Both the position numbers and the translations under genes were made by a program. The notes under the pieces are model-generated. The model made no database searches. It had not been told where the DNA came from and saw only the letters and a list, made by a program, of their open reading frames with translations. From Pontederia crassipes (Eukaryota > Streptophyta > Magnoliopsida > Commelinales > Pontederiaceae): a stretch of 64,000 bases of DNA. This document shows, piece after piece, positions 1 to 64,000 of this stretch. The stretch lies in assembly GCA_030549335.1 (NCBI GenBank), contig CM060194.1:62028547-62092546 (forward strand), read 5' to 3'. The number at the start of each line of letters is the position of its first letter. Positions within the stretch are counted from its first letter, which is position 1.

Positions 1-1150
1 TAGGTGTAGCACAACTTTCGATCAATAATCTTCGATTCATCGTACGATTGAGTTTAAATTCATGAAGATAATTCTCTACCAACTTCATGCCCTTTTTCTC
101 ATCTTGACCAAAATCAACCAACTTAATAGGTAAAGTTTAATATGTGGTACGACGAATAAAATTCATCTATGTAGGCTTCCATGCAGTGGCGCCCTTGCAA
201 TTGATAGAATTATCGATCAATAAACTTTTACATGTGACAAAATATCAGCTCATGATAAATGTCGATAAACTCCTCTTGGATTTGATTCTCGACAAATAAC
301 AACTTCATATGAGAAGTCTCAGACTAATATCCTCTTATCTCCTAATATGGATTCAAGGTGAATTTGACTCCAAAATTACCTTGTGGTGAAAGGTGATAAC
401 CTTATTGTAGCCCCCAATAACTATATGATCTTAGTCGATAACAACATCACTCCCATAATGGAGTCTTGACACAAGAAGAACCTGGCACCCTGCGATTACG
501 GCTTAACAAATCTCCCTTGGTGTTTTGTGCCCAATCTAAATGTCCTTTATGTGTTTGACTCCTTAGATTTCACTACTTATGAGTTTGGCCCCTTAGATCT
601 TAACTCCTCATGAATTTGGCTCCTTAGGCTTTAGCTCCATGGATTTAATTAGTTTTGGCTCCTTGTTTTGCATTATAATTTCGGCTTTGGTCTAATCCAA
701 TGAGCAAATGGGTTTGGCGCCTTGCAATCCAAGCTCTAAGAGATAATTGATTTGTGTGAGCCGAGAATTTTTCTCTTTCCTGCCAATTAATTACAATAAT
801 GAAGCTAATTTGACCATAATTATTTAATATTTTGAGAATGTATAGATAGAATCAATAAATCCAGAATTACGATTAAAATAAACTTAAAATGATTATGCAA
901 TGATCAAATTAAAAAAAAATAATTAAAATAATAAACTAATATATGTTATATTTTGCATGCATCTGCAATCTCATGATATATTAGACAAAATTAAGGATTA
1001 CGTAGTTGAGGATATGAAGTCCTCACAATATCCTCAAAAAGTAAGAGTTTCAAACCTATTGGATATTCGAACAATATTCGAGTGCCAAAAGGAAAGTTCA
1101 ATGTCGTATTCGCCAACTAGTCAGCACATTGATTAGCTTCTCTATGTACA
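1..1150. other. Gene-free AT-rich stretch with a weak local repeat
   Basis: No supportable gene is seen on either strand. Between about 540 and 730 the phrase TTGGCTCCTTAG and close variants recur every 25-40 bases, a degenerate local repeat. The rest is low-complexity AT-rich sequence. It may be old retrotransposon DNA, but no domain can be read. Confidence 0.4.
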
Positions 1151-1163
1151 TGATTGACTTGGA

Positions 1164-3320
1164 CTAACCATCTCTATTAATAATTCTAATATATATGTTG
1201 TTGACTCCAAAATTATTTTTGTCAACATGAAGCTTTTTAACAATTACAGCAAAATCCTTCTCCAAAATAATTTTTCGGAAGCCAAAGTCCCAATCAATTT
1301 GCAACATGAGTAGAATAGTCCAAAGTTTTACTATATAAGAAGAAGTGTATCCTACATTGTGTACCAATTCGGAGATCCAAGGTCCATTAGCATCACGAAG
1401 CAATCCCCCTACACCAGCCATACCAGGATTTCCTTTAGAAGCACCATCTATTTTCATTTTAACCCAACCATGATTTGGAGGATTCCAACCCACTAGTTCC
1501 CGCTCCTTCCTCTTTGTCTTCTTGGTGCCAATTTCCAAATTCAAACTTTGATGAAAAGAAAAGGTAAAGTATTATACTTACAAAATCTTTTGGCCATGTA
1601 AAAGAGGGGTCAAACAAATCACAATTCTCCATCTTCACAAAAGCCAACAAGCCATTGCAAAGATGAAGTTCCAAGGTAGGTCATGATAAGTTAGCCTATT
1701 AGGTTCAAGGTTCGATAACAACCATTCTTCTCTATTGCAAACAAAAAAGGATTGTCATTTGAAAGAAGGAACTAATAGTCATCACACATTATGCACTATA
1801 GGGCAATTGCGTATTGCATATAACGAGGTTTCTGGGTGTTGATTGCATCTCACACATAAATCATTTGATTTCTTAATTTAAAATTGTGTCATCAACTGAT
1901 CATGTCCGAAAAGTCAAAGAAAGCTTTGAATTCTTTGTGGCCCTGGACAGCTCCAAATTGCTTGCCAAAAGCATAATGGTGGGGTTATAATCTCTTAAAG
2001 TGAGCATCTTGTAAATTGAATTTACTGTTGGAAGGTCATCCTTTGTATGTCTCTAGACCAACTTATCCTTTTCAAAATATGGTTTTGGTGGAAAAATGCA
2101 ACTATCCGAAGTAAACACTCACAAGAGAGATGTGGAGAGAATTTGTCTCATTTCCATTTGCTAAAATTATCAACAAAATCTGCTACTCAAGCTCAACTAG
2201 AATTTCACATGTACTATGATGAAGCAAAAGATCCAAATAAGGAATCCAAGAGTCAATCGTGAAATGAATTGTCTATTCAGAGACCACTTGTCAGTTAATA
2301 CTTGGTTTGATTCTTTCCAAAATATTATATAAAGAATCTCGAAGCCAAGAACCTCCTTGTTTCTTTTGAAAATTGGAATTATATCATTTGGATTATCATA
2401 CTTTGCAGTGAAAACTTACTTCGACAGTTGAACATATGCAATTTTTGGATTCCCAAGCCACCATAGTTCAAAGGAAGGACAACTGTATCTCAACTCATAC
2501 TCATACTAGAGCTTTGACCCTAGAGAAATTTTTGACAAAGGTGTTCAACTTCGTCTAAGATGCAATTAAGAATTTTAGTTGATTGCATAGTGAAAACTAG
2601 AGTATAGAGTGCCACCAATTTGATGAGAGCTAACTTTCTGGCAAGAGAAAGAGTATTGGCGCTTCGGCCATTGAGTTTGTATTTTTTTACTTTTTCCACT
2701 ACTTTATAGTAAGTTTCTCTAGTAACTCGACCATGTTGTAGAGGGACTCCCAAATATCTTTCAAGGTTCTTAGTTATAATAATGGCCAAAATTTTTTAAT
2801 ATATGATCGACAATCAAACTTAACATTTATGGAGAAAAACATGGCTGATTTATCTTCATTTACTATAGTCCTAATGTCATACAAAACTTATTTATTATTA
2901 CTTTGACAATTCTTATCTGATCACAAGAAGCTTGGATGATTAAAACAAGGTCATCTGCAAAATATCAGTGAGAAATAATAGGATCTAAACGTCCCAAATG
3001 AATTCCCCTCCATAAGTTGTCATTTGCCATGCTAGAAATTAATTGCCTATGTCATGCAATGCACAAAACAAAAATATATGGAGGTAGTGGACATCCTTGT
3101 CGCAAGCCTCTCTTGGGATCAAATCTTTCGGTGAGTGTACCATTCCACAAAATTTGAAAAGAGGAAGATGTGATACATTCCATGATGAGAATCCTGAGAG
3201 TAGAAGGAATATCCACAACTTCGAGAGTGTCTGCAATAAAAGGCCAAGACAGGCATGAGTTTTCTAAGAGAATTAGAAGTCTTGAAATTCTTTTGCAACA
3301 TAAGAAAAAGCTTGGGAGTT
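1164..3320 (-). pseudogene. Decayed LINE (non-LTR retrotransposon) pol remnant: reverse transcriptase and RNase H
   Basis: Read on the minus strand, this is the 3' part of a plant L1-type ORF2. Near 3,060-3,125 a broken frame contains GLRQGCPLPPYIF, close to the usual reverse-transcriptase turn before the catalytic ADD block. A degraded DDLVLI-like block follows near 2,930-2,960. At 2,520-2,789 an 89-codon frame has YLGVPLQHGRVT and a SLARKLALIK stretch, the post-RT region typical of plant LINEs. At 1,164-1,544 a 126-codon frame starts with WNPPNHGWVKMKIDGASKGNPG and continues GVGGLLRDANGPW, an RNase H fold beginning with its first catalytic Asp. Stops and frameshifts separate the pieces, so it is not functional. 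The order RT then RNase H supports the strand. Ends and target duplications are not visible. Confidence 0.75.
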
Positions 3321-3480
3321 GAGCCTAGTCAGACTAATCACATTAGGATCATATGTTGAAATGTCGTGCAATAGAGAAAGGAAAAAAATTCTTTGACATT
3401 AATAAGTTTTCATGTTAAAAATTTACTTTGATAATAAGAAAGGTTAAAAGTTGTTAGTTGGCATATTAGATGTAAGATTA
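3275..3480. repeat. Segment homologous to the last intron of VPS53
   Basis: This sequence resembles about 26,650-26,850 in the last intron of the VPS53 gene, in the same plus-strand orientation. Shared strings include GCCTAGTCAGACTAAT, GATCATATG and TGCAATAGAGAA in the same order, with small indels. It directly follows the LINE remnant. Either it is a dispersed repeat present in both places or one copy was picked up from the gene. Confidence 0.6.
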
Positions 3481-4265
3481 AAAAAATGTAAACATGTTAT
3501 TTCCAACTTTAAAATTATATCAAAAAAAGTTTGTAAGGAAAGTTTAAGTTCAAGAGGGAGTAAAAAATTATAACTTTATTTTTTTGTCAATTTATATATA
3601 TTTTATATTTTTTATCTGTCTTCAATGAAAGGAGAGAGATTGTTAAATCAAAGTTTTTATACCATATAAAATTATATTTTAATTACACAAATATTGAATA
3701 ATTATACTTATATGATTAAAGTGGAAAAACTTTAAATTGAAACGAGTCACGTTATGTACTATATTTTAAATTAATATTTAAATGTATTTCATTTACATTG
3801 GAGATAATTATATTATATTTTAAGTAAATAAAAAATCAATGCAATCATCATAACCATACGAAAAGTTATGATCAAAATAATACATGTCGAACATCCGACA
3901 ATTTGCAATCGACCTATCAACTTGTCTAAGTAAAATGCACAAGTTTGGGAGACCGATCAACCAACAATTCCAATGATCATGACCTGTTGAGATTTTGCAA
4001 TCAGCCTAATAGAGCGGTCAACTGGTCATCATGCAAAAAACACACTAATAAAAATAATAAGGCTATAAAAGTGATCCTATGGATGAAGTAATGATAAAGA
4101 CTTATGAACAAACTTGAGGAGATTACTTGTGAAGTACTTTTGAGTGTTAAGGTACAAATCTTGCATTCTCTTTTTTTTTTCATTTTGTGAACTTAAACTA
4201 TAAAAGAGAGAATCCATTTGTTTTGAGATTGGATATGAGCTCTTTTATGGTAAAGATTTTATCTT
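3481..4265. other. Gene-free AT-rich spacer
   Basis: I see no coding potential or RNA gene. The stretch is AT-rich, with short runs such as GACCGATCAACC near 3,950 that recall the motif of the neighbouring LTRs, perhaps an older diverged LTR fragment. Confidence 0.3.
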
Positions 4266-4270
4266 ATATT

Positions 4271-5483
4271 TGTAGGATTCCAAAAGACACCAAGAGGGGA
4301 GAGGGGTGAATTGGTCTTCAATTCAAAAATATCGATTTCACAAAAATCATCGTGGAAACTTAAAATCGATTCTTAAATCTTTTAAAATTCAGATCATAAA
4401 TTCAATATTAGAGGGAGAGAGAGAATCAAACGCAAACACACGGTGATTGTTTACGAGGTTCGGTCACACCTTGGCCTATGTCTCCGCTCCGACTTCTCAA
4501 CCTTGAGACCATCGGAGATTCTACTAAGACTCTTTCTTAATTCCAAATGGAGCAAGGAAGAACGTCCTTTACATCAACCACCTTTTCTCCGCTTCGAGAG
4601 GTAAGGCAACCTCTCCTCCTAAGAAACTAATCTTTTCTCTCGCTCAAGAGGTAAGATTTTGAATCTCTTTTACACAAGAGCTTTCTCAGTATTTTTCTAA
4701 ATAAAATATTTCTCTCTTTTACAAAACTAAGCTCACAAAAGAAGAAGAGGGAAAAAGAGAAAACGAAAAATGAAAACTTCAAGAAGAATGTCTTCTTTTG
4801 ATAACTTGAAGTTTTCTTCAAGGCTTGGATGATTGTACTTCCTTCTGGCTTTGTCACTCTTTTTATAGGTTTCTGCAAGTGAGAAAGTCGTCCAAAAATT
4901 ATTCCACAATTTTTTTCTTTAAATTTGACCGTTACTATTCATTTGACTCGAAGGCCGGTCGACCGCACATATGGACCGGTCGATCGGTACACTTTCTTTT
5001 ATGAAAAATATGATCGTTGACGAATTCTGCACTGTCCAATCGAACAATGTCTTAGACCGGTCGATCGGTACCTCGGCCGGTACAGTCTCCACATTCTGCT
5101 GATTGAAATTGGGCATTTTCTGCACTGACCGGTCGACCTGTATTCTGAATCGGTCGACCGATATTCTGGACCGGTCGGCCTGTGTTCCTGACCGGTCGAC
5201 CAGTTTTTCAGCCGGCACCTCGAACGCTCTGCACTATTTTAAGCATAACTTTTTGCATAGTTATCCAAATGAGATGATTTTTTATTCTATGGAAAGCTAA
5301 CATAATTATATACAATTATGACTAATCCAAAATCTAATAGGATCATAGTTAATTATTTAATCAAAGTATAGTGCATAAAATTATTCCCTTTTTTTTAAAC
5401 TTTTTCAGCATTTTAACTTTAATCTTTCGAGGTTTGTATCATCAAAATATAATTTTATATATCTCTAAAACTTAGATCCAACA
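4271..5483 (-). repeat. 3' LTR of the gag-only retrotransposon
   Basis: It starts TGTAGGATTCC and ends GATCCAACA on the plus strand and matches 7,725-8,931 over its whole length. Positions about 4,945-5,215 hold a run of GGTCGACC-like palindromes, many about 21 bp apart. The minus-strand reading begins TGTTGGATCTAAG. The plus-strand reading frames here (peptides with DRST repeats) come from this repeat and are not taken as genes. Confidence 0.9.
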
Positions 5484-5498
5484 ATCTCCCCCTTTTTT
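5484..5498 (-). promoter_or_regulatory. Polypurine tract of the gag-only retrotransposon
   Basis: On the minus strand the sequence just before the 3' LTR is an A/G run ending GGGGGAGAT, then TGTTGG. This is the expected plus-strand priming site position for an LTR retrotransposon. Confidence 0.75.
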
Positions 5499-5904
5499 AT
5501 GAAGACAAATCGAGAAATATGAAAAATGTAGAAGTTGCAAAAAAGTTATAAAATAAGTTGTAAAATTAATTTTATTCCCCCTAACACTCAACTTTCCTTA
5601 CAATGATAGATATTCACATAAGTATAAATTGTAAGGAACTCTTCATATAATGTGATATTCAAATCATATTTTTCCCCATTTTGTTTCATCAAAAAAAATA
5701 ATTTGTGTATGAAGCATATAGAAAATCATATGTAACTCCCCCTTAACCATGCCATATTTGAAAAAAAAATATTTTTCCCTTTTTTTCGTATTAGAAATAT
5801 GTAAAATATTGCATCATAAAGAGTTAGTATTAAGAAATAACTCCCCCTAAATTTATGATTATTTTATAATCGTGAAATGGAAACAATTTGATGAAGGCCA
5901 AAAC

Positions 5905-5929
<25 letters not shown>
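5905..5929. repeat. (TA)n microsatellite
   Basis: About 12 uninterrupted TA units inside the retrotransposon interior. Confidence 0.9.
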
Positions 5930-5935
<6 letters not shown>

Positions 5936-6639
5936 TCAAAATATGGCATAAAACTTTGATACAACAATGATATCCATGATATGTCAAAATAAAGTTTAGT
6001 ATGCTCCTCCTATCACTATTACCAATTTTAGATATTCTCTTTTCAAATAAATAATAATTTTGAATTTTTGATTAAAAAAAATAGATGATACTTTTATCAT
6101 AACCTTTGTGCCTTCGCATTTTCAATTCCATATGTCATTTGCATGTGAGGCATACCTGAAAAATAATCAAGTAACTTTTGGTACCCAAACTTCTTTGGGT
6201 TCGATTTTATTAGAAAATGTTCGTTTCGGAACTCATATCAATCCATGTTGTGAAGATTTTCTTATTTTGCATTGGTATGCATAATCACCATAAAATTCAC
6301 ATGTAAAACACTTAGATGTGATTTTCTACCATATAGATGATTGGATTTTCAATATGAATTTTCATGTCCAAAATAATTCCTAAGATTATTTATCGTTACA
6401 TGAGAAATAGTCTTATTTTTTGAGTTTTTCGAAAGGTCATTTTCCTTTTTTACCTTTTCTAAAGTACATGCTAGTTTTACAATTTCACATGTATGTGTAA
6501 TTTCTAAAGCTTCAATTTCAATTTTGAGTTTTTCAATCTCATATAGTAATTTTTTATTTTTCTCTTTAGTTGAAAAATATCTTTTTATGAGAAAAGAGAG
6601 TTCTTCATTTACATCTAAAGAAACATTTTCTTCGGAAAA

Positions 6640-7552
6640 TTTCGATCAGTCATTATTTGAAATTGAAAAGTTTGAAATTACATCATCGTTGTGTACCATT
6701 ATGCACAAGTATGCATCTTCACTATAAGAACTTGATGAGACATTTGATTCATCATCACTTGGATCTTTATATTTCTTCTCCTTTTGAGATGTCTCCTTTT
6801 TGTCTTTTGAGTAATGTTTACATAATCCTCTTTTCGACTTATCACTCTTTTCTTTAGATTTCACCAACTTGAAATATTTGTCAAGTTTTCTTGTATAGCG
6901 GGTCGTCCACTTCTTCTTCACTTGAGTTATCTTCATTTTCGCTTGCTTTCAAAGCCAACGTCTTCTTTTTGGGAGTATTGAATTATTCTTCTTCTTGGAT
7001 TCCGATTTCATATGTTAGAAGTGAGCTAATAAGATTATCAAAATCCAATTTGTTCAGATTCTTTTTTTCGATCACCGTTCTTTTTGTATGCCATTGGGAG
7101 GAGAGAGACCTGAGAATCTTTTTCACTTTTTTAGGATTAGTTCTAGGCTCGCCCAAAGAGGCTAAGCCATTCACAATATTATTAAACCGATCAATCATAT
7201 CATTTATGAATTCATTTTCATGCATCATGAAGGAATCATATTAATGATTCAAAATATTTAATCTAGATTCTTTAACTTTATCCGTTCTTTCATAAGTAGT
7301 AATGAGTTTCTTCTAAATTTCAGTTGTACTTTCACAATTGGAAATTCTATTGAAATCCGTTGAATATAAAACACAATAAAAAAATATTCTTTGCTTTCCA
7401 ATCCAATTTCGAATTTTTTTATCTTTTGTCATATTCAATAGGTAATTTTTCATCAAGATAATAACATTTTTCAACGATATCCCACATGTTAATATCAATA
7501 GAACAAATGTATGCTTAAATCCTAATTTTTCAATATTAAAAATTTTATGCAT
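6640..7552 (-). pseudogene. Copia-type gag remnant (UBN2-like)
   Basis: Minus-strand fragments in order from the primer-binding site are: 7,552-7,313 (contains LLNMTKDKKIRNWIG), 7,228-6,983 (contains MMHENEFINDMIDRFNNIVN and a LRSLSSQWHTKRT stretch), and 6,936-6,646 (Lys/Ser/Asp-rich, coiled-coil-like tail). The middle piece matches the gag/UBN2 domain of plant copia elements, where a retained hydrophobic core precedes the LxSLPxxW-type block. Stops and frameshifts separate the fragments. The expected CCHC zinc knuckle is not recognisable; only a lone GLCKHYSK-like patch is present. No enzymatic pol domain follows towards the 3' LTR, so this element could not move by itself. Confidence 0.7.
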
Positions 7553-7710
7553 TTAAAAGGGAAGGATGGCTAATTAATTGTCCTTCGGCGAAAACAAATC
7601 CACTTGATGCCATAGCTCTTAAAATTGTTAAATCTTAAAAAATGATTGAATCTTAAAAATGATTAGATCTGAAAATGAGAATATTTAAAAGATCAAAACA
7701 AGAGCAACCC

Positions 7711-7722
7711 GCTCTGATACCA
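7711..7722 (-). promoter_or_regulatory. Primer-binding site (initiator Met tRNA type)
   Basis: Reverse complement of GCTCTGATACCA, i.e. TGGTATCAGAGC, two bases inside the 5' LTR. This is the commonest plant copia primer-binding site. Confidence 0.9.
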
Positions 7723-7724
7723 AT

Positions 7725-8931
7725 TGTAGGATCTCAAAGGACACCAAGAGAGGGTGAATTAGTGTTCAATTCAAAAATATCGATTTTACAAAAACCATCG
7801 CGGAAGCTTAAAATCGATTCTTAAATCTTTTACAATTCATATAATAAATTCAATATTAGAGGGGGAGAGAGAGAAAATCAAACGCAAACATACGATGATT
7901 GTTGACGAGGTTCGGCCACACCTTGGCCTATGTCTCCGCTCCGACTTCTCGACCTTGAGACCGTCGGAGATTTCACTAAGAATCTTCCTTAATTCCAAAT
8001 GGGACAAGGAACAACGCCCTTTACATTAACCACCTTTTCTCCGCTTCGAGAAGCAAGACAACCTCTCCTCATAGGAAGCTAATCTTTTCTCTCGCTGAAG
8101 AGGTAAGATTTTGAACATCTTTTACACAGGAGATCTCTCAGTATTTTTCTAAATAAAATGTTTATCTCTTTTACAAAACTAAGCTCACAAAAGAAAAAGA
8201 GAGAAAAAGAGAGAACTAAAAATGAAAACTTCAAGAAGAATGTCTTCTTTTGATAATTTGAAGTTTTTTCTTCAAAACTTGGATGATTGCACTTCCTTTT
8301 GGCTTTGATACTCCTTTTATAAGCTTCTGCAAGTGAGAAAGTCGTTCAAAAATCATTCCATATTTTTTTCCTTCAAATTTGATCGTTACTATTCATTTGA
8401 CTCAGAGTTCGGTCAACCGCACATATAGACCGGTTGACTGGTATACTTTCTTTTATGAAAAATGTGACCGTTGGTGAATTCTGGTGCACTGTCCGGTCGA
8501 CCTGTATCTTGGATCGGTCGATCGGTACCTCGATCGGTATAGTCTCGACATTCTGCTAGTTGAAATTGGGCATTTTCTGCACTGACCGGTCGACATATGT
8601 TCTGGACCGGTCGATTGATATTCTGGACTGGTCGACCTGTGTTCCTGACTGGTCGACCAGTTTTCCAGCCGGCAGCTCGACCGCTCTGCACTATTTTAAG
8701 CATAACCTTTTGCATAGTTATCCAAATGAGATATTTTTTTATTTTATGGAAAGCTTACAGAATTATCTACAACTTTGATATTTATGACTAATCCAAAATC
8801 TAATAGAATCATAGTTAATTATTTAATTAAAGTATAGTGCATAAAGTTATCCCTTTTTCTTTAACTTTAATTTTTCAAAGTTTGTATCATCAAAATATAA
8901 TTTTATATATATCTAAAACTTAGATCCAACA
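7725..8931 (-). repeat. 5' LTR of the gag-only retrotransposon
   Basis: It begins TGTAGGATCTC and ends GATCCAACA on the plus strand. It carries the same GGTCGACC-type array as the other LTR (about 8,405-8,675). ATATT follows at 8,932. Confidence 0.9.
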
Positions 8932-8936
8932 ATATT

Positions 8937-10140
8937 CCGGATTAGAGAAAATATTGTGAGTACACATTTGACACTTTGTTATATTTCTTGATCGGAGAAA
9001 AGATGTAAGTGGAAGCTTTCAAGAAAGAGATGTTGTTTTACCTCTTGAAATGTATAAAAAAAGTGGTGTGAATGAATATTTTCTTACCTTATTTGAAAAG
9101 AGGAAGAGTTAACGAAATGGTATTGAAGTCGAGAAGTTGAAATAGAGACGTGGTCCAAGTTGTAACATCACCTCGTCATCTTGTCTTCTTATATTTGGTT
9201 TCTTACTCATTTTATTTCTTACTATATTATGTGTGTCATTTGATTGCCCTCTTGTCTCATTTAATGATTATGAAATCGATTTTAAATTTTTGCAACGTAT
9301 TTCATAAAATTAATTTTATTGATTTTAACTTCCAGTATTTTATCTTATAGTTAAAATTTTATTTTCAAAATCCTATTCTTTCTTATTAGCTTATGAGATT
9401 AGGTAATTAATTAATATTATTTCTTATGAGTTTGACACTCTTATTTTTAATTTTTATATTGCTCAAGCGATAGCGCATTTGCTGATGTATTTATTTTGCT
9501 ATATAATTTTACCATCATTTTTTTGACATCGTTATCACATACAATTTCATCAATTAATTTCTGATTTTTATAAGTTACTGGGGGCCAAAATAATAGGAAA
9601 GTAGATTTTATGGGATGAATCAAAAGAAGTTTGAAGAATAGGAAAGAGAGAAGTTTGAATTATAGGAAAGTAGATTTCACTGATCTCTGGAAGTGCATTT
9701 GCTGATGCATTCAAAGAAGTTTGAAGAATAGTAAAGGAGAGAGAAAAAAAAGAAAGTAGATTTTATGGGATGAATTAAAAAAAGGAAAATGTGAGAAAAC
9801 ATTAATACAAAAATTTAAAGAAACGAGAAAATTATTTATACAATTCTTAAATAAGAAGATGAAAAAATGATAATAAATGTTATATATTTAAAATATAAAA
9901 TATTATATTATTGTAAAACGATGATTAATATACTTTAATTTATATTATTTTTTTACCTTTTTGTATATTTATATATTAATAAAATAATATTTTTAAAAAT
10001 CGATTTATGGAACCATTACTGAACTGGCCCTTTTAGAAACACTGCGATTATGCATTTAGCTCCCTTAAATTATCATCAGGAAAAAAAAACTGGTGATAAA
10101 TTAGAGCTCTGTATTCTCAAGGGCAGCCAACGTCGTCCGT
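8937..10140. other. Gene-free AT-rich spacer with a short imperfect tandem duplication
   Basis: No gene is seen. Around 9,590-9,790 a block is duplicated: AAAGTAGATTTTATGGGATGAA occurs near 9,597 and 9,753, and AGTTTGAAGAATAG near 9,630 and 9,718, giving a period of roughly 90-155 bp. The remainder is AT-rich. Confidence 0.5.
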
Positions 10141-10263
10141 CCGATTGGAATCGTCTGACTCACGCACACGTTCTATGAACTGTTCGATGAGAAGATCCGA
10201 CGGCGGAGAAAGAAACTCTAGGAATCTTACTGACCGCGGCCTTTTGACTAACAAAGGCCTCGC

Positions 10264-11705
10264 TCAAGTAGGGCAATATCCCTCCCACTGCCCTAGTTTA
10301 CCTCCACCTGCCGCCTGCCGCCTGCCGCCTGCCGCCGTGTGTTGCAGCCGCCTGCCGCCTGCCTCCGAGTGTTGCAGCCGCCTGCCGCCTGCCGCCGAGT
10401 GTTGCAGCCGCCTGCCGCCGTGGTTTCCAGTCGCCGTGTGTTGCAGTCGCCTGCCGCCGGTACTCCCCGTATCCTCCCTCCCTCAATGTCTCTCTCTCGC
10501 TGTCGCCGTTCTTTCTCTCTCTCTCGCGGTCTGCTCCTGCTCACGCGACCTGCTTGTGAGCAGGGAGCGCCGAGGTTTCCCTGCTTGTGAGCATGGAGGC
10601 CTCGCCGAGGGAGATGCTGCTCGTGAGCAGGGAGCGCCGACTCGTCCAAGATGATGAGCATTATGATTCGGAATTATGATTTAAAACTTAAATTAGGAAT
10701 TATGGTTATATAAGTGCGTGTTTAGTTAGATTTTAATTACTGTATGCTTGTATTGTTACTATTGTATGTATAGATAATAGATTTAGTGTTACAGTCACAG
10801 ATTTAGGTAAAGAGAAATGGCATCTGGTTAAATCTTATTTTAGTTTTGGTAATTTGGAATTTGGTATTGATCCTTCGACATGTTGCTTGATGTTTTGGTA
10901 ACTTGATGAAATTATAATATTATATTCAGTTTTGTGGTAATTAATATATTAAAAAAGCAATGTGGTGGAATCGTCCGTGCCGTGTTACTCATCCATGATT
11001 TACTTTTTTTCCCGGCCCTCACACGCCTGTACTACGTCCCTTCATCCCTCCCTCAATCTCTCTCCCCTTCTGCAAGGTCCCTCCTTTTTCTGTACTCCCT
11101 ACCTTCTGGCACCCATCTCGCACAGGATCCCTGCGTTGTCGCAAGAGCCGAGCTCTACTCATCGCACACACGTCGCTCCCTATTCGCTAGCAGAGAGCCC
11201 TCAGCATGCTCACGAGCAGGAGAGAGCCCTGTGCTGCTCATTGTGCTCTCTGCCCAGAAGCAGGGAGGCGCACCCAGGTTTCCATGCTCGGAGACCTCTG
11301 CAAGCAGGCCAGCGCAGGCCTTTCTGTGTCCCCCTGTTCGTGAACAGGTCTGTTTTTCTTATGAACAGACAGTCACATGCTCACATCATTTAGGATTGTA
11401 CACGTAATACTTATTTGAGATTTGCTTTTAATTAGGTTTAAGTTAGGTTTTCATTATCGTTCTTTGCTTGTTTAATTGGAATTTGGATATTGATCATTTG
11501 GGATGATGCTAATTTGGATATTTGATAACTTGAAGTTGACAATTTTGCTTTATTTTGAAGAAATTACAATATTATATTCAGGTACGTGCTAATTAATATG
11601 TAAATATATTTCTGGTAGAATCAGCCGTGTCGTATTATGTGTTCACGATTTACGTTTTTTTCGGCCCTCTGTGTCTTGTCCGTTTAGTGTATTTGACAAC
11701 ATTGA
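10264..11705 (+). repeat. GC-rich dispersed repeat, family A copy 1 (two tandem units)
   Basis: The same sequence recurs, inverted, at about 32,130-33,190 in a VPS53 intron. Each unit has a GC-rich half, made of CTGCCGCCTGCCGC and CTGCTCACGAGCAGGG-type motifs, followed by an AT-rich tail. The tail shares with copy 2 the strings CCAAGATGATGAGCAT, ATTATGATTCGGAATTATGA and TACAGTAATTAAAATCTAA (in complement). Here a second, diverged unit begins near 11,030 and ends with the same terminal sequence (CGGCCCTCNGTGTC...TTTGACAACATTGAT) as the far end of copy 2. Long reading frames in this block follow the codon-like period of the repeat and are not genes. The class of element is unknown: no clear TIR, LTR or poly-A tail is visible. 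Confidence 0.75.
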
Positions 11706-11707
11706 TA

Positions 11708-11905
11708 ACACTACACCACAGCCCCAGTTTAACCACTTGCTCCACACCAATGCAGAGACATCCCTCAGATTCCTGTCCTTTTGTAATTGCAAAATGCAAT
11801 CTTTTGGGCGACTCGGCCACAAATGCCTTCATCCCCCCTCAACTGGCGCCCAAATCTCCTAGAAAGTATCATTTAACTTTAACCTGCCACAAAAAAAGGT
11901 TGATG
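11708..11905 (-). pseudogene. Inverted partial copy of AGPR exon 2 with flanking intron ends
   Basis: On the minus strand this reproduces the end of AGPR intron 1, all of exon 2 and the first bases of intron 2 (compare 13,023-13,232 on the plus strand). The peptide [16 protein letters not shown] is recognisable against the gene's [16 protein letters not shown], followed by CIGVEQVVKLG where the gene reads [12 protein letters not shown], so the dinucleotide-binding motif is disrupted by indels. It lacks every other exon and has no start, so it is a gene fragment. Since intron ends are included, it arose from DNA, not from mRNA. It lies directly against the end of the family A repeat and about 1 kb upstream of the intact gene, in opposite orientation. 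Confidence 0.85.
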
Positions 11906-12917
11906 ACTGAGTTCCAAGTGCACATCAATAAAATTTTGGTGCATAGGATTGAAGAAATGTACAAAATTTATAAACTTGGTAATCCATGTTATCATGTATA
12001 AGCCACAAGTCCTAAGTTTACTTAAAGGATGATTACTGGAACGAGCAACTGTAAACTTTAAACTATGATAATAAAAATATTTTATTAAAAGCTTACTTAT
12101 ATATAGTGTATCAATTTAGAATCATTTAAACATTTAAATCTTGAAAGTTTGAATTATTTGCAGTGAAATTATAAAATAAGTTACTTCAAAGTTATGTTTA
12201 ACTATAGATTTTTTATGAGGACAATTTTTTTTTTAATTCCCAATATATGATTATCCGTCACAAACTTATTATTTAATTTAATCATTAATCTACAAATTGA
12301 AACTTTTCTTTATTCTTAATTTTTATAATGTTTATTGAGTTAAACTTTTGAATTATTTAAACTCCTCAAGTTTTAAAATTAAACTGGTTTTTGTACCTTC
12401 TGATTCAAACTTCTTGGACAAAATCAAGTTTTTTCAAAAAGACCTGACACAATCACTTTTAATTATATAACAATATTAATTAATTCTGTAATATTTCTGA
12501 TTCATACGGGTTTTTAATACATAGATTCATAGATGTTAATCAAAATATTTATGTGCTATAGAAATTTTAATATCTACATATATATTTTACAATCATGTAC
12601 CCTGGAAAATATGGTACAATGATTTTAAACCCACTGACAAATGATATTATTCAAATTTGAAATAAAGTACCTTTAATTGCTTCATGGTGTAATGCATCTC
12701 CATTAAATTCATTTCCTAATGACAATATTAGATGAGAACAAGGACTATGATGTTCTTTTTCAGGGACGAAGGGCTTGGGCACAATTTCAACGCAGCCTAG
12801 GTACCACTTTTAAAGTTCTAACCCCCATCGATATACCTGTGCCCACTCATCTCTCTCTCCGCTCTCGCCGGCGCTGCGTGAGCCTTGCATAGTTGATTTG
12901 GATTACTTTGGAAAAGG
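11906..12917 (+). promoter_or_regulatory. AGPR upstream region and probable 5' UTR
   Basis: No other gene is seen. The last 90 bases before the AGPR start are CT-rich (CATCTCTCTCTCCGCTCTCGCC at about 12,847-12,868), typical of a plant 5' UTR with pyrimidine patches. A convincing TATA box could not be fixed. The core promoter is presumably within 11,906-12,840, which means the inverted exon copy sits at its upstream edge. Confidence 0.45.
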
Positions 12918-15900
12918 ATGAGTTTTCTGGCAATGAGATTGGTTTCTGTGGACCTTGGACCATTCCCGAAGGTGGAATACCACTCTCTTCAAAATGTGAA
13001 AAATATGTTTTTTTTTTAACTTGTCCATCAACCTCTTTTTTGGTGGCAGGTTGAAGTTAAAGGATATAATTCTAGGAGTTTTGGACGCCGGTTATGGGGG
13101 GTGAAGGCATCTGTGGCCGAGTCGCCCAAAAGATTGCATTTTGCAACTACAAAAGGGAAGAAATCTGAGGAATGTGTCCGCATTGGCGTTCTTGGAGCAA
13201 GTGGTTACACTGGGGCTGAGGTGTAGTGTTTCTCATGTGCATCCTCTTTTCCCCTCTAATTTCTTGGTGCACTGCTGCAGCTATGGGTTTGTTTTCTGCA
13301 TCTTTGAGAGTCATTGTTGAATATATTATTTCACAGTGTTGGATTAAATTTTATATCTTTCTACTTTAGTCTTTTAGCTATTGCATTGTGTATATTGAAT
13401 TTTGTTATGCTGCATTGTCAACAAGGATGACGATTATGATTGCTACAATTTGGTCTTCCTTTGACAGATTGTCCGGCTTCTAGCAAACCATCCACACTTT
13501 GATATCACACTGTTAACTGCTGACAGAAAGGCTGGCCAGACATTTGGATCAGTATTTCCTCACTTAATTGCACAAGTATGTTATTATCTTTTTTTCTTAT
13601 AATTCAGATCCCCAAGTGTTAACATATAATTTTTTTATCTGTCTTCTCATTTTTTAAGGTTACTAATCAAAACATTATTGCATTATGTTCTTCACTTAGT
13701 AAGTGTCTAACTAGATTAAAAATTCATGGGATTATTTTGAGTTTGTCAACATGTTTATCTTATTGTGGAGAGATATGTCTGGTTTCATTGAGAAACACTT
13801 AATTATGCCACTGAGATAATAACTACAGAAGTTTATCATTATGCTCCAATGAAAATTACTACTGAAGAAGGGAAAAACTAACTAGTTCTCTGTTATCTTT
13901 TCCAGGACTTGCCTGATCTTGTTGCAGTTCAAGATGCAAATTTTTCCAATGTGGATGCTGTGTTTTGTTGTTTGCCACATGCAACAACACAGGTTCTTCT
14001 GATTATATTTTTCAGTTGGGCTGTCACATTTCAGACAACATAATGAAGATTGCAATGTAATACATGATATTTAGATGTTTCCCTTTCCATGAAGTTCTGA
14101 TATTGTCACTCTTCTTGCAGGAGATCATCAAGGGCCTTCCTAAAGATCTGAAAGTTGTTGATCTCTCAGCAGTATGCTTTATTGCATCTTCTATTATTTT
14201 ATGAACTGCATTTCCTAGATACAAGAGGTTATGAATTTCTGCTGTAAAATTTTGTAATAAAGCATCACACACTTCTAGGATTTTCGTCTATATAATATCA
14301 ATGAGTACGAGGAATGGTATGGTGTGCCTCACAAAGCACCCGACCTGCAGGTACTTGCTTTTCTATTTTTGTCATGCTAACTAATTTCCTTTGCATGGGC
14401 CTTTTCATTCTTGGTTACTATCATAGTGTTTGACATCTGGACGCCTTGCATGTTCTTACCATTTTGATTCCTTTTGGCCGTCATTCGTAATTGTTGCCTT
14501 TTCCTCTGATTATATTTGGCGACTTGTTACTGTCTTGTATGAGCTAGTCCTATATTGGTCTCTTGTAGTGATAGCATATGTTCTTCATAGTGTTATGTAT
14601 CTTGTCGACTATGAACTTTAGGAGATAGTATTATATCATAAGATACTTGGTAAAGTTCAAGTTTGTAGTTGGCTACATGTTGATCTGGATTTCTCACTAG
14701 ATGTTCTTTATATGTGAATTTGTGGATATTTTTCTGTTTGTGTTCCATTCGATTCAAGTCCGGCTATAGAGTTGATGGCATGCTTGTTGACTTTGGTACA
14801 TTTAGAAAGTAGAAAGTAAATGACATTTATATGTTAGTGGGCTAAGCTACTTCTACTTCTATATTATGGTATTTATTGCAGCTTGACATTTTAAGAAACA
14901 TAGTGCTTATTTATGCCTTGCATGTTCTTACCATTTTGATTCCTTTTGGAGTCATTCATGATTGTTGCCTTTGCCTCTGATTATATTTGGTGACTTGTTA
15001 CTGTCTCGTATGATCTAGGTTCTATATTGGTCTCTAGTAGTGATAGCATATGTTCTTCATAGTGTTATGTATCTTCTCGACTATGAACTTTAGGAGATAG
15101 TATTATATCATAAGATACTTGGTGAATTTCAAGTTTGTAGTTGGCTACATGTTGATCTGGATTTCTCACTTTGTTCTTTATATGTGAATTTGTGTACAGC
15201 TTTTCTGTTTGTGTTCCATTCGGTTCAAGTCTGGCTATAGATTTGTGATGACATGCTTGTCGGTTTTGATACATTTAGAAAGTAGAAAGTAGACATTTAT
15301 ATGGTAGTGGGCTAAGCGACTTCTATATTATGGTGCTTATTGCAGCTTGACATTTTAAGGAACATAATGCTTCCTTATGTTGGAAATTTTCTGTTGCTAT
15401 AAAAGCTAGGGACATTCAATTAGTTTTTATATCCTTGTCTTTCTAAATTTAAATTCCAACTTCCAGAAAGAAGCCGTATATGGTCTGACAGAAGTTTATA
15501 GAGAGAAAATTAAGGACGCACGACTAGTTGCCAATCCTGGTTGTTATCCAACGTCAGTCCAACTTCCACTCATTCCATTAATAAAGGTTTGCTCTCGAAC
15601 AATTGTAGTTAGTAATCTCATTATTCAGTTAACATTCATGAAAGACTATTGTTTTCCTTTCAGCCGTAAAATACTACTAAGATTTATGTTAGTGTAGCAA
15701 GCATTAGATGATCTTGTGATTTTTGTTAATGATGCAGGCTGGTCTAATAGAAATAAGAAATATCATTATTGATTCAAAGTCTGGTGTAAGTGGAGCAGGT
15801 TAGGGTTGTTCTATTTCTTCGTATTTGTTCATATAATCATTACAGATGCATCACTACAGTACCTTTGTGTTATCTTATGACATGTACTGATTCTAAGACA

Positions 15901-17091
15901 AAAAATATTGTAGGTCGTGGAGCAAAGGAGGCCAACCTTTATACTGAAATAGCTGAAGGCATTCATCCTTATGGAATCACTAGGCATCGTCATGGTATGT
16001 TTTTTGTTACTTCATTTGGCATCTTATTGTAGACCTGCTTTGGCTTCTAAACTTATTTTATGCATTGCATTATTCTTTTGAGCTTCTGTGATGTTTTTTC
16101 TGGTGAGCTTTACAGTTAAGTTAATGTTTCAGTTCCGGAGATTGAGCAAGGGCTCTCTGAGACTGCGAACTCTAAAGTTACCATCAGCTTCACTCCTCAT
16201 TTGATGCCAATGGTAAATTACATCTAAAATTTTAGTTTACAACTGGCTTCACAACAAGTGATAAGTGGTAATTTCTGTCTGGTTCTTGATCATAAAGTTG
16301 TGTGAATTTGTAGAGCCGTGGGATGGAATCAACCATATATGTTGAAATGGCACCTGGTGTTACTGTCGATAGTTTATACCAACAATTGAAGGCATCTTAT
16401 GAGGTATAATATACAAGTCGCATGATAGAGTTGAAAGGGTTTTGTTTGAAATACTCTACGTTGATTAGAAATTATTTGCTGAATGAAATTGTGTTAGGTT
16501 TTGGACACCTATGATTAGGTTTAATATTCTACTATTTTTTTTGTTGTATCATAGAATCTGAATGAATTCATGTGTTGTTGTTAGCAAGAAACCTGGCTGC
16601 GCAGACCTTGTACCAGTTGGGAGTACTACCCAGCTGTTCACCAATGTTTGTGCTTGAAAAGAATGGGTTGTTACCGATTTTTCTTTGCCTGTTCCAATGT
16701 CTATGGAATTTGTTTTTAGGGTGAGTTTTTCGTAAAAGTATTGGAGAAAGGTGCCATCCCCCACACCCGTCATACCCGGGGATCAAATTACTGTTTTATG
16801 AATGTCTTCGAAGACCGCATTCCAGGGAGAGCTATCATAGTCTCTGTTGTAAGTAGTCTCCTCTGTCTCGCTATTATTTTTTATTTGGAGGGGTTATTAT
16901 TGTTATGGTCACGATTTGTGCTGATGGTGGCCCTTTATCGTCAAAAGCACATGGTAGGGGGTGTAACACATTCTTCTTTGCAGATTGATAATTTGGTCAA
17001 AGGCGCTTCTGGACAAGCCCTCCAAAACCTTAACGTGATGCTGGGATTTCCAGAGGACACTGGACTTGCTTACCAGCCATTATTTCCCTAG
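12918..17091 (+). CDS. N-acetyl-gamma-glutamyl-phosphate reductase, plastid (arginine biosynthesis)
   Basis: NADPH-dependent reduction of N-acetylglutamyl-5-phosphate to N-acetylglutamate semialdehyde, third step of arginine/ornithine synthesis, in the plastid stroma. Coding exons: 12,918-12,971; 13,050-13,220; 13,468-13,575; 13,906-13,992; 14,121-14,171; 14,279-14,350; 15,467-15,586; 15,738-15,798; 15,914-15,994; 16,133-16,212; 16,314-16,403; 16,720-16,848; 16,984-17,091. All junctions are GT-AG and the phases join without a stop, giving 403 residues, close to other plant AGPRs (about 400). The first ~60 residues are basic, Ser-rich and acidic-poor, fitting a transit peptide. GASGYTG (67-73) is the nucleotide-binding loop and Cys207 in NPGCYPT is the catalytic thiol. 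[14 protein letters not shown] and TPHLMPM are conserved family blocks. The start is the first ATG in frame after the CT-rich leader. Intron 6 carries a tandem duplication. Confidence 0.95.
14443..15380. repeat. Tandem duplication of ~470 bp inside AGPR intron 6
   Basis: Copy 1 is about 14,443-14,914 and copy 2 about 14,915-15,380. Both start GCCTTGCATGTTCTTACC and end around GCAGCTTGACATTTTAAG, with roughly 90-95% identity by eye. The duplication lengthens the intron to 1.1 kb but leaves both splice sites intact. Confidence 0.9.
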
Positions 17092-17308
17092 CTAACAATT
17101 CTCCTATACAAGGTGAATATATATGATCTAAATTCCTTTGCTTTGATTTGCTTGTTTATGTATATTGACCCCTTAGTTTGTGCATTCCTAGTTCAGATAT
17201 CATGCGAGGGGAAAGAACCAGTCAGGCATCTTTGGCGCATCTGCAAGCTCCATGAGAAAAATAAAACAAGAAAAAGAGAAGTGTTGTGGTCTAAAATTGC
17301 TCAACCTA

Positions 17309-17314
17309 AATAAA
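17309..17314 (+). terminator. Candidate poly(A) signal of AGPR
   Basis: AATAAA, about 220 bases after the stop codon, followed by a T-rich stretch. The intervening 3' UTR may contain an intron (possible donor after ATACAAG at 17,112, acceptor at TAGTTCAG near 17,197). Confidence 0.45.
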
Positions 17315-17329
17315 TCTGTTGTTTTTCTT

Positions 17330-18560
17330 TTAATTCCATATCGTCATCGTTCGAGTGTCTACTATGACATTCATGTGTAATCGTTGGCGCTGCAAAGCTG
17401 GATTGGTAATTTATGAGCTGACGGAGATCTCATCAGTTTTAGGTAAAGGAATGAATCTTTGAAATGAGAAATCGAGTAGTGAGAAATGAATCTTTGAAAT
17501 CGCTCGATTTTTGTTGGGTCCAACCGTGTCAACAAATTTGTTGATTCATTTGTTTTCCTTTTTATATTTAATATTAATTATTTTTCGTAAAACTAAGAAT
17601 AATTTTTTTCAACGTTTTTTTTATACCCACTCGGGGCTCCGGTATTCAGCACTATGAGGATAAATAGCAGAATGATATTTCCTTGGCCAAGGGTGGTTTT
17701 AGGATTTCTTTTTTCAACGTTTTAAATATTTTACATGAGTGTAAAGTATTTTTTTGTCTTTTAATTTTAAAACAAAATAAATTTGAAAAAGAGAAGTTGG
17801 GTTTGGTAAGGATGATCTGATTTTAAAAATTAAAGATTATCTTGATGTGGTCTATTCTAATTTTGTTTGTGTAATTATGTTAAGAATCTTAATTATAAGT
17901 GTATTGTTCTACATCGAATAGTGTTAATGATAATTTTAAATCATTAATTTTATTTGTCACGAAAACATGATCAAATAATTAATTCAAAGTAAAGAAATAG
18001 TAATAATTCTAGATGCATTTTGATGTTGATCTTTTCCTTATACGCTAGAAGTATTTTATGGGTCAAATTTCTTTTTCATTGTGACATCGTCTTTGTTTGT
18101 GGTCACTTTTGATGAAAAGGAGAAACCGATAAAACTAGATGGTCGTGACTATTAAATTATTTTATATAGTTTTAAAAAATTTGCCGACTCTCTTGAAGTA
18201 GTGGACAGGATATGAATAATTTTTTGTGAGTTGAGAGTGTTCATCTGATTAGAGTTCTTATACTCTCTTAGATTACTATTTTTAATATCCGTTTGAAAAC
18301 GCATTAGTCTATAACTTATATATTACTTAGCTTTGTGTTATCATAAGCTAATATGGTATAAATCTGGTTTGACATATTAAAAGTCATTTTCCTTTTGTTG
18401 ATTATTTTAATATATTTTGATATTGGTAACTTTTTTATTAAAAGTAGTTAATAAATCAATTTTCCTTTTCCATTGTGATTCTGCCTATGTTGGTGGCCAC
18501 TTTTGATGACAAGTAGAAACTTCATAAAAGTTAAAAGAGATATGGAGACTAACGAAGCTT
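17330..18560. other. Intergenic AT-rich stretch without a gene
   Basis: No coding region is seen. Two stretches (about 18,090-18,170 and 18,480-18,540) resemble each other and 24,720-24,790 (GGTGGCCACTTTTGATGA and variants), which marks a weak dispersed repeat. Confidence 0.4.
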
Positions 18561-18564
18561 TCAA

Positions 18565-19190
18565 AAATAGCGTTTGACATTAGAACTTAGGGCAGAACTT
18601 GGACCCGTTCAACATCGGAACTTGGGTCAGAATTTAGCCCAAGTTTCGTAACTTTAGTCAAACAACAAATGTGAAGTTCCTATCACATGATTGAAGTTCT
18701 TGCTTAATTTTTTTGCTTTTTGTTTTTCAACTCTTTATTATATTTTAAATAGTAAAATATTATTAATTATTATTTAATGTTAATATTATTTATTAAAGTA
18801 CTTTTATATTATCTTAAATAATAATTAATTATAATATTTTATTTATTATTATCATTCAGCTTATAAAAATAATTCTTTAACTTAATATAAATATTATTTG
18901 TAAACTATAATATTATTATTTTCATAAATTATAAATTATTATAATAATATAAATGTTCTTCATAAATTATAACATTAATATAAATAATTTTTGTAAATTA
19001 TTATTTTAACTAAATAAATAGATAATATTTTAATTTATTATAATTGTATACTTCATAAAATAATAAATTATATTCTTAGTTATTACTTTTTTTATTCAAA
19101 CACTCACTAAAACTTATCTATCAAATTAACTTTTCAATTTTTCATCATTACATTTTTCATTCAAACACTACACCTAAACTTTTCTATCAT
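18565..19190. mobile_element. Decayed TIR element related to the one in VPS53 intron 9
   Basis: Left part: AGAACTTAGGGCAGAACTTGG and TAGCCCAAGTT, then GTTCTTGCTT. Right part: CACTAAAACTTATCTATCAAATTAACTTTT and AAACTTTTCTATCA. Both parts match, in the same order, the two ends of the element at 33,206-34,941. The middle is AT-rich filler. Terminal repeats are too eroded to set exact ends. Confidence 0.55.
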
Positions 19191-20264
19191 GGCGACTATG
19201 TTGAAGAAGTCGACAAGACATGAATAAACATTTTTTTGTGAGGTTGCTAATTACAATTGGTTTTGTTAGGGCCATTGCTTTAGTTTTCTTAGTTATCTTC
19301 TTAACTTTTTTTCGGACGAGACTCGCCAATGTTAATCCAGTGTTCGGCGGGAGTAGTATGAATAAATCCTTGTCAAAGTGGTGATTATATGAATCGAACT
19401 TAGGGCTACTAGCATACAACGATCTCATGACAAAATTTTGCTATTTTCGTAACTTTTTTTGTGCATTCTAACAAATGTGGAAGTACTATTAATATTTTAT
19501 TAGTATTTTCTTTCATTCTCGAATTGTGAAGTTTGCATATTAGAGTTTTTTTTTAAAAAAAAAGAAGCTAATCATCTAGCATCACTAGCATTAAGTTCAG
19601 AATTAACAAACCATACAAATTGGATGATTTCATGAGGTTATCTTACTCTTCTAAAAAAGTTGTAAAAAATCTCTCTTTAACTATCTTAACAATATAGTGA
19701 TTCTCTACTTGATTTGCCTCACGATAAATGTGCTTAAAAATTGGACAATATATTTGCTTGATGTTTATAACCATGAATCGCATCTGATTATGATATGAAT
19801 CACATCTGATAATGATATGTGTTAGATCTCTGTTGAAGTCTCTTCCTCATGGTCAAGGCACCGTGCCAAAAAAATTTATGATCGGCACATGCACATGATA
19901 ATTTTCCATTAGAATCTCGTACTACAAAGCCAACTCCTCTCATCCTCTCCTGGCTAGTGTAAGAGCCATATCAGTTGAGTTTTATGCAATTGAGAGGGGG
20001 TGATTCCTATTAATCTGTATTGTAGTATTGGATGGGCAAACTTCAAACAAATGGATGTGATCGTTGCACTTTCCGACAATCTAATAAAAGAGGTATGAGA
20101 TTTTTGTAAGAGCACATTTGTGTTTTTTTAAATGTTCCAAAAGCAATGACCAATAAGTGCAAAAAGTTGTTCTTTTTGATCTGATATCCAAATTTGATCT
20201 CACCGTCGGTCCGCCCAAAACTCATGTCAGCTCGTGTTATTTTGATTTGACAGTATATTCAGGG

Positions 20265-20480
20265 ATGCGTCACTGAAGGAGGACAACACGAGCCGTGTTA
20301 AAAGGAATACGAACCCTATCGAATTTTTTTATTACTCTCTACCGCTTATAAAATGCGGCCGAATCTCTCCCCCTTCTTCACACTTCCTCCTTCTCTTCCC
20401 ACATGGACACATCCCTTCCTTTTTCTCTCAATCTCATCTCATCTCACATTCTCTCTCTCAATCTCCTCTTTTCTCATTAA
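20265..20480 (+). promoter_or_regulatory. Orphan promoter-like stretch (TATA plus CT-rich leader)
   Basis: CTTATAAAATGCGG at about 20,345 is a good TATA box. It is followed by more than 100 bases of CT-rich sequence like plant 5' UTRs and an ATG at 20,403 with only 25 codons before a stop. No downstream gene is seen; a LINE remnant follows. It could be the front end of a lost or captured gene. Confidence 0.3.
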
Positions 20481-20933
20481 ATAATTAAGATAATATTTTC
20501 ACAATAATCGCTCATAGACCTATTTTGAGTGTTGTTGTCTTTTCACTTAAAATTGATCTAAATAGCAGATGTTGTGAGTATGCTATCATGATTACTTAAT
20601 GAGAATTTTAAAATTTTAATTCTTAGAGTTGGCTCAGAGCAGGGCGGAAAAGTTCAAAATTAATATAAAAAATGAAAGAAAAAAGGGGCTATCCGACCCT
20701 ATCCGATTAGGCTCAGACCATGTCGGGGTAAAAAACAAACCGCGTGGCACGACATGACATGCGACACGGTCAAACACGATTTTACCGGCCCGAGTACGAC
20801 ACGATACGACTCGTTTCTCCATATCTAAGTGTGATACATTTTGATCATGCAAAGCATAGTTGATATTAATAATATAGGATAGGCATGTATGCAATGGAAA
20901 TATTGAAGACCCATGGATCATAAAAAATGCTTG

Positions 20934-22640
20934 TATTTATACCATCTCAAATTTGCTTAATCTGTCCCATTTTGATTTCAAACATAGCTGATGATGCTTT
21001 GAACTATCATTTTTTTTGGGAAGCACATAGTCATATTTATCAAGAAGCAACCTAACCCATAAAGTATTAGAATTGTTTAAAAGTAACAATATTCTTTTGG
21101 CAAGTAGGGAGGATCGTAAATGGTAGATGTTTCTAATGCCTAACCCTCCTTTTAGTTTTGATAATTGAACATTTTCCCAACTAATAAGGTGCATACATTA
21201 TTTATTTGACTATGGGCTAGAGGAAGGATCTGCTTTGTTTTTCTATATTATCAATAATGAAAGGTAGACAAAACAAATAGCATTGTTAGGCATTGTATTG
21301 GGTACATAGTTGATTAATGTAAGCTTGATTTAAGCTATTCATTTTCCAACATGATAGTTTAGAAGCAACCTTTCCCATTAAATAATATTGTTAAGATACA
21401 AATAGCCTTACACCCAAATAATGAAAAGGGAACTTGCCGGGTTTCATTTGTAGAATCTTTAATCCCTTGTTTTCTTTTAGTGTTAAAGTTATTAGGGAAG
21501 TAATTTTTTTATTTATCAAGATTTACCTTTTGATTGGTGTGACAACAATAAATTTTTGTAAGAAGAATTGTGGTGGCTAGTCACAAAAAGAACATCTTCA
21601 TACATTAAATGACTTATTGTGGCATTGTTAATTTGAAAAGGCTTAATTCTTCCTTCATTTACAACAACATTTAATAAAATAGAGAAGACTTGAAACACCA
21701 ATATGAATAAATAGGGGAGAGGATCTTCTTGTCTTATCCCTCGGTGACCTCTAAATTGGGCAGATTGCTCTTCATTTATGGAGCAAGAAAGGTGGGATAT
21801 GAGATGTAGACTTGTATTCAAATTATAAATTTGTCGAAAAAGTTCATGAGAGACATACTTTAGTGATGGCTTCCCAATAAAGTTTATCAAATGATTTTTC
21901 CATCTCCATCAAAACATTAAATTTTTTTATTTGACTCTCCACATTGAATGTGCAATTTCTTGTGCTATAAAAATATTATCATGTATATTCCTTTTTGAAA
22001 TGAAAGCAGATTGTTCTCGCCCAATAATGACAAGGAGGATTGGTTTAATTCTATTGGGTCGGAGTTTGGCTAACAATTTATACAAGACATTACATGATGC
22101 AATGGGTTTATAGTCTTTAAATGTTCTTAGGTTAGGATTTTTGGTATAAAGTTAAGATTGGTGTTTACCCAATGGGAAAGCATGATGTTAGTGTGGTAGA
22201 ATGATTGGATTGCCCTATGATTGCATTCCCCACAATGTCTCAATATGATCTAAAGAACTCTATAAATAATTTGGTCTAGAACTCTAAAAGTTAAATATGG
22301 AGGATCATGATTCACATTTCAGGTCTTGCTTCTTTTTACGAAGTAGATTTAATAGTAGTATGCAAAAAATAAAATTTTCATCACCAATTGAAACTTTCAT
22401 GCATTTCACACCAACTTTAAGCATTTGGAACAAATCTTTTCTATTGATTAACGAACTCAACCTCATCATCCACCTTTTTAATAATTTTTTTTCTTTTTGT
22501 TCGAATGAAAGTCCATAGTTGCTTGTTTGGATAGATAATAATATATTCAATAACCTCTTGCAACATTTTAATTAAAATAGTTTTAATTTTTAAAGGTAAT
22601 TGATTTTCACAAGATTGAACATATTTCCAAGGATTTTTTA
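20934..22640 (-). pseudogene. Second decayed LINE: reverse transcriptase remnant
   Basis: Read on the minus strand. At 22,550-22,305 a frame contains VGVKCMKVSIGDENFIFC then RKKKQDL, the pre-RT region of plant L1 ORF2. At 21,890-21,516 come GIRQEDPLPYLFIL (usually GxRQGDPLSPxLF) and HLMYEDVLFVT, where the catalytic ADD has become a broken YED. At 21,194-20,937 ISWENVQLSKLKGGLGIRN and LLLDKYDY are the C-terminal part of plant LINE pol. All pieces are collinear but in different frames with stops, and a catalytic Asp is lost. It differs from the 1,164-3,320 remnant by covering regions before and after the RT core. No RNase H is seen here. Confidence 0.75.
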
Positions 22641-22649
22641 ATATTTTAT

Positions 22650-23210
22650 TTATTATATTCTTCAATCATAGTTAGACCTTTTCAACTGAATTCTTTATGT
22701 TCTCCAAATGAATTTACTTTTCTTGTATTAAATTTTGCCTCTTTTGTTAATGTTTACTTGATTCTTGAAAGATAATGATATGACAAAGTCAAAATATTCA
22801 AGGAATTTCTTCAACTTTTGCCACGTCTAAACAGACTATTTTTTTTTATGATAAGCTCAAAGATGTTTATTATCTTTCCATCATATGATGGAAATTCATT
22901 TGAAAATTTATTGGCAACTAGTATGCTTTTTGATACTATGAAATATTCCAATGATTTTTAATGTAAAAATTCAGCTTGTTATTTTATAAAAGTCAATGAA
23001 GTAAAGAAGAAAAGGTAGAAAAAAAATAAAACATGATGATTAGACATGGGAGGAGAACAAAATAGGTAAAGTATGATAGGATAAGTTAGTGGAAGAAAAA
23101 AAATTATTGAAGAGTTTAAAATAAAAGATAAAATTCTTTTGAAAAAATAAAAGATAAAATAAATGGATAGAAAAGTTATAAAAATGTCACATGACATGAA
23201 ATTCGGAGAA
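22650..23210. other. Gene-free AT-rich stretch
   Basis: Low-complexity AT-rich DNA. Small reading frames here encode Phe/Ile-rich peptides with no recognisable domain, and I do not support any of them. Confidence 0.4.
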
Positions 23211-23214
23211 ATAA

Positions 23215-23830
23215 AATGTACATTACACGAACTATCCTTCAACTTTGACTTGATATTTATATTGTCCTCTAACTTTAATTTGTAATCGTATTATCCTCGA
23301 AGTTCTAATATTTTGCACGCATTGTCCTCTTGACCGATGATAGTGAATTTCTTGATTATGCTACTGACTTGACACAATAGAAAATTATAAAATAATATAA
23401 ATATATAATAAATTATATAGAAATAAAAAAAAGATGGCAACCACCCCTTGCCGATGATGGAGGAAGGTCATTGGCCGCCTAGGGGAGAGGGAAGCTGCCC
23501 CCTGCACGCACTTTGGCACCGGAGCCGCCCCCTTCCCCTCTCCTCCTTGCGCCAAAGGGAGGGTGGGGTGGGAGCCGCCCCCTCCCCCTCTAAGCGCACG
23601 ACGCAGAGGGAGAGGGGGCAGCCACCCCCCTTCCTTCTCCTCTCCGGCGTCGGAGAGGAGAGGGGAGGGTGCGGTCATCCCCTTCCTCCGGCTCCCATGA
23701 AGGGCGGCGGCCATAATATTGGCACTCTTTTTTATTATTTTATTAATTTATTATGTATTCATATTAATTTAGATGACAAGATAGTTACCACATTCAAAGG
23801 TGGAGCATGGTTGGTGTATTCATTAAAAAA
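23215..23830. repeat. Possible TIR/MITE-like element with a GC-rich island
   Basis: The left flank (23,217-23,340) has repeated phrases such as ACTATCCTTCAACTTTGACTT and TTGTCCTCTAACTTTAATTTG, a style seen at ends of plant MITE-like elements. The island at 23,440-23,710 is very GC-rich and made of CCCCCTCCC and GGGAGAGG runs, against an AT-rich background. Frames through it are low complexity and are not called as genes. A matching right end could not be found. Confidence 0.35.
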
Positions 23831-24059
23831 TAAATAGTTGGTGCATTTGTTAAGAAGAGAAAAAAGAAATGTGATAAAGATAAAAAAGTTATGGGTGACA
23901 AAATGGTAGGAGGAAAAAAATAATTGATGGCCTTTTTAGCATGATGATGGCTTGATAAAGAAATAAGAAATTAGCATACCTAACAAATAATAAAAGGAAA
24001 AATAAACTAAAAATAATAATAAAAAGATGAGTTGAGATGTGATAAGATGTTCATCTCCC

Positions 24060-24324
24060 CCAAAGACTCTGATATCAATTGATGCAACAACCAAATTACA
24101 GCCTTCGAATGTATTTGAAGTTGACGATTTTAATTCTTAAAGCATCATCATTAACATCGACAAAACTCAAATCCATCGAAAAACAAATCACACGTCTGAA
24201 ATAATTGGATATCAATTGGAGTTTATGTCTAATTATAGGTATTTCCAATTAATTCTAAAATAAACTAAAATATAAAAATATGAAATAAAAGTGATAACCA
24301 GAAAGATAAAAATAATAATATATA

Positions 24325-24399
<75 letters not shown>

Positions 24400-24700
24400 A
24401 ATAACTAACAAAATCTGTCTTATCTATGCTACATTAATTTGATATCAATTGACACAACTAGAATCATAAAGTGGAAGGAATTATAATTTTGGAATCATTC
24501 TGAAAAGAGGTTGACGATTTATAGTTTGATAAACTCTGGAATATATCGAGAATAAAATCACACTAATTTATAAATAATTGAATATTAATTGAACTAACTA
24601 ATAATAAAAGAGTTTATGTCTATTAGGCATTTATAATTAAATCTATAACAACCTAAAATATAAAAAGATAAGAATAAAAGTGTTAACTAGCATGATCAAG
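24060..24700. repeat. Diverged tandem duplication (~400 bp period) around a microsatellite
   Basis: GATATCAATTGATGCAAC near 24,070 pairs with GATATCAATTGACACAAC near 24,440. GAGTTTATGTCTAATTATAGG near 24,218 pairs with AGAGTTTATGTCTATTAGGC near 24,609. Both end with AAAATATAAAAA...AATAAAAGTG. The copies flank the GAT repeat. Confidence 0.6.
24325..24399 (+). repeat. (GAT)25 microsatellite
   Basis: Seventy-five bases of uninterrupted GAT units, likely highly polymorphic. Confidence 0.97.
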
Positions 24701-25044
24701 GAAATATATTTTATCTATCCTACATCATGTCATGTATTTGTTGGTGGTCACTTCTGATTGCAAAAAGAAGCTTATACAAATTAGCAGATGATTGATACTT
24801 TTGAGTTGTTTTATGAACCTTTAAAAAAGTTTCGATGTCTATTGAACTATTGAACGGGAAATGAGCAATCTTTTATTTTACGAGGTAGGAAATGTTTTTC
24901 TAAAAAAGTAAGCATTGTCTTTGGACTTCAGTGCTGTCACTTTGGTGCTAATTGGCTTCATCCCAATGTATTATATACACGCACACCCCTACAAGAGACA
25001 TTGCTTAGAGTCTGTTTCATGATTTCGATTAGATAATACTTGAC

Positions 25045-25440
25045 ACTAAGGGTGTTCATGGGTCGAGTTGGACTCGACCCGTGAACAAACTCGATCCGAC
25101 CAAATCTGATCGGGTCATATCGAATCAGGTCAAGGCCGTTTTGAGAGCCAAACCCGACTCAATCTGACCCGGTTCAAGTCGGATTGCACCTAATTTTCTT
25201 TTTTTAAATTTTTTTTCTTAATATTTTTATTTATTTAATATAAAAACTATTTATTGAATATTTATTTTAAGGCATAAAATAAGTTTAAAATATTATTTCT
25301 GCATTTAAAGTATTTTATTTCAATTTTTAAAAGTAAATATAGGTTTAAGTTTAAATAAAAAGAAAAACTTTTAAAAAATAATAAAATAATTGAATCGGAT
25401 CAGGTTAAAAATATTCAATCCGTACCCGACCCGCTGAAGA
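25045..25440. mobile_element. Probable hAT-type MITE related to 53,265-53,745
   Basis: Starts CTAAGGGTGTTCATGGGTCGAG and ends with CGTACCCGACCCGCTGAAGAG. The ends are rich in GGGTCGG/CCGACCC and the centre is AT-rich. The copy at 53,265-53,745 has the same plan (GGGGTATTCACCGGGTCGGATCGATCC ... CGGTCGGATCGAG). A TAGGGGTGTTCA-like terminus is common in plant hAT-derived MITEs; the class is inferred. Confidence 0.45.
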
Positions 25441-26135
25441 GACCTACTTCACACAAAGAAAAGTTGCAAGACGGATAAAGCCCAGTTGTCTCTTAACTGA
25501 TATCTGATTGGCTGAGAGCATGAATTCTCAATCAGATGAGGTCGCAGTGATTTTTTTTGGGACCCTGAGAGACAAAATCATAATAAGCTCTAATTAGCTC
25601 AATTTTGAGATTTTTTAGTACTCCCAGACTACATGACACTTGCTAATCAAATGGCTAAATGTTATCCCCTGATGCATAAAAAGAAACACATGAAGTCCAA
25701 AGTTGTAATGTAGCAAGCAACAAAATGCACATCTCATCTAGACTTAGTTTGTTACAAATCAATAAATCCGAAACAATCAGATATGTTGAAGAACTTGCCC
25801 TTTGTTGGAGCCTATAACTCCTCAGATCATGAAAATTACTCAAGTAGCTGGATATTTGGTAAAACTGACTGAGTTCAACAAATCTGGATCAACATTATAC
25901 GTTGCGTCAACCATAATGACCATCTAGTCTTGTAGCACTTTGTTTCAATCTCTTCAGCCAGTATGGTGTTCATGAAGATGGCCTGCTGGAGTACTATCCA
26001 AGCAGAGCACACATCAGGGCACGGATATGTTCATAGTGGTTCACTTTGGCTTATGATAACTTCCATTAACTTCAAACTATAATAATTGCATGGTCTGTAA
26101 AAAAAACTATATTCAAGGGAAAGAATGACTATGAA

Positions 26136-26141
26136 TTTATT
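26136..26141 (-). terminator. Candidate poly(A) signal of VPS53
   Basis: AATAAA on the minus strand about 90 bases beyond the VPS53 stop codon. Confidence 0.5.
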
Positions 26142-26232
26142 ACAAAAAAGAGGATATTTTTCATGGAGAAAAACTTAGATCCTGCTTTTCAGATGGGAAG
26201 AACTTTACACGGGATGAATGAAAAGTGAGAGA

Positions 26233-29200
26233 TCAAGTATTGAAAAGTTTCCGGAAGGGTCCATCCTTCCTGTCTTTGGCTGCTTCTGTTAATGCTAAGA
26301 ATCTCTTGAAACCAGTGGTAGCAGCTCCCCTACCAAGAGCAGCAGCGCGAGTTAGAACATCTTCTCGGGATGCTATGGCTACAGGTTGTGCGAAGTTGCT
26401 CGAGGTAGTTGATGTGGATGTTACAGATGAGGCCGCTGGAGCAGCTGGAGGAGCAGCTGGAGGAGCAGCTGGAATTACAACTGATGGAACCACAGTGGGG
26501 TGTACAATTCCTGAGTTTTGCTTGTTAAAATCATCAAGTATAGATTGCTGGTCTATTTTCTTTAAACCCTGAAACACAGTTCACAATCAGTCTCCAAGCA
26601 TATTAATTAGGTGCGAGTTCTAATCGATTTGAAGGATCTTTCAATTTTTTAAAAGAATCGCAAGTCCAGAAATTCTTTTACAGCAGAAGAAAAGCGTAAG
26701 CCTAGTCAGACTAATAGCATTAAAATGCAATCGTGATCATATGCTGAAACGTCATGCAATAGAGAAGCAATAAAAAAATCCTATGATCACAGTAAGTTAT
26801 GTCAAGGTCAAAAGTTTGTTACATTCACTTATTATATATAAGATTCCAAAGAAAATGTTAAAATGTTGTTGCACTTAGCATCCATATAAACTATTAGAAA
26901 ACTAACAAATTAGAGGCACAATGTAACCTTGAGGTCAAGTATCCTCTGAAACTCCATAGGTGTGCCTTCGGGAAGTAGTGCTCGGTAGGTGTTTGCAACA
27001 GAATCAACAGGAGATAATATTACCTGCAAAAGAAGAAATGCTCACCAAATTCATGACTTGGCATAAACAGTCTCAACAAGTCAATTGTGTACCTTCAGAA
27101 GGGCTTCAGCTTTGCTCATTTCCCGAGTAACAAACTTGGAGTAGCTAGCAGCAACTGCTGTCTGTTAAGGCAAGAAAAACAATCATCTATGTGATACAAA
27201 GTTGGTCAGAGAAGTCAATATGAAAACATCTTTATATTCCATCTGCTTATCATCAAAGACTATTGTTTATCAAGCCCACAAATGGTAATTATCAACTAAG
27301 GAGATTTTAACAACTTTTCTTTCAGGGCAGAATTTTAGCAACTGGGAAAAACATGATGGTTTTCTTTAAAGTAATCCCATGTCAGATATTAGATGGAAAT
27401 AAATGGCGCTGAGTACACAATTTCTCTACCTGCTTCCCTAAATTAGGAATTTCCAAAAGCATTGTCTTTACAGCCTGGGTATCCAAGAGCATCTGCAACA
27501 AATCCACATGAAAACAGAATGATTAAAAGAAAACAAAATAACATAGGTTACTCTGAAGACCCGATGAGGGCATAATGAAAACGCACCTGTTGTGCACCAG
27601 TTTCAGATATATGTTTGCATTTATATATATTGAGGTAAAATCGAGGACCAAGGGTTGCTGCCAGCTGCATAACAGTAACAGAAATTCTTTGTTAGCTGGT
27701 CTGACAAATAAACCAAATTAATGAAGGACAAAGGACAGGCATTCTTGGAACATCCAACAAAGTAAAAGAGAATAGGAACTTTCTGCAGATGAAAAGTAAA
27801 TCTTCTGTAGTTCAAAAGTGTTTTTCTTTTGGTGCAGAAAAGAAGTGTTGTCTCACTTTCATTTTTTTCTCCCTCTTTTAACAAGTACTACAGGGAAGAC
27901 TTGTGAACTAGAATCTTTGTTACAAATAAATAGTTGAAGCATCTCTTGATTTCAAAAGGAAAGCTCCTACAGTGGAGACTATAACCTAGTAGGCTAAAAC
28001 CAATAAGTGCAGTGACAATGTTTCAAAAATAGTCCAGAATACTATTTTACTGTGACAAATATGAGCCTTTTTGGGATGGAAAAATAGAACACGAATATTC
28101 TGGCATAGAACTTAAACGGAAAACAAATAAACCAGCTGAAGTTTGAAAGCTTTTACAACCTGTGTGTGTCATTATAAAATAATTGCACAAGCAAAAGGAG
28201 AAACAAATATGACAAGCATTGACATCACATTCAACATCATTCATGGAAATTGTATTACTAAAAAATGTATATTTAACGATACAAGTCATGGCTTGTACAT
28301 TTTACCTTGTCCAAGAAAAACTGGAAGTATGTAGGCGATAGTAGGTTTCCGAGAACAGGGATGCTACTCCCAAGTATAGTGTTGATACCATTGACATATC
28401 TGCAACGTGAAAATTGAAGTTTTCTGACAATTAACATCCAACATAATTAACTCATAATTTCACTTTTCTAAACTCAATACACAATAGAAAACAGTCACTT
28501 TCGACAACAACTTCATCTATTGCTACTTGGTTAAACAATTTCCTCTTTCAAGAGAACATATAAATAAAGCAACAACACTAAAAAAACACTGAGAAACTGT
28601 TACGATTTTCTCAAACTGATTATAAATGGAGCAATAACTTGAATTTAGATACCATTAATAGCTCAAACTAGGTGATCATCAACAAGTGATATATATTTCA
28701 TAGTTGGAAAAGGGCAAGAAATAGAACTGATTTGTGAGATTTTACTCTGATTGATCACCAACGCTCTCTAGAGTAGCCCATGGAACGCGAGTCATTGCAG
28801 TCATCTCAGCGTCAAATTTGGTCTCAAGACCATGCACTAATGTCAATAGTGCTTTTGTGATCAGAGCTGAGAACTCATCCTACAGAAATACAAATATTTG
28901 TGAGTATAGAAGAAACAAAAGAAAACAAACCCTAAATACCAGAAAGAAGTTATTACCTCAACTTCTGACATATCCACCTTGTCAGCGAGTGATGGATCAA
29001 TAGTCTTCGAGACATTCTCAGCTAGTTCACCACACTGTTGCAACATTACACAGAAATTTTCATTAAGTTTTAAGTAAAAGCTAGATGAATCACAAGTTGG
29101 AAATTTTGATCAGTCTATCAAAGTTATAATAAGACACCTTAACAAAATAGTTCAACAAATTAAGATTGAAATTCCTCTGTAAACTATATCCCTCTTGATA

Positions 29201-32200
29201 TCATATTTCCATATTCTAGAAATTACAAGCTTTAATCAACTCACTGTCTTGTGGCAATACTCTGCTGTATTGACGATATAGCATATCATTCTCTCATCTC
29301 GGTCAGATGTCTACAACAGTTGTAGTTAGGTATAAGTAATGTAGTCATCAAATGCAGGTAAATGGACTACTAAGTCATGTGATTCAGCACATATAAAGAA
29401 AGAAAATCACCTTGATTTGCCCATCAGTCCCAGTGGCAGCTGCAACAATCCCTGTACCCCCTTTGGGCAATTTGGCATATAGCTTTGTTGCATAAGCTTT
29501 GAGAATTCTTTTGAAAACCTAATAAATGCCAAGATGTGGTAGAGTAAGTTGGTTATCACATAGAAATAGGGTTTAAAATAATGATCCATTTTAAGCTGCA
29601 CGATACTCATATAAGTCACAACATGACATGAATGGTTGCCAAATGAGTTACATTGAAACAATATTCACATCTATATTGACATCTAGGAGACCAGAGGGTA
29701 TATCATTTATGAGGATCCAAAATAAATCTGACTGTTACAATAAAGATTAATTTGTATATAAAAAACCCAGTAAAACAAGTTCTATAAAGGTTAAAAACAA
29801 TAATATCAAAGTTAGCTATTTAATGCATTCAGGCTTAACACTTTTATAAGAGAAAATGAAAGAAAAAATTAATGAAAAACAGCAATAAATGAATCTTATC
29901 ACCTGGAAGCACAATTTATCCTTATGCATCAAAAACTTGACATGCCTTTTATCAGATGCAGATTTATTAAAAAGATCCTTATAGACACATATTCACAAAT
30001 TTTCAGATGTGGAAAGACTCATTTGACACAACATAAAGCTGCTTTGTATTTAGCGTTGAGGGATGCATGCACATAACCATTCGTATAATATGCATCTCAT
30101 GGAAATCAAAACCTAATGTGTGAAGAATACATTTGAATATTTTCTTTTCCTTTTAATATCGAAAGTTAAACTCCGCCTATATTTTATAGCCGGTCCCAAG
30201 CCCGGATAAAGGAGGAGGGTTGTGTTAGGCCCCGACAGCCAGCGTAAAATCTTGTCGAATCTTATGAACATGGAAGTTTTTAGTTTTATCTGATTTAAGC
30301 GTGTAGAATGAAATAACTCAAGTGTGGAGACGACAAAATAGAGTCAAACTAATGGCACAGTGCACTACCTTGCATGTGGAAAGATTTAAGATCTATCTAT
30401 GAAATAGTTTAACATACCATGCTCCAAAAGGCATACAAAGAAAAAGTTATTCAAACTACTTAGAGGTCCTGAATGGACATATAACTAAAAATGATAATTT
30501 GGTAGAAACAAGGCAATTACCTAGAATTCACTTGATTTATCATCTTTCTTATTATCAACCTTACAAGTTACAACAAGGATTGTACTAATCTTAGACTGAT
30601 TTAACACTCACCAATGATTTCAAAGCTTCAATAACTGAACTATAAGCATGTAGGAACAAAGAGCAAATAAGTTAAAAAAAGGCAATAAATTTAATCGTGA
30701 ACACTTCCTCCTCATCCATCATATAGTCAAGATTAGCCATATGGGCAGGAACAACTTTGCATAAATAGTTGAAATTATTTCTTCCTTGACTGTCCATTTC
30801 TGCACTACAAAGGAAAAAATTGTTGTCTAAAGAACTTCAGGCACAATGGCTTGATGCACCTGTGCACTTTGTAAGGGGCTCCATTTCTTTCTGTAAAACT
30901 CTGAAGGCTGGCCCTTATACCATAGGTCAAGCAGTGAACAGTGTAGATAAAGGTGTCGAGCAATGTGTGCGACATTGTCAAACGAAATTGGAAAGAAAAT
31001 TGCTTGTAGATTATGGGATCTTTCTTCTTACAACCAAAGCGAAAAAGTTCTCCAGGTTCATATGATAGCTAAATCAGATTGAGGCCAACCAAGGAATTTT
31101 GGTGACTACGCATTTTAGTGTTACACTAGCTATTGTTATTTGAAATCATCATATCGCATGAGCATTGCTGTAAACTTCGAGACATAGGATATGTACCTCG
31201 AACAGATTAAACAAGGTCTGATTCTTTGTCAAAGCACTACATCTCTTTAAGCTCCTCCTTATTATTACGAATACCTGCAGAATAAAGTGGTAAGTCAGCT
31301 GGTTCAGTGAAAATCTGCTAGCTTCTCTGCTGCTTGTGAATACAAACGTGAGGGGAGTTAATTATTTGCATAAATCACAAGATGTTACCTGTACACTGCT
31401 AGACAAAATATTTGAATGACTTCCCTCTTCGGTTTCCCAAGTTTCTTCCTGCAAGAAAGCATTTCTTTTTAGGTGTACAAGAAAACATTACATGCTGACA
31501 ACATCCCTACAGCTGAAAGTTGTAACTCAAGTGAAGTTCCTTAAAAACCTGAACAAGTTTCTCCAAATGCTCCATCAATGTTTTCTCCTCCAGTTCTACA
31601 TAAACTCCCAAATGCGCCTCAAAACAAGATGAAATAATCCCACGAAAATTAAACTGCCACAATAGTGTAATAAGTGACCTGATCTATGATGATTAGATGA
31701 ATCACGGTCCAAGCTACAGGTTGAAAGCATATTTGTAACAAAAACCAACTTACTTACCCCAGCACCAGGTACTGACAAATCTCTATTCTTGTCCTTTTCC
31801 TGTTAGTGAAAAAGAAAAAATGTAATAGAGCACCAATTGGATCGATATGTTACTAAGATCTGAATTCATTTAGTTGTTACCGTTTCAGCTTCATCGCGTT
31901 GCATAGCAAGCTTCTTTTCATATTTCTTCCGGATATCAGATATCATTTTATTGTTATTTTCCACCTCAGCTTCTTCTGCGTCATTTCCCTGCTCTCTATT
32001 CTGGGAGTTTGTAGTTCCTCCACTAAACTTTTCTGCCAATTCTTCTTCAAATTCAAGAGTCCGCTGCAGCACCTGAAAAAAGTGGCCCAAAATTTTATTA
32101 AGATTACTAATGGATTTGATAGACAATCAATGTTGTCAAACTCGTAAAACGGACATGACACGGAGGGCCGAGAAAAAACGTAAATCGTGAACACGTAACA

Positions 32201-35200
32201 CGGCACGGCTGATTCTACCAGATTATTTTTTTAATATATTAATTAGCACAAAATTGAATATAATATTATAATTTCATCAAGTTACCAAAACATCAAGCAA
32301 CATGTCAAATGATCAATTCCAAATTACCAAAACTAAAATAAGTTTTAACCAGATGCCATTTTTCTTTACCTAAATCTGTGACTGTAACACTAAATATATT
32401 ATCTATGCATACAATAGTAACAAAGCATACAGTAATTAAAATCTAACTAAGCATGCACTTATATAACCCTAATTCCTAATTTAAGTTTTAAATCCTAATT
32501 CCGAATCATAATGCTCATCATCTTGGACGAGTCGGTACTCCCTGCTCACGAGCAGCACCTCCCTTGGCGAGGCCTCCCTACTCACGAGCAGGGAAACCTC
32601 GACACTCCCTGCTCACGAGCAGGGAAACCTCGGCGCTCCCTGCTCACGAGCAGGGAAACCTTGGCGCTCCCTGCTCGTGGGCAGGGAAACCTTGGCGCTC
32701 CCTGCTCGTGGGCAGGGAGGCGCTGAGAGGCGGCGAGTCGCGCGAGCAGGAGCAGACCGCGAGAGAGAAAGAGTGACGACAGCGAGAGAGAGAGATTGAG
32801 GGAGGGAGGAGACGGGGAGTGGCAGGCGGCTGGAAAACATGGCGGCAGGCGGCTGCAACACACGGCGGCAGGCATCAACACAAGGCGGCAGGCGGCAACA
32901 ACCGGCGAGAGAGAGACATTGAGGGAGAGAGGAGAAGGGGACTAGGGGTGTACCGATGATTCACGGCGGCAGAAATGGCAGGCGGCAGGCAGCAGCAGAG
33001 CAGAGTGGCAGGCGGCAGCAAAACACAGTGACAGACGGCTGGAAAACACGGCGACAGGTGACTGTAACACACGGCGGCTGGCGTCAACAACCGGCGGCAG
33101 GCGTCAACAACCGGCGGCAGGCATCAACATACGGTGGCAGGCAGCGGCAAGCCACGGCAGCAAGCGGAGGTAAGTGGGGCATCATCGACTTTTTTCGTCC
33201 TTATTGGCTGTGTTTAGTTGTAGAACTTGGGCTAGAACTTTGCCCAAGTTCTTCTAGAACTTTGGCCAAACACACCATGTGATGAGAACTTACGATGTAT
33301 GGCTGGAACATTTACCCAAATGTTCCAGCCGTAAAGTTCTTGCTAATAGCAAGAACACCCTATTTTTTTTATTTTTTTTGTTATAGGTCTAAAAGTAGGT
33401 GGAGCTAATTTTAGACCTATAACTTATTATTTTAATAATATTGTTATGGAAATAATATTTGTCATACGCACTCAATGCATATGACAAACATACGCTCCAT
33501 AAAGGACCGTCCGATCGGACGGTCAGATGTTGTGCGGGCGTGAACCGGCCGGTTCGTTTATTTTTTTTTTCGTCTCGCCTTCGAACTTGCGCGATTTGTT
33601 TCATTTCGCGCTTGGCGGCGATCGCCGATCGACGCGGCGAAACGAAACGGCGAGGCAAAAACTTGCGGCAGACGATCGACCCATCGACCCACCCTTCTCG
33701 CCGGTGAGTTTTCTTCCTCCCTCCGATCGCATTTTCCTCTCACGCGTCGCCTTTGCCCTAATTTCGACGATTTCTTTTTTCTTAGTGTTATAATAAAATA
33801 TAATTTTCCATTATTATTTATTATGAAAAATATATTTTCTTGTTTAAATGTTGACGTAAATATTTTTATTTATTTTACTTATTATATATCATAATAAAAA
33901 TTATCTACTATGATATTAGTATAATATAATTAAATTATTAAACTCCGCCTATGTTTTATAGCCGGTCCCAAGCCCGGATAAAGGAGGAGGGTTGTGTTAG
34001 GCCCCGACAGCCAGCGTAAAACTCTGTCGAATCTCATGAACATGGATCAATGAATGCGGAATGGCGTCGTATGATCCATGTAGCCGACCCCACCTAGTGG
34101 GATAAGGCTTTGTTGTTGTTGTTGTATAATTAAATTATTAATTATGGTATTCTAAATAAGTTACAATTATATAATAATATAAGTATATATTATTTAGTTA
34201 TTTACTAATACATTATTAAACAACAACAACAACAACAACAACAAAGCCTTATCCCACTAGGTGGGGTCGGCTACATGGATCATACGACGTCATTCCGCTC
34301 TATTAGTAACCAAATCTTTCGGTATTATAAAATAATTTATACTTATATTATAAAACATATTATAAAATAATTTATTAAATGTTATTAATTAAAATTATAA
34401 AATATTTAGTTCTAATAATTAATAAATATTTTATTAATTAAACTATTCAATTATTTTAAAAAAATTATATTATATTTGGATCTTAAGATGCACGTAAATT
34501 ATAATATTAATAATATTTAAAAGATTTAATCAAAATAAATAAAAATAATATTAATAATATAACTATTTATGTAAATTATAATATTTAAAAGATTTAATCA
34601 ACAACAACAACAACAAAGCCTTATCCCACTAGGTGGGGTCGGCTATTTAAAAGATTTAATCAAAATAAATAAATATAATATTAATAATACTACGATTTAC
34701 GTAAATTATAATATTATTAACATATTCTTTTTTACTATAATTTTATACCTCATAAAATAATAAATTATATTCTTAGTTCTTATTTTTTATCCAAACACCC
34801 CCTAAAACTTATCCATCAAATCAACTTTTTAAATCCTCACCATTACACTTTTTCATCCAAACGCCAACCCAAACTTTTCTATCAAATCGATTAGTTCTTG
34901 AGAACTAACTTTTTCTCAAAATTCCCATTCCAAACACAACCATTAGGTTTGCACGTCACGTGGTCACACCACGTGACCCATTAAATCGGCGGCCAAAAAG
35001 AAAGGTGGGATCGCTGGAGACGTGTGTCTCCAGCAATCCTATGCTCCAGCACGCGATTCTACCGCGTACTGGTTGGAACCGTCCCAGAGTAGAATCGAGC
35101 ACATTTTTCAAAGGTAGAGTCGTAAAGTCGTACATTTTTACGTCCTGAGACGCGATTTTGACAAAACTATAGACAATCACTTAAATTGCAGGAAAACAAC

Positions 35201-38200
35201 AAAATAAAGCAGAAAATGTATAAAGTATGGATACAATAGACTTAAATCATGCCTCACAAATAGCCATTCATGATATTAAACCCAAAATAATCAAATTTGA
35301 TAAGACAAACAATTCAGGTGAGCATCACATTTACCACGCATAGCGCAAATGTATCTCCTAAATTCAGTGACAAAGTGATACCATTACCAATTAATTCGCA
35401 AACATGGAGAAACACAATATCCAAAGATTTCATAAAGTAAAGAATATTACCAATAATAATGTCGCAACATCAGGCTTCTCTCTGAGGCTATTGAGAATAT
35501 CAACAATTTGTACCCTGCAATTTCGGAAATGTCAAGTGTATCTTATTAAAGATGGGAAAGGAAAAATGTGAAAGACCAATAACAATCGAAATTTGAGAAT
35601 TAATGAGGACATTCCAAACAATTATCAAAAGAAAAGGTTATCGAAATGTAATAATTTCTTCCTCCTTTTTTCCAGGAAATACCGAAGGTTACAAGTTTTC
35701 TTACTATTTTTTGTTGGAAGCTTTGTATCAGTGCAATTCTTAGGTGTAGCTCATTGTTCGTGTCATGGATATTTATGAGTACTAGTAAATAAAACATAAT
35801 CAGACCATGCTTCATCAATAAAAGACACATGATCTGATCGATAGACACCTCAAACCTCACTTGATAAGAAGAAACAAGGGCTGGGCATCATACTTAATAA
35901 TAAGAATATCCTCAAAAAATGATAGCTAGATTTTGCAGAAGCTTAATAACAGTAGAATGCAGCAAAACACACTTTAATTCCGCCTTTAACTGTCCTTTTG
36001 GTGAATACTCATTATCTAATTACCTTCTTCCCATGTGGGATTCAGTTTTAAGTTTTTGGATGCAACTGGAGAATATAGTCTCATATTATCCATATAGAAG
36101 AATTCATAAATATGTTCAACTCAAGTTTAATTACTGTTCATTAAAAACATCTTGTATGTTTCCATTGGAACAGTATGTTATCAGAATGACAAAGTTCCAG
36201 TACAAATTCATGAGAAAAGAATATTAAAGACTCATGGAAATGCTGAAAAACCAAAAGATTTCCATACTTGGATTTTCATTTATAAGCTTCAATCACTATA
36301 GAATTGGCAAACTGCATCATGTAAGGGCACAAATTAATGTGCCGTACAGCAAACACAATTATGGACACAGCTAAAAGATGCAGATGGATGAAAATAGTTA
36401 CTGCTCTAATCAAAGCTCAAATTGATATTAAAATATACAATCTCTTTAAAAAACACAAATGATGTGAAACAATGAATGAGAAAAGCGAGACCCAGCTGGC
36501 GAAGCCACACATTTGTAAATTTGATTTATTATGCCCAAAACACAACAGGCAAACAATTTATAGCCATAAGATCCAGCCATTTACGCTTTAGAATTCTTCC
36601 ATGTTGAAAGAAGGGATAAGCTTAGGTTTACGAAGCAAGTTCAATTCCTTTCAGAAAAAAAGTTCGAATTTCATAAGGCTAAGATGCCAATGTCACATCA
36701 TGAACATATGAGGGTTCAAAGCCAAAGCAAAAAAGTAAGGTGTGATATAACATGTAGAGTTAAACAAACCTTGTCAGCTTACAGAACTGAATGCACAGCA
36801 AATAGTCAACATGCCATGCAGGAGGGAAGATTTTCCAGATTTCCTCATTTGTCCTCAACCGACGTTTAATCCAGGCATATCTCCTTTCAGTCTTATCCAA
36901 CTTTGCCAGTTCTACGTGGACAAGATCAAAGGCTCGCAATTATTTTAAACCAGATTGAACAGGAAATGACAAAAATTCTAAGAGTTAAAAACAACCTGCT
37001 CCTTCAAAGATTTGTCGATATGAAATAAGCTCCTTATTGCAGAAATTCCTTACAAGCTCTTCCCTTACAGATGGTTCCAGTGCATCAACAACTAAACAAG
37101 CATCAGACAACTGCTGTAGCAAATTAGCTTCTTCAGTCTCCTTTCCAGTCCCTAAGCTGAAAAAGTTGCCAAAAGACGAACTGAAAAAACTTGCAATGTC
37201 AATGCAACCATGCATGTTCTTAGATTATTAACACTTAATAAAATATGACACAAACCTGAAGCTAGAACATGGCAAAGCAAAAACTCATGTACAATTACTA
37301 CGCAAGTGCATTTCAGAAATACAACATGATATTCATGGAATTTCCTAAATTCAACAACTAAGCAATCAGTATACAATCCTGAATCCACGAGTAACATCCC
37401 ACTTATTTCTTGTACATCAGAATATTAACCATCATTATCAGATTATGTTTTTTTTTTTGGTTGACAGGCAGACTATAGATTAATGCACAAGTAAATTTAC
37501 ACACCAAATGTGAAACATGCATTATAAATAACACCCTAAAAAATACATCATGAATAACTTCTTTAGAAATGTCTTAGAATTTCAGTATTCTACAACACAT
37601 TGTTTCATCAAAAGTAATTACTTGATATTCTCATGAACAAGGCATGCATAGTTGGAAAGAGGAACTCTGGGCTATACAGAGATACAAGAGTAATAAGATC
37701 TGGTTCTTTACTACGTAGCTTAAGATCATATAGTTCAGTCTAAAGTTTAAACTACAAAGGAAATATCTCGCCATTTTCATAATTAATAGGTCTTTACAAC
37801 ACATTGTTTCATCAAAGGTAATTATTTTATTATTCTCATGACAAGACAACTGCGAAGACAGAGATATGAGAGTAAGATCTGGTGCCTTCGCGCTTAAGAT
37901 CATATGGTTCAGTCTAAGGATAAATTATAAGGGAAAAAGTCTCGAAAAATTTTTAAGATGGTGGTCTCTGAAGAGGTTGATTGATCAAACGATGTAAATA
38001 GACATGAAACAACTAATATCTCTGCATGAATGCACACATCATTAATTTGGAAATACATAGGTAACATTGCCTAATACAATTAAAGAAACTCTATTGATGC
38101 TTCTTTTATACAGTGAACTTTGCTGATTCTCACCTTGAGAAGTCCGAAAATACATGAGATTTGAGCAACTTCTTTATGTTCTTGAACTTCTCTCGTAGTT

Positions 38201-41200
38201 CAGTTATTTTTGGTACATCCCTGTAAGCTTCGAAGTGACTGCATAATTGGTTAACTGCCTGGAAGTATGATAATTCTTAGTTTACAAAATTAAATAGAAA
38301 AACCACAAATGGGGTCTCTTCACATTATCAGTTTCATTTAAGATTTTCAATACTTTGTATTGGATTTCTTTCATTTATGAGTTGAGGTTGAGACAACATG
38401 CTCAATGGAGAACAAAATTGGAGCTAATCATCTGGCTAGTATCACATTTGGGCCAAACAAAAATCTAGCTCAATGCTTCAATTTCCAATTTTTGCTACAG
38501 TGTGCACAACTCTTTAATTAGATTCATGACTCGGTGTCTTGCAAAATTTACTAGGTTAATTTTTTTTATGTCCCAGAAGTAAGACTTCAAGGACACTCTT
38601 CCCTAAACTTTTTTGGGGAGATACATGAAATGTGTCTTCAAGTAGAAGCTCTTAAGTGTATTTCACAACATAGCCAGAAAAGACTATGGGCTGATAGCAC
38701 TTAAAAATTACAATCCAGATTGGTTCTTTATGCATTCCAGAACCCACCTAAATGAATATCATGGTCATTTCCTCTGCTAAATTGCAGCCGCAATTATTGA
38801 AAATGTGAGACCAATTATGAAAATGCTAGAGTTCTGAACTTTTACCTCAGATGCCAGATACATACTAAAGTATTAACAACAACAACAACAACAACAACAA
38901 AGCCTTATCCCATTAGGTGGGGTCGGCTACATGGATCATACGACGCCTGATCCATGTTCATGAGATTCGACAGTTTAAAATTATAGTTTTATAAGCAAAT
39001 AAAATAGACTGCATACACAGTGGATTTCAGTGAGTCATCATTTTTTCAACTCAAGAAGTTAACTGAAACAATAATAATCAACTATGAGATAATAGAGATC
39101 ATGATGCAAGGACTGATTAATTATTTCTTTCAGTGATTCAATGACTGATAAAATTAGAAGATAGCAAACCTATTCAGTCAACAATGATCTACCAGGCTTG
39201 TAGATGCCCACTTTATTGAATAGATAACAAGATTACACCACAAGGTATTTACAGATAGAAAAGGCAACAACGCAGTCTAGTCCCCTAATCGCCAAGATTT
39301 GGATGGCTTTTGAAGCATCTCGAGTTGCATAAATACAAGAACGAAGATCATTTACCTCCAATTGTGCAGAAGCCTCCTTGTACTGGCGCTTGGAAGCCAT
39401 TACTTGAAGTTGCTCTACGGCCGAAACTACAGACATGATGTTTCAATCATAAATCCACATGGGCTAGCCATTTTACATAAACATTAGACAAAATCCTCTC
39501 ACGGCACATCACCATTGAAAGGAAAACTAGGAAAACCATAAATGCAAAGATTGACAAAAAAAGTCATTTTACAATGGCATATGGATTATCTGCATGATCA
39601 ATTCAACATTCAAAATGGAACATTAGCATGAACTTAATTCCATTTACTGAATGCAGAAACATAGTTAATGTCAGAAAATAAGTTAGTGTTATTGCTTATG
39701 GAATGCAAGTTGGACAGCTTGACCATTATTTCTGGACATGCAGCAGGAGAATTATCAAGTAACACTGAGAAAAATCCGAGAAAGCAAGCTATGGAAACAA
39801 TTCTAAGGAATGTGAGTCAACATGAGGAGAAGATGGATGAAATCAGGAAGATGGGATTGACAGAGCAGAACACTCAAACTGCACAAACTTCTTCTCAAAA
39901 GAAAAAAAAACTGCAGAAACTTGCCACAGAAGCTGGTGGATTTGCAGAGATTTTCTCTTGCACTATTGAAAATTTTCATCATCATGACATTTTATGTGAT
40001 ATAGGCTTGAACATAAATTTAATGTTCTATTCTGCCTATAAAAAGATTGGTGTATGGAAGCTGTTACACATATATGATGTCAAAATTCAGTACCATTAAA
40101 AATTAAACCTTTTACCTTGTTTAATAAATTAATAGCATAAGTGTACTACAAATACCGAAATAAACAACAAGAACTGAAGAAAGATTCTGTATATCTTCAG
40201 GTGGGGATAAATATACAACCATGCAACAATTTGAAATTTCTGCATAGACGTGCCCATCTTATGGAAAGTGAATTGTTATGTGCTCAATGACTAAAAGGGA
40301 AACTTTGCTAAACAAACACACCATCATAAGCTTCTTGTATTAATCATGATTCATGAACATCAGCCATTGGCAGTAACATGTTGCTAATATGAGAATTTCT
40401 GGAAAATGGGAAAGTAGCCTAACAGATGGTTTTGCAACTAGTTGTCCCTTGCAGATCATTCATATGATGGTATGCAGAGAGTTTCAAGCTGAAAGTTAGA
40501 TTCTGGAGCTCTATTGGAGCGCCAGCATAAAACCATTATGTTTAGCACAAAGGAGTGATCATACTTAAGGTTTCATTTCAATGTGTTTTCACGCATCTTC
40601 TGACAGTTTGAATTTTGTTTATCCTTGTATGTATATTTCAAAAATTAATCTTCGCTGAGTTTTCACAAAGATATGCTCCCACTTAAACATTGTTCACAAT
40701 CCAATATACATATAACAGGAGAGAATTTTTCAAATACTTCCAAAACTCAGCATGATATGTCCAACAACAACAACAAAGTCTTATCCCACTAGGTGGGGTC
40801 GGCTACATGGATCATACGACGCCATTCCGCTCTATTAATATTTGATTAAAACTCAGCATGATATGTCCAACAACAACAAAGCATGATATGTCCATTTGGA
40901 GAAAAACATATTCATTTCTTGCTTCAAACCACACGACCTATGTCGTTCTTGATTGTCGACAAAACTTTTATTAAAATAATTGATTAGTTGAGAGTTTTTT
41001 TAGATGATACTTAATTATTTGAAAGTTTTTTTAGACGATAATTATTTATTTGAGAGTTTTACCCAAATAAATATGATTTACATTATACTGTAGGCCAACA
41101 AACATCCATTACCTGTTTCATTCATCCTTAATTAAAACTAGCAATAACTAGCATAAAAGGAAAAGCAAACCCACAAATTGCAATACAATTTTAGTGTGGA

Positions 41201-42504
41201 CCAGGGGCATGCTTTCTATTCTTTCCAATATGGATAGAATCATATTCAGGGAAACAGTGTGTGAAGAAAGCTCTAATAAAATAAGTTCAGGAAATGAGAA
41301 CATGTGATGTAACCATGAACAGGCATCCCTATGTAAACAATAAAATAGCTCGAAATGACTACTAACCTAGCATAGTAAGGCGGTGAAGAGCTGTAATTGT
41401 GGTTGTTATATGCTTCTTTGCAAAGTCCAGTTTCTTGATATCACGACAAATTTCTTGAACCATTGTTTCACTTTGTTCAGCCTTTGTTTTGATTTCATGT
41501 ATCTTGTGCATAAGTTCCTGAATACGAAAAGATGTAGGACAGCAGAAAGATATATGTTACCACTAGCTAGCTAATTTTGGACCAAATGATTTGTCATTTA
41601 TCCCTCACGAAAATGAACATGCATACTTAGAGCAATAAACATTCTTGCTGACTTGCAACATCTCCATGGTCTTGATTTTCAAACATAGAATAATACATAG
41701 GGATGAGAAAGAACCTGGACAGCATGCGTGGCAGCAGCAAGATCTTCCTTAGCTTTTGTGCCAGAGTTACTCTGTACAATCAAATGAACAAGACAGTTCT
41801 TAACTTTATGCCTGCTGATGCTTCCAAGTCATATATTTTAGTATCTCAAGTAGCTCAGGTAACCATGATATTCATGCCTACATATTACAAATGGATGATA
41901 ATACTGAAATGGAATGGTGAATAAATAAAATGAGCTCTTAAAAAAACTTGCAGGTAACAAAATTATTATGTACCTGTTGCCGAACTGCTGCCAATATACT
42001 TGCATCCACCCGACGAATCTCACTTTGTATCTTTTGCATAAGAGGTTCCACACCAGATAGTGATGCTTCTGAACATACATGATAACCCAAAATATATGTC
42101 TTTGCAAATACGATAAACGTATAAAGTACCTAATGGTTACCAGTAGAAATTTCCTGATGTCTCAACAAATGTGAAAAGTGAAGTCCCAAAAGAATTCAAA
42201 TAAAAACACAAATTGCGGATGCATGTTACACTACCCATGGGCAGATACTGCTTTGCTGTCATGTTAAGTCAGAACCTTTCACAGATATAAAGGTGTGAGC
42301 GAACTAGAATATGATCAAACTCTTGTTGCAGTAGCTAAGAATCCATTGCACGAGTTAAATGATCCTTAGATTTGACGCTCCGTGCAAATCCCAACCTCAA
42401 TTCACTACATGCACTAATAACCAAAAAGGTTTACAGATTTTACAGAAGAACAAACCTGTGGGAAACATCTGGTTGATATACTCCAAAGCACTGGACTTGT
42501 CCAT
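26233..42504 (-). CDS. VPS53: VPS53, subunit of the GARP/EARP tethering complexes
   Basis: Tethers endosome-derived vesicles to the trans-Golgi network, with VPS51, VPS52 and VPS54. The minus-strand start at 42,504 gives [15 protein letters not shown], the conserved plant VPS53 N-terminus. Coding exons, 5' to 3': 42,504-42,456; 42,068-41,974; 41,771-41,715; 41,517-41,367; 39,426-39,356; 38,258-38,134; 37,180-36,996; 36,911-36,770; 35,514-35,451; 32,072-31,881; 31,799-31,758; 31,653-31,549; 31,448-31,389; 31,274-31,197; 29,518-29,411; 29,310-29,245; 29,034-28,957; 28,879-28,746; 28,399-28,306; 27,664-27,587; 27,492-27,430; 27,161-27,093; 27,023-26,928; 26,568-26,233. All GT-AG, phases consistent, 845 residues (plant orthologues about 820-850). 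The N-terminal ~200 residues are helical and coiled-coil-like (Vps53_N). An Ala/Pro repeat lies at ~767-780, before the conserved end [12 protein letters not shown]. Intron 9 is 3.4 kb, swollen by transposons. Confidence 0.95.
30169..30274 (+). mobile_element. Au-type SINE, 5' part only
   Basis: Matches the first ~100 bases of the full SINE at 33,941-34,125 (AACTCCGCCTAT..TTTATAGCCGG, GGCCCCGACAGCCAGCG, ATGAACATGGA), then diverges. It lies in VPS53 intron 14. The TTG-rich tail is missing. Confidence 0.8.
32130..33190 (-). repeat. GC-rich dispersed repeat, family A copy 2, in VPS53 intron 9
   Basis: Inverted relative to the copy at 10,264-11,705. It begins with TGTTGTCAAACTCG...ACGGAGGGCCGAG and an AT-rich tail (32,130-32,515). 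A 31-bp stem-loop repeat array (32,574-32,720) and a GGCGGCAGGCGGC-rich part ending near GGAGGTAAGTGGGGC follow. Frames through it are artefacts of the repeat. Confidence 0.75.
32574..32720. repeat. 31-bp tandem repeat with a near-perfect stem-loop in each unit
   Basis: About five units of CTCCCTGCTCACGAGCAGGG plus AAACCTCGGCG. CCTGCTC and GAGCAGG can pair across two bases; in the last units the centre changes from AC to GT/TG. Confidence 0.8.
33941..34125 (+). mobile_element. Full-length Au-type SINE with a 15-bp target duplication
   Basis: 185 bp, from AACTCCGCCTATG to a (TTG)n tail, preceded by GATAAGGCTTTG. The 15 bases ATAATTAAATTATTA occur at both 33,926-33,940 and 34,126-34,140. Length, tail and the CCGACCCCACCTAGTGGGAT block agree with the Au SINE family of angiosperms as I remember it. 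It is nested inside the TIR element. Confidence 0.9.
34221..34300 (-). mobile_element. Au-type SINE, 3' part, inverted
   Basis: (CAA)n tail complement followed by AGCCTTATCCCACTAGGTGG and the tract to CATTCCGCTCTATTA. Only the 3' ~80 bases are present. It faces the full copy about 100 bp away, so the pair could form a hairpin. Confidence 0.85.
34601..34645 (-). mobile_element. Au-type SINE, minimal 3' fragment with target duplication
   Basis: Only ~45 bases of SINE 3' end, flanked by TTTAAAAGATTTAATCA at 34,584-34,600 and 34,646-34,662. A perfect 17-bp duplication around so short an insert shows that it arrived by retrotransposition with extreme 5' truncation. Confidence 0.85.
38876..38974 (-). 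mobile_element. Au-type SINE fragment in VPS53 intron 5
   Basis: (AAC)n tail complement, AGCCTTATCCCATTAGGTGG, then GATCCATGTTCATGAGATTCGACAG. Compared with the full copy an internal stretch of ~15-20 bases is missing and the 5' half is absent. Confidence 0.85.
39668..40099 (+). other. Unexplained 143-codon open frame in VPS53 intron 4 (antisense)
   Basis: An uninterrupted plus-strand frame starts [18 protein letters not shown] and contains a charged middle part ([51 protein letters not shown]). This composition looks more like protein than the surrounding AT-rich intron, and no stop falls in 432 bases. I do not recognise the product. It lacks clear splice or promoter context. It could be a captured or processed gene fragment, or chance. 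Confidence 0.25.
40763..40847 (-). mobile_element. Au-type SINE, 3' part, with 21-bp target duplication
   Basis: AACAACAACAACAAAG tail complement, then TTATCCCACTAGGTGGGGTC to CATTCCGCTCTATTA, in VPS53 intron 4. The 21 bases starting AAAACTCAGCATGATATG occur at 40,742-40,762 and 40,848-40,868. The truncation point is the same as in the 34,221 copy. Confidence 0.88.
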
Positions 42505-43050
42505 GTCTCATAAATGAAGAGAAGCACGATCCAGACGTGGGCTGTGGGCTAAACCTACCAAAAAGAACCGAGATGTCTGCCGTCTCAACGTCAAAATTCA
42601 AACAAAACAAAGGACTTCTAAAAAGATTCCGTCTTTGACGCATAAGCTATCCAAATCTAACAAAGTAAGATGGTTGCAGATTGAAACACAGGAATGCGAA
42701 CAAATCCGAGGTCACTGGAGACGAATCAGATCGCAGATGGTCGGGGGTTTAAGAGGGATCATTCCAAAGGCAGCAAGGAACCTAAGAGGGCCTGAAGCAG
42801 ATCTGCATCGAGGGGGCAGCAGAGGAAGAGATCGATTACCTGAATTCTTCTACGAATGCCCTTCGGCGACGACAATTTTTTGGGGGGATCTCTTCGTGGT
42901 TTCGGAAGCAGCAGCTCTCAGTGCGAGAGATGTCCGGGGAACACTTGGAGGCATTCCAGATAACGGATCTTTCGTCGGTAACGAGTCTGAACGAATCCGA
43001 CCCGAGTCCGGATTAGGCCGAAAAAATGCAAAATGGAAAACACAGAGATC
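42505..43050 (-). promoter_or_regulatory. Probable VPS53 5' leader with an intron and upstream ATGs
   Basis: On the minus strand AATTCAG|GTAATC at 42,840/42,839 is a good donor and TTTTTGGTAG|GTTTAG at 42,555/42,554 a good acceptor, defining a 285-bp leader intron and a second leader exon ending at the VPS53 start. The upstream exon holds a 34-codon frame (42,954-42,850) beginning MPPSVPRTSLALRAAASET. A further ATG lies 7 bases before the VPS53 ATG in another frame. This is inferred from splice signals only. Confidence 0.45.
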
Positions 43051-43059
43051 ATTTAATTG

Positions 43060-44280
43060 ATTAATTCCTTCCAAAAATGGAAATTTATATTTTTTTCCTC
43101 TCACACACTAGTATTTTTAAAAAATGGTAAAATTCATTTAAGGATATTAGTTAGTGCCATAAAATAACTAAACAAATAATGTTGAGGTTCTGTCCTCAAA
43201 CTTAAATGTTTAGTTGTTTTTTTCTCTGGATGCCAATGAAGAAGGTATTTTTTTTTCTTTTACATAAAAATTGATTATTATAAATAAATAAATCACTTAG
43301 TGCAAATTATGAAAAAACTGTAATACATATATAATTTATCTTATAATACACATAGATTATATGAATATATCCCTAACGAAAAGGAAAAAAGAAATATATA
43401 CCATAGAAGCTCTGTCCTGCAGTAGCTCCATCTTAAGTTCTTACTTCTTAACTATTTATATCAGATGTTTCTTTTCCAAAAAATTTAATATTTTAAAAAT
43501 CGGATCAGTTAACTAGGTCAAGGTTCGCCTAGTTTAATCAAATTTGACTGAGTTAAACCAAAATTTTTTATAAAATAAATTTATTATTCTTACTTCTTAA
43601 AATATACTACAAATAAAAATATAAAAGGTAAAAAGTAATAGAATTAAATCATATTAATCATCATTTTAAATTAATCAAATAAGAATAATATTTTTTTACG
43701 TTTTCAATATCGTTATTTATAATAATTTTAATTTTATAACAATTTTTAATTTCGTGAATATTTTTCTCGTTTGTTTAATTTTTAATTATGATGTTTTCAC
43801 ATTTTATTTTTAAAATTTAAATTTACTTTCCTAGAATCATTGCTTAAAAATATTTTATTAGTTATTTCTCTATTTCATATTTCCAGGCATCCATACCAAA
43901 ATCAACATTTTTCTCAATTTTTTCTTATTTATTTCTACAATTATTTAATATTTTTGAAAAAATTGGATTGAACTGATTTTTCGATTCAACCTTGTTTTAA
44001 ATTGTTGCAATGCTTGATAAGTAGAGTTTCATATTTGTGACCTGCAAGAATGACATGAACATTAGTTGGCAAATCACAAGAGATTATACATATATAATGG
44101 AATTGAGGGAATGGAATGACATGAACCAAAAAAATTGACTTTACTTTACCTTTTTTGATTCCAAAGTAACTTTCATCAACTAGCAGTATTTTGAAAATGC
44201 TAGGAGTAATTGGTTAGATACATTGACTTTTCATTTAATAAGAAAAACTTTGCAGATACTTTTTAACCGGTGTTATCAGC
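43060..44280. other. Intergenic AT-rich stretch
   Basis: No gene is seen. It should include the VPS53 core promoter near 43,000-43,150. The rest is AT-rich, with a faint GGTCAAGGTTCGCC-type stretch near 43,520 that recalls the GGTCGG repeats. Confidence 0.4.
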
Positions 44281-44289
44281 ATTAGCCCC

Positions 44290-44491
44290 GTAACTTCGGG
44301 AGAAGGGGTGCCTCCTCACAAAGGGGGTCGCAGTGATCAGGCTCGGGCGACTGTTTACCAAAAACACAGGTCTCCGCAAAATCGTAAGATCATGTATGGG
44401 GACTGACGCATGCCCAGTGCCGGAAGGTCAAGGAAGTTGGTGACCTGATGACAGGGGAGCCGACGATCGAAGCCCCGGTGAACGGCGGCCG
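44290..44491 (+). pseudogene. Nuclear copy of a plastid 23S rRNA fragment (NUPT)
   Basis: GTAACTTCGGGAGAAGGGGT, CTGTTTACCAAAAACACAGG, GGTGACCTGATGACAGGGGA and GCCCCGGTGAACGGCGGCCG are bacterial-type 23S rRNA sequence from the domain preceding the peptidyl-transferase region. The wording matches plastid rrn23 as I know it. Several sites differ as C to T or G to A (for example CAGTGATC, ATCGTAAGATC), the pattern expected after methylation and deamination in the nucleus. The ~200-bp piece is embedded in AT-rich DNA with no other plastid genes, so it is an isolated insertion and not a functional rRNA. Confidence 0.92.
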
Positions 44492-45955
44492 CTAATTTTT
44501 GGCATAATTCTTCTTCTGATGATCAATTCAACCTCTGATAAAAAAGATAGACCTTGGTTTATTATATATATATATATTTTTTAACTATTTTCAAAATACA
44601 AAACATAAATTCAATATTTCGGTGAAAGAAAAATAGTAAATTCTTTCAATTTGTAGGTCATAAGTACTTCCATCAAAATTCAAGTAAATCATTTCGTATA
44701 TATGTCTTTAAGGTAAGACTCAAGAGTTGACCACGGTGAATTCTAAAAAGTCAGGCAATACATACTTGTTGGTTCTTAACAAGATTGACAAGATATTGAT
44801 TACCATCTTGTCGCAATTAACTTCTTCCGATGCAACATTCTAAATCAACGAACTTATTCTCTTTGGATCATGGGCCGCACAATTTTACTAAAAAATTATA
44901 TACTCTTCAGAGATTCTATACTCAATACTATTTGCTTTGCCTTTGGCCTTTTTCTAATAGATTTAATGGGGTGCTCCGACTTAAACATCCCTGCTCCTTA
45001 AATCTCAACCGTCCATTTAAACATCAAGAGCTGAAATTTTTTTTTTATTATGCTCGTACTATTCAAGATCAACGGCTCAAAACACGGCCAAATCTTTTCC
45101 AATTTTTTTCTGATAACGCACACACCTAACTCGTTTCTTCTCTCTCCTCACATTCTCTCTCGTCGCCTCTCTCCTCTTCACGACCTCGCCCGCCGAGCGA
45201 TCTCTTGCCTGCCCTCCGGTCGGCCTCATCTCGGATCCACGCCGACGCCTCCCTCGACACCCCCTACGCACGATCTTGCCCGCCGACGTTCTAACTCACC
45301 CGCCGACACGCGATCTTCTTCCACCGATGCATGTCCGGCCATATCTCGCACAGATTTGCATCCCCCAGTCAAATCTGTGTGACTTCCGACTAGATCTGTC
45401 GACCTTCAGCATGCCGACCCTCGGTTAGATCTCGCACAGCGATAGTCCCTGCAGCCATATCTGCGCGCACGCTGAGCTCCATTGACATCGAGCTCGCTCT
45501 GTCGACTTCGCCCGCCCACCGATCTCGTGCATGTCGAGCTCCGCCACCGAGCACGCTCGCCCCACTGCCTGTGACCCACCTCGCCCGCCGAACCCACCGC
45601 CGCTGACCTCGCCCACCATCACCGAGCTCGCCACTTCGCCCACCGCTGCTGACCTCGCCCGTCACCGCTGCCGAGCTCGCCCGTCACCGCTGTCGAGCTC
45701 GCCCTCCCCGTCGCTCGTGACCATCGACCTCGCCCGATGTCGCTGCCGCCGAGATCGCCAGCCCTGACGCCCTCGACCTCGCCCGCCGCCACTGACCTCG
45801 CCTGCTCCGCCTATAATATCCCAAATCTAATTTGTAGATCATTATATGTTTTTATATTATGACTTATGATTGATGAACAATATGATATATGTGTTCGTCG
45901 TAATGTCACTTATCAAGTTTTTAAAATTTTATTCAATTTAAATAAAGTATTAAAA

Positions 45956-47364
45956 CATGGTTTTTTTTCTGCTGGCCCTCCCTGAACTATACTGCATTTT
46001 TCACTTAAGTCCATCTCAATTAACTTTTTCGTAAATTTTCATTTTTTATTTATGAAATGACTAAATTACCCTTACTTTGTATTATCTAATATTTAATAAT
46101 ATACTAAATTACCCCCCTCATGCGTGCCCTCTAGTTCTCCCTCTATGACCCCTTCGCATCCTTCCAAGCTGCCGCCGCCGCCTTCACGCCCCCGAATTGC
46201 TCCCCTCTCTCCAGCATCTCGAGCACCGCAAACAGCTCTTCTTCCTTCGATCTTCTCGTCAACCACCTGGGTGGCGCCAGGAAGGTGATGGAGATGGGGC
46301 GGATGGCGGCGGAGCGGACCGCTGGCTGCCACAGGGAGGGTGGCAAAGCGGAAGTCTCGGCCATCCAAGAAGCGGCCCACGACGTACATTAACGTCGACA
46401 TGGCCAACTTTCGGGAGATGGTGTAGTGGGTGGCGGGCGTCCAAGTCGGTGCCGGAGAAGAGCAACTGGGAAATGCGGCGCGGCCACTTGAACCAGCAGC
46501 GAAGGTCGGAACACAATTGCTGACGACGGCCCGCGGTAGGGCCGAGCTACTTCCAAACAGCTTGTAGCAGGTCCGGTTGCCGACGCTAGACAACTCCGAG
46601 CTCTTTTTTGAACGTATCAAAGCATCATCATCCGTCTCTGGCGCAGGGAAGGAGGGGCAGGGTCGCCCCCTCTCTGGGACCCCCGGCGAGGTCGTAGAGT
46701 GGGGGGCAAACCCCACCCCCCTGTCAGCAAGCACAGGGAAGGAGTGACTCCCTCTCTCTGTGAGGGGGGGGGGGGGGGTCGCCCCCCTCTATGCGACCTC
46801 CGGTGAGATCACAGAGTTGGGGTGACTCCTCGTCGCAACGAGATCGTAAAGGTGGCTTGCGATCTCATTGCCGGCAACGAGATCGCAAGTGGAGGGCTGC
46901 GATCTCATTGTCGACGACGAGATCGTAGGTGGGGGGCTGCGATCTCGTCGCTGGCATGGCGCATGGCGGCGACCTCGTGGAGGATGTTGTGCGCCATGCC
47001 GATGTTGGCGAGCCCAAGCTTGTCGAGGTCCTTGATAGCCACAGGGGCGTCGTCAGAGATGGAGCACATGCCACAACCGAGGAGCCGACGACAATATCAC
47101 ATGGGGGGACGCCCCTCTGGTAAACTTTTTTTATTTTTATAATATATTAATTTATATTTTTCAATATTAGATGATATGAGGAAAAAGGTAATTTGGTCAT
47201 TTCATAAATAAAAAAAATGAAAATTAATGAGAAAATTAATAAAAGTTGACGGATGAACTTAAGTGAAAAAGACGGTATAATTTAGGGAGGATCAGCGGAA
47301 TATTTGAAAAACGTGGGTAGACGCGGAAAAGTTCATAGTTCAAGGGGGTCAGCGGAAAAAATCC
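45956..47364. mobile_element. TIR element with GC-rich, gene-like cargo
   Basis: Left end TTTTTTCTGCTGGCCCTCCCTGAACTAT, with TTTTTCACTTAAGTCCATC soon after. The right end, in complement, reads TTTTTTCCGCTGACCCCCTTGAACTATG and TTTTTCACTTAAGTTCATCC, followed on both sides by TTTATTTATGAAATGAC. ATTAAAA occurs at 45,949-45,955 and 47,365-47,371 (possible 7-bp duplication, but AT-rich). The interior (46,100-47,130) is GC-rich and may be captured gene sequence. No transposase was found. Confidence 0.6.
46130..47075 (-). pseudogene. Possible captured gene fragments inside the TIR element
   Basis: On the minus strand, about 47,070-46,935 reads CSISDDAPVAIKDLDKLGLA and then NIGMAHNILHEVAAMRHA, and about 46,290-46,145 reads RSKEEELFAVLEMLERGEQF and GGVKAAAAAWKDAKGS. 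Both look like real protein with normal composition, separated by low-complexity GC-rich DNA and in different frames. I cannot name the parent genes. A 213-codon frame across 46,093-46,734 overlaps them in the wrong frame and is not supported as a gene. Confidence 0.4.
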
Positions 47365-48009
47365 ATTAAAATATAATTAATAGACATGCTATACTAAAAC
47401 ATATACTCATACCATTAAGTATGCATATAGTTATTAACATGTAGATTAAATCTTAAGAGCCAATTAAATGTTGCCAAGTGACACCTAGGAAAAGTATGTG
47501 TAAAAATATTCAATATAGAAATGTATGAATAAATTATTTAAGTTGTATTATCATAATATATACTTAATAATGAATAATTACTATACATTAATAAGTTATT
47601 TTGGATGTCAAAATTTTATTGGATAAAGAGTTGCTCACATGCAAGCTGCCAGCAAGCTAGCAGCTTGCCACCTCATGCTTAGTTGATTTTTCTAATCGCC
47701 TTTCTTATGTGATAAAAATCAGAAGAAATTTCTCCTGTCTACATTACATGTTTAGAAACTACACATAAATTATCAGTTCTTGATCCTTTTAGTGCGAAGG
47801 AAATGTTATAACACCGATCACTCAAGGTGGCAATTCTAAACCTAAGCTAGTGGTCGTTTTCATGATCATCAATTATTCGTCAAATCTTCTTCCAAAACTA
47901 TGCAATTTACATTGATTGATTCTCTCGAAGCCTTTTTGTTTTGATTTGGAATCAAGTTAATATGTTGTCCGTAGACAAAGTTATATTCTTATATTTAAAG
48001 TACTGTCAC

Positions 48010-48939
48010 TGTCACATTCTCCACCAGCGTGTGATATTATCCGCTCTAGGCCTCGGCCCGCACGGTTTTCCCAAAACGCGTCACCTGGTATCAGAGTAGC
48101 GCACCGGCTCACCTCTATACTCAACATGATATTGTCCGCTCTGCCCCCACCATGGACTCACGGTTTTCTAACGCGTCACACCTGATGAAGGACATGTTCC
48201 CATATATACCCAGCATCTCTCCCGTGACTTATGCATGTGGGAGTAATCCAAGACATGCCCCATGCATCCTTCCCCCTTAGGGGACTCAACGCCCTCGTTG
48301 AGTGATCGCACCCCACCATGCACAGAGGTTCACGTGGAGTAGTGACTCTGATACCATATGTCACATTCCCCACCAGCGTGTGATATTGTCCGCTCTGGGC
48401 CTCGGTCCGTACGGTTTTCCCAAAACGCGTCACATGTTATCAGAGTAGCGCAGCGGCTCACCTCTATACTCAGCATGATATTGTCCGCTCTGCCCTCACC
48501 CTGGTGAAGGACATGTTATCATTGATGCATGGGGCATGCCTTGGATTAGTCCCGCATGCATAAGTCACGGGAGATATGTTGGGTATATATGGGAACATGT
48601 CCTTTACCAGGTGTGACGTATTTTAGTAAAACCGTGCGGGCCGAGGCCCAGAGCGGATAATATCACACGCTGATGGAGAATGTTACATATGGTATCAGAG
48701 TCACTCCGCGTGAGCCTCTGTGCATGGTGGGGTGCGATCACTCAACGAGAACGTTGAGTCCCCTAAGGAGGGAAGGATGCATGGGGCATGCCTTGGATTA
48801 GTCCCACATGCATAAGTCACGGGAGAGATGCTGGGTATATATGAGAACATGTCCTTCACTAGGTGTGACGCGTTTTGGTAAAACCGTGCGGGCCAAGGCC
48901 CAGAGCGGACAATATCACACGCTGGTGGAAAACGTTACA
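48010..48939. mobile_element. Palindromic pair of TRIM retrotransposons with one target duplication
   Basis: Plus-strand copy: LTR 48,526-48,687 and LTR 48,778-48,939, each 162 bp (TGCATGGGGC...GTTACA), enclosing a 90-bp interior with a primer-binding site TGGTATCAGAG (48,690-48,700) and a purine tract (AAGGAGGGAAGG) before the second LTR. Minus-strand copy: LTR 48,010-48,266 (257 bp, carrying a ~95-bp extra segment), interior 48,267-48,358, LTR 48,359 to about 48,516, truncated. GTCAC stands outside both outer ends (48,005-48,009 and 48,940-48,944). The block GACGCGTTTTGGTAAAACC...GGACAATATCACACGC recalls TRIM LTR ends known from other plants. No coding capacity. Confidence 0.85.
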
Positions 48940-48944
48940 GTCAC

Positions 48945-50140
48945 ACTGTCCGCCCAAACTATTATTCGACTTTACAAATTATCTATCAAATCCAATATGT
49001 CATATAATTATGTGATAATTTAGAGTATTAAAAATATAGATGTTAAGTTTCAGTTACAATTGGAATGATTTGAAAATGATATGTGTAGTGAATGTTATAA
49101 ATGTTTTACCGAGCCTTACTCAACCTGTCAGGATGAAACTCAGGGCGGATTATCCTACTATTTGTTAAATTTATTGTGTTCAGTCCAGATAAATATAAAT
49201 TCAAGTAATTTTATAAGTTGCATCCTAGGAATTCTACGTTTAGAGAAAATTGAAAGTACCAAAATATGGATTGCTTCTTATTTTATATAAATATTACAAC
49301 TAAGGTCACTTAGCCTGTCAGAACACAGAAACATCATGGAAGTTAGGTTGAATCTTGATTTTCTTGAAAACAAATCATAATGAAATATGATATTAGTAAT
49401 ATGGAAGTAAAAAAAAATTGGAATGAACAAATTTGGTTATCAATACAAGGAGATATGTATTTTCTTTTATTATGCATGCAATTTGGTCATAAATAGTTAC
49501 TTAGGTTATAAGAGTTAATACATGAGTACCATGTAAAATTTTTAATTATTTATGTTTCATACATGATATGTTAGCCTTCAGATCATAGTAGTAATATATT
49601 TCCTTACTATTATTATTTTAGGAGTAGAGGAGTAAATTAGTAAAAAAAAAGAAAGAAAGAAAAACTTTTGTTAGCCCTTATAGGTAAATTTGTTTCTCTT
49701 ACTCTATGTATTCACCTCTTTTGAATTTGATGTGACATTGATTGTGATATATATTGAATATGTATTGGATATGTTCTTATGAAAATTATATTGGAACAAT
49801 TGATTGATTTGTTTGTACATTGAAAATCATAAGTGATATGATATGGATTGATTTTAATTATAAAATGAGATAATCTTCCGATTGAATGGGTATTTGATAT
49901 GATTCATCTCCTGATATTGTGATATACCTTTGAAAAATTCTTATGAGAAGTATGTTGGAAAGATCGACCAATTGATTGCACATTGAAAAACATGTGTGAG
50001 ATGTTTACGAATTGATATTGTAAAGTGCAATCATGTTTCACTCAAATGAATGATCGATATTATTTATATTCTGATATTTGAGATATAATTATTTTATGAT
50101 GAATCATGCATCTGTCTGCATTCACATATATGATGATTAG
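48945..50140. other. Gene-free AT-rich stretch
   Basis: No gene or RNA is recognised. The sequence may be old LTR-retrotransposon DNA because the adjoining 50,148-50,960 looks LTR-like, but no domain is left. Confidence 0.3.
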
Positions 50141-50147
50141 AACTAAG

Positions 50148-50400
50148 TGCTACATCATTGATCACGATGGGAGCCACCTCTAGAGTTCAATTCATTATTT
50201 TGTTCCCCAATAATGTGATGAGTTAGGCTGGAGCTAAGTGTCACATCATGAGTAATCGCGATGGAGTCACCTCTAGAATCTGTAGGGGTCACCTCTAGAG
50301 TCCACCTAACTTTATATGATATGTTCTCCGAAAGGGATGAAATATAATGAGGCTAAGTGCTACATCGTTGATCACGATGGGAGCCACCTCTAAAGTCCAC
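50148..50400. repeat. Imperfect tandem repeats (~90 bp), LTR-like surroundings
   Basis: Three units with CTAAGTGCTACATCNTTGATC, ACGATGGGAGCCACCTCTA and GAGTTCA/GAGTCCACC. Variants with CTAAGTGTCACATC also occur. Such blocks, followed by TTTCAGATCAGTATAA and GGATCGTAGGAGTTTATAA near 50,680-50,720, are reminiscent of Ty3-type LTRs; that class is inferred. Confidence 0.6.
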
Positions 50401-51049
50401 CTACCGATCACTGCTCAGTTGGTGATCCGTGCATACATATGAGAGTTGCATTGTATACACATGTTTGATATGCTTAAATGACAATGATTGTAAATTGAGT
50501 GTAATGATTGTGATTAGACTATTACATGTGTTTATTAAATGTATGAAAATATTGATTTTGATATTATGATTAATGCATGTGCTTTTATGTCTCTCTGAAT
50601 TTATTAGATGATACATAGCTTATGAGTTATCAACTTACTAAACTATTTTTATTCTTAATGTTGTTTCCAATATTTTTCAGATCAGTATAATTTCTTGGAT
50701 CGTAGGAGTTTATAATCTTAGCAGGGTTTTACTCTTTTGATATAAAGATAATGAGGAGAGTTGTTACTCTCGTGTCCTTATGTTACGATGTCGAGGGAGT
50801 TTGTTATGTGTAATATATATGTGTTATTTTGTAACTTGTAAGAAGGCAAAGTAGTTTTGTGAAATGCAAAACTTAAGAAAGTTGGTTTGGTATCAAATGA
50901 TCATCACATATTATGTAATTTATTTAATGATATACTTTTATTCTTATATTATAACAAAATTAATTACATCACATTTTTGCATTCCTTCACAATTTTATTT
51001 AATCATTTGTAATGAGTCGCGAACTCAGATTTAAATCGCAGTTTAAATC

Positions 51050-51235
51050 AGGGTCGTGTCACCGCTGCCCGTGAACGTCGACCTCGCCTCCCGAGCCCGC
51101 CGTCGCTGACCTCGACCGCCGCCACTGAGCTCGCCTGCCCCATCGCCCGTGACCCTCAAATTCACCTGCCACCGCTGACCTCCCTCGCTCCGCCGCCCGC
51201 GACCCTCGACCTTGCCGAGAGTTGTTTTCGAGTTG
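51050..51235. repeat. GC-rich fragment of the inverted-arm repeat
   Basis: CTCGCC...GCCGCTGACCTCG units like the inner part of the left arm at 45,560-45,800, in the same orientation as that arm. Confidence 0.5.
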
Positions 51236-51489
51236 TAATGTTGTAATTTCTAGTTCTAACATGTTAACATGTACATCAATTTTAACTTTATTGTAATTTT
51301 GAGTTTGAGTTGTAATATTATGTATGATATGATTTCTTTGTTACAAGGTTTTCTTTGCATGTATGGTATCACTTGTAGCACATTCAATTGTCTAATGCTT
51401 AAAATTTGTTGAGTTGCAATCTAGAGTGTTCTCCATATGATCTATAATTGTAATATGCAATCACGTATGATTTGATCTATAATATCATG

Positions 51490-51850
51490 CACTACAGTAG
51501 TGAGTGGCGGACACTACAGTCGTGAGTGGCGGAGGAGCGATATTGACTCCGCCTCAATTAGACGGACGATGAGGAGCCATATTGACTCCACCTCAATTAG
51601 ATGGAAGATTTGTCCTGAATAAATAGAAGACTTTGAACATATAAAAGGAATTCTTTAGACATATGACAATAAGAATTACACGACAGAGAACTTTTTGGAG
51701 CCGATTTCATTACAAGAATCAAGTATGGATTACAAATGCTTTTTGACATGGAAGTCGATTTCATTATAACAACAAATCATATGAATTAAACATGAATCAA
51801 GTGATTTCATTACAACAACAAATCATATGAATTAAACATGAATCAAGTAT
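51490..51850. repeat. Two short tandem duplications
   Basis: At 51,490-51,610 ACTACAGTNGTGAGTGGCGGA and ATATTGACTCCNCCTCAATTAGA each occur twice. At about 51,750-51,840 a 46-bp unit (ATTTCATTANAACAACAAAT... to GAATCAAGT) occurs twice. Confidence 0.75.
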
Positions 51851-53264
51851 GGATTACAAATGAATCAATGAATTAAACGGAGGCGGTGGTGTAGGATCGG
51901 TCAGTGGCGAGGTCGAGGGTCGTGGGCGGCGGGCGAGGTCGAGGGTCGCAGGTAGTGGGGCGGCGGGAGAGATCGAGGGTCGCGGGCAGTGGGGCGGGTG
52001 AGCTCAGCAGCGGCGGGCGAGGTTGAGGGTTGCGGGCGGCGGGATAGGCGAGGTCAACGGCAATAGGCTTGGCGCGCGAGCTCGCCGGCGGCAGGCAAGG
52101 TCAGCGGTGGCAAGCTCGGCAGGCGAAGTCGAGGGTCACAGGTGGCAGGGAGAGCTCGGCGAGATCGAGGGTGGCGGCGGGAGATCTCGGTGATGCAGTG
52201 AGTGGCAGCGGTGTGCGATCTATCATGATGCAGCGGGCGGCCGAGGGACGTAGATCTGCACGAAATTTGGTCGGAGGTCACGCCGAGGTGGCCGGGGGAC
52301 ACATATCTGTGCGATATTTGGTCGGAGGTCGGCGTCGCATCGACGGCGGTGGTGCGCGAGCTCGCCACCTAGCTTGCACGAGATCGACGAAGGCAGGGCA
52401 CGAGATCGGCGGAGGTGGTCGAGCTCGGCGGCCAGGGGATGCATATCTGTGCAAGATCTGGCGATGGTCGGCATCCTCGCGTCGAAAGCCGGATCGCAGG
52501 TGGGCTGGCGCGATCTCGCGATGTTGACATCAGCGTGCTGACGAAGAGGAGAGAGAAGAACGTGAGGCAAAGGGGTGCGCCGAGATCTCATGCGTAGGGT
52601 TATAAAAAAAAGTTGGAAAAAATTCGGCTGCATCTGAGACGGGCGTAATCGAAGAAAAGATTTTAGCCCTTGATGTTTAAATGGACGGTTGAGATTTAAG
52701 GAGCAAGTGCTCCCAACTTAAGTTGGGAGAACCCCCATTAAATCGTTTTCTAATACATTACACTTAACTGATGCCATGTTCCTTAGCTACAATATTTCCT
52801 ATGACTTGTAGATGTGAGAGTGAGACCAACTTATATCATTCTTGAAGGTTCTGGTTGCATAATTTCACCCCTACCATGGAATATAGGTCCACGTGGAAAA
52901 ATGGCAAGCATTTGATATTTTTTGTTTTGAATCTTGATCCGCAAAATTTTAATAAAATGTATCATTTGATATTTCACCCATGAAGGTGTTGTTTGGTTGT
53001 GGATTAACAAATGGAATAAGGACTTAATAGGAATATCGTCAAATGCGAGGTGAATTAGAATTAAGAGGAGACAAGCGCCGCACAGTTCGCGATGAATGTT
53101 TAATCCTGTCGGGCCAATTTTTTTATGAGTTTTTGTGTTCTTCGATTTTGATGAATTAAAGATAATCCATCGTAATCTAATCAACTTAGTGAGTTACGTA
53201 ATTATTCTCTTGAATTAGTTATCGAGCAACCAAACAATGCCTAAGTGGCCCAACAACATATACC

Positions 53265-53745
53265 TTAGGGGTATTCACCGGGTCGGATCGATCCGGCGAA
53301 CCTGAAGATCCGACTCGATCCGGCCTACTTTTAGGTCAGGTCGATCTCGGGATTCGACATGCTCTGACCCCTTCCGACTCGATGACCTAGGTTTTTCTTC
53401 TTTTTTTTTATTTTAAATTATCTTTTTGTTAATTTAAGAGTTTTATAACATTACAAATGAAAATAATATAAAATAAACTATTTTAAATGTAGAAAAAATA
53501 TATAAATATTATTAAAAAATATGCTTTGATATTTAAAAATATTTTATTTAGTATTAAAAAGTAATAAATAGTTTTTATATTTAAAAATAAAAAGAAAAAA
53601 AATTAAAAAAGATCGGATTAAGTAATCCGATCACCTGCCCCAACCCGGCTCATCCAAAAAAAAAAAAAAGAAAAATCCTACCCGGCCAAATTTGATCGGT
53701 CGGATCGAGTTTATTCGCGAGTCAGGTCAATGCGTTCAATTTGTC
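53265..53745. mobile_element. Probable hAT-type MITE, second copy of the GGTCGG family
   Basis: GGGGTATTCACCGGGTCGGATCG at the left, AT-rich centre, and GATCGGTCGGATCGAG at the right. Compare 25,045-25,440. Confidence 0.45.
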
Positions 53746-53754
53746 CTTGTGTAC

Positions 53755-54045
53755 ACATATTTCTAACACATCACACCTACCTAGCATATCTTTGATTACT
53801 TGTGTGGGATTAACTCAAAGCATATATATTGCATAGGGGTCACAACTCGCTGTGGAACAAAAGTTCAGGCATGAGTGACTCTAATTGCATGAAGATGTAT
53901 GCATTGAGTTAGTGCCACTGTGGACAAATCGTGTGAGATATTTTGAGTATATATAAACATTTGATCTTCGACTTAGTGTGATGTGTTAAAAAGATCATTA
54001 GTCCGATAATAAAGTGGCTAATATCACACCGAGTACAAAGATCCC
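53755..54045. mobile_element. Decayed inverted TRIM-like sequence
   Basis: Right part: GAGTATATATAAACATTTGATC, TTAGTGTGATGTGTTAAAAAG, TGGCTAATATCACACCG, which aligns with the LTR at 48,778-48,939. Left part, inverted: CACATCACACCTACCTAGCA, TGTGGGATTAACTCAAAGCA, TGCATAGGGGTC. The layout repeats, in decayed form, the palindrome at 48,010-48,939. Confidence 0.45.
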
Positions 54046-54989
54046 AAAAGGGTATACATCATTACCCAATTATAATACTTTTTCACAAAACTTAATGACA
54101 TGATGTGTAAGCAACTCCATAAAAAAAAGTTTAAAGAAAGAAGAAACCCTCTTGCCTCTTGCCCTGATGCCTAAGCAACCTTATTTTTTTTTTTGCAAAG
54201 TCCTCCTCCAACCACATGATGAGCAGAGGCATGTAACATCCAATTCCCCCCCTTCTTTATGGATCAACAAATTAACTTCTCAGCTTTTAATCCACTCCCG
54301 TGTTGGGATGTTCATGTCTCGTTAGTATCTAATCCAAGTATTCACGTATATTATCACAAAAATTAATACATACTAAAATACCAATGGTGGCAAGTTGACC
54401 TAATACCGTCTTAAACCAAAAATAAATACATACTTTAGGAAAGAGGACCACCGCCATAGTGATATAGCTCATATGCTCAATTGATAAATACATGTAAATA
54501 AATTAGCGATAATTTGATTGCTAATCTGATGAAATTATTTTTCTCTGCTCATATAAGATAACTTGAGATATAATGCTTAAATAAATTATATTAACAATAA
54601 AACATGATGTGGGTTTTTTTTTTTCAAAAAACAATGTTATACCAAAAGATATTTTTAAAATCAAAAATAAAAAAAACTGCATTGAAGTGGCAAAGTTAAT
54701 GGACCCCACTGATCTGTTTCCCTGCCTTTCGAATTCCCTCTTTTTTCTCTTACACGTGGCGGGCGGGAACTCGTTCCTGACGAGGAGTTTGCTGTTCTTG
54801 GTAACAAATTGGGTCCAGTCCGATTCGGCGAACGGTAGCAACGGTGATGATGTCATCGCTGGATCGGATCAGGACCGTCCAAAGCTGGTGACCGGCGCAG
54901 GTAATAATGTAACTATTTTCCGAAGCTGGGGGCATTTCGGGACTTTCAGGTTTTATTATTTGGTACTTAAATATGTATCTAGAGGGGGA

Positions 54990-56810
54990 GACTCGTAAGT
55001 GCTTCTCACCATTTTTAGCGCCACGAAGGAGAGAAAGCAAGAGGAAGAGCAAGAGAGCAGTCGGCGTTTCTTCCTTGTTTATTTCGATCTCTTTCCAAGG
55101 TGAGCTCTTTTTCTTCTTCTTCCTCATTAGTTATTATAACAATGTTTTTTTCTCGCTATTTTTTTGTGCACACGATCGATTGGTACATGGTTCTTTGCAT
55201 TGCTATTCCTATTTCGGTCAATTTATTTATGTTTTTTTTGTTTCTCGTGTGGGTTTTCGAATTCTCCATCAAACAGAGTGGTTATTAACAGTAAACATTG
55301 ATCTTGTTTTAATCTGTTTTGAATCGTTATGTGGGATTTTTTATGTTTCTTTTCTGTCCCGTTCCTTCCGCAAGATGATGTCCTTTTTTTTCAATTACAG
55401 GGCTACCGAGAAGTTACACAAATTGAGGTAAGAAGTTAACATTTCAGCTGCTCGACTGAGAGGACTTTTTCTATACGAGTTAAAGTTGGATGTTTTTTGT
55501 TGTTCATGTTCCTTTTTTTCTGGAACGAACAAATGAGTTAGCATTTGGCGTTGCAGCCGTCTCGTGTATCTTAGTTCATCATTTGTTCTTTGGAAACCCT
55601 TTTTAACATTCAAAAGGTAGAGGTCAAAGTTGTCTAATTTCTGTGGTTAATTGCTGTTATAATTATTTTGTATTCATTTATGGATCAAGGTGATGAGGTT
55701 TCTAGGAAGGGGTAGATTGTTGCCTTACGGGAAGATTCTGCGCCCAAAATTTAGATGTCAATGCTGAAAATATTCAATTGCGTCAACTCGGATCATAGTT
55801 TTTTTTAGTTTACTTCTTGCTGCAATCTATTTCTTTCATCCATATCTGAAAGCTACTAATTGTGTAGAATTCTATAGTTTGGGTACTCATATATTGGATG
55901 CTAGAAGGTTTCATGCCTACGAATGCAAACTGATTTTCTGCTTTTCATGGGTTCGAACGTACCTTTTGTTTAGACAATTGTCATTGAGGACCGAGGTTAT
56001 CCCTCTTATACAGGATCAAAATGGCAGTGAAATGTTCTAACATTTCACATTCATCTTTTGAATCATGCAGTATGCATACTTTGCCGGTGTGGATTTGTGC
56101 TGCTTTTAGTGCTATCAATCAATTTAACACATGCATGGTTAGATTTTTGAAATTTTACATTCACCGGTCAGAATGGAAATGATTACTGGTCATTATGTTT
56201 CCAACTTGTTCTCACACAATGGATGAGCGTGTATGTTAACTCTCTTTGAAAGAATCTGGTGTTTTAAGTTTTACATTCACTGTTGAATGCATTGCATAAA
56301 CCAATATGAATGTCTACTGCTTGTATTTTCTGTGTGCCCTATCTCGAGACTTAAGCTTGGGCATCGTTTCTTTCTGAAGAGAATCAAACAGATCACAATG
56401 CAACACAATATTAGCAAATTACTGGTGAAGAGTTACATTTCATGGTCCCTTGAATTCCTGGAAATTGCTTTCCTGTCAATGCAAATGTTTTTTCTGCTCA
56501 TTGTGTTATTGCATAAGAGACCTTTGTCCCTTTCAAAAGGATCAAAGTGCCATAAAATTTTATCGTAATTCACTGATGTGCTTAAATAATTTTCATTAAA
56601 CTCCCAATTTAATGGATATTGTACGTCTGCCAATGCAAATGCTTACTATTTATTAACTTTCAGATTTGTCCCTGCATTGGAAGATCATAAAATTCTTGGC
56701 TGATCAAGTTTTTGCTTCTATATATTTGTTTCTAGTCAATGAGATGTAAGCATGTCCAAATGTCCATTTAGCCACCATCATTAGCTGGCCTGCAGTTGTA
56801 ACACACTGCT
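54990..56810 (+). promoter_or_regulatory. Probable spliced 5' leader of the GT17 gene
   Basis: A purine-rich leader-like stretch ends at CTTTCCAAG|GTGAGC (55,099/55,100). TTCAATTACAG|GGCTACC...ATTGAG|GTAAGA gives a 27-bp exon (55,401-55,427). TGGCCTGCAG|TTGTAAC (56,795/56,796) then leads straight into the ATG at 56,811. All sites are GT-AG. Two introns in the leader would fit the absence of introns in the coding part. Inferred from signals only. Confidence 0.45.
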
Positions 56811-57905
56811 ATGGCCAGGAGATCTCTACATGGCCTTGGATCCAGGAGAAAGTTCCCTAACAGAATTCTTGTTGTCCTCTTCATATTCCTGATGCCTGCA
56901 TTTGTTGTTGCAATCGTGCTCCATGGGAAGAAGTTATCCTACTTATTGCGCCCACTATGGGACACTCCACCTCATCCCTTCACCAGCATTCCCCACTACT
57001 ATGCAGAAAATCTATCAACAGAGCAGCTCTGTCAGCTCCATGGTTGGTCTGTCCTGTCCTCTCCTCGTTGTGTGTTCGACACAATTCTCTTCAACAATGA
57101 GGTTGACATTCTTGAGATTCGATACCGTGAGCTACTCCCCTATGTTCACAAGTTTGTGATCCTGGAGTCAAGCACCACATTTACTGGAGTTCCAAAGCCA
57201 CTCTTCTTTACTGACAATCTTCAAAGATTTGAATTTGCAAACCCAAAGATTGTCCATGGGACATTCTCAGGTCAGACAGCTGACCCAAAATTGTACAGGG
57301 ATCCTTTCATGCTAGAAGGCAAGCAGCGGATGGCAGTAAACTTTCTTCTTCGTAAGTCAGGCATCGCACCTGGTGACATTCTTATCATGGCTGATGCTGA
57401 TGAAATACCAAGCCCCAACACAGTTAAGCTCCTACAGTGGTGTGAGGGCATACCATCAGTAATGCATCTGGAACTGAGGCATTATATGTACTCCTTTGAG
57501 TTCCCAGTGGAGTACAGCAGTTGGCGTGCCACGGCGCATATATATGGGCATGGAACACATTATCGGCACTCCAGGCAAACAGATCTAATCTTGGCTGATA
57601 CAGGGTGGCACTGCAGTTTTTGTTTCAGAACAATTGATCAGTTTGTGTTTAAGATGACAGCATACAGCCATGCCGACCGTGTCAGGTGGTCGACCTTCTT
57701 AGATCATTCCAGAATCCAGAGGATCATTTGCGAGGGTGAAGATCTGTTTGACATGTTACCCGAGGAGTACAGCTTCAAGGAGCTGATAAGAAAAATGGGT
57801 GGGATTCCGAAATCCGCTTCGGCTGTTCACCTTCCGTCTTTCCTTCTACGAAATGCTGATAAATTCAGGTTTTTATTACCTGGGGGATGTTCAAGGTCAA
57901 GTTAG
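56811..57905 (+). CDS. GT17-family beta-1,4-mannosyl-glycoprotein N-acetylglucosaminyltransferase-like protein
   Basis: 364 residues in one exon, the usual length for plant GT17 proteins related to animal MGAT3. In animals that enzyme adds the bisecting GlcNAc to the beta-mannose of N-glycans; the acceptor in plants is not established. Residues 1-18 are basic ([12 protein letters not shown]), residues 19-38 form one hydrophobic segment, so a type II Golgi membrane protein is predicted with the catalytic part in the lumen. [12 protein letters not shown], an [10 protein letters not shown] block (118-125), [10 protein letters not shown] (193-202, the acidic DxD-like metal/nucleotide site) and GWHCSFCFR (265-273) are conserved family features. 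The C-terminus FRFLLPGGC is also typical. The ATG lies just after a probable leader splice site and its context is good. Confidence 0.93.
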
Positions 57906-58477
57906 TGTTAGTTACTCTTAACTTTTTTCTTGATATGAACACAAATGAGAAAAAATTAAGATTGTTGATAGAAACATTGTTACTAGAGAAAAGAAATGTC
58001 AGTCGATTAAAGAGCTGTGAGATTTCGGATCAGTGATATGTTATTAGCTGTCAATTCAAACTTTTTGGTTTTTTTCCTTTGAGAAATCCTTATTTTGTCA
58101 ATGGTAGAAGAACCACTTCTCATAGACATGTTCTACTGTGCACTTCATAACGTTAAAGAAAAAGAAGAAAAGCACGTCTAATACTGTTCCCATATTTGAT
58201 TAATTGTTAGTTTATATTTGTTTGCTACTTAATTGGCTTCATGCAGTAGATAAATGGTTTTGGCAAAAGATTCCGTTGATCTGATCTTCTCAGTATTTTG
58301 AGTGATGATCAAGCTTTGAATTGATCAAGTAGTTGTGCAATCAGAGAAGTCGTGAATATAAAAATGTGATGAATGGGAGCATTATTGTCAATTAGGTGGA
58401 TGACATTTCATCTTGAAAGTAACAGGCCACTGTTGCACAGTCAATGCTCCAATCTGGTCAGCTCTTTGTACCTGGTC

Positions 58478-58518
<41 letters not shown>

Positions 58519-59220
58519 CCTATATATATGTACGACCAGGTGCATACAACATGATAGACGCCGGTGTTGCACTTTGACATGAGCAATTACTATTTTCTTC
58601 TCCTAGTTTTCTGTTGCTGTCATTAGTCAATCTTTGATGGTTTCAACATAAACCAAGAGAGACATGGTCAATAATGTTATGATACTCTGATAATCTTTTG
58701 ATAATAATTAAGCAAGGTAAGTTGGAATCTCTTCCAGGCCAAAAAGAAAAAAAAAATTGAAAATTGCAGATGTGCCCTCCAGCTTCTAAAGGGTGGATCA
58801 GTAGCAGTAACACCTACATAAATCTTCTCACCTGTGGGAGGAGTAAGGCAAGCTCGACCTTTAAATTTTGAGACAGACAGGAAGGAGTGACAGCAAGCTC
58901 GTCCTGCCTGCTATTTCAGGAAGCAATGACGTGACAGTACCCTGTTTTAGAAGGAAATAATTAGCCAGTATATGGGTCTTGAATGTGCTCGTTTCTAGCA
59001 ATTAATGAATCAATTCTTCATATAATTCATCACAATAGCTTCCATTTCAAATGATATGAATAGGGAAATACAAATTTCTTCTGATCATGTATTGGATCCA
59101 TAAATACACAGACTTTTAAACTGTTCGTTATTCCAAGAAAAGAGAAGAATCGCACGTCCGTACGTGCATGTATAATCTCGTAATAAATACGTATATCGCA
59201 TGTGCCTCTGAAGGGTTTTC
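57906..59220. other. Intergenic stretch between GT17 and peroxidase
   Basis: 3' regions of two convergent genes. No further gene is seen. It contains an AT microsatellite hairpin at 58,460-58,545. Confidence 0.5.
58460..58545. repeat. (TA)n microsatellite within an inverted repeat
   Basis: TGTACCTGGTCATATATA on the left and, in complement, TGCACCTGGTCGTACATATA on the right enclose the TA run, so the whole block can fold into one hairpin of ~35 bp stem. It could be a small foldback element. Confidence 0.7.
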
Positions 59221-59228
59221 GATGTAAT

Positions 59229-60606
59229 TTAACAGTTGTTGACGACGGTGCACTTCTTCCGGATTTCGCCTGCGGAACCGGTCAGCACGTCGATCGAGAT
59301 CATCTTCTCCATGGACGCGCCGAACTCCTTGAAGAAGACATCGACGTTGCTGCTGAGCAGCCGGAAGACGACGGACATGGCGTAGCCGTCGGTGGTCAGG
59401 GCGGTGTCGGACTCGAAGAGGACCCTCCGCTTCAGCAGATTCTTGTAGTAGCTGAGGTCGAACGCGGTGAAGCTGTCGGGATCCATCTCGACCTCCGTCG
59501 TGTTGTCCGTCGGCGTCCTGCACTTGGCATACTTGAGGTAGTTGACGTAGTCCCGGTCCATGGAAGGATCCGTGTCGCCTTTCCCGGTGAAGTTGTAGAG
59601 GCGATTGCTGAACGGCGGGCAGTGAGAGACTCCAATGGTGTGAGCTCCTGCATGATGCAGTTCATGCGTTAATATACACATATCATTGGGAATTATGCCA
59701 AGATTCTAAGAACATGTATATTATGTCATGAACATGAAATCCTCTTTACCTGAGAGCACTACGAGGTCTTTCACGTCGAGTCCCTTGCTGGCGAACGAAC
59801 CTCGAAGCTCACCGAAGTTGAACTTCGGCTGTGGGATGATTATGTCAGCTTCGTCTTTCGAGGACACCAATCCGTCTCTGCGCCCCGTAGGAACATCCCA
59901 ATATGGGCCTCCCTGTGTGTTCACAGTGATTCTTTTAGCATGTGCACGTAAGTTCAGAAAAAAGCTATCTATATATATACTGGAACTAATCACGCAGTTC
60001 ATGATACATATAATAATTAAGAACCCAAATGCATGCGTGCAAGTTACTTACGACTGTTACGACGGCGTCTCTGGACGTCAGAGCAAGGATATCTGCACAG
60101 GAAACAACTCCCGGGCATTGTGCCTCCACCAGTTCCTTAACCTTGTCTATGATATCAAATCCTTTGATAGACAGGTTCGGTAACGCCTCCTTCTCTGCCT
60201 TGGACATAAAAGTGGAATCAAGAAGAATAGAAGCATCACATCCCTGCAGGTAAACAATTCATTGAGAGTTAGAGAGAAGAAGATTAAACTAATACTAGCT
60301 ATAAACAAAATGGAAGAGAACGAGCGAGAGAGCGAGAGCGAGAGAGAGAGAGAGAGAAAGAAACAAACGTACCCTCACGAAGCAGTCATGGAACTGCATC
60401 CTGAGCAAGGCTGCAACGAATTTCGGATTCTGACGTATGTAGTTTGTAACATAGTCAGACACGATCTTCTCAGCTTGTGGGCAGCTTCTGCTGTAGAAGC
60501 CCAACTTCAGATCATGAGCATTTGCCCTGCTGCTCAGTACGCTGACCAGCACGGCACACATGATCAGCTGGAAGCAGCAATGCTGCGCAGTTCTTGGCTT
60601 CGCCAT
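59229..60606 (-). CDS. Class III secretory peroxidase
   Basis: Haem peroxidase of the apoplast/cell wall, using H2O2 to oxidise phenolics. Minus-strand exons: 60,606-60,373; 60,243-60,052; 59,912-59,750; 59,647-59,229. All GT-AG, 335 residues, the classic four-exon plan. Residues 1-30 are a signal peptide (cleavage likely before HDLKLGFY). [10 protein letters not shown] (69-78) holds the distal Arg69 and His73, [11 protein letters not shown] (79-89) a calcium site, [18 protein letters not shown] the following helix, and [10 protein letters not shown] (197-206) the proximal haem ligand His199. The paired cysteines of the family, including the last residue of CTVVNNC, are present. The last exon is GC3-rich, unlike exon 2 and the neighbouring genes. 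An intact family core suggests an active enzyme; its substrate cannot be told. Confidence 0.95.
60320..60361. repeat. (GA)n-rich microsatellite in peroxidase intron 1
   Basis: GAGCGAGAGAGCGAGAGCGA followed by an uninterrupted GA run and AAGAAAC, just inside the donor of exon 1. Confidence 0.9.
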
Positions 60607-60746
60607 TAATGTTGTAGCTCGATCCTGAACAAGAATCCTTTTAAAAGAATAAGAAAAATTGTATATAATTGTCTGAGAAGAACTGTAAGGAAGAATGAGC
60701 TATGTATATCTCCTTAATTGTTGTGAAATGCACGAAGGCATCAAAA

Positions 60747-60757
60747 GTATATATAGC
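60747..60757 (-). promoter_or_regulatory. Candidate TATA box of the peroxidase
   Basis: CTATATATAC on the minus strand about 145 bases before the start codon, a good plant TATA box at a plausible distance. Confidence 0.6.
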
Positions 60758-60759
60758 CT

Positions 60760-61720
60760 TCCAGCAACTGCGTGAATGGTTCAGTAGTACGTCACTATCC
60801 GTTTTCTACCATTAAATTATCATTATGTCTTGACTTAGTTCATACGAGGTTGCTTCGAAACAGCCACTTTGTTTATGTCAACCGAGGATACAACATCATA
60901 CACATGTATTATATGTGAGCATATCAAATTTATTATCTGACCATGTCACGCATGCACGCATGTTGAAACCTTCCAAGGCTGCCTCAATTGGTTAACCTAA
61001 GGGCAACCATAACAACATCCAATGGAGATACTTAATACGAGTTAATGTAATTAATAATATAAATATGGCTTTCTGCAGAACAGGAAAAGGTTGTTCTTGC
61101 TAATTCTCCGTGTGGGCTGTTTCTTAGCATCCGTACGTCCGTGTAAACATGCAGTTTATTAGTAATTAATCAAGCATTTAGTATATATGTGCTAAACAGC
61201 TTTCATGGCTTGCACACATATATCTCTCTATTTTAATTACTTAGTTGACATGAACTGCTTCAACTTCCAATGGAGACTTTATCAGCTGCAGAATCAGTTC
61301 ACACTCGAGTTAATTAGTTAATTAGCTGGACAGTGATGTGTGGTGCAATCATTCATTAACGCACCCCAACTTTGATCTGATCTCTTTGACAGTGATCCCG
61401 TATCTTCCATCCATTGGAAAAGTAATATGTTCCATGATATATAAATAAAAGAAAAGAAGAAATGTACAAATTTAAAAATATATATAAAAAAAACAAGAGG
61501 ATATCCTCGTTATTAACTACTTAAGTTACATCCTCTGGCAAAGAAACTAATGAGAGGATTATATATACTGTCTATGATATCTCAATATTTCATATTCCAA
61601 TGAAATTGTAGTTCGAGAAAGAAGAGTTCCATCCCCATATTATATAAAGCAAAGTTTTGATGTGCCTTGAATTATGTATCATGTATCCAAAATTATAAAA
61701 GAAAAAAATGAGAAAGAAGA
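60760..61720. other. Peroxidase upstream region, no gene
   Basis: No coding potential was found. The AT-rich 5' flank of the peroxidase grades into the retrotransposon LTR. Confidence 0.4.
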
Positions 61721-61734
61721 AAAAATGAGCATGA

Positions 61735-62049
61735 GAATATGTGGCGAAAGCGGAGGGCTTGTGCCATTAGGCCCAAACCCGTAGCCCGCCACTGATTCTC
61801 GTGGAGGGTGCGGGGGGCGAAGCCTCTGCGGTATGGACCTTTATACATGGGATTAGGGTTTTATATATATGATGTACTCTCTTTTGGCTCATAGTAAAAT
61901 TCTTTTGGCGGCGGCTTTCTTTGCCCGTGGATGTTTCTCTCTTGTTCACATTGATCAAGAGAGTTTTATCACGTTAAATCTTCGTGTTCATCTTCTCTTT
62001 CTTTCGTTATTTTCATTATTCATCGATCCTCGGTGTTTTATTCCCAACA
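61735..62049 (+). repeat. 5' LTR of a Ty1/copia element (start uncertain)
   Basis: It ends TTCCCAACA immediately before a primer-binding site. Upstream it includes a TATA-like TTTATATATATG near 61,860 and a GC-rich GGAGGGTGCGGGGGGCG stretch common in plant copia LTRs. The 5' boundary cannot be set because the second LTR lies outside the window, and no TGTTGG start is visible. Confidence 0.6.
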
Positions 62050-62052
62050 AAT

Positions 62053-62064
62053 TGGTATCAGAGC
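62053..62064 (+). promoter_or_regulatory. Primer-binding site of the copia element
   Basis: TGGTATCAGAGC, complementary to the initiator Met tRNA 3' end, a few bases after the LTR. Confidence 0.92.
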
Positions 62065-62083
62065 CGAGTTTCTTTTCGCGAAG

Positions 62084-62709
62084 ATGACTACAACGAAGTT
62101 CGACGGGAATACAAATTTCAGTTTATGGCAAGTTCGGATGCTTGCCATCCTAGTTCAGAACGGATTGAAGAAGGTGCTATCGGGTCAGAAGCGTCGGATG
62201 CCATGGAGGCGTCCGCCTGGGAGGAACTCAACGAGAAGGCGTTGTATGCGATCCAATTATGCCTGACGAATGATGTTCTTCAGGAAGTCCTCGCAGAGAA
62301 GACGACGACTGGTCTCTGGACGAAGTTGGAAACTTTGTATCTGACGAAAACCTTAGCAAATCGACTTGTGTTGAAGCAGCGATTGTACACATTTCGTATG
62401 GCCGAAGGTACGTCAATCAAATCGCACATCAGTGAGTTCATTGCCCTAATCAATGATTTGAAGAACGTAGATGCGAAAGTTGATGATGAAGATCAAACCC
62501 TATTACTCCTTTGTTCTCTACCATTTTCATATAAAACTTTTAAAGAGACCATGATCTACGGTAGGGACAAACTCATATTTGAAGATATTAAGGGCAGTCT
62601 ACTGAGCAAAGAAAAGTTGGATAACGAATTGGGATCAAGCAGTAAATCTGATGATCAAGTCTCAGGTCTGATCGCAAGAGGTAGACATCAGACGAGAAAT
62701 CAAAATTAA
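62084..62709 (+). pseudogene. Copia gag, broken by a frameshift and a stop
   Basis: Starts MTTTKFDGNTNFSLWQVRM, the usual copia gag opening. A one-base frameshift near 62,190 moves the reading to the frame that contains SAWEELNEKALYAIQLCLT, the TLYLTKTLANRLVLKQRLY block and LLLCSLPFSYKTF, all typical of the gag UBN2 domain. That frame meets TAA at 62,707-62,709, before the zinc knuckle. Both breaks would stop a full polyprotein. The rest of the gag/pol frame continues directly after the stop. Confidence 0.85.
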
Positions 62710-64000
62710 GATAGATCCAGATCCAAGTCGAAGAACAGAGATAAAGTCTGCAACTATTGCAAGAAGAAGGGTCATATCAAAGTAGAGTGTTATAAATTAC
62801 AGAATAAGAATAAAATGATTAACGATGACAACGAGAAGGGAAATCAAAAGGATGAAGTTGCAGATGCCGGTGTAGCAGAAAGTGAGAATGAAGATATTCT
62901 GTTGGTAACGACATCAAACAAATCCAGATCATCAAGTGAATGGATTCTCGATTCTGGATGCTCATACCATATGTGTCACAATCGAAATTGGTTCTCAACG
63001 TACAAATCTGTTGAAGGTGGAGTCGTTCTTATGGGCAACAATGCTGCCTGTAAGACTATTGGTATTGGGTCCATCCAGATTAAGATGCATGATGAGATTA
63101 TTATGACATTATCTGAAGTCAGACATGTTCCTGATCTGAAGAAGAATCTTATTTCTATCGGTGTCTTAGACTCAAATGGTTGCAAAGTTGTTATTGAGTC
63201 TAATAGAATGAAGATTTCCCGTGGTGCTCTTGTGTTGATGAAAGGCCTCAAAATCGGTAGCTTGTATGTTCTCCAAGGTTCGACAGTGATAGGTTCAGCA
63301 ACAGTCTCATCTACCTCAAAGGAAGATTGCACAAAGTTATGGTACATGCATTTGGGCCATATGAGTGAGAAGGGCATGCAAGTTCTCAACAACAGAGGTC
63401 TTCTTCCTGGTGCAAAAGTTGGAAAATTAGAGCTGTGTGAGCATTGTATCTTCGGAAAGCAGAAGAGAGTTAATTTCGGCTCAGCCATTCATAAGATGAA
63501 AGGAACCCTTGATTACATCCATTCAGATTTATGGGTCCTTTTCAGGTTCCTTCAAAATGAGGAAATAGGTATTTGCTGACATTTATTGATGACTTCTGTA
63601 GAAAAGTTTGGGTCTATTCTCTAAAGCATAAAGATGATGTATTCAAAATATTCAAATCATGGAAGACTCTGTTAGAGAAGCAATCTGAAAAAGTTGTGAA
63701 GAGGCTGAGGACTGACAATGGATTAGAATTCTATAATTCTAAGTTCAATAAATTTTGTGTCAAAAAAGACATCGCAAGACATCACACAGTTGTAAGAACT
63801 CCACAACAGAATGGAGTCGCAGAAAGAATGAACAGAACTCTACTAAAGAGAGCACGATGTATGCTGTCAAATGCAGGACTTGACAAGGAGTTTTGGACAG
63901 AAACTGTCAACCTGGCATGTCACTTAGTGAATCAGTCTCCCCACCAATCCTTAGACTTAAAAATTCCTAAAGAAGTGTGGTCAGGTAATCTTCCTAATTA
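62710..64000 (+). pseudogene. Copia pol, 5' part (zinc knuckle, protease, integrase), runs off the window
   Basis: In order: zinc knuckle CNYCKKKGHIKVEC (62,749-62,790); aspartic protease DSGCSYHMC (about 62,950-62,976), where the canonical DSGC/A motif is kept; the GAG_pre-integrase region with LWYMHLGHMSEKGM (about 63,340-63,375) and CEHCIFGKQKRV; integrase start DYIHSDLW at about 63,510. A frameshift near 63,540-63,575 ends that frame at TGA 63,577-63,579. In another frame the integrase core continues with FIDDFCRKVWVYS, RTDNG and QQNGVAERMNRTLL, so the D-D-E residues survive. Reverse transcriptase and RNase H would lie beyond 64,000. Confidence 0.88.

Follow-up and report, generated by a model that had tools for sequence, protein, structure and literature searches.

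Introduction

An inverted pair of TRIMs within a single target-site duplication is already in print. The report on the maize TRIM SMART (2016, PMC4717578) describes two inverted TRIMs enclosed by one 5-bp duplication (CTTCA), as well as tandem arrays of LTRs and interiors; in the part of that report dealing with this arrangement, the inverted form is a single example, presented beside a typical two-LTR copy with a duplication of its own. Wukong, also from maize, is a small non-coding LTR element that forms multi-LTR arrays (PMC4528315). In the account of its copies, the LTRs mostly point the same way, recombination is offered as the cause, and most of the intact and solo elements have 5-bp duplications. 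Ordinary copies of SMART and Wukong, as described, thus carry their duplications round direct LTRs.

Two further systems concern the fate of cDNA ends. Integrase removes two nucleotides from cDNA ends, and when one end of HIV-1 or ASLV cDNA is defective or blocked, integrase inserts the good end, while the bad end is often truncated and linked by host enzymes to host DNA or, in either orientation, to viral DNA (PMC5041404). As presented there, these aberrant proviruses arise under experimental perturbation, and large duplications or deletions replace the 5-bp repeat. The LTR-LTR circle junctions of the carrot elements Alex1 and Alex3 are described as ends of extrachromosomal linear cDNA joined by NHEJ, with small indels (PMC9324142).

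Structure of the element in the window

The window, i.e. the whole stretch of 64,000 nucleotides of Pontederia crassipes DNA that was analysed, is located on contig C12 of the 1.13-Gb genome. Within it, two miniature LTR elements form an inverted pair of 930 bp (48010-48939) that lies inside one GTCAC duplication, the two copies of which occupy 48005-48009 and 48940-48944. A sequence-only reading of the window had proposed such an inverted TRIM pair, with four LTRs in the order 257-bp inverted LTR, interior, truncated inverted LTR, 162-bp LTR, interior and 162-bp LTR, and all of these parts were found in that order.

The left arm is on the minus strand. It begins with an outer LTR of the long type (257 bp, 48010-48266) with its U5 end outward, which is composed of modules c (48010-48084), b (48087-48179) and a (48180-48266). 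The inverted interior (48267-48358), with a primer-binding-site-like start and a purine tract, is followed by an inverted inner LTR (48359-48522) that has an internal deletion and a truncated U3 end, LTR positions 1-63 being gone. The central junction (48523-48525) consists of one T and GA. The right arm, on the plus strand, starts with an inner LTR of the short type (162 bp, 48526-48687), in which the U3 start TGCATG is intact, and continues with an interior (48688-48777) and an outer LTR of 162 bp (48778-48939) with its U5 end outward. In the right interior, TA precedes the primer-binding-site-like sequence TGGTATCAGAGT (48690-48701), for which we take the matching tRNA to be initiator Met, and the purine tract AAGGAGGGAAGGA is found at 48765-48777.

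Each arm therefore comprises an LTR of 162 bp or 257 bp, an interior of ~90 bp and another LTR; read directly, the LTR runs TGCATG...GTTACA. The 257-bp LTR is the 162-bp LTR with a 93-bp insert, and hence the arms are of two LTR-length types. When divided into modules A (5' part of the LTR, 87 bp), B (93 bp, long LTR only), C (3' part of the LTR, 75 bp) and I (interior, 90 bp), with lower case for inverted modules, the element reads c b a i c b(part) a(part) up to the central junction and A C I A C beyond it. The combination of a left arm with long LTRs and a right arm with short LTRs is present also at loci L002 and L010.

Seven inverted blocks (I1-I7) of 69-114 nt are complementary at 89-93%, and the predicted fold of the strand has an energy of -670.7 kcal/mol, as compared with -304.6 +/- 9.4 kcal/mol for 20 shuffles (z ~ -39); the inverted structure is therefore not due to chance. 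Counted from stop to stop, no open frame of at least 120 amino acids overlaps 48005-48944.

The decayed look-alike at 53744-54045, in which the sequence-only reading saw a hint that the inverted form had spread, is a real head-to-head relative, since four local alignments score 56-77, as compared with shuffle maxima of 42-49. However, it has a junction of its own, in which an inverted interior lies directly against an LTR start, and because this join differs, the look-alike is not a copy of the window palindrome.

Other features of the window include a match to bacterial-type large-subunit rRNA at 44281-44562 (Rfam RF02541, 135 bits), which is most likely a fragment of organelle DNA in the nuclear genome, an uninterrupted glycosyltransferase family 17 frame at 56802-57905, and Copia gag and pol domains (Retrotran_gag_2, Pol_BBD and gag_pre-integrs) near the window end at 61978-63576.

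Empty paralogous sites

Both window flanks, joined after removal of the element, were used as a query against the genome, and 40 places were scored. Thirty-eight of these cross the flank junction uninterrupted at 77-84% identity, and the other two are the home flanks. In all six paralogues fetched from the 38, the left flank leads through one ATCAC (five cases) or ATCAT (one case) into the right flank, and the element is missing. Likewise, complex L016 (1,261 bp, duplication CATCG) has an empty paralogue in L039, where AATCG occurs once. Empty sites with one copy of the target show that a whole complex was inserted at once, and hence that the entire window complex arrived in a single event.

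Head-to-head complexes elsewhere in the genome

Complexes were collected by genome searches with the window element and with an exact LTR/primer-site motif, scoring being limited to the best candidates. The exact motif gave 60 sites in 53 regions, of which 20 (L031-L050) were fetched whole and five more in shortened form; the search with the window element covered two further motif regions, those of L001 and L014. After removal of four duplicate loci, 32 complexes with inverted arms were scored. The L031-L050 set, which represents the first 20 regions in contig order, includes head-to-head complexes at 12 loci and single-direction copies at eight (L041 is the same locus as L004, and at L038 a weak inverted piece of interior lies 250 bp upstream as well). 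The outcomes contrary to the sequence-only reading, namely simple two-LTR copies only in the rest of the genome or separate insertion of the two units at this locus, were looked for and were not what was found.

All 32 complexes switch direction once, from minus to plus, with C (U5) ends outward, and no scored cluster shows the opposite arrangement, with U3 facing outward at each side. The first 100 of 116 LTR/primer-site motifs listed across the genome include five pairs of opposite-strand neighbours at most 5 kb apart, and 5/5 are also arranged minus then plus, although four of these pairs are already among the 32 complexes.

The central junctions of the 32 fetched complexes are 32 different sequences, and that of the window element occurs once in the 1.13-Gb genome, with no second occurrence at up to 3 mismatches. 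These findings rule out the spread of one palindrome, and the suggestion that the inverted form had multiplied as a family had to be abandoned. To judge from the junctions, what recurs is the process of head-to-head joining, each complex being made afresh.

The arms range from one LTR to nine LTRs (nine in L051). L054 contains a direct array of about eight long-LTR units (L054:1-2791) running off the left end of the stretch, and no inverted arm was found within these 2,791 positions. Arms within one complex are 0.879 similar in their C modules, as compared with 0.852 to other complexes, but this comparison is uninformative because transitions dominate the differences.

Target-site duplications

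An exact 5-bp duplication encloses 15/32 U5-U5 complexes, and 20/32 have a duplication when one mismatch is allowed. When left flanks were paired with right flanks of other complexes, the corresponding numbers were 0/990 and 17/990. Twelve of the 32 complexes have no duplication even at one mismatch. Exact duplications were found in 3/13 complexes of the motif-chosen L031-L050 set (L041 being counted through L004) versus 12/19 elsewhere, where most complexes had been found with the window element as the query.

Among single-direction copies bounded by an LTR start and an LTR end, none of 16 has an exact duplication (Fisher p 0.0007), one of the 16 (the second block of L034) being possibly part of a larger complex. 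Copies that begin or end in I, B or partial C (L011, L032, L040, the second block of L048, and L053) were left out of this comparison. Exact duplications are confined to U5-U5 complexes among the scored copies. The inverted units in one target duplication correspond to a TA-TRIM with inverted TRIMs, whereas the duplication round an LTR-interior-LTR unit that marks a TRIM was searched for in the tested copies and was not seen. For this reason, we describe the family as TRIM-derived and as working like a TRIM, but do not class it as a standard one.

A 9-bp repeat round L046 was dismissed as a duplication, as the flanks are themselves repeats. The outermost flanks of L034 are GAAAC and GAGAC and enclose two TRIM blocks and 1.7 kb of a long LTR. 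Fragments of a long LTR adjoin TRIM LTR starts at varied break points in L034 (L034:4262-5988) and upstream in L014, L019 and L026. The long LTR beside these single-direction copies is, judging by its purine tract, presumably of the Ty3/gypsy type; the fragments may be captured cDNA of another element or may have been the target of TRIM insertion.

Bases retained at U3 and U5 ends

In tract-adjacent LTR starts, TGCATG follows AAGGA in 99/145 and AAGGG in 32/145 cases (131/145 together). At the joins of the fetched loci, 36/48 intact LTR starts follow GA (24) or GG (12). There is no G before these two bases in 29 of the 36, in which just two bases of the tract are kept; a G precedes them in the other seven, five of which (L002, L010, L016, L048 and L055) keep the whole AAGGA or AAGGG. 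These longer remnants suggest that primer removal may be imprecise. A genome-wide list of tract-free LTR starts has GA or GG at -2,-1 in 59/75 cases (39 GA and 20 GG; background 0.098), but as the list was drawn up from exact matches to a pattern that bars the tract at -5 to -3 (no G at -3, no A at -4/-5), it cannot on its own prove that exactly two bases were kept. U3 starts without GA or GG amount to 12/48 at joins of the fetched loci and 16/75 in the genome-wide list.

Two kept bases are what is expected, by analogy with retroviruses, on the unprocessed U3 end of a linear cDNA. The GA of the window central junction is read accordingly, as two bases derived from the purine tract and retained from an unprocessed U3 cDNA end. 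The bases at -5 to -3 are TTT in 32/75 of the listed U3 starts, in varied contexts (same-pattern background 0.109); one possible cause of TTT before GA or GG would be untemplated addition of A at the 3' end of the minus strand.

At the other LTR end, the TA located between the LTR and the primer site is kept at 7/7 inner U5 joins, and L018 and L040 retain more of the primer site than TA. In contrast, TA is found at only 2/26 U5 ends with an exact duplication, there as part of the duplication itself, and at 0/10 ends with a one-mismatch duplication; at ends without a duplication it occurs in 12/36. TA is rare at duplications and kept inside, thus the ends at duplications are trimmed as by an integrase and the inner ends are not. 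The first bases of U3 (TGCATGGGGC) and the inward-read U5 end (TGTAACATTC) have only TG in common, which may bear on the apparent failure of the U3 end.

A host fragment within complex L008

Between the arms of complex L008, on contig C2, lie 104 bp that are 100% identical to C12:74174574-74174677, and another related genomic sequence, on C11, matches at 96%. A second copy of the fragment, with one mismatch, is located further right and is joined to a U5 end. The copies lie at L008:1284-1389 and L008:2523-2629, and their joins read ...CATGCA TC, fragment, GA TGCATG... and ...GTTACA TA, fragment, GA TACATG..., respectively. One ACTGT duplication encloses the whole complex. A stretch of 651 bp around the source of the fragment contains no convincing TRIM module, only chance-level matches of fewer than 20 bases. 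The fragment is read as host DNA that was captured, or copied, during end joining, and in our judgement its source is part of a gene.

No near-identical parent of any L008 arm was found among 40 candidates scored, the best (93%) being at the same locus. The two spacer copies match the source at 104/104 and 103/104 bases, and the units differ by 5-11% on average, depending on the module. Dating by LTR divergence was dropped, as was the idea that the L008 units were already divergent when joined. Transitions outnumber transversions about 3 to 6 times in the five complexes examined, and the L008 spacer is CpG-poor, so that much of the divergence could be due to post-insertion decay.

Origin of the complexes

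The explanation that best fits these data, to which we assign a probability of roughly 0.8, is that TRIM-type cDNAs are joined at their U3 ends and inserted via two U5 ends. Reverse transcription would give a linear cDNA whose two ends each carry additional bases, as a rule two, which the joins reveal indirectly as GA or GG before TGCATG at U3 and as TA after ...GTNACA at U5. The U3 end would be neither processed nor inserted by an integrase supplied in trans; that integrase does not use it is suggested by the single-direction copies, 0/16 of which have a duplication at the U3 end. The U3 ends, and sometimes the U5 ends, would then be joined, probably by cellular end joining and often with trimming and added bases, to a partner that in the observed joins is another TRIM cDNA or other DNA, once a host gene fragment. 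Lastly, as the ends, the duplications and the empty sites show, two outward U5 ends are trimmed and inserted, presumably by integrase, which creates the 5-bp duplication round the whole complex.

This explanation has a sub-model, differing in the order of events, in which an intasome holding the U5 ends of two separate cDNAs inserts them at one target, and the U3 ends left free are later joined in the chromosome as a double-strand break. We regard this order as a serious possibility, somewhat short of an even chance. The host gene fragment in a join and the trimmed U3 ends with filler resemble nuclear break repair, and HIV and ASLV with one bad end are described as behaving alike (PMC5041404). 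Unprocessed U5-to-U3 joins within the arms of L008, L025, L040 and L047 look instead like concatemers formed away from the target, but repair could capture such concatemers too.

The sequence-only reading also held that a fused molecule had been integrated as one. The single event stands, as the 6/6 empty paralogues indicate, whereas the routes put forward, fusion in the particle by template switching or autointegration followed by insertion as one cDNA, fit poorly and are unlikely. They agree with the one duplication enclosing the whole element and with some joins being free of filler (L024, L030 and L045). However, autointegration is expected to leave ends trimmed to CA, and 36/48 U3 starts keep GA or GG and 7/7 inner U5 ends keep TA; template switching leaves both this retention and the twice-held host fragment of L008 unexplained. 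Snap-back of one molecule is rejected at the window locus, where an arm with long LTRs faces an arm with short LTRs. The inverted termini TGTNACATT, the 5-bp duplication and the strong hairpin would also suit a cut-and-paste foldback DNA transposon with inverted repeats that are LTR-like by chance, but we consider this very unlikely: rather than the same element with a common centre at many loci, there are 32/32 distinct junctions, with that of the window unique, the arms vary from one to nine LTRs, and primer-site and purine-tract bases are kept as on cDNA ends. Nested TRIM insertions are generally known, and the pair might in principle have arisen when one element inserted independently into another already in place, or by a later local inversion. 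No missing LTR fragment is present on the far side, though, and the empty sites with one target copy and the identical polarity in 32/32 complexes render this origin scarcely credible.

Within the preferred explanation, joining at U3 and insertion via U5, a stronger form can be put forward more tentatively, and we would give it rather less than an even chance. The family would represent a lineage with a U3 end dead for integration, which propagates solely in the form of end-joined complexes carrying two U5 ends; each insertion would be a palindrome assembled anew that can carry host DNA, and host end joining would then be obligate for its propagation.

Comparison with known systems and significance

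The window element is similar to the inverted SMART pair within one duplication (PMC4717578). Unlike SMART, as described there with its two-LTR copy, single-direction copies here have no duplications, and the duplications found enclose U5-U5 complexes. Wukong shares with this family the small non-coding LTR structure and the multi-LTR arrays but, according to its description, differs in the 5-bp duplications of most elements (PMC4528315). The HIV-1 and ASLV proviruses described come from perturbed systems (PMC5041404), whereas in the present genomic family joining at one end seems to be the normal condition, combined with two good ends and a 5-bp duplication. The carrot junctions belong to circles (PMC9324142), and those found here to integrated head-to-head complexes. 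In searches of the open-licence literature, no description of U5-only insertion or of unprocessed-end joins as the normal state of a family was found.

The complexes would serve as a genomic record of unprocessed cDNA ends, and multi-LTR inverted TRIM arrays could be explained without inversion or unequal crossing-over. LTR finders that accept an element only when a duplication flanks its direct LTRs would overlook or misinterpret such families. Going by the predicted fold, the palindromes, if transcribed, would yield long hairpin RNAs, and L008 indicates one way for a piece of a host gene to end up within a retroelement complex. If the proposed explanation is true, a retroelement can persist with one insertion-competent cDNA end, the second being supplied by end joining.
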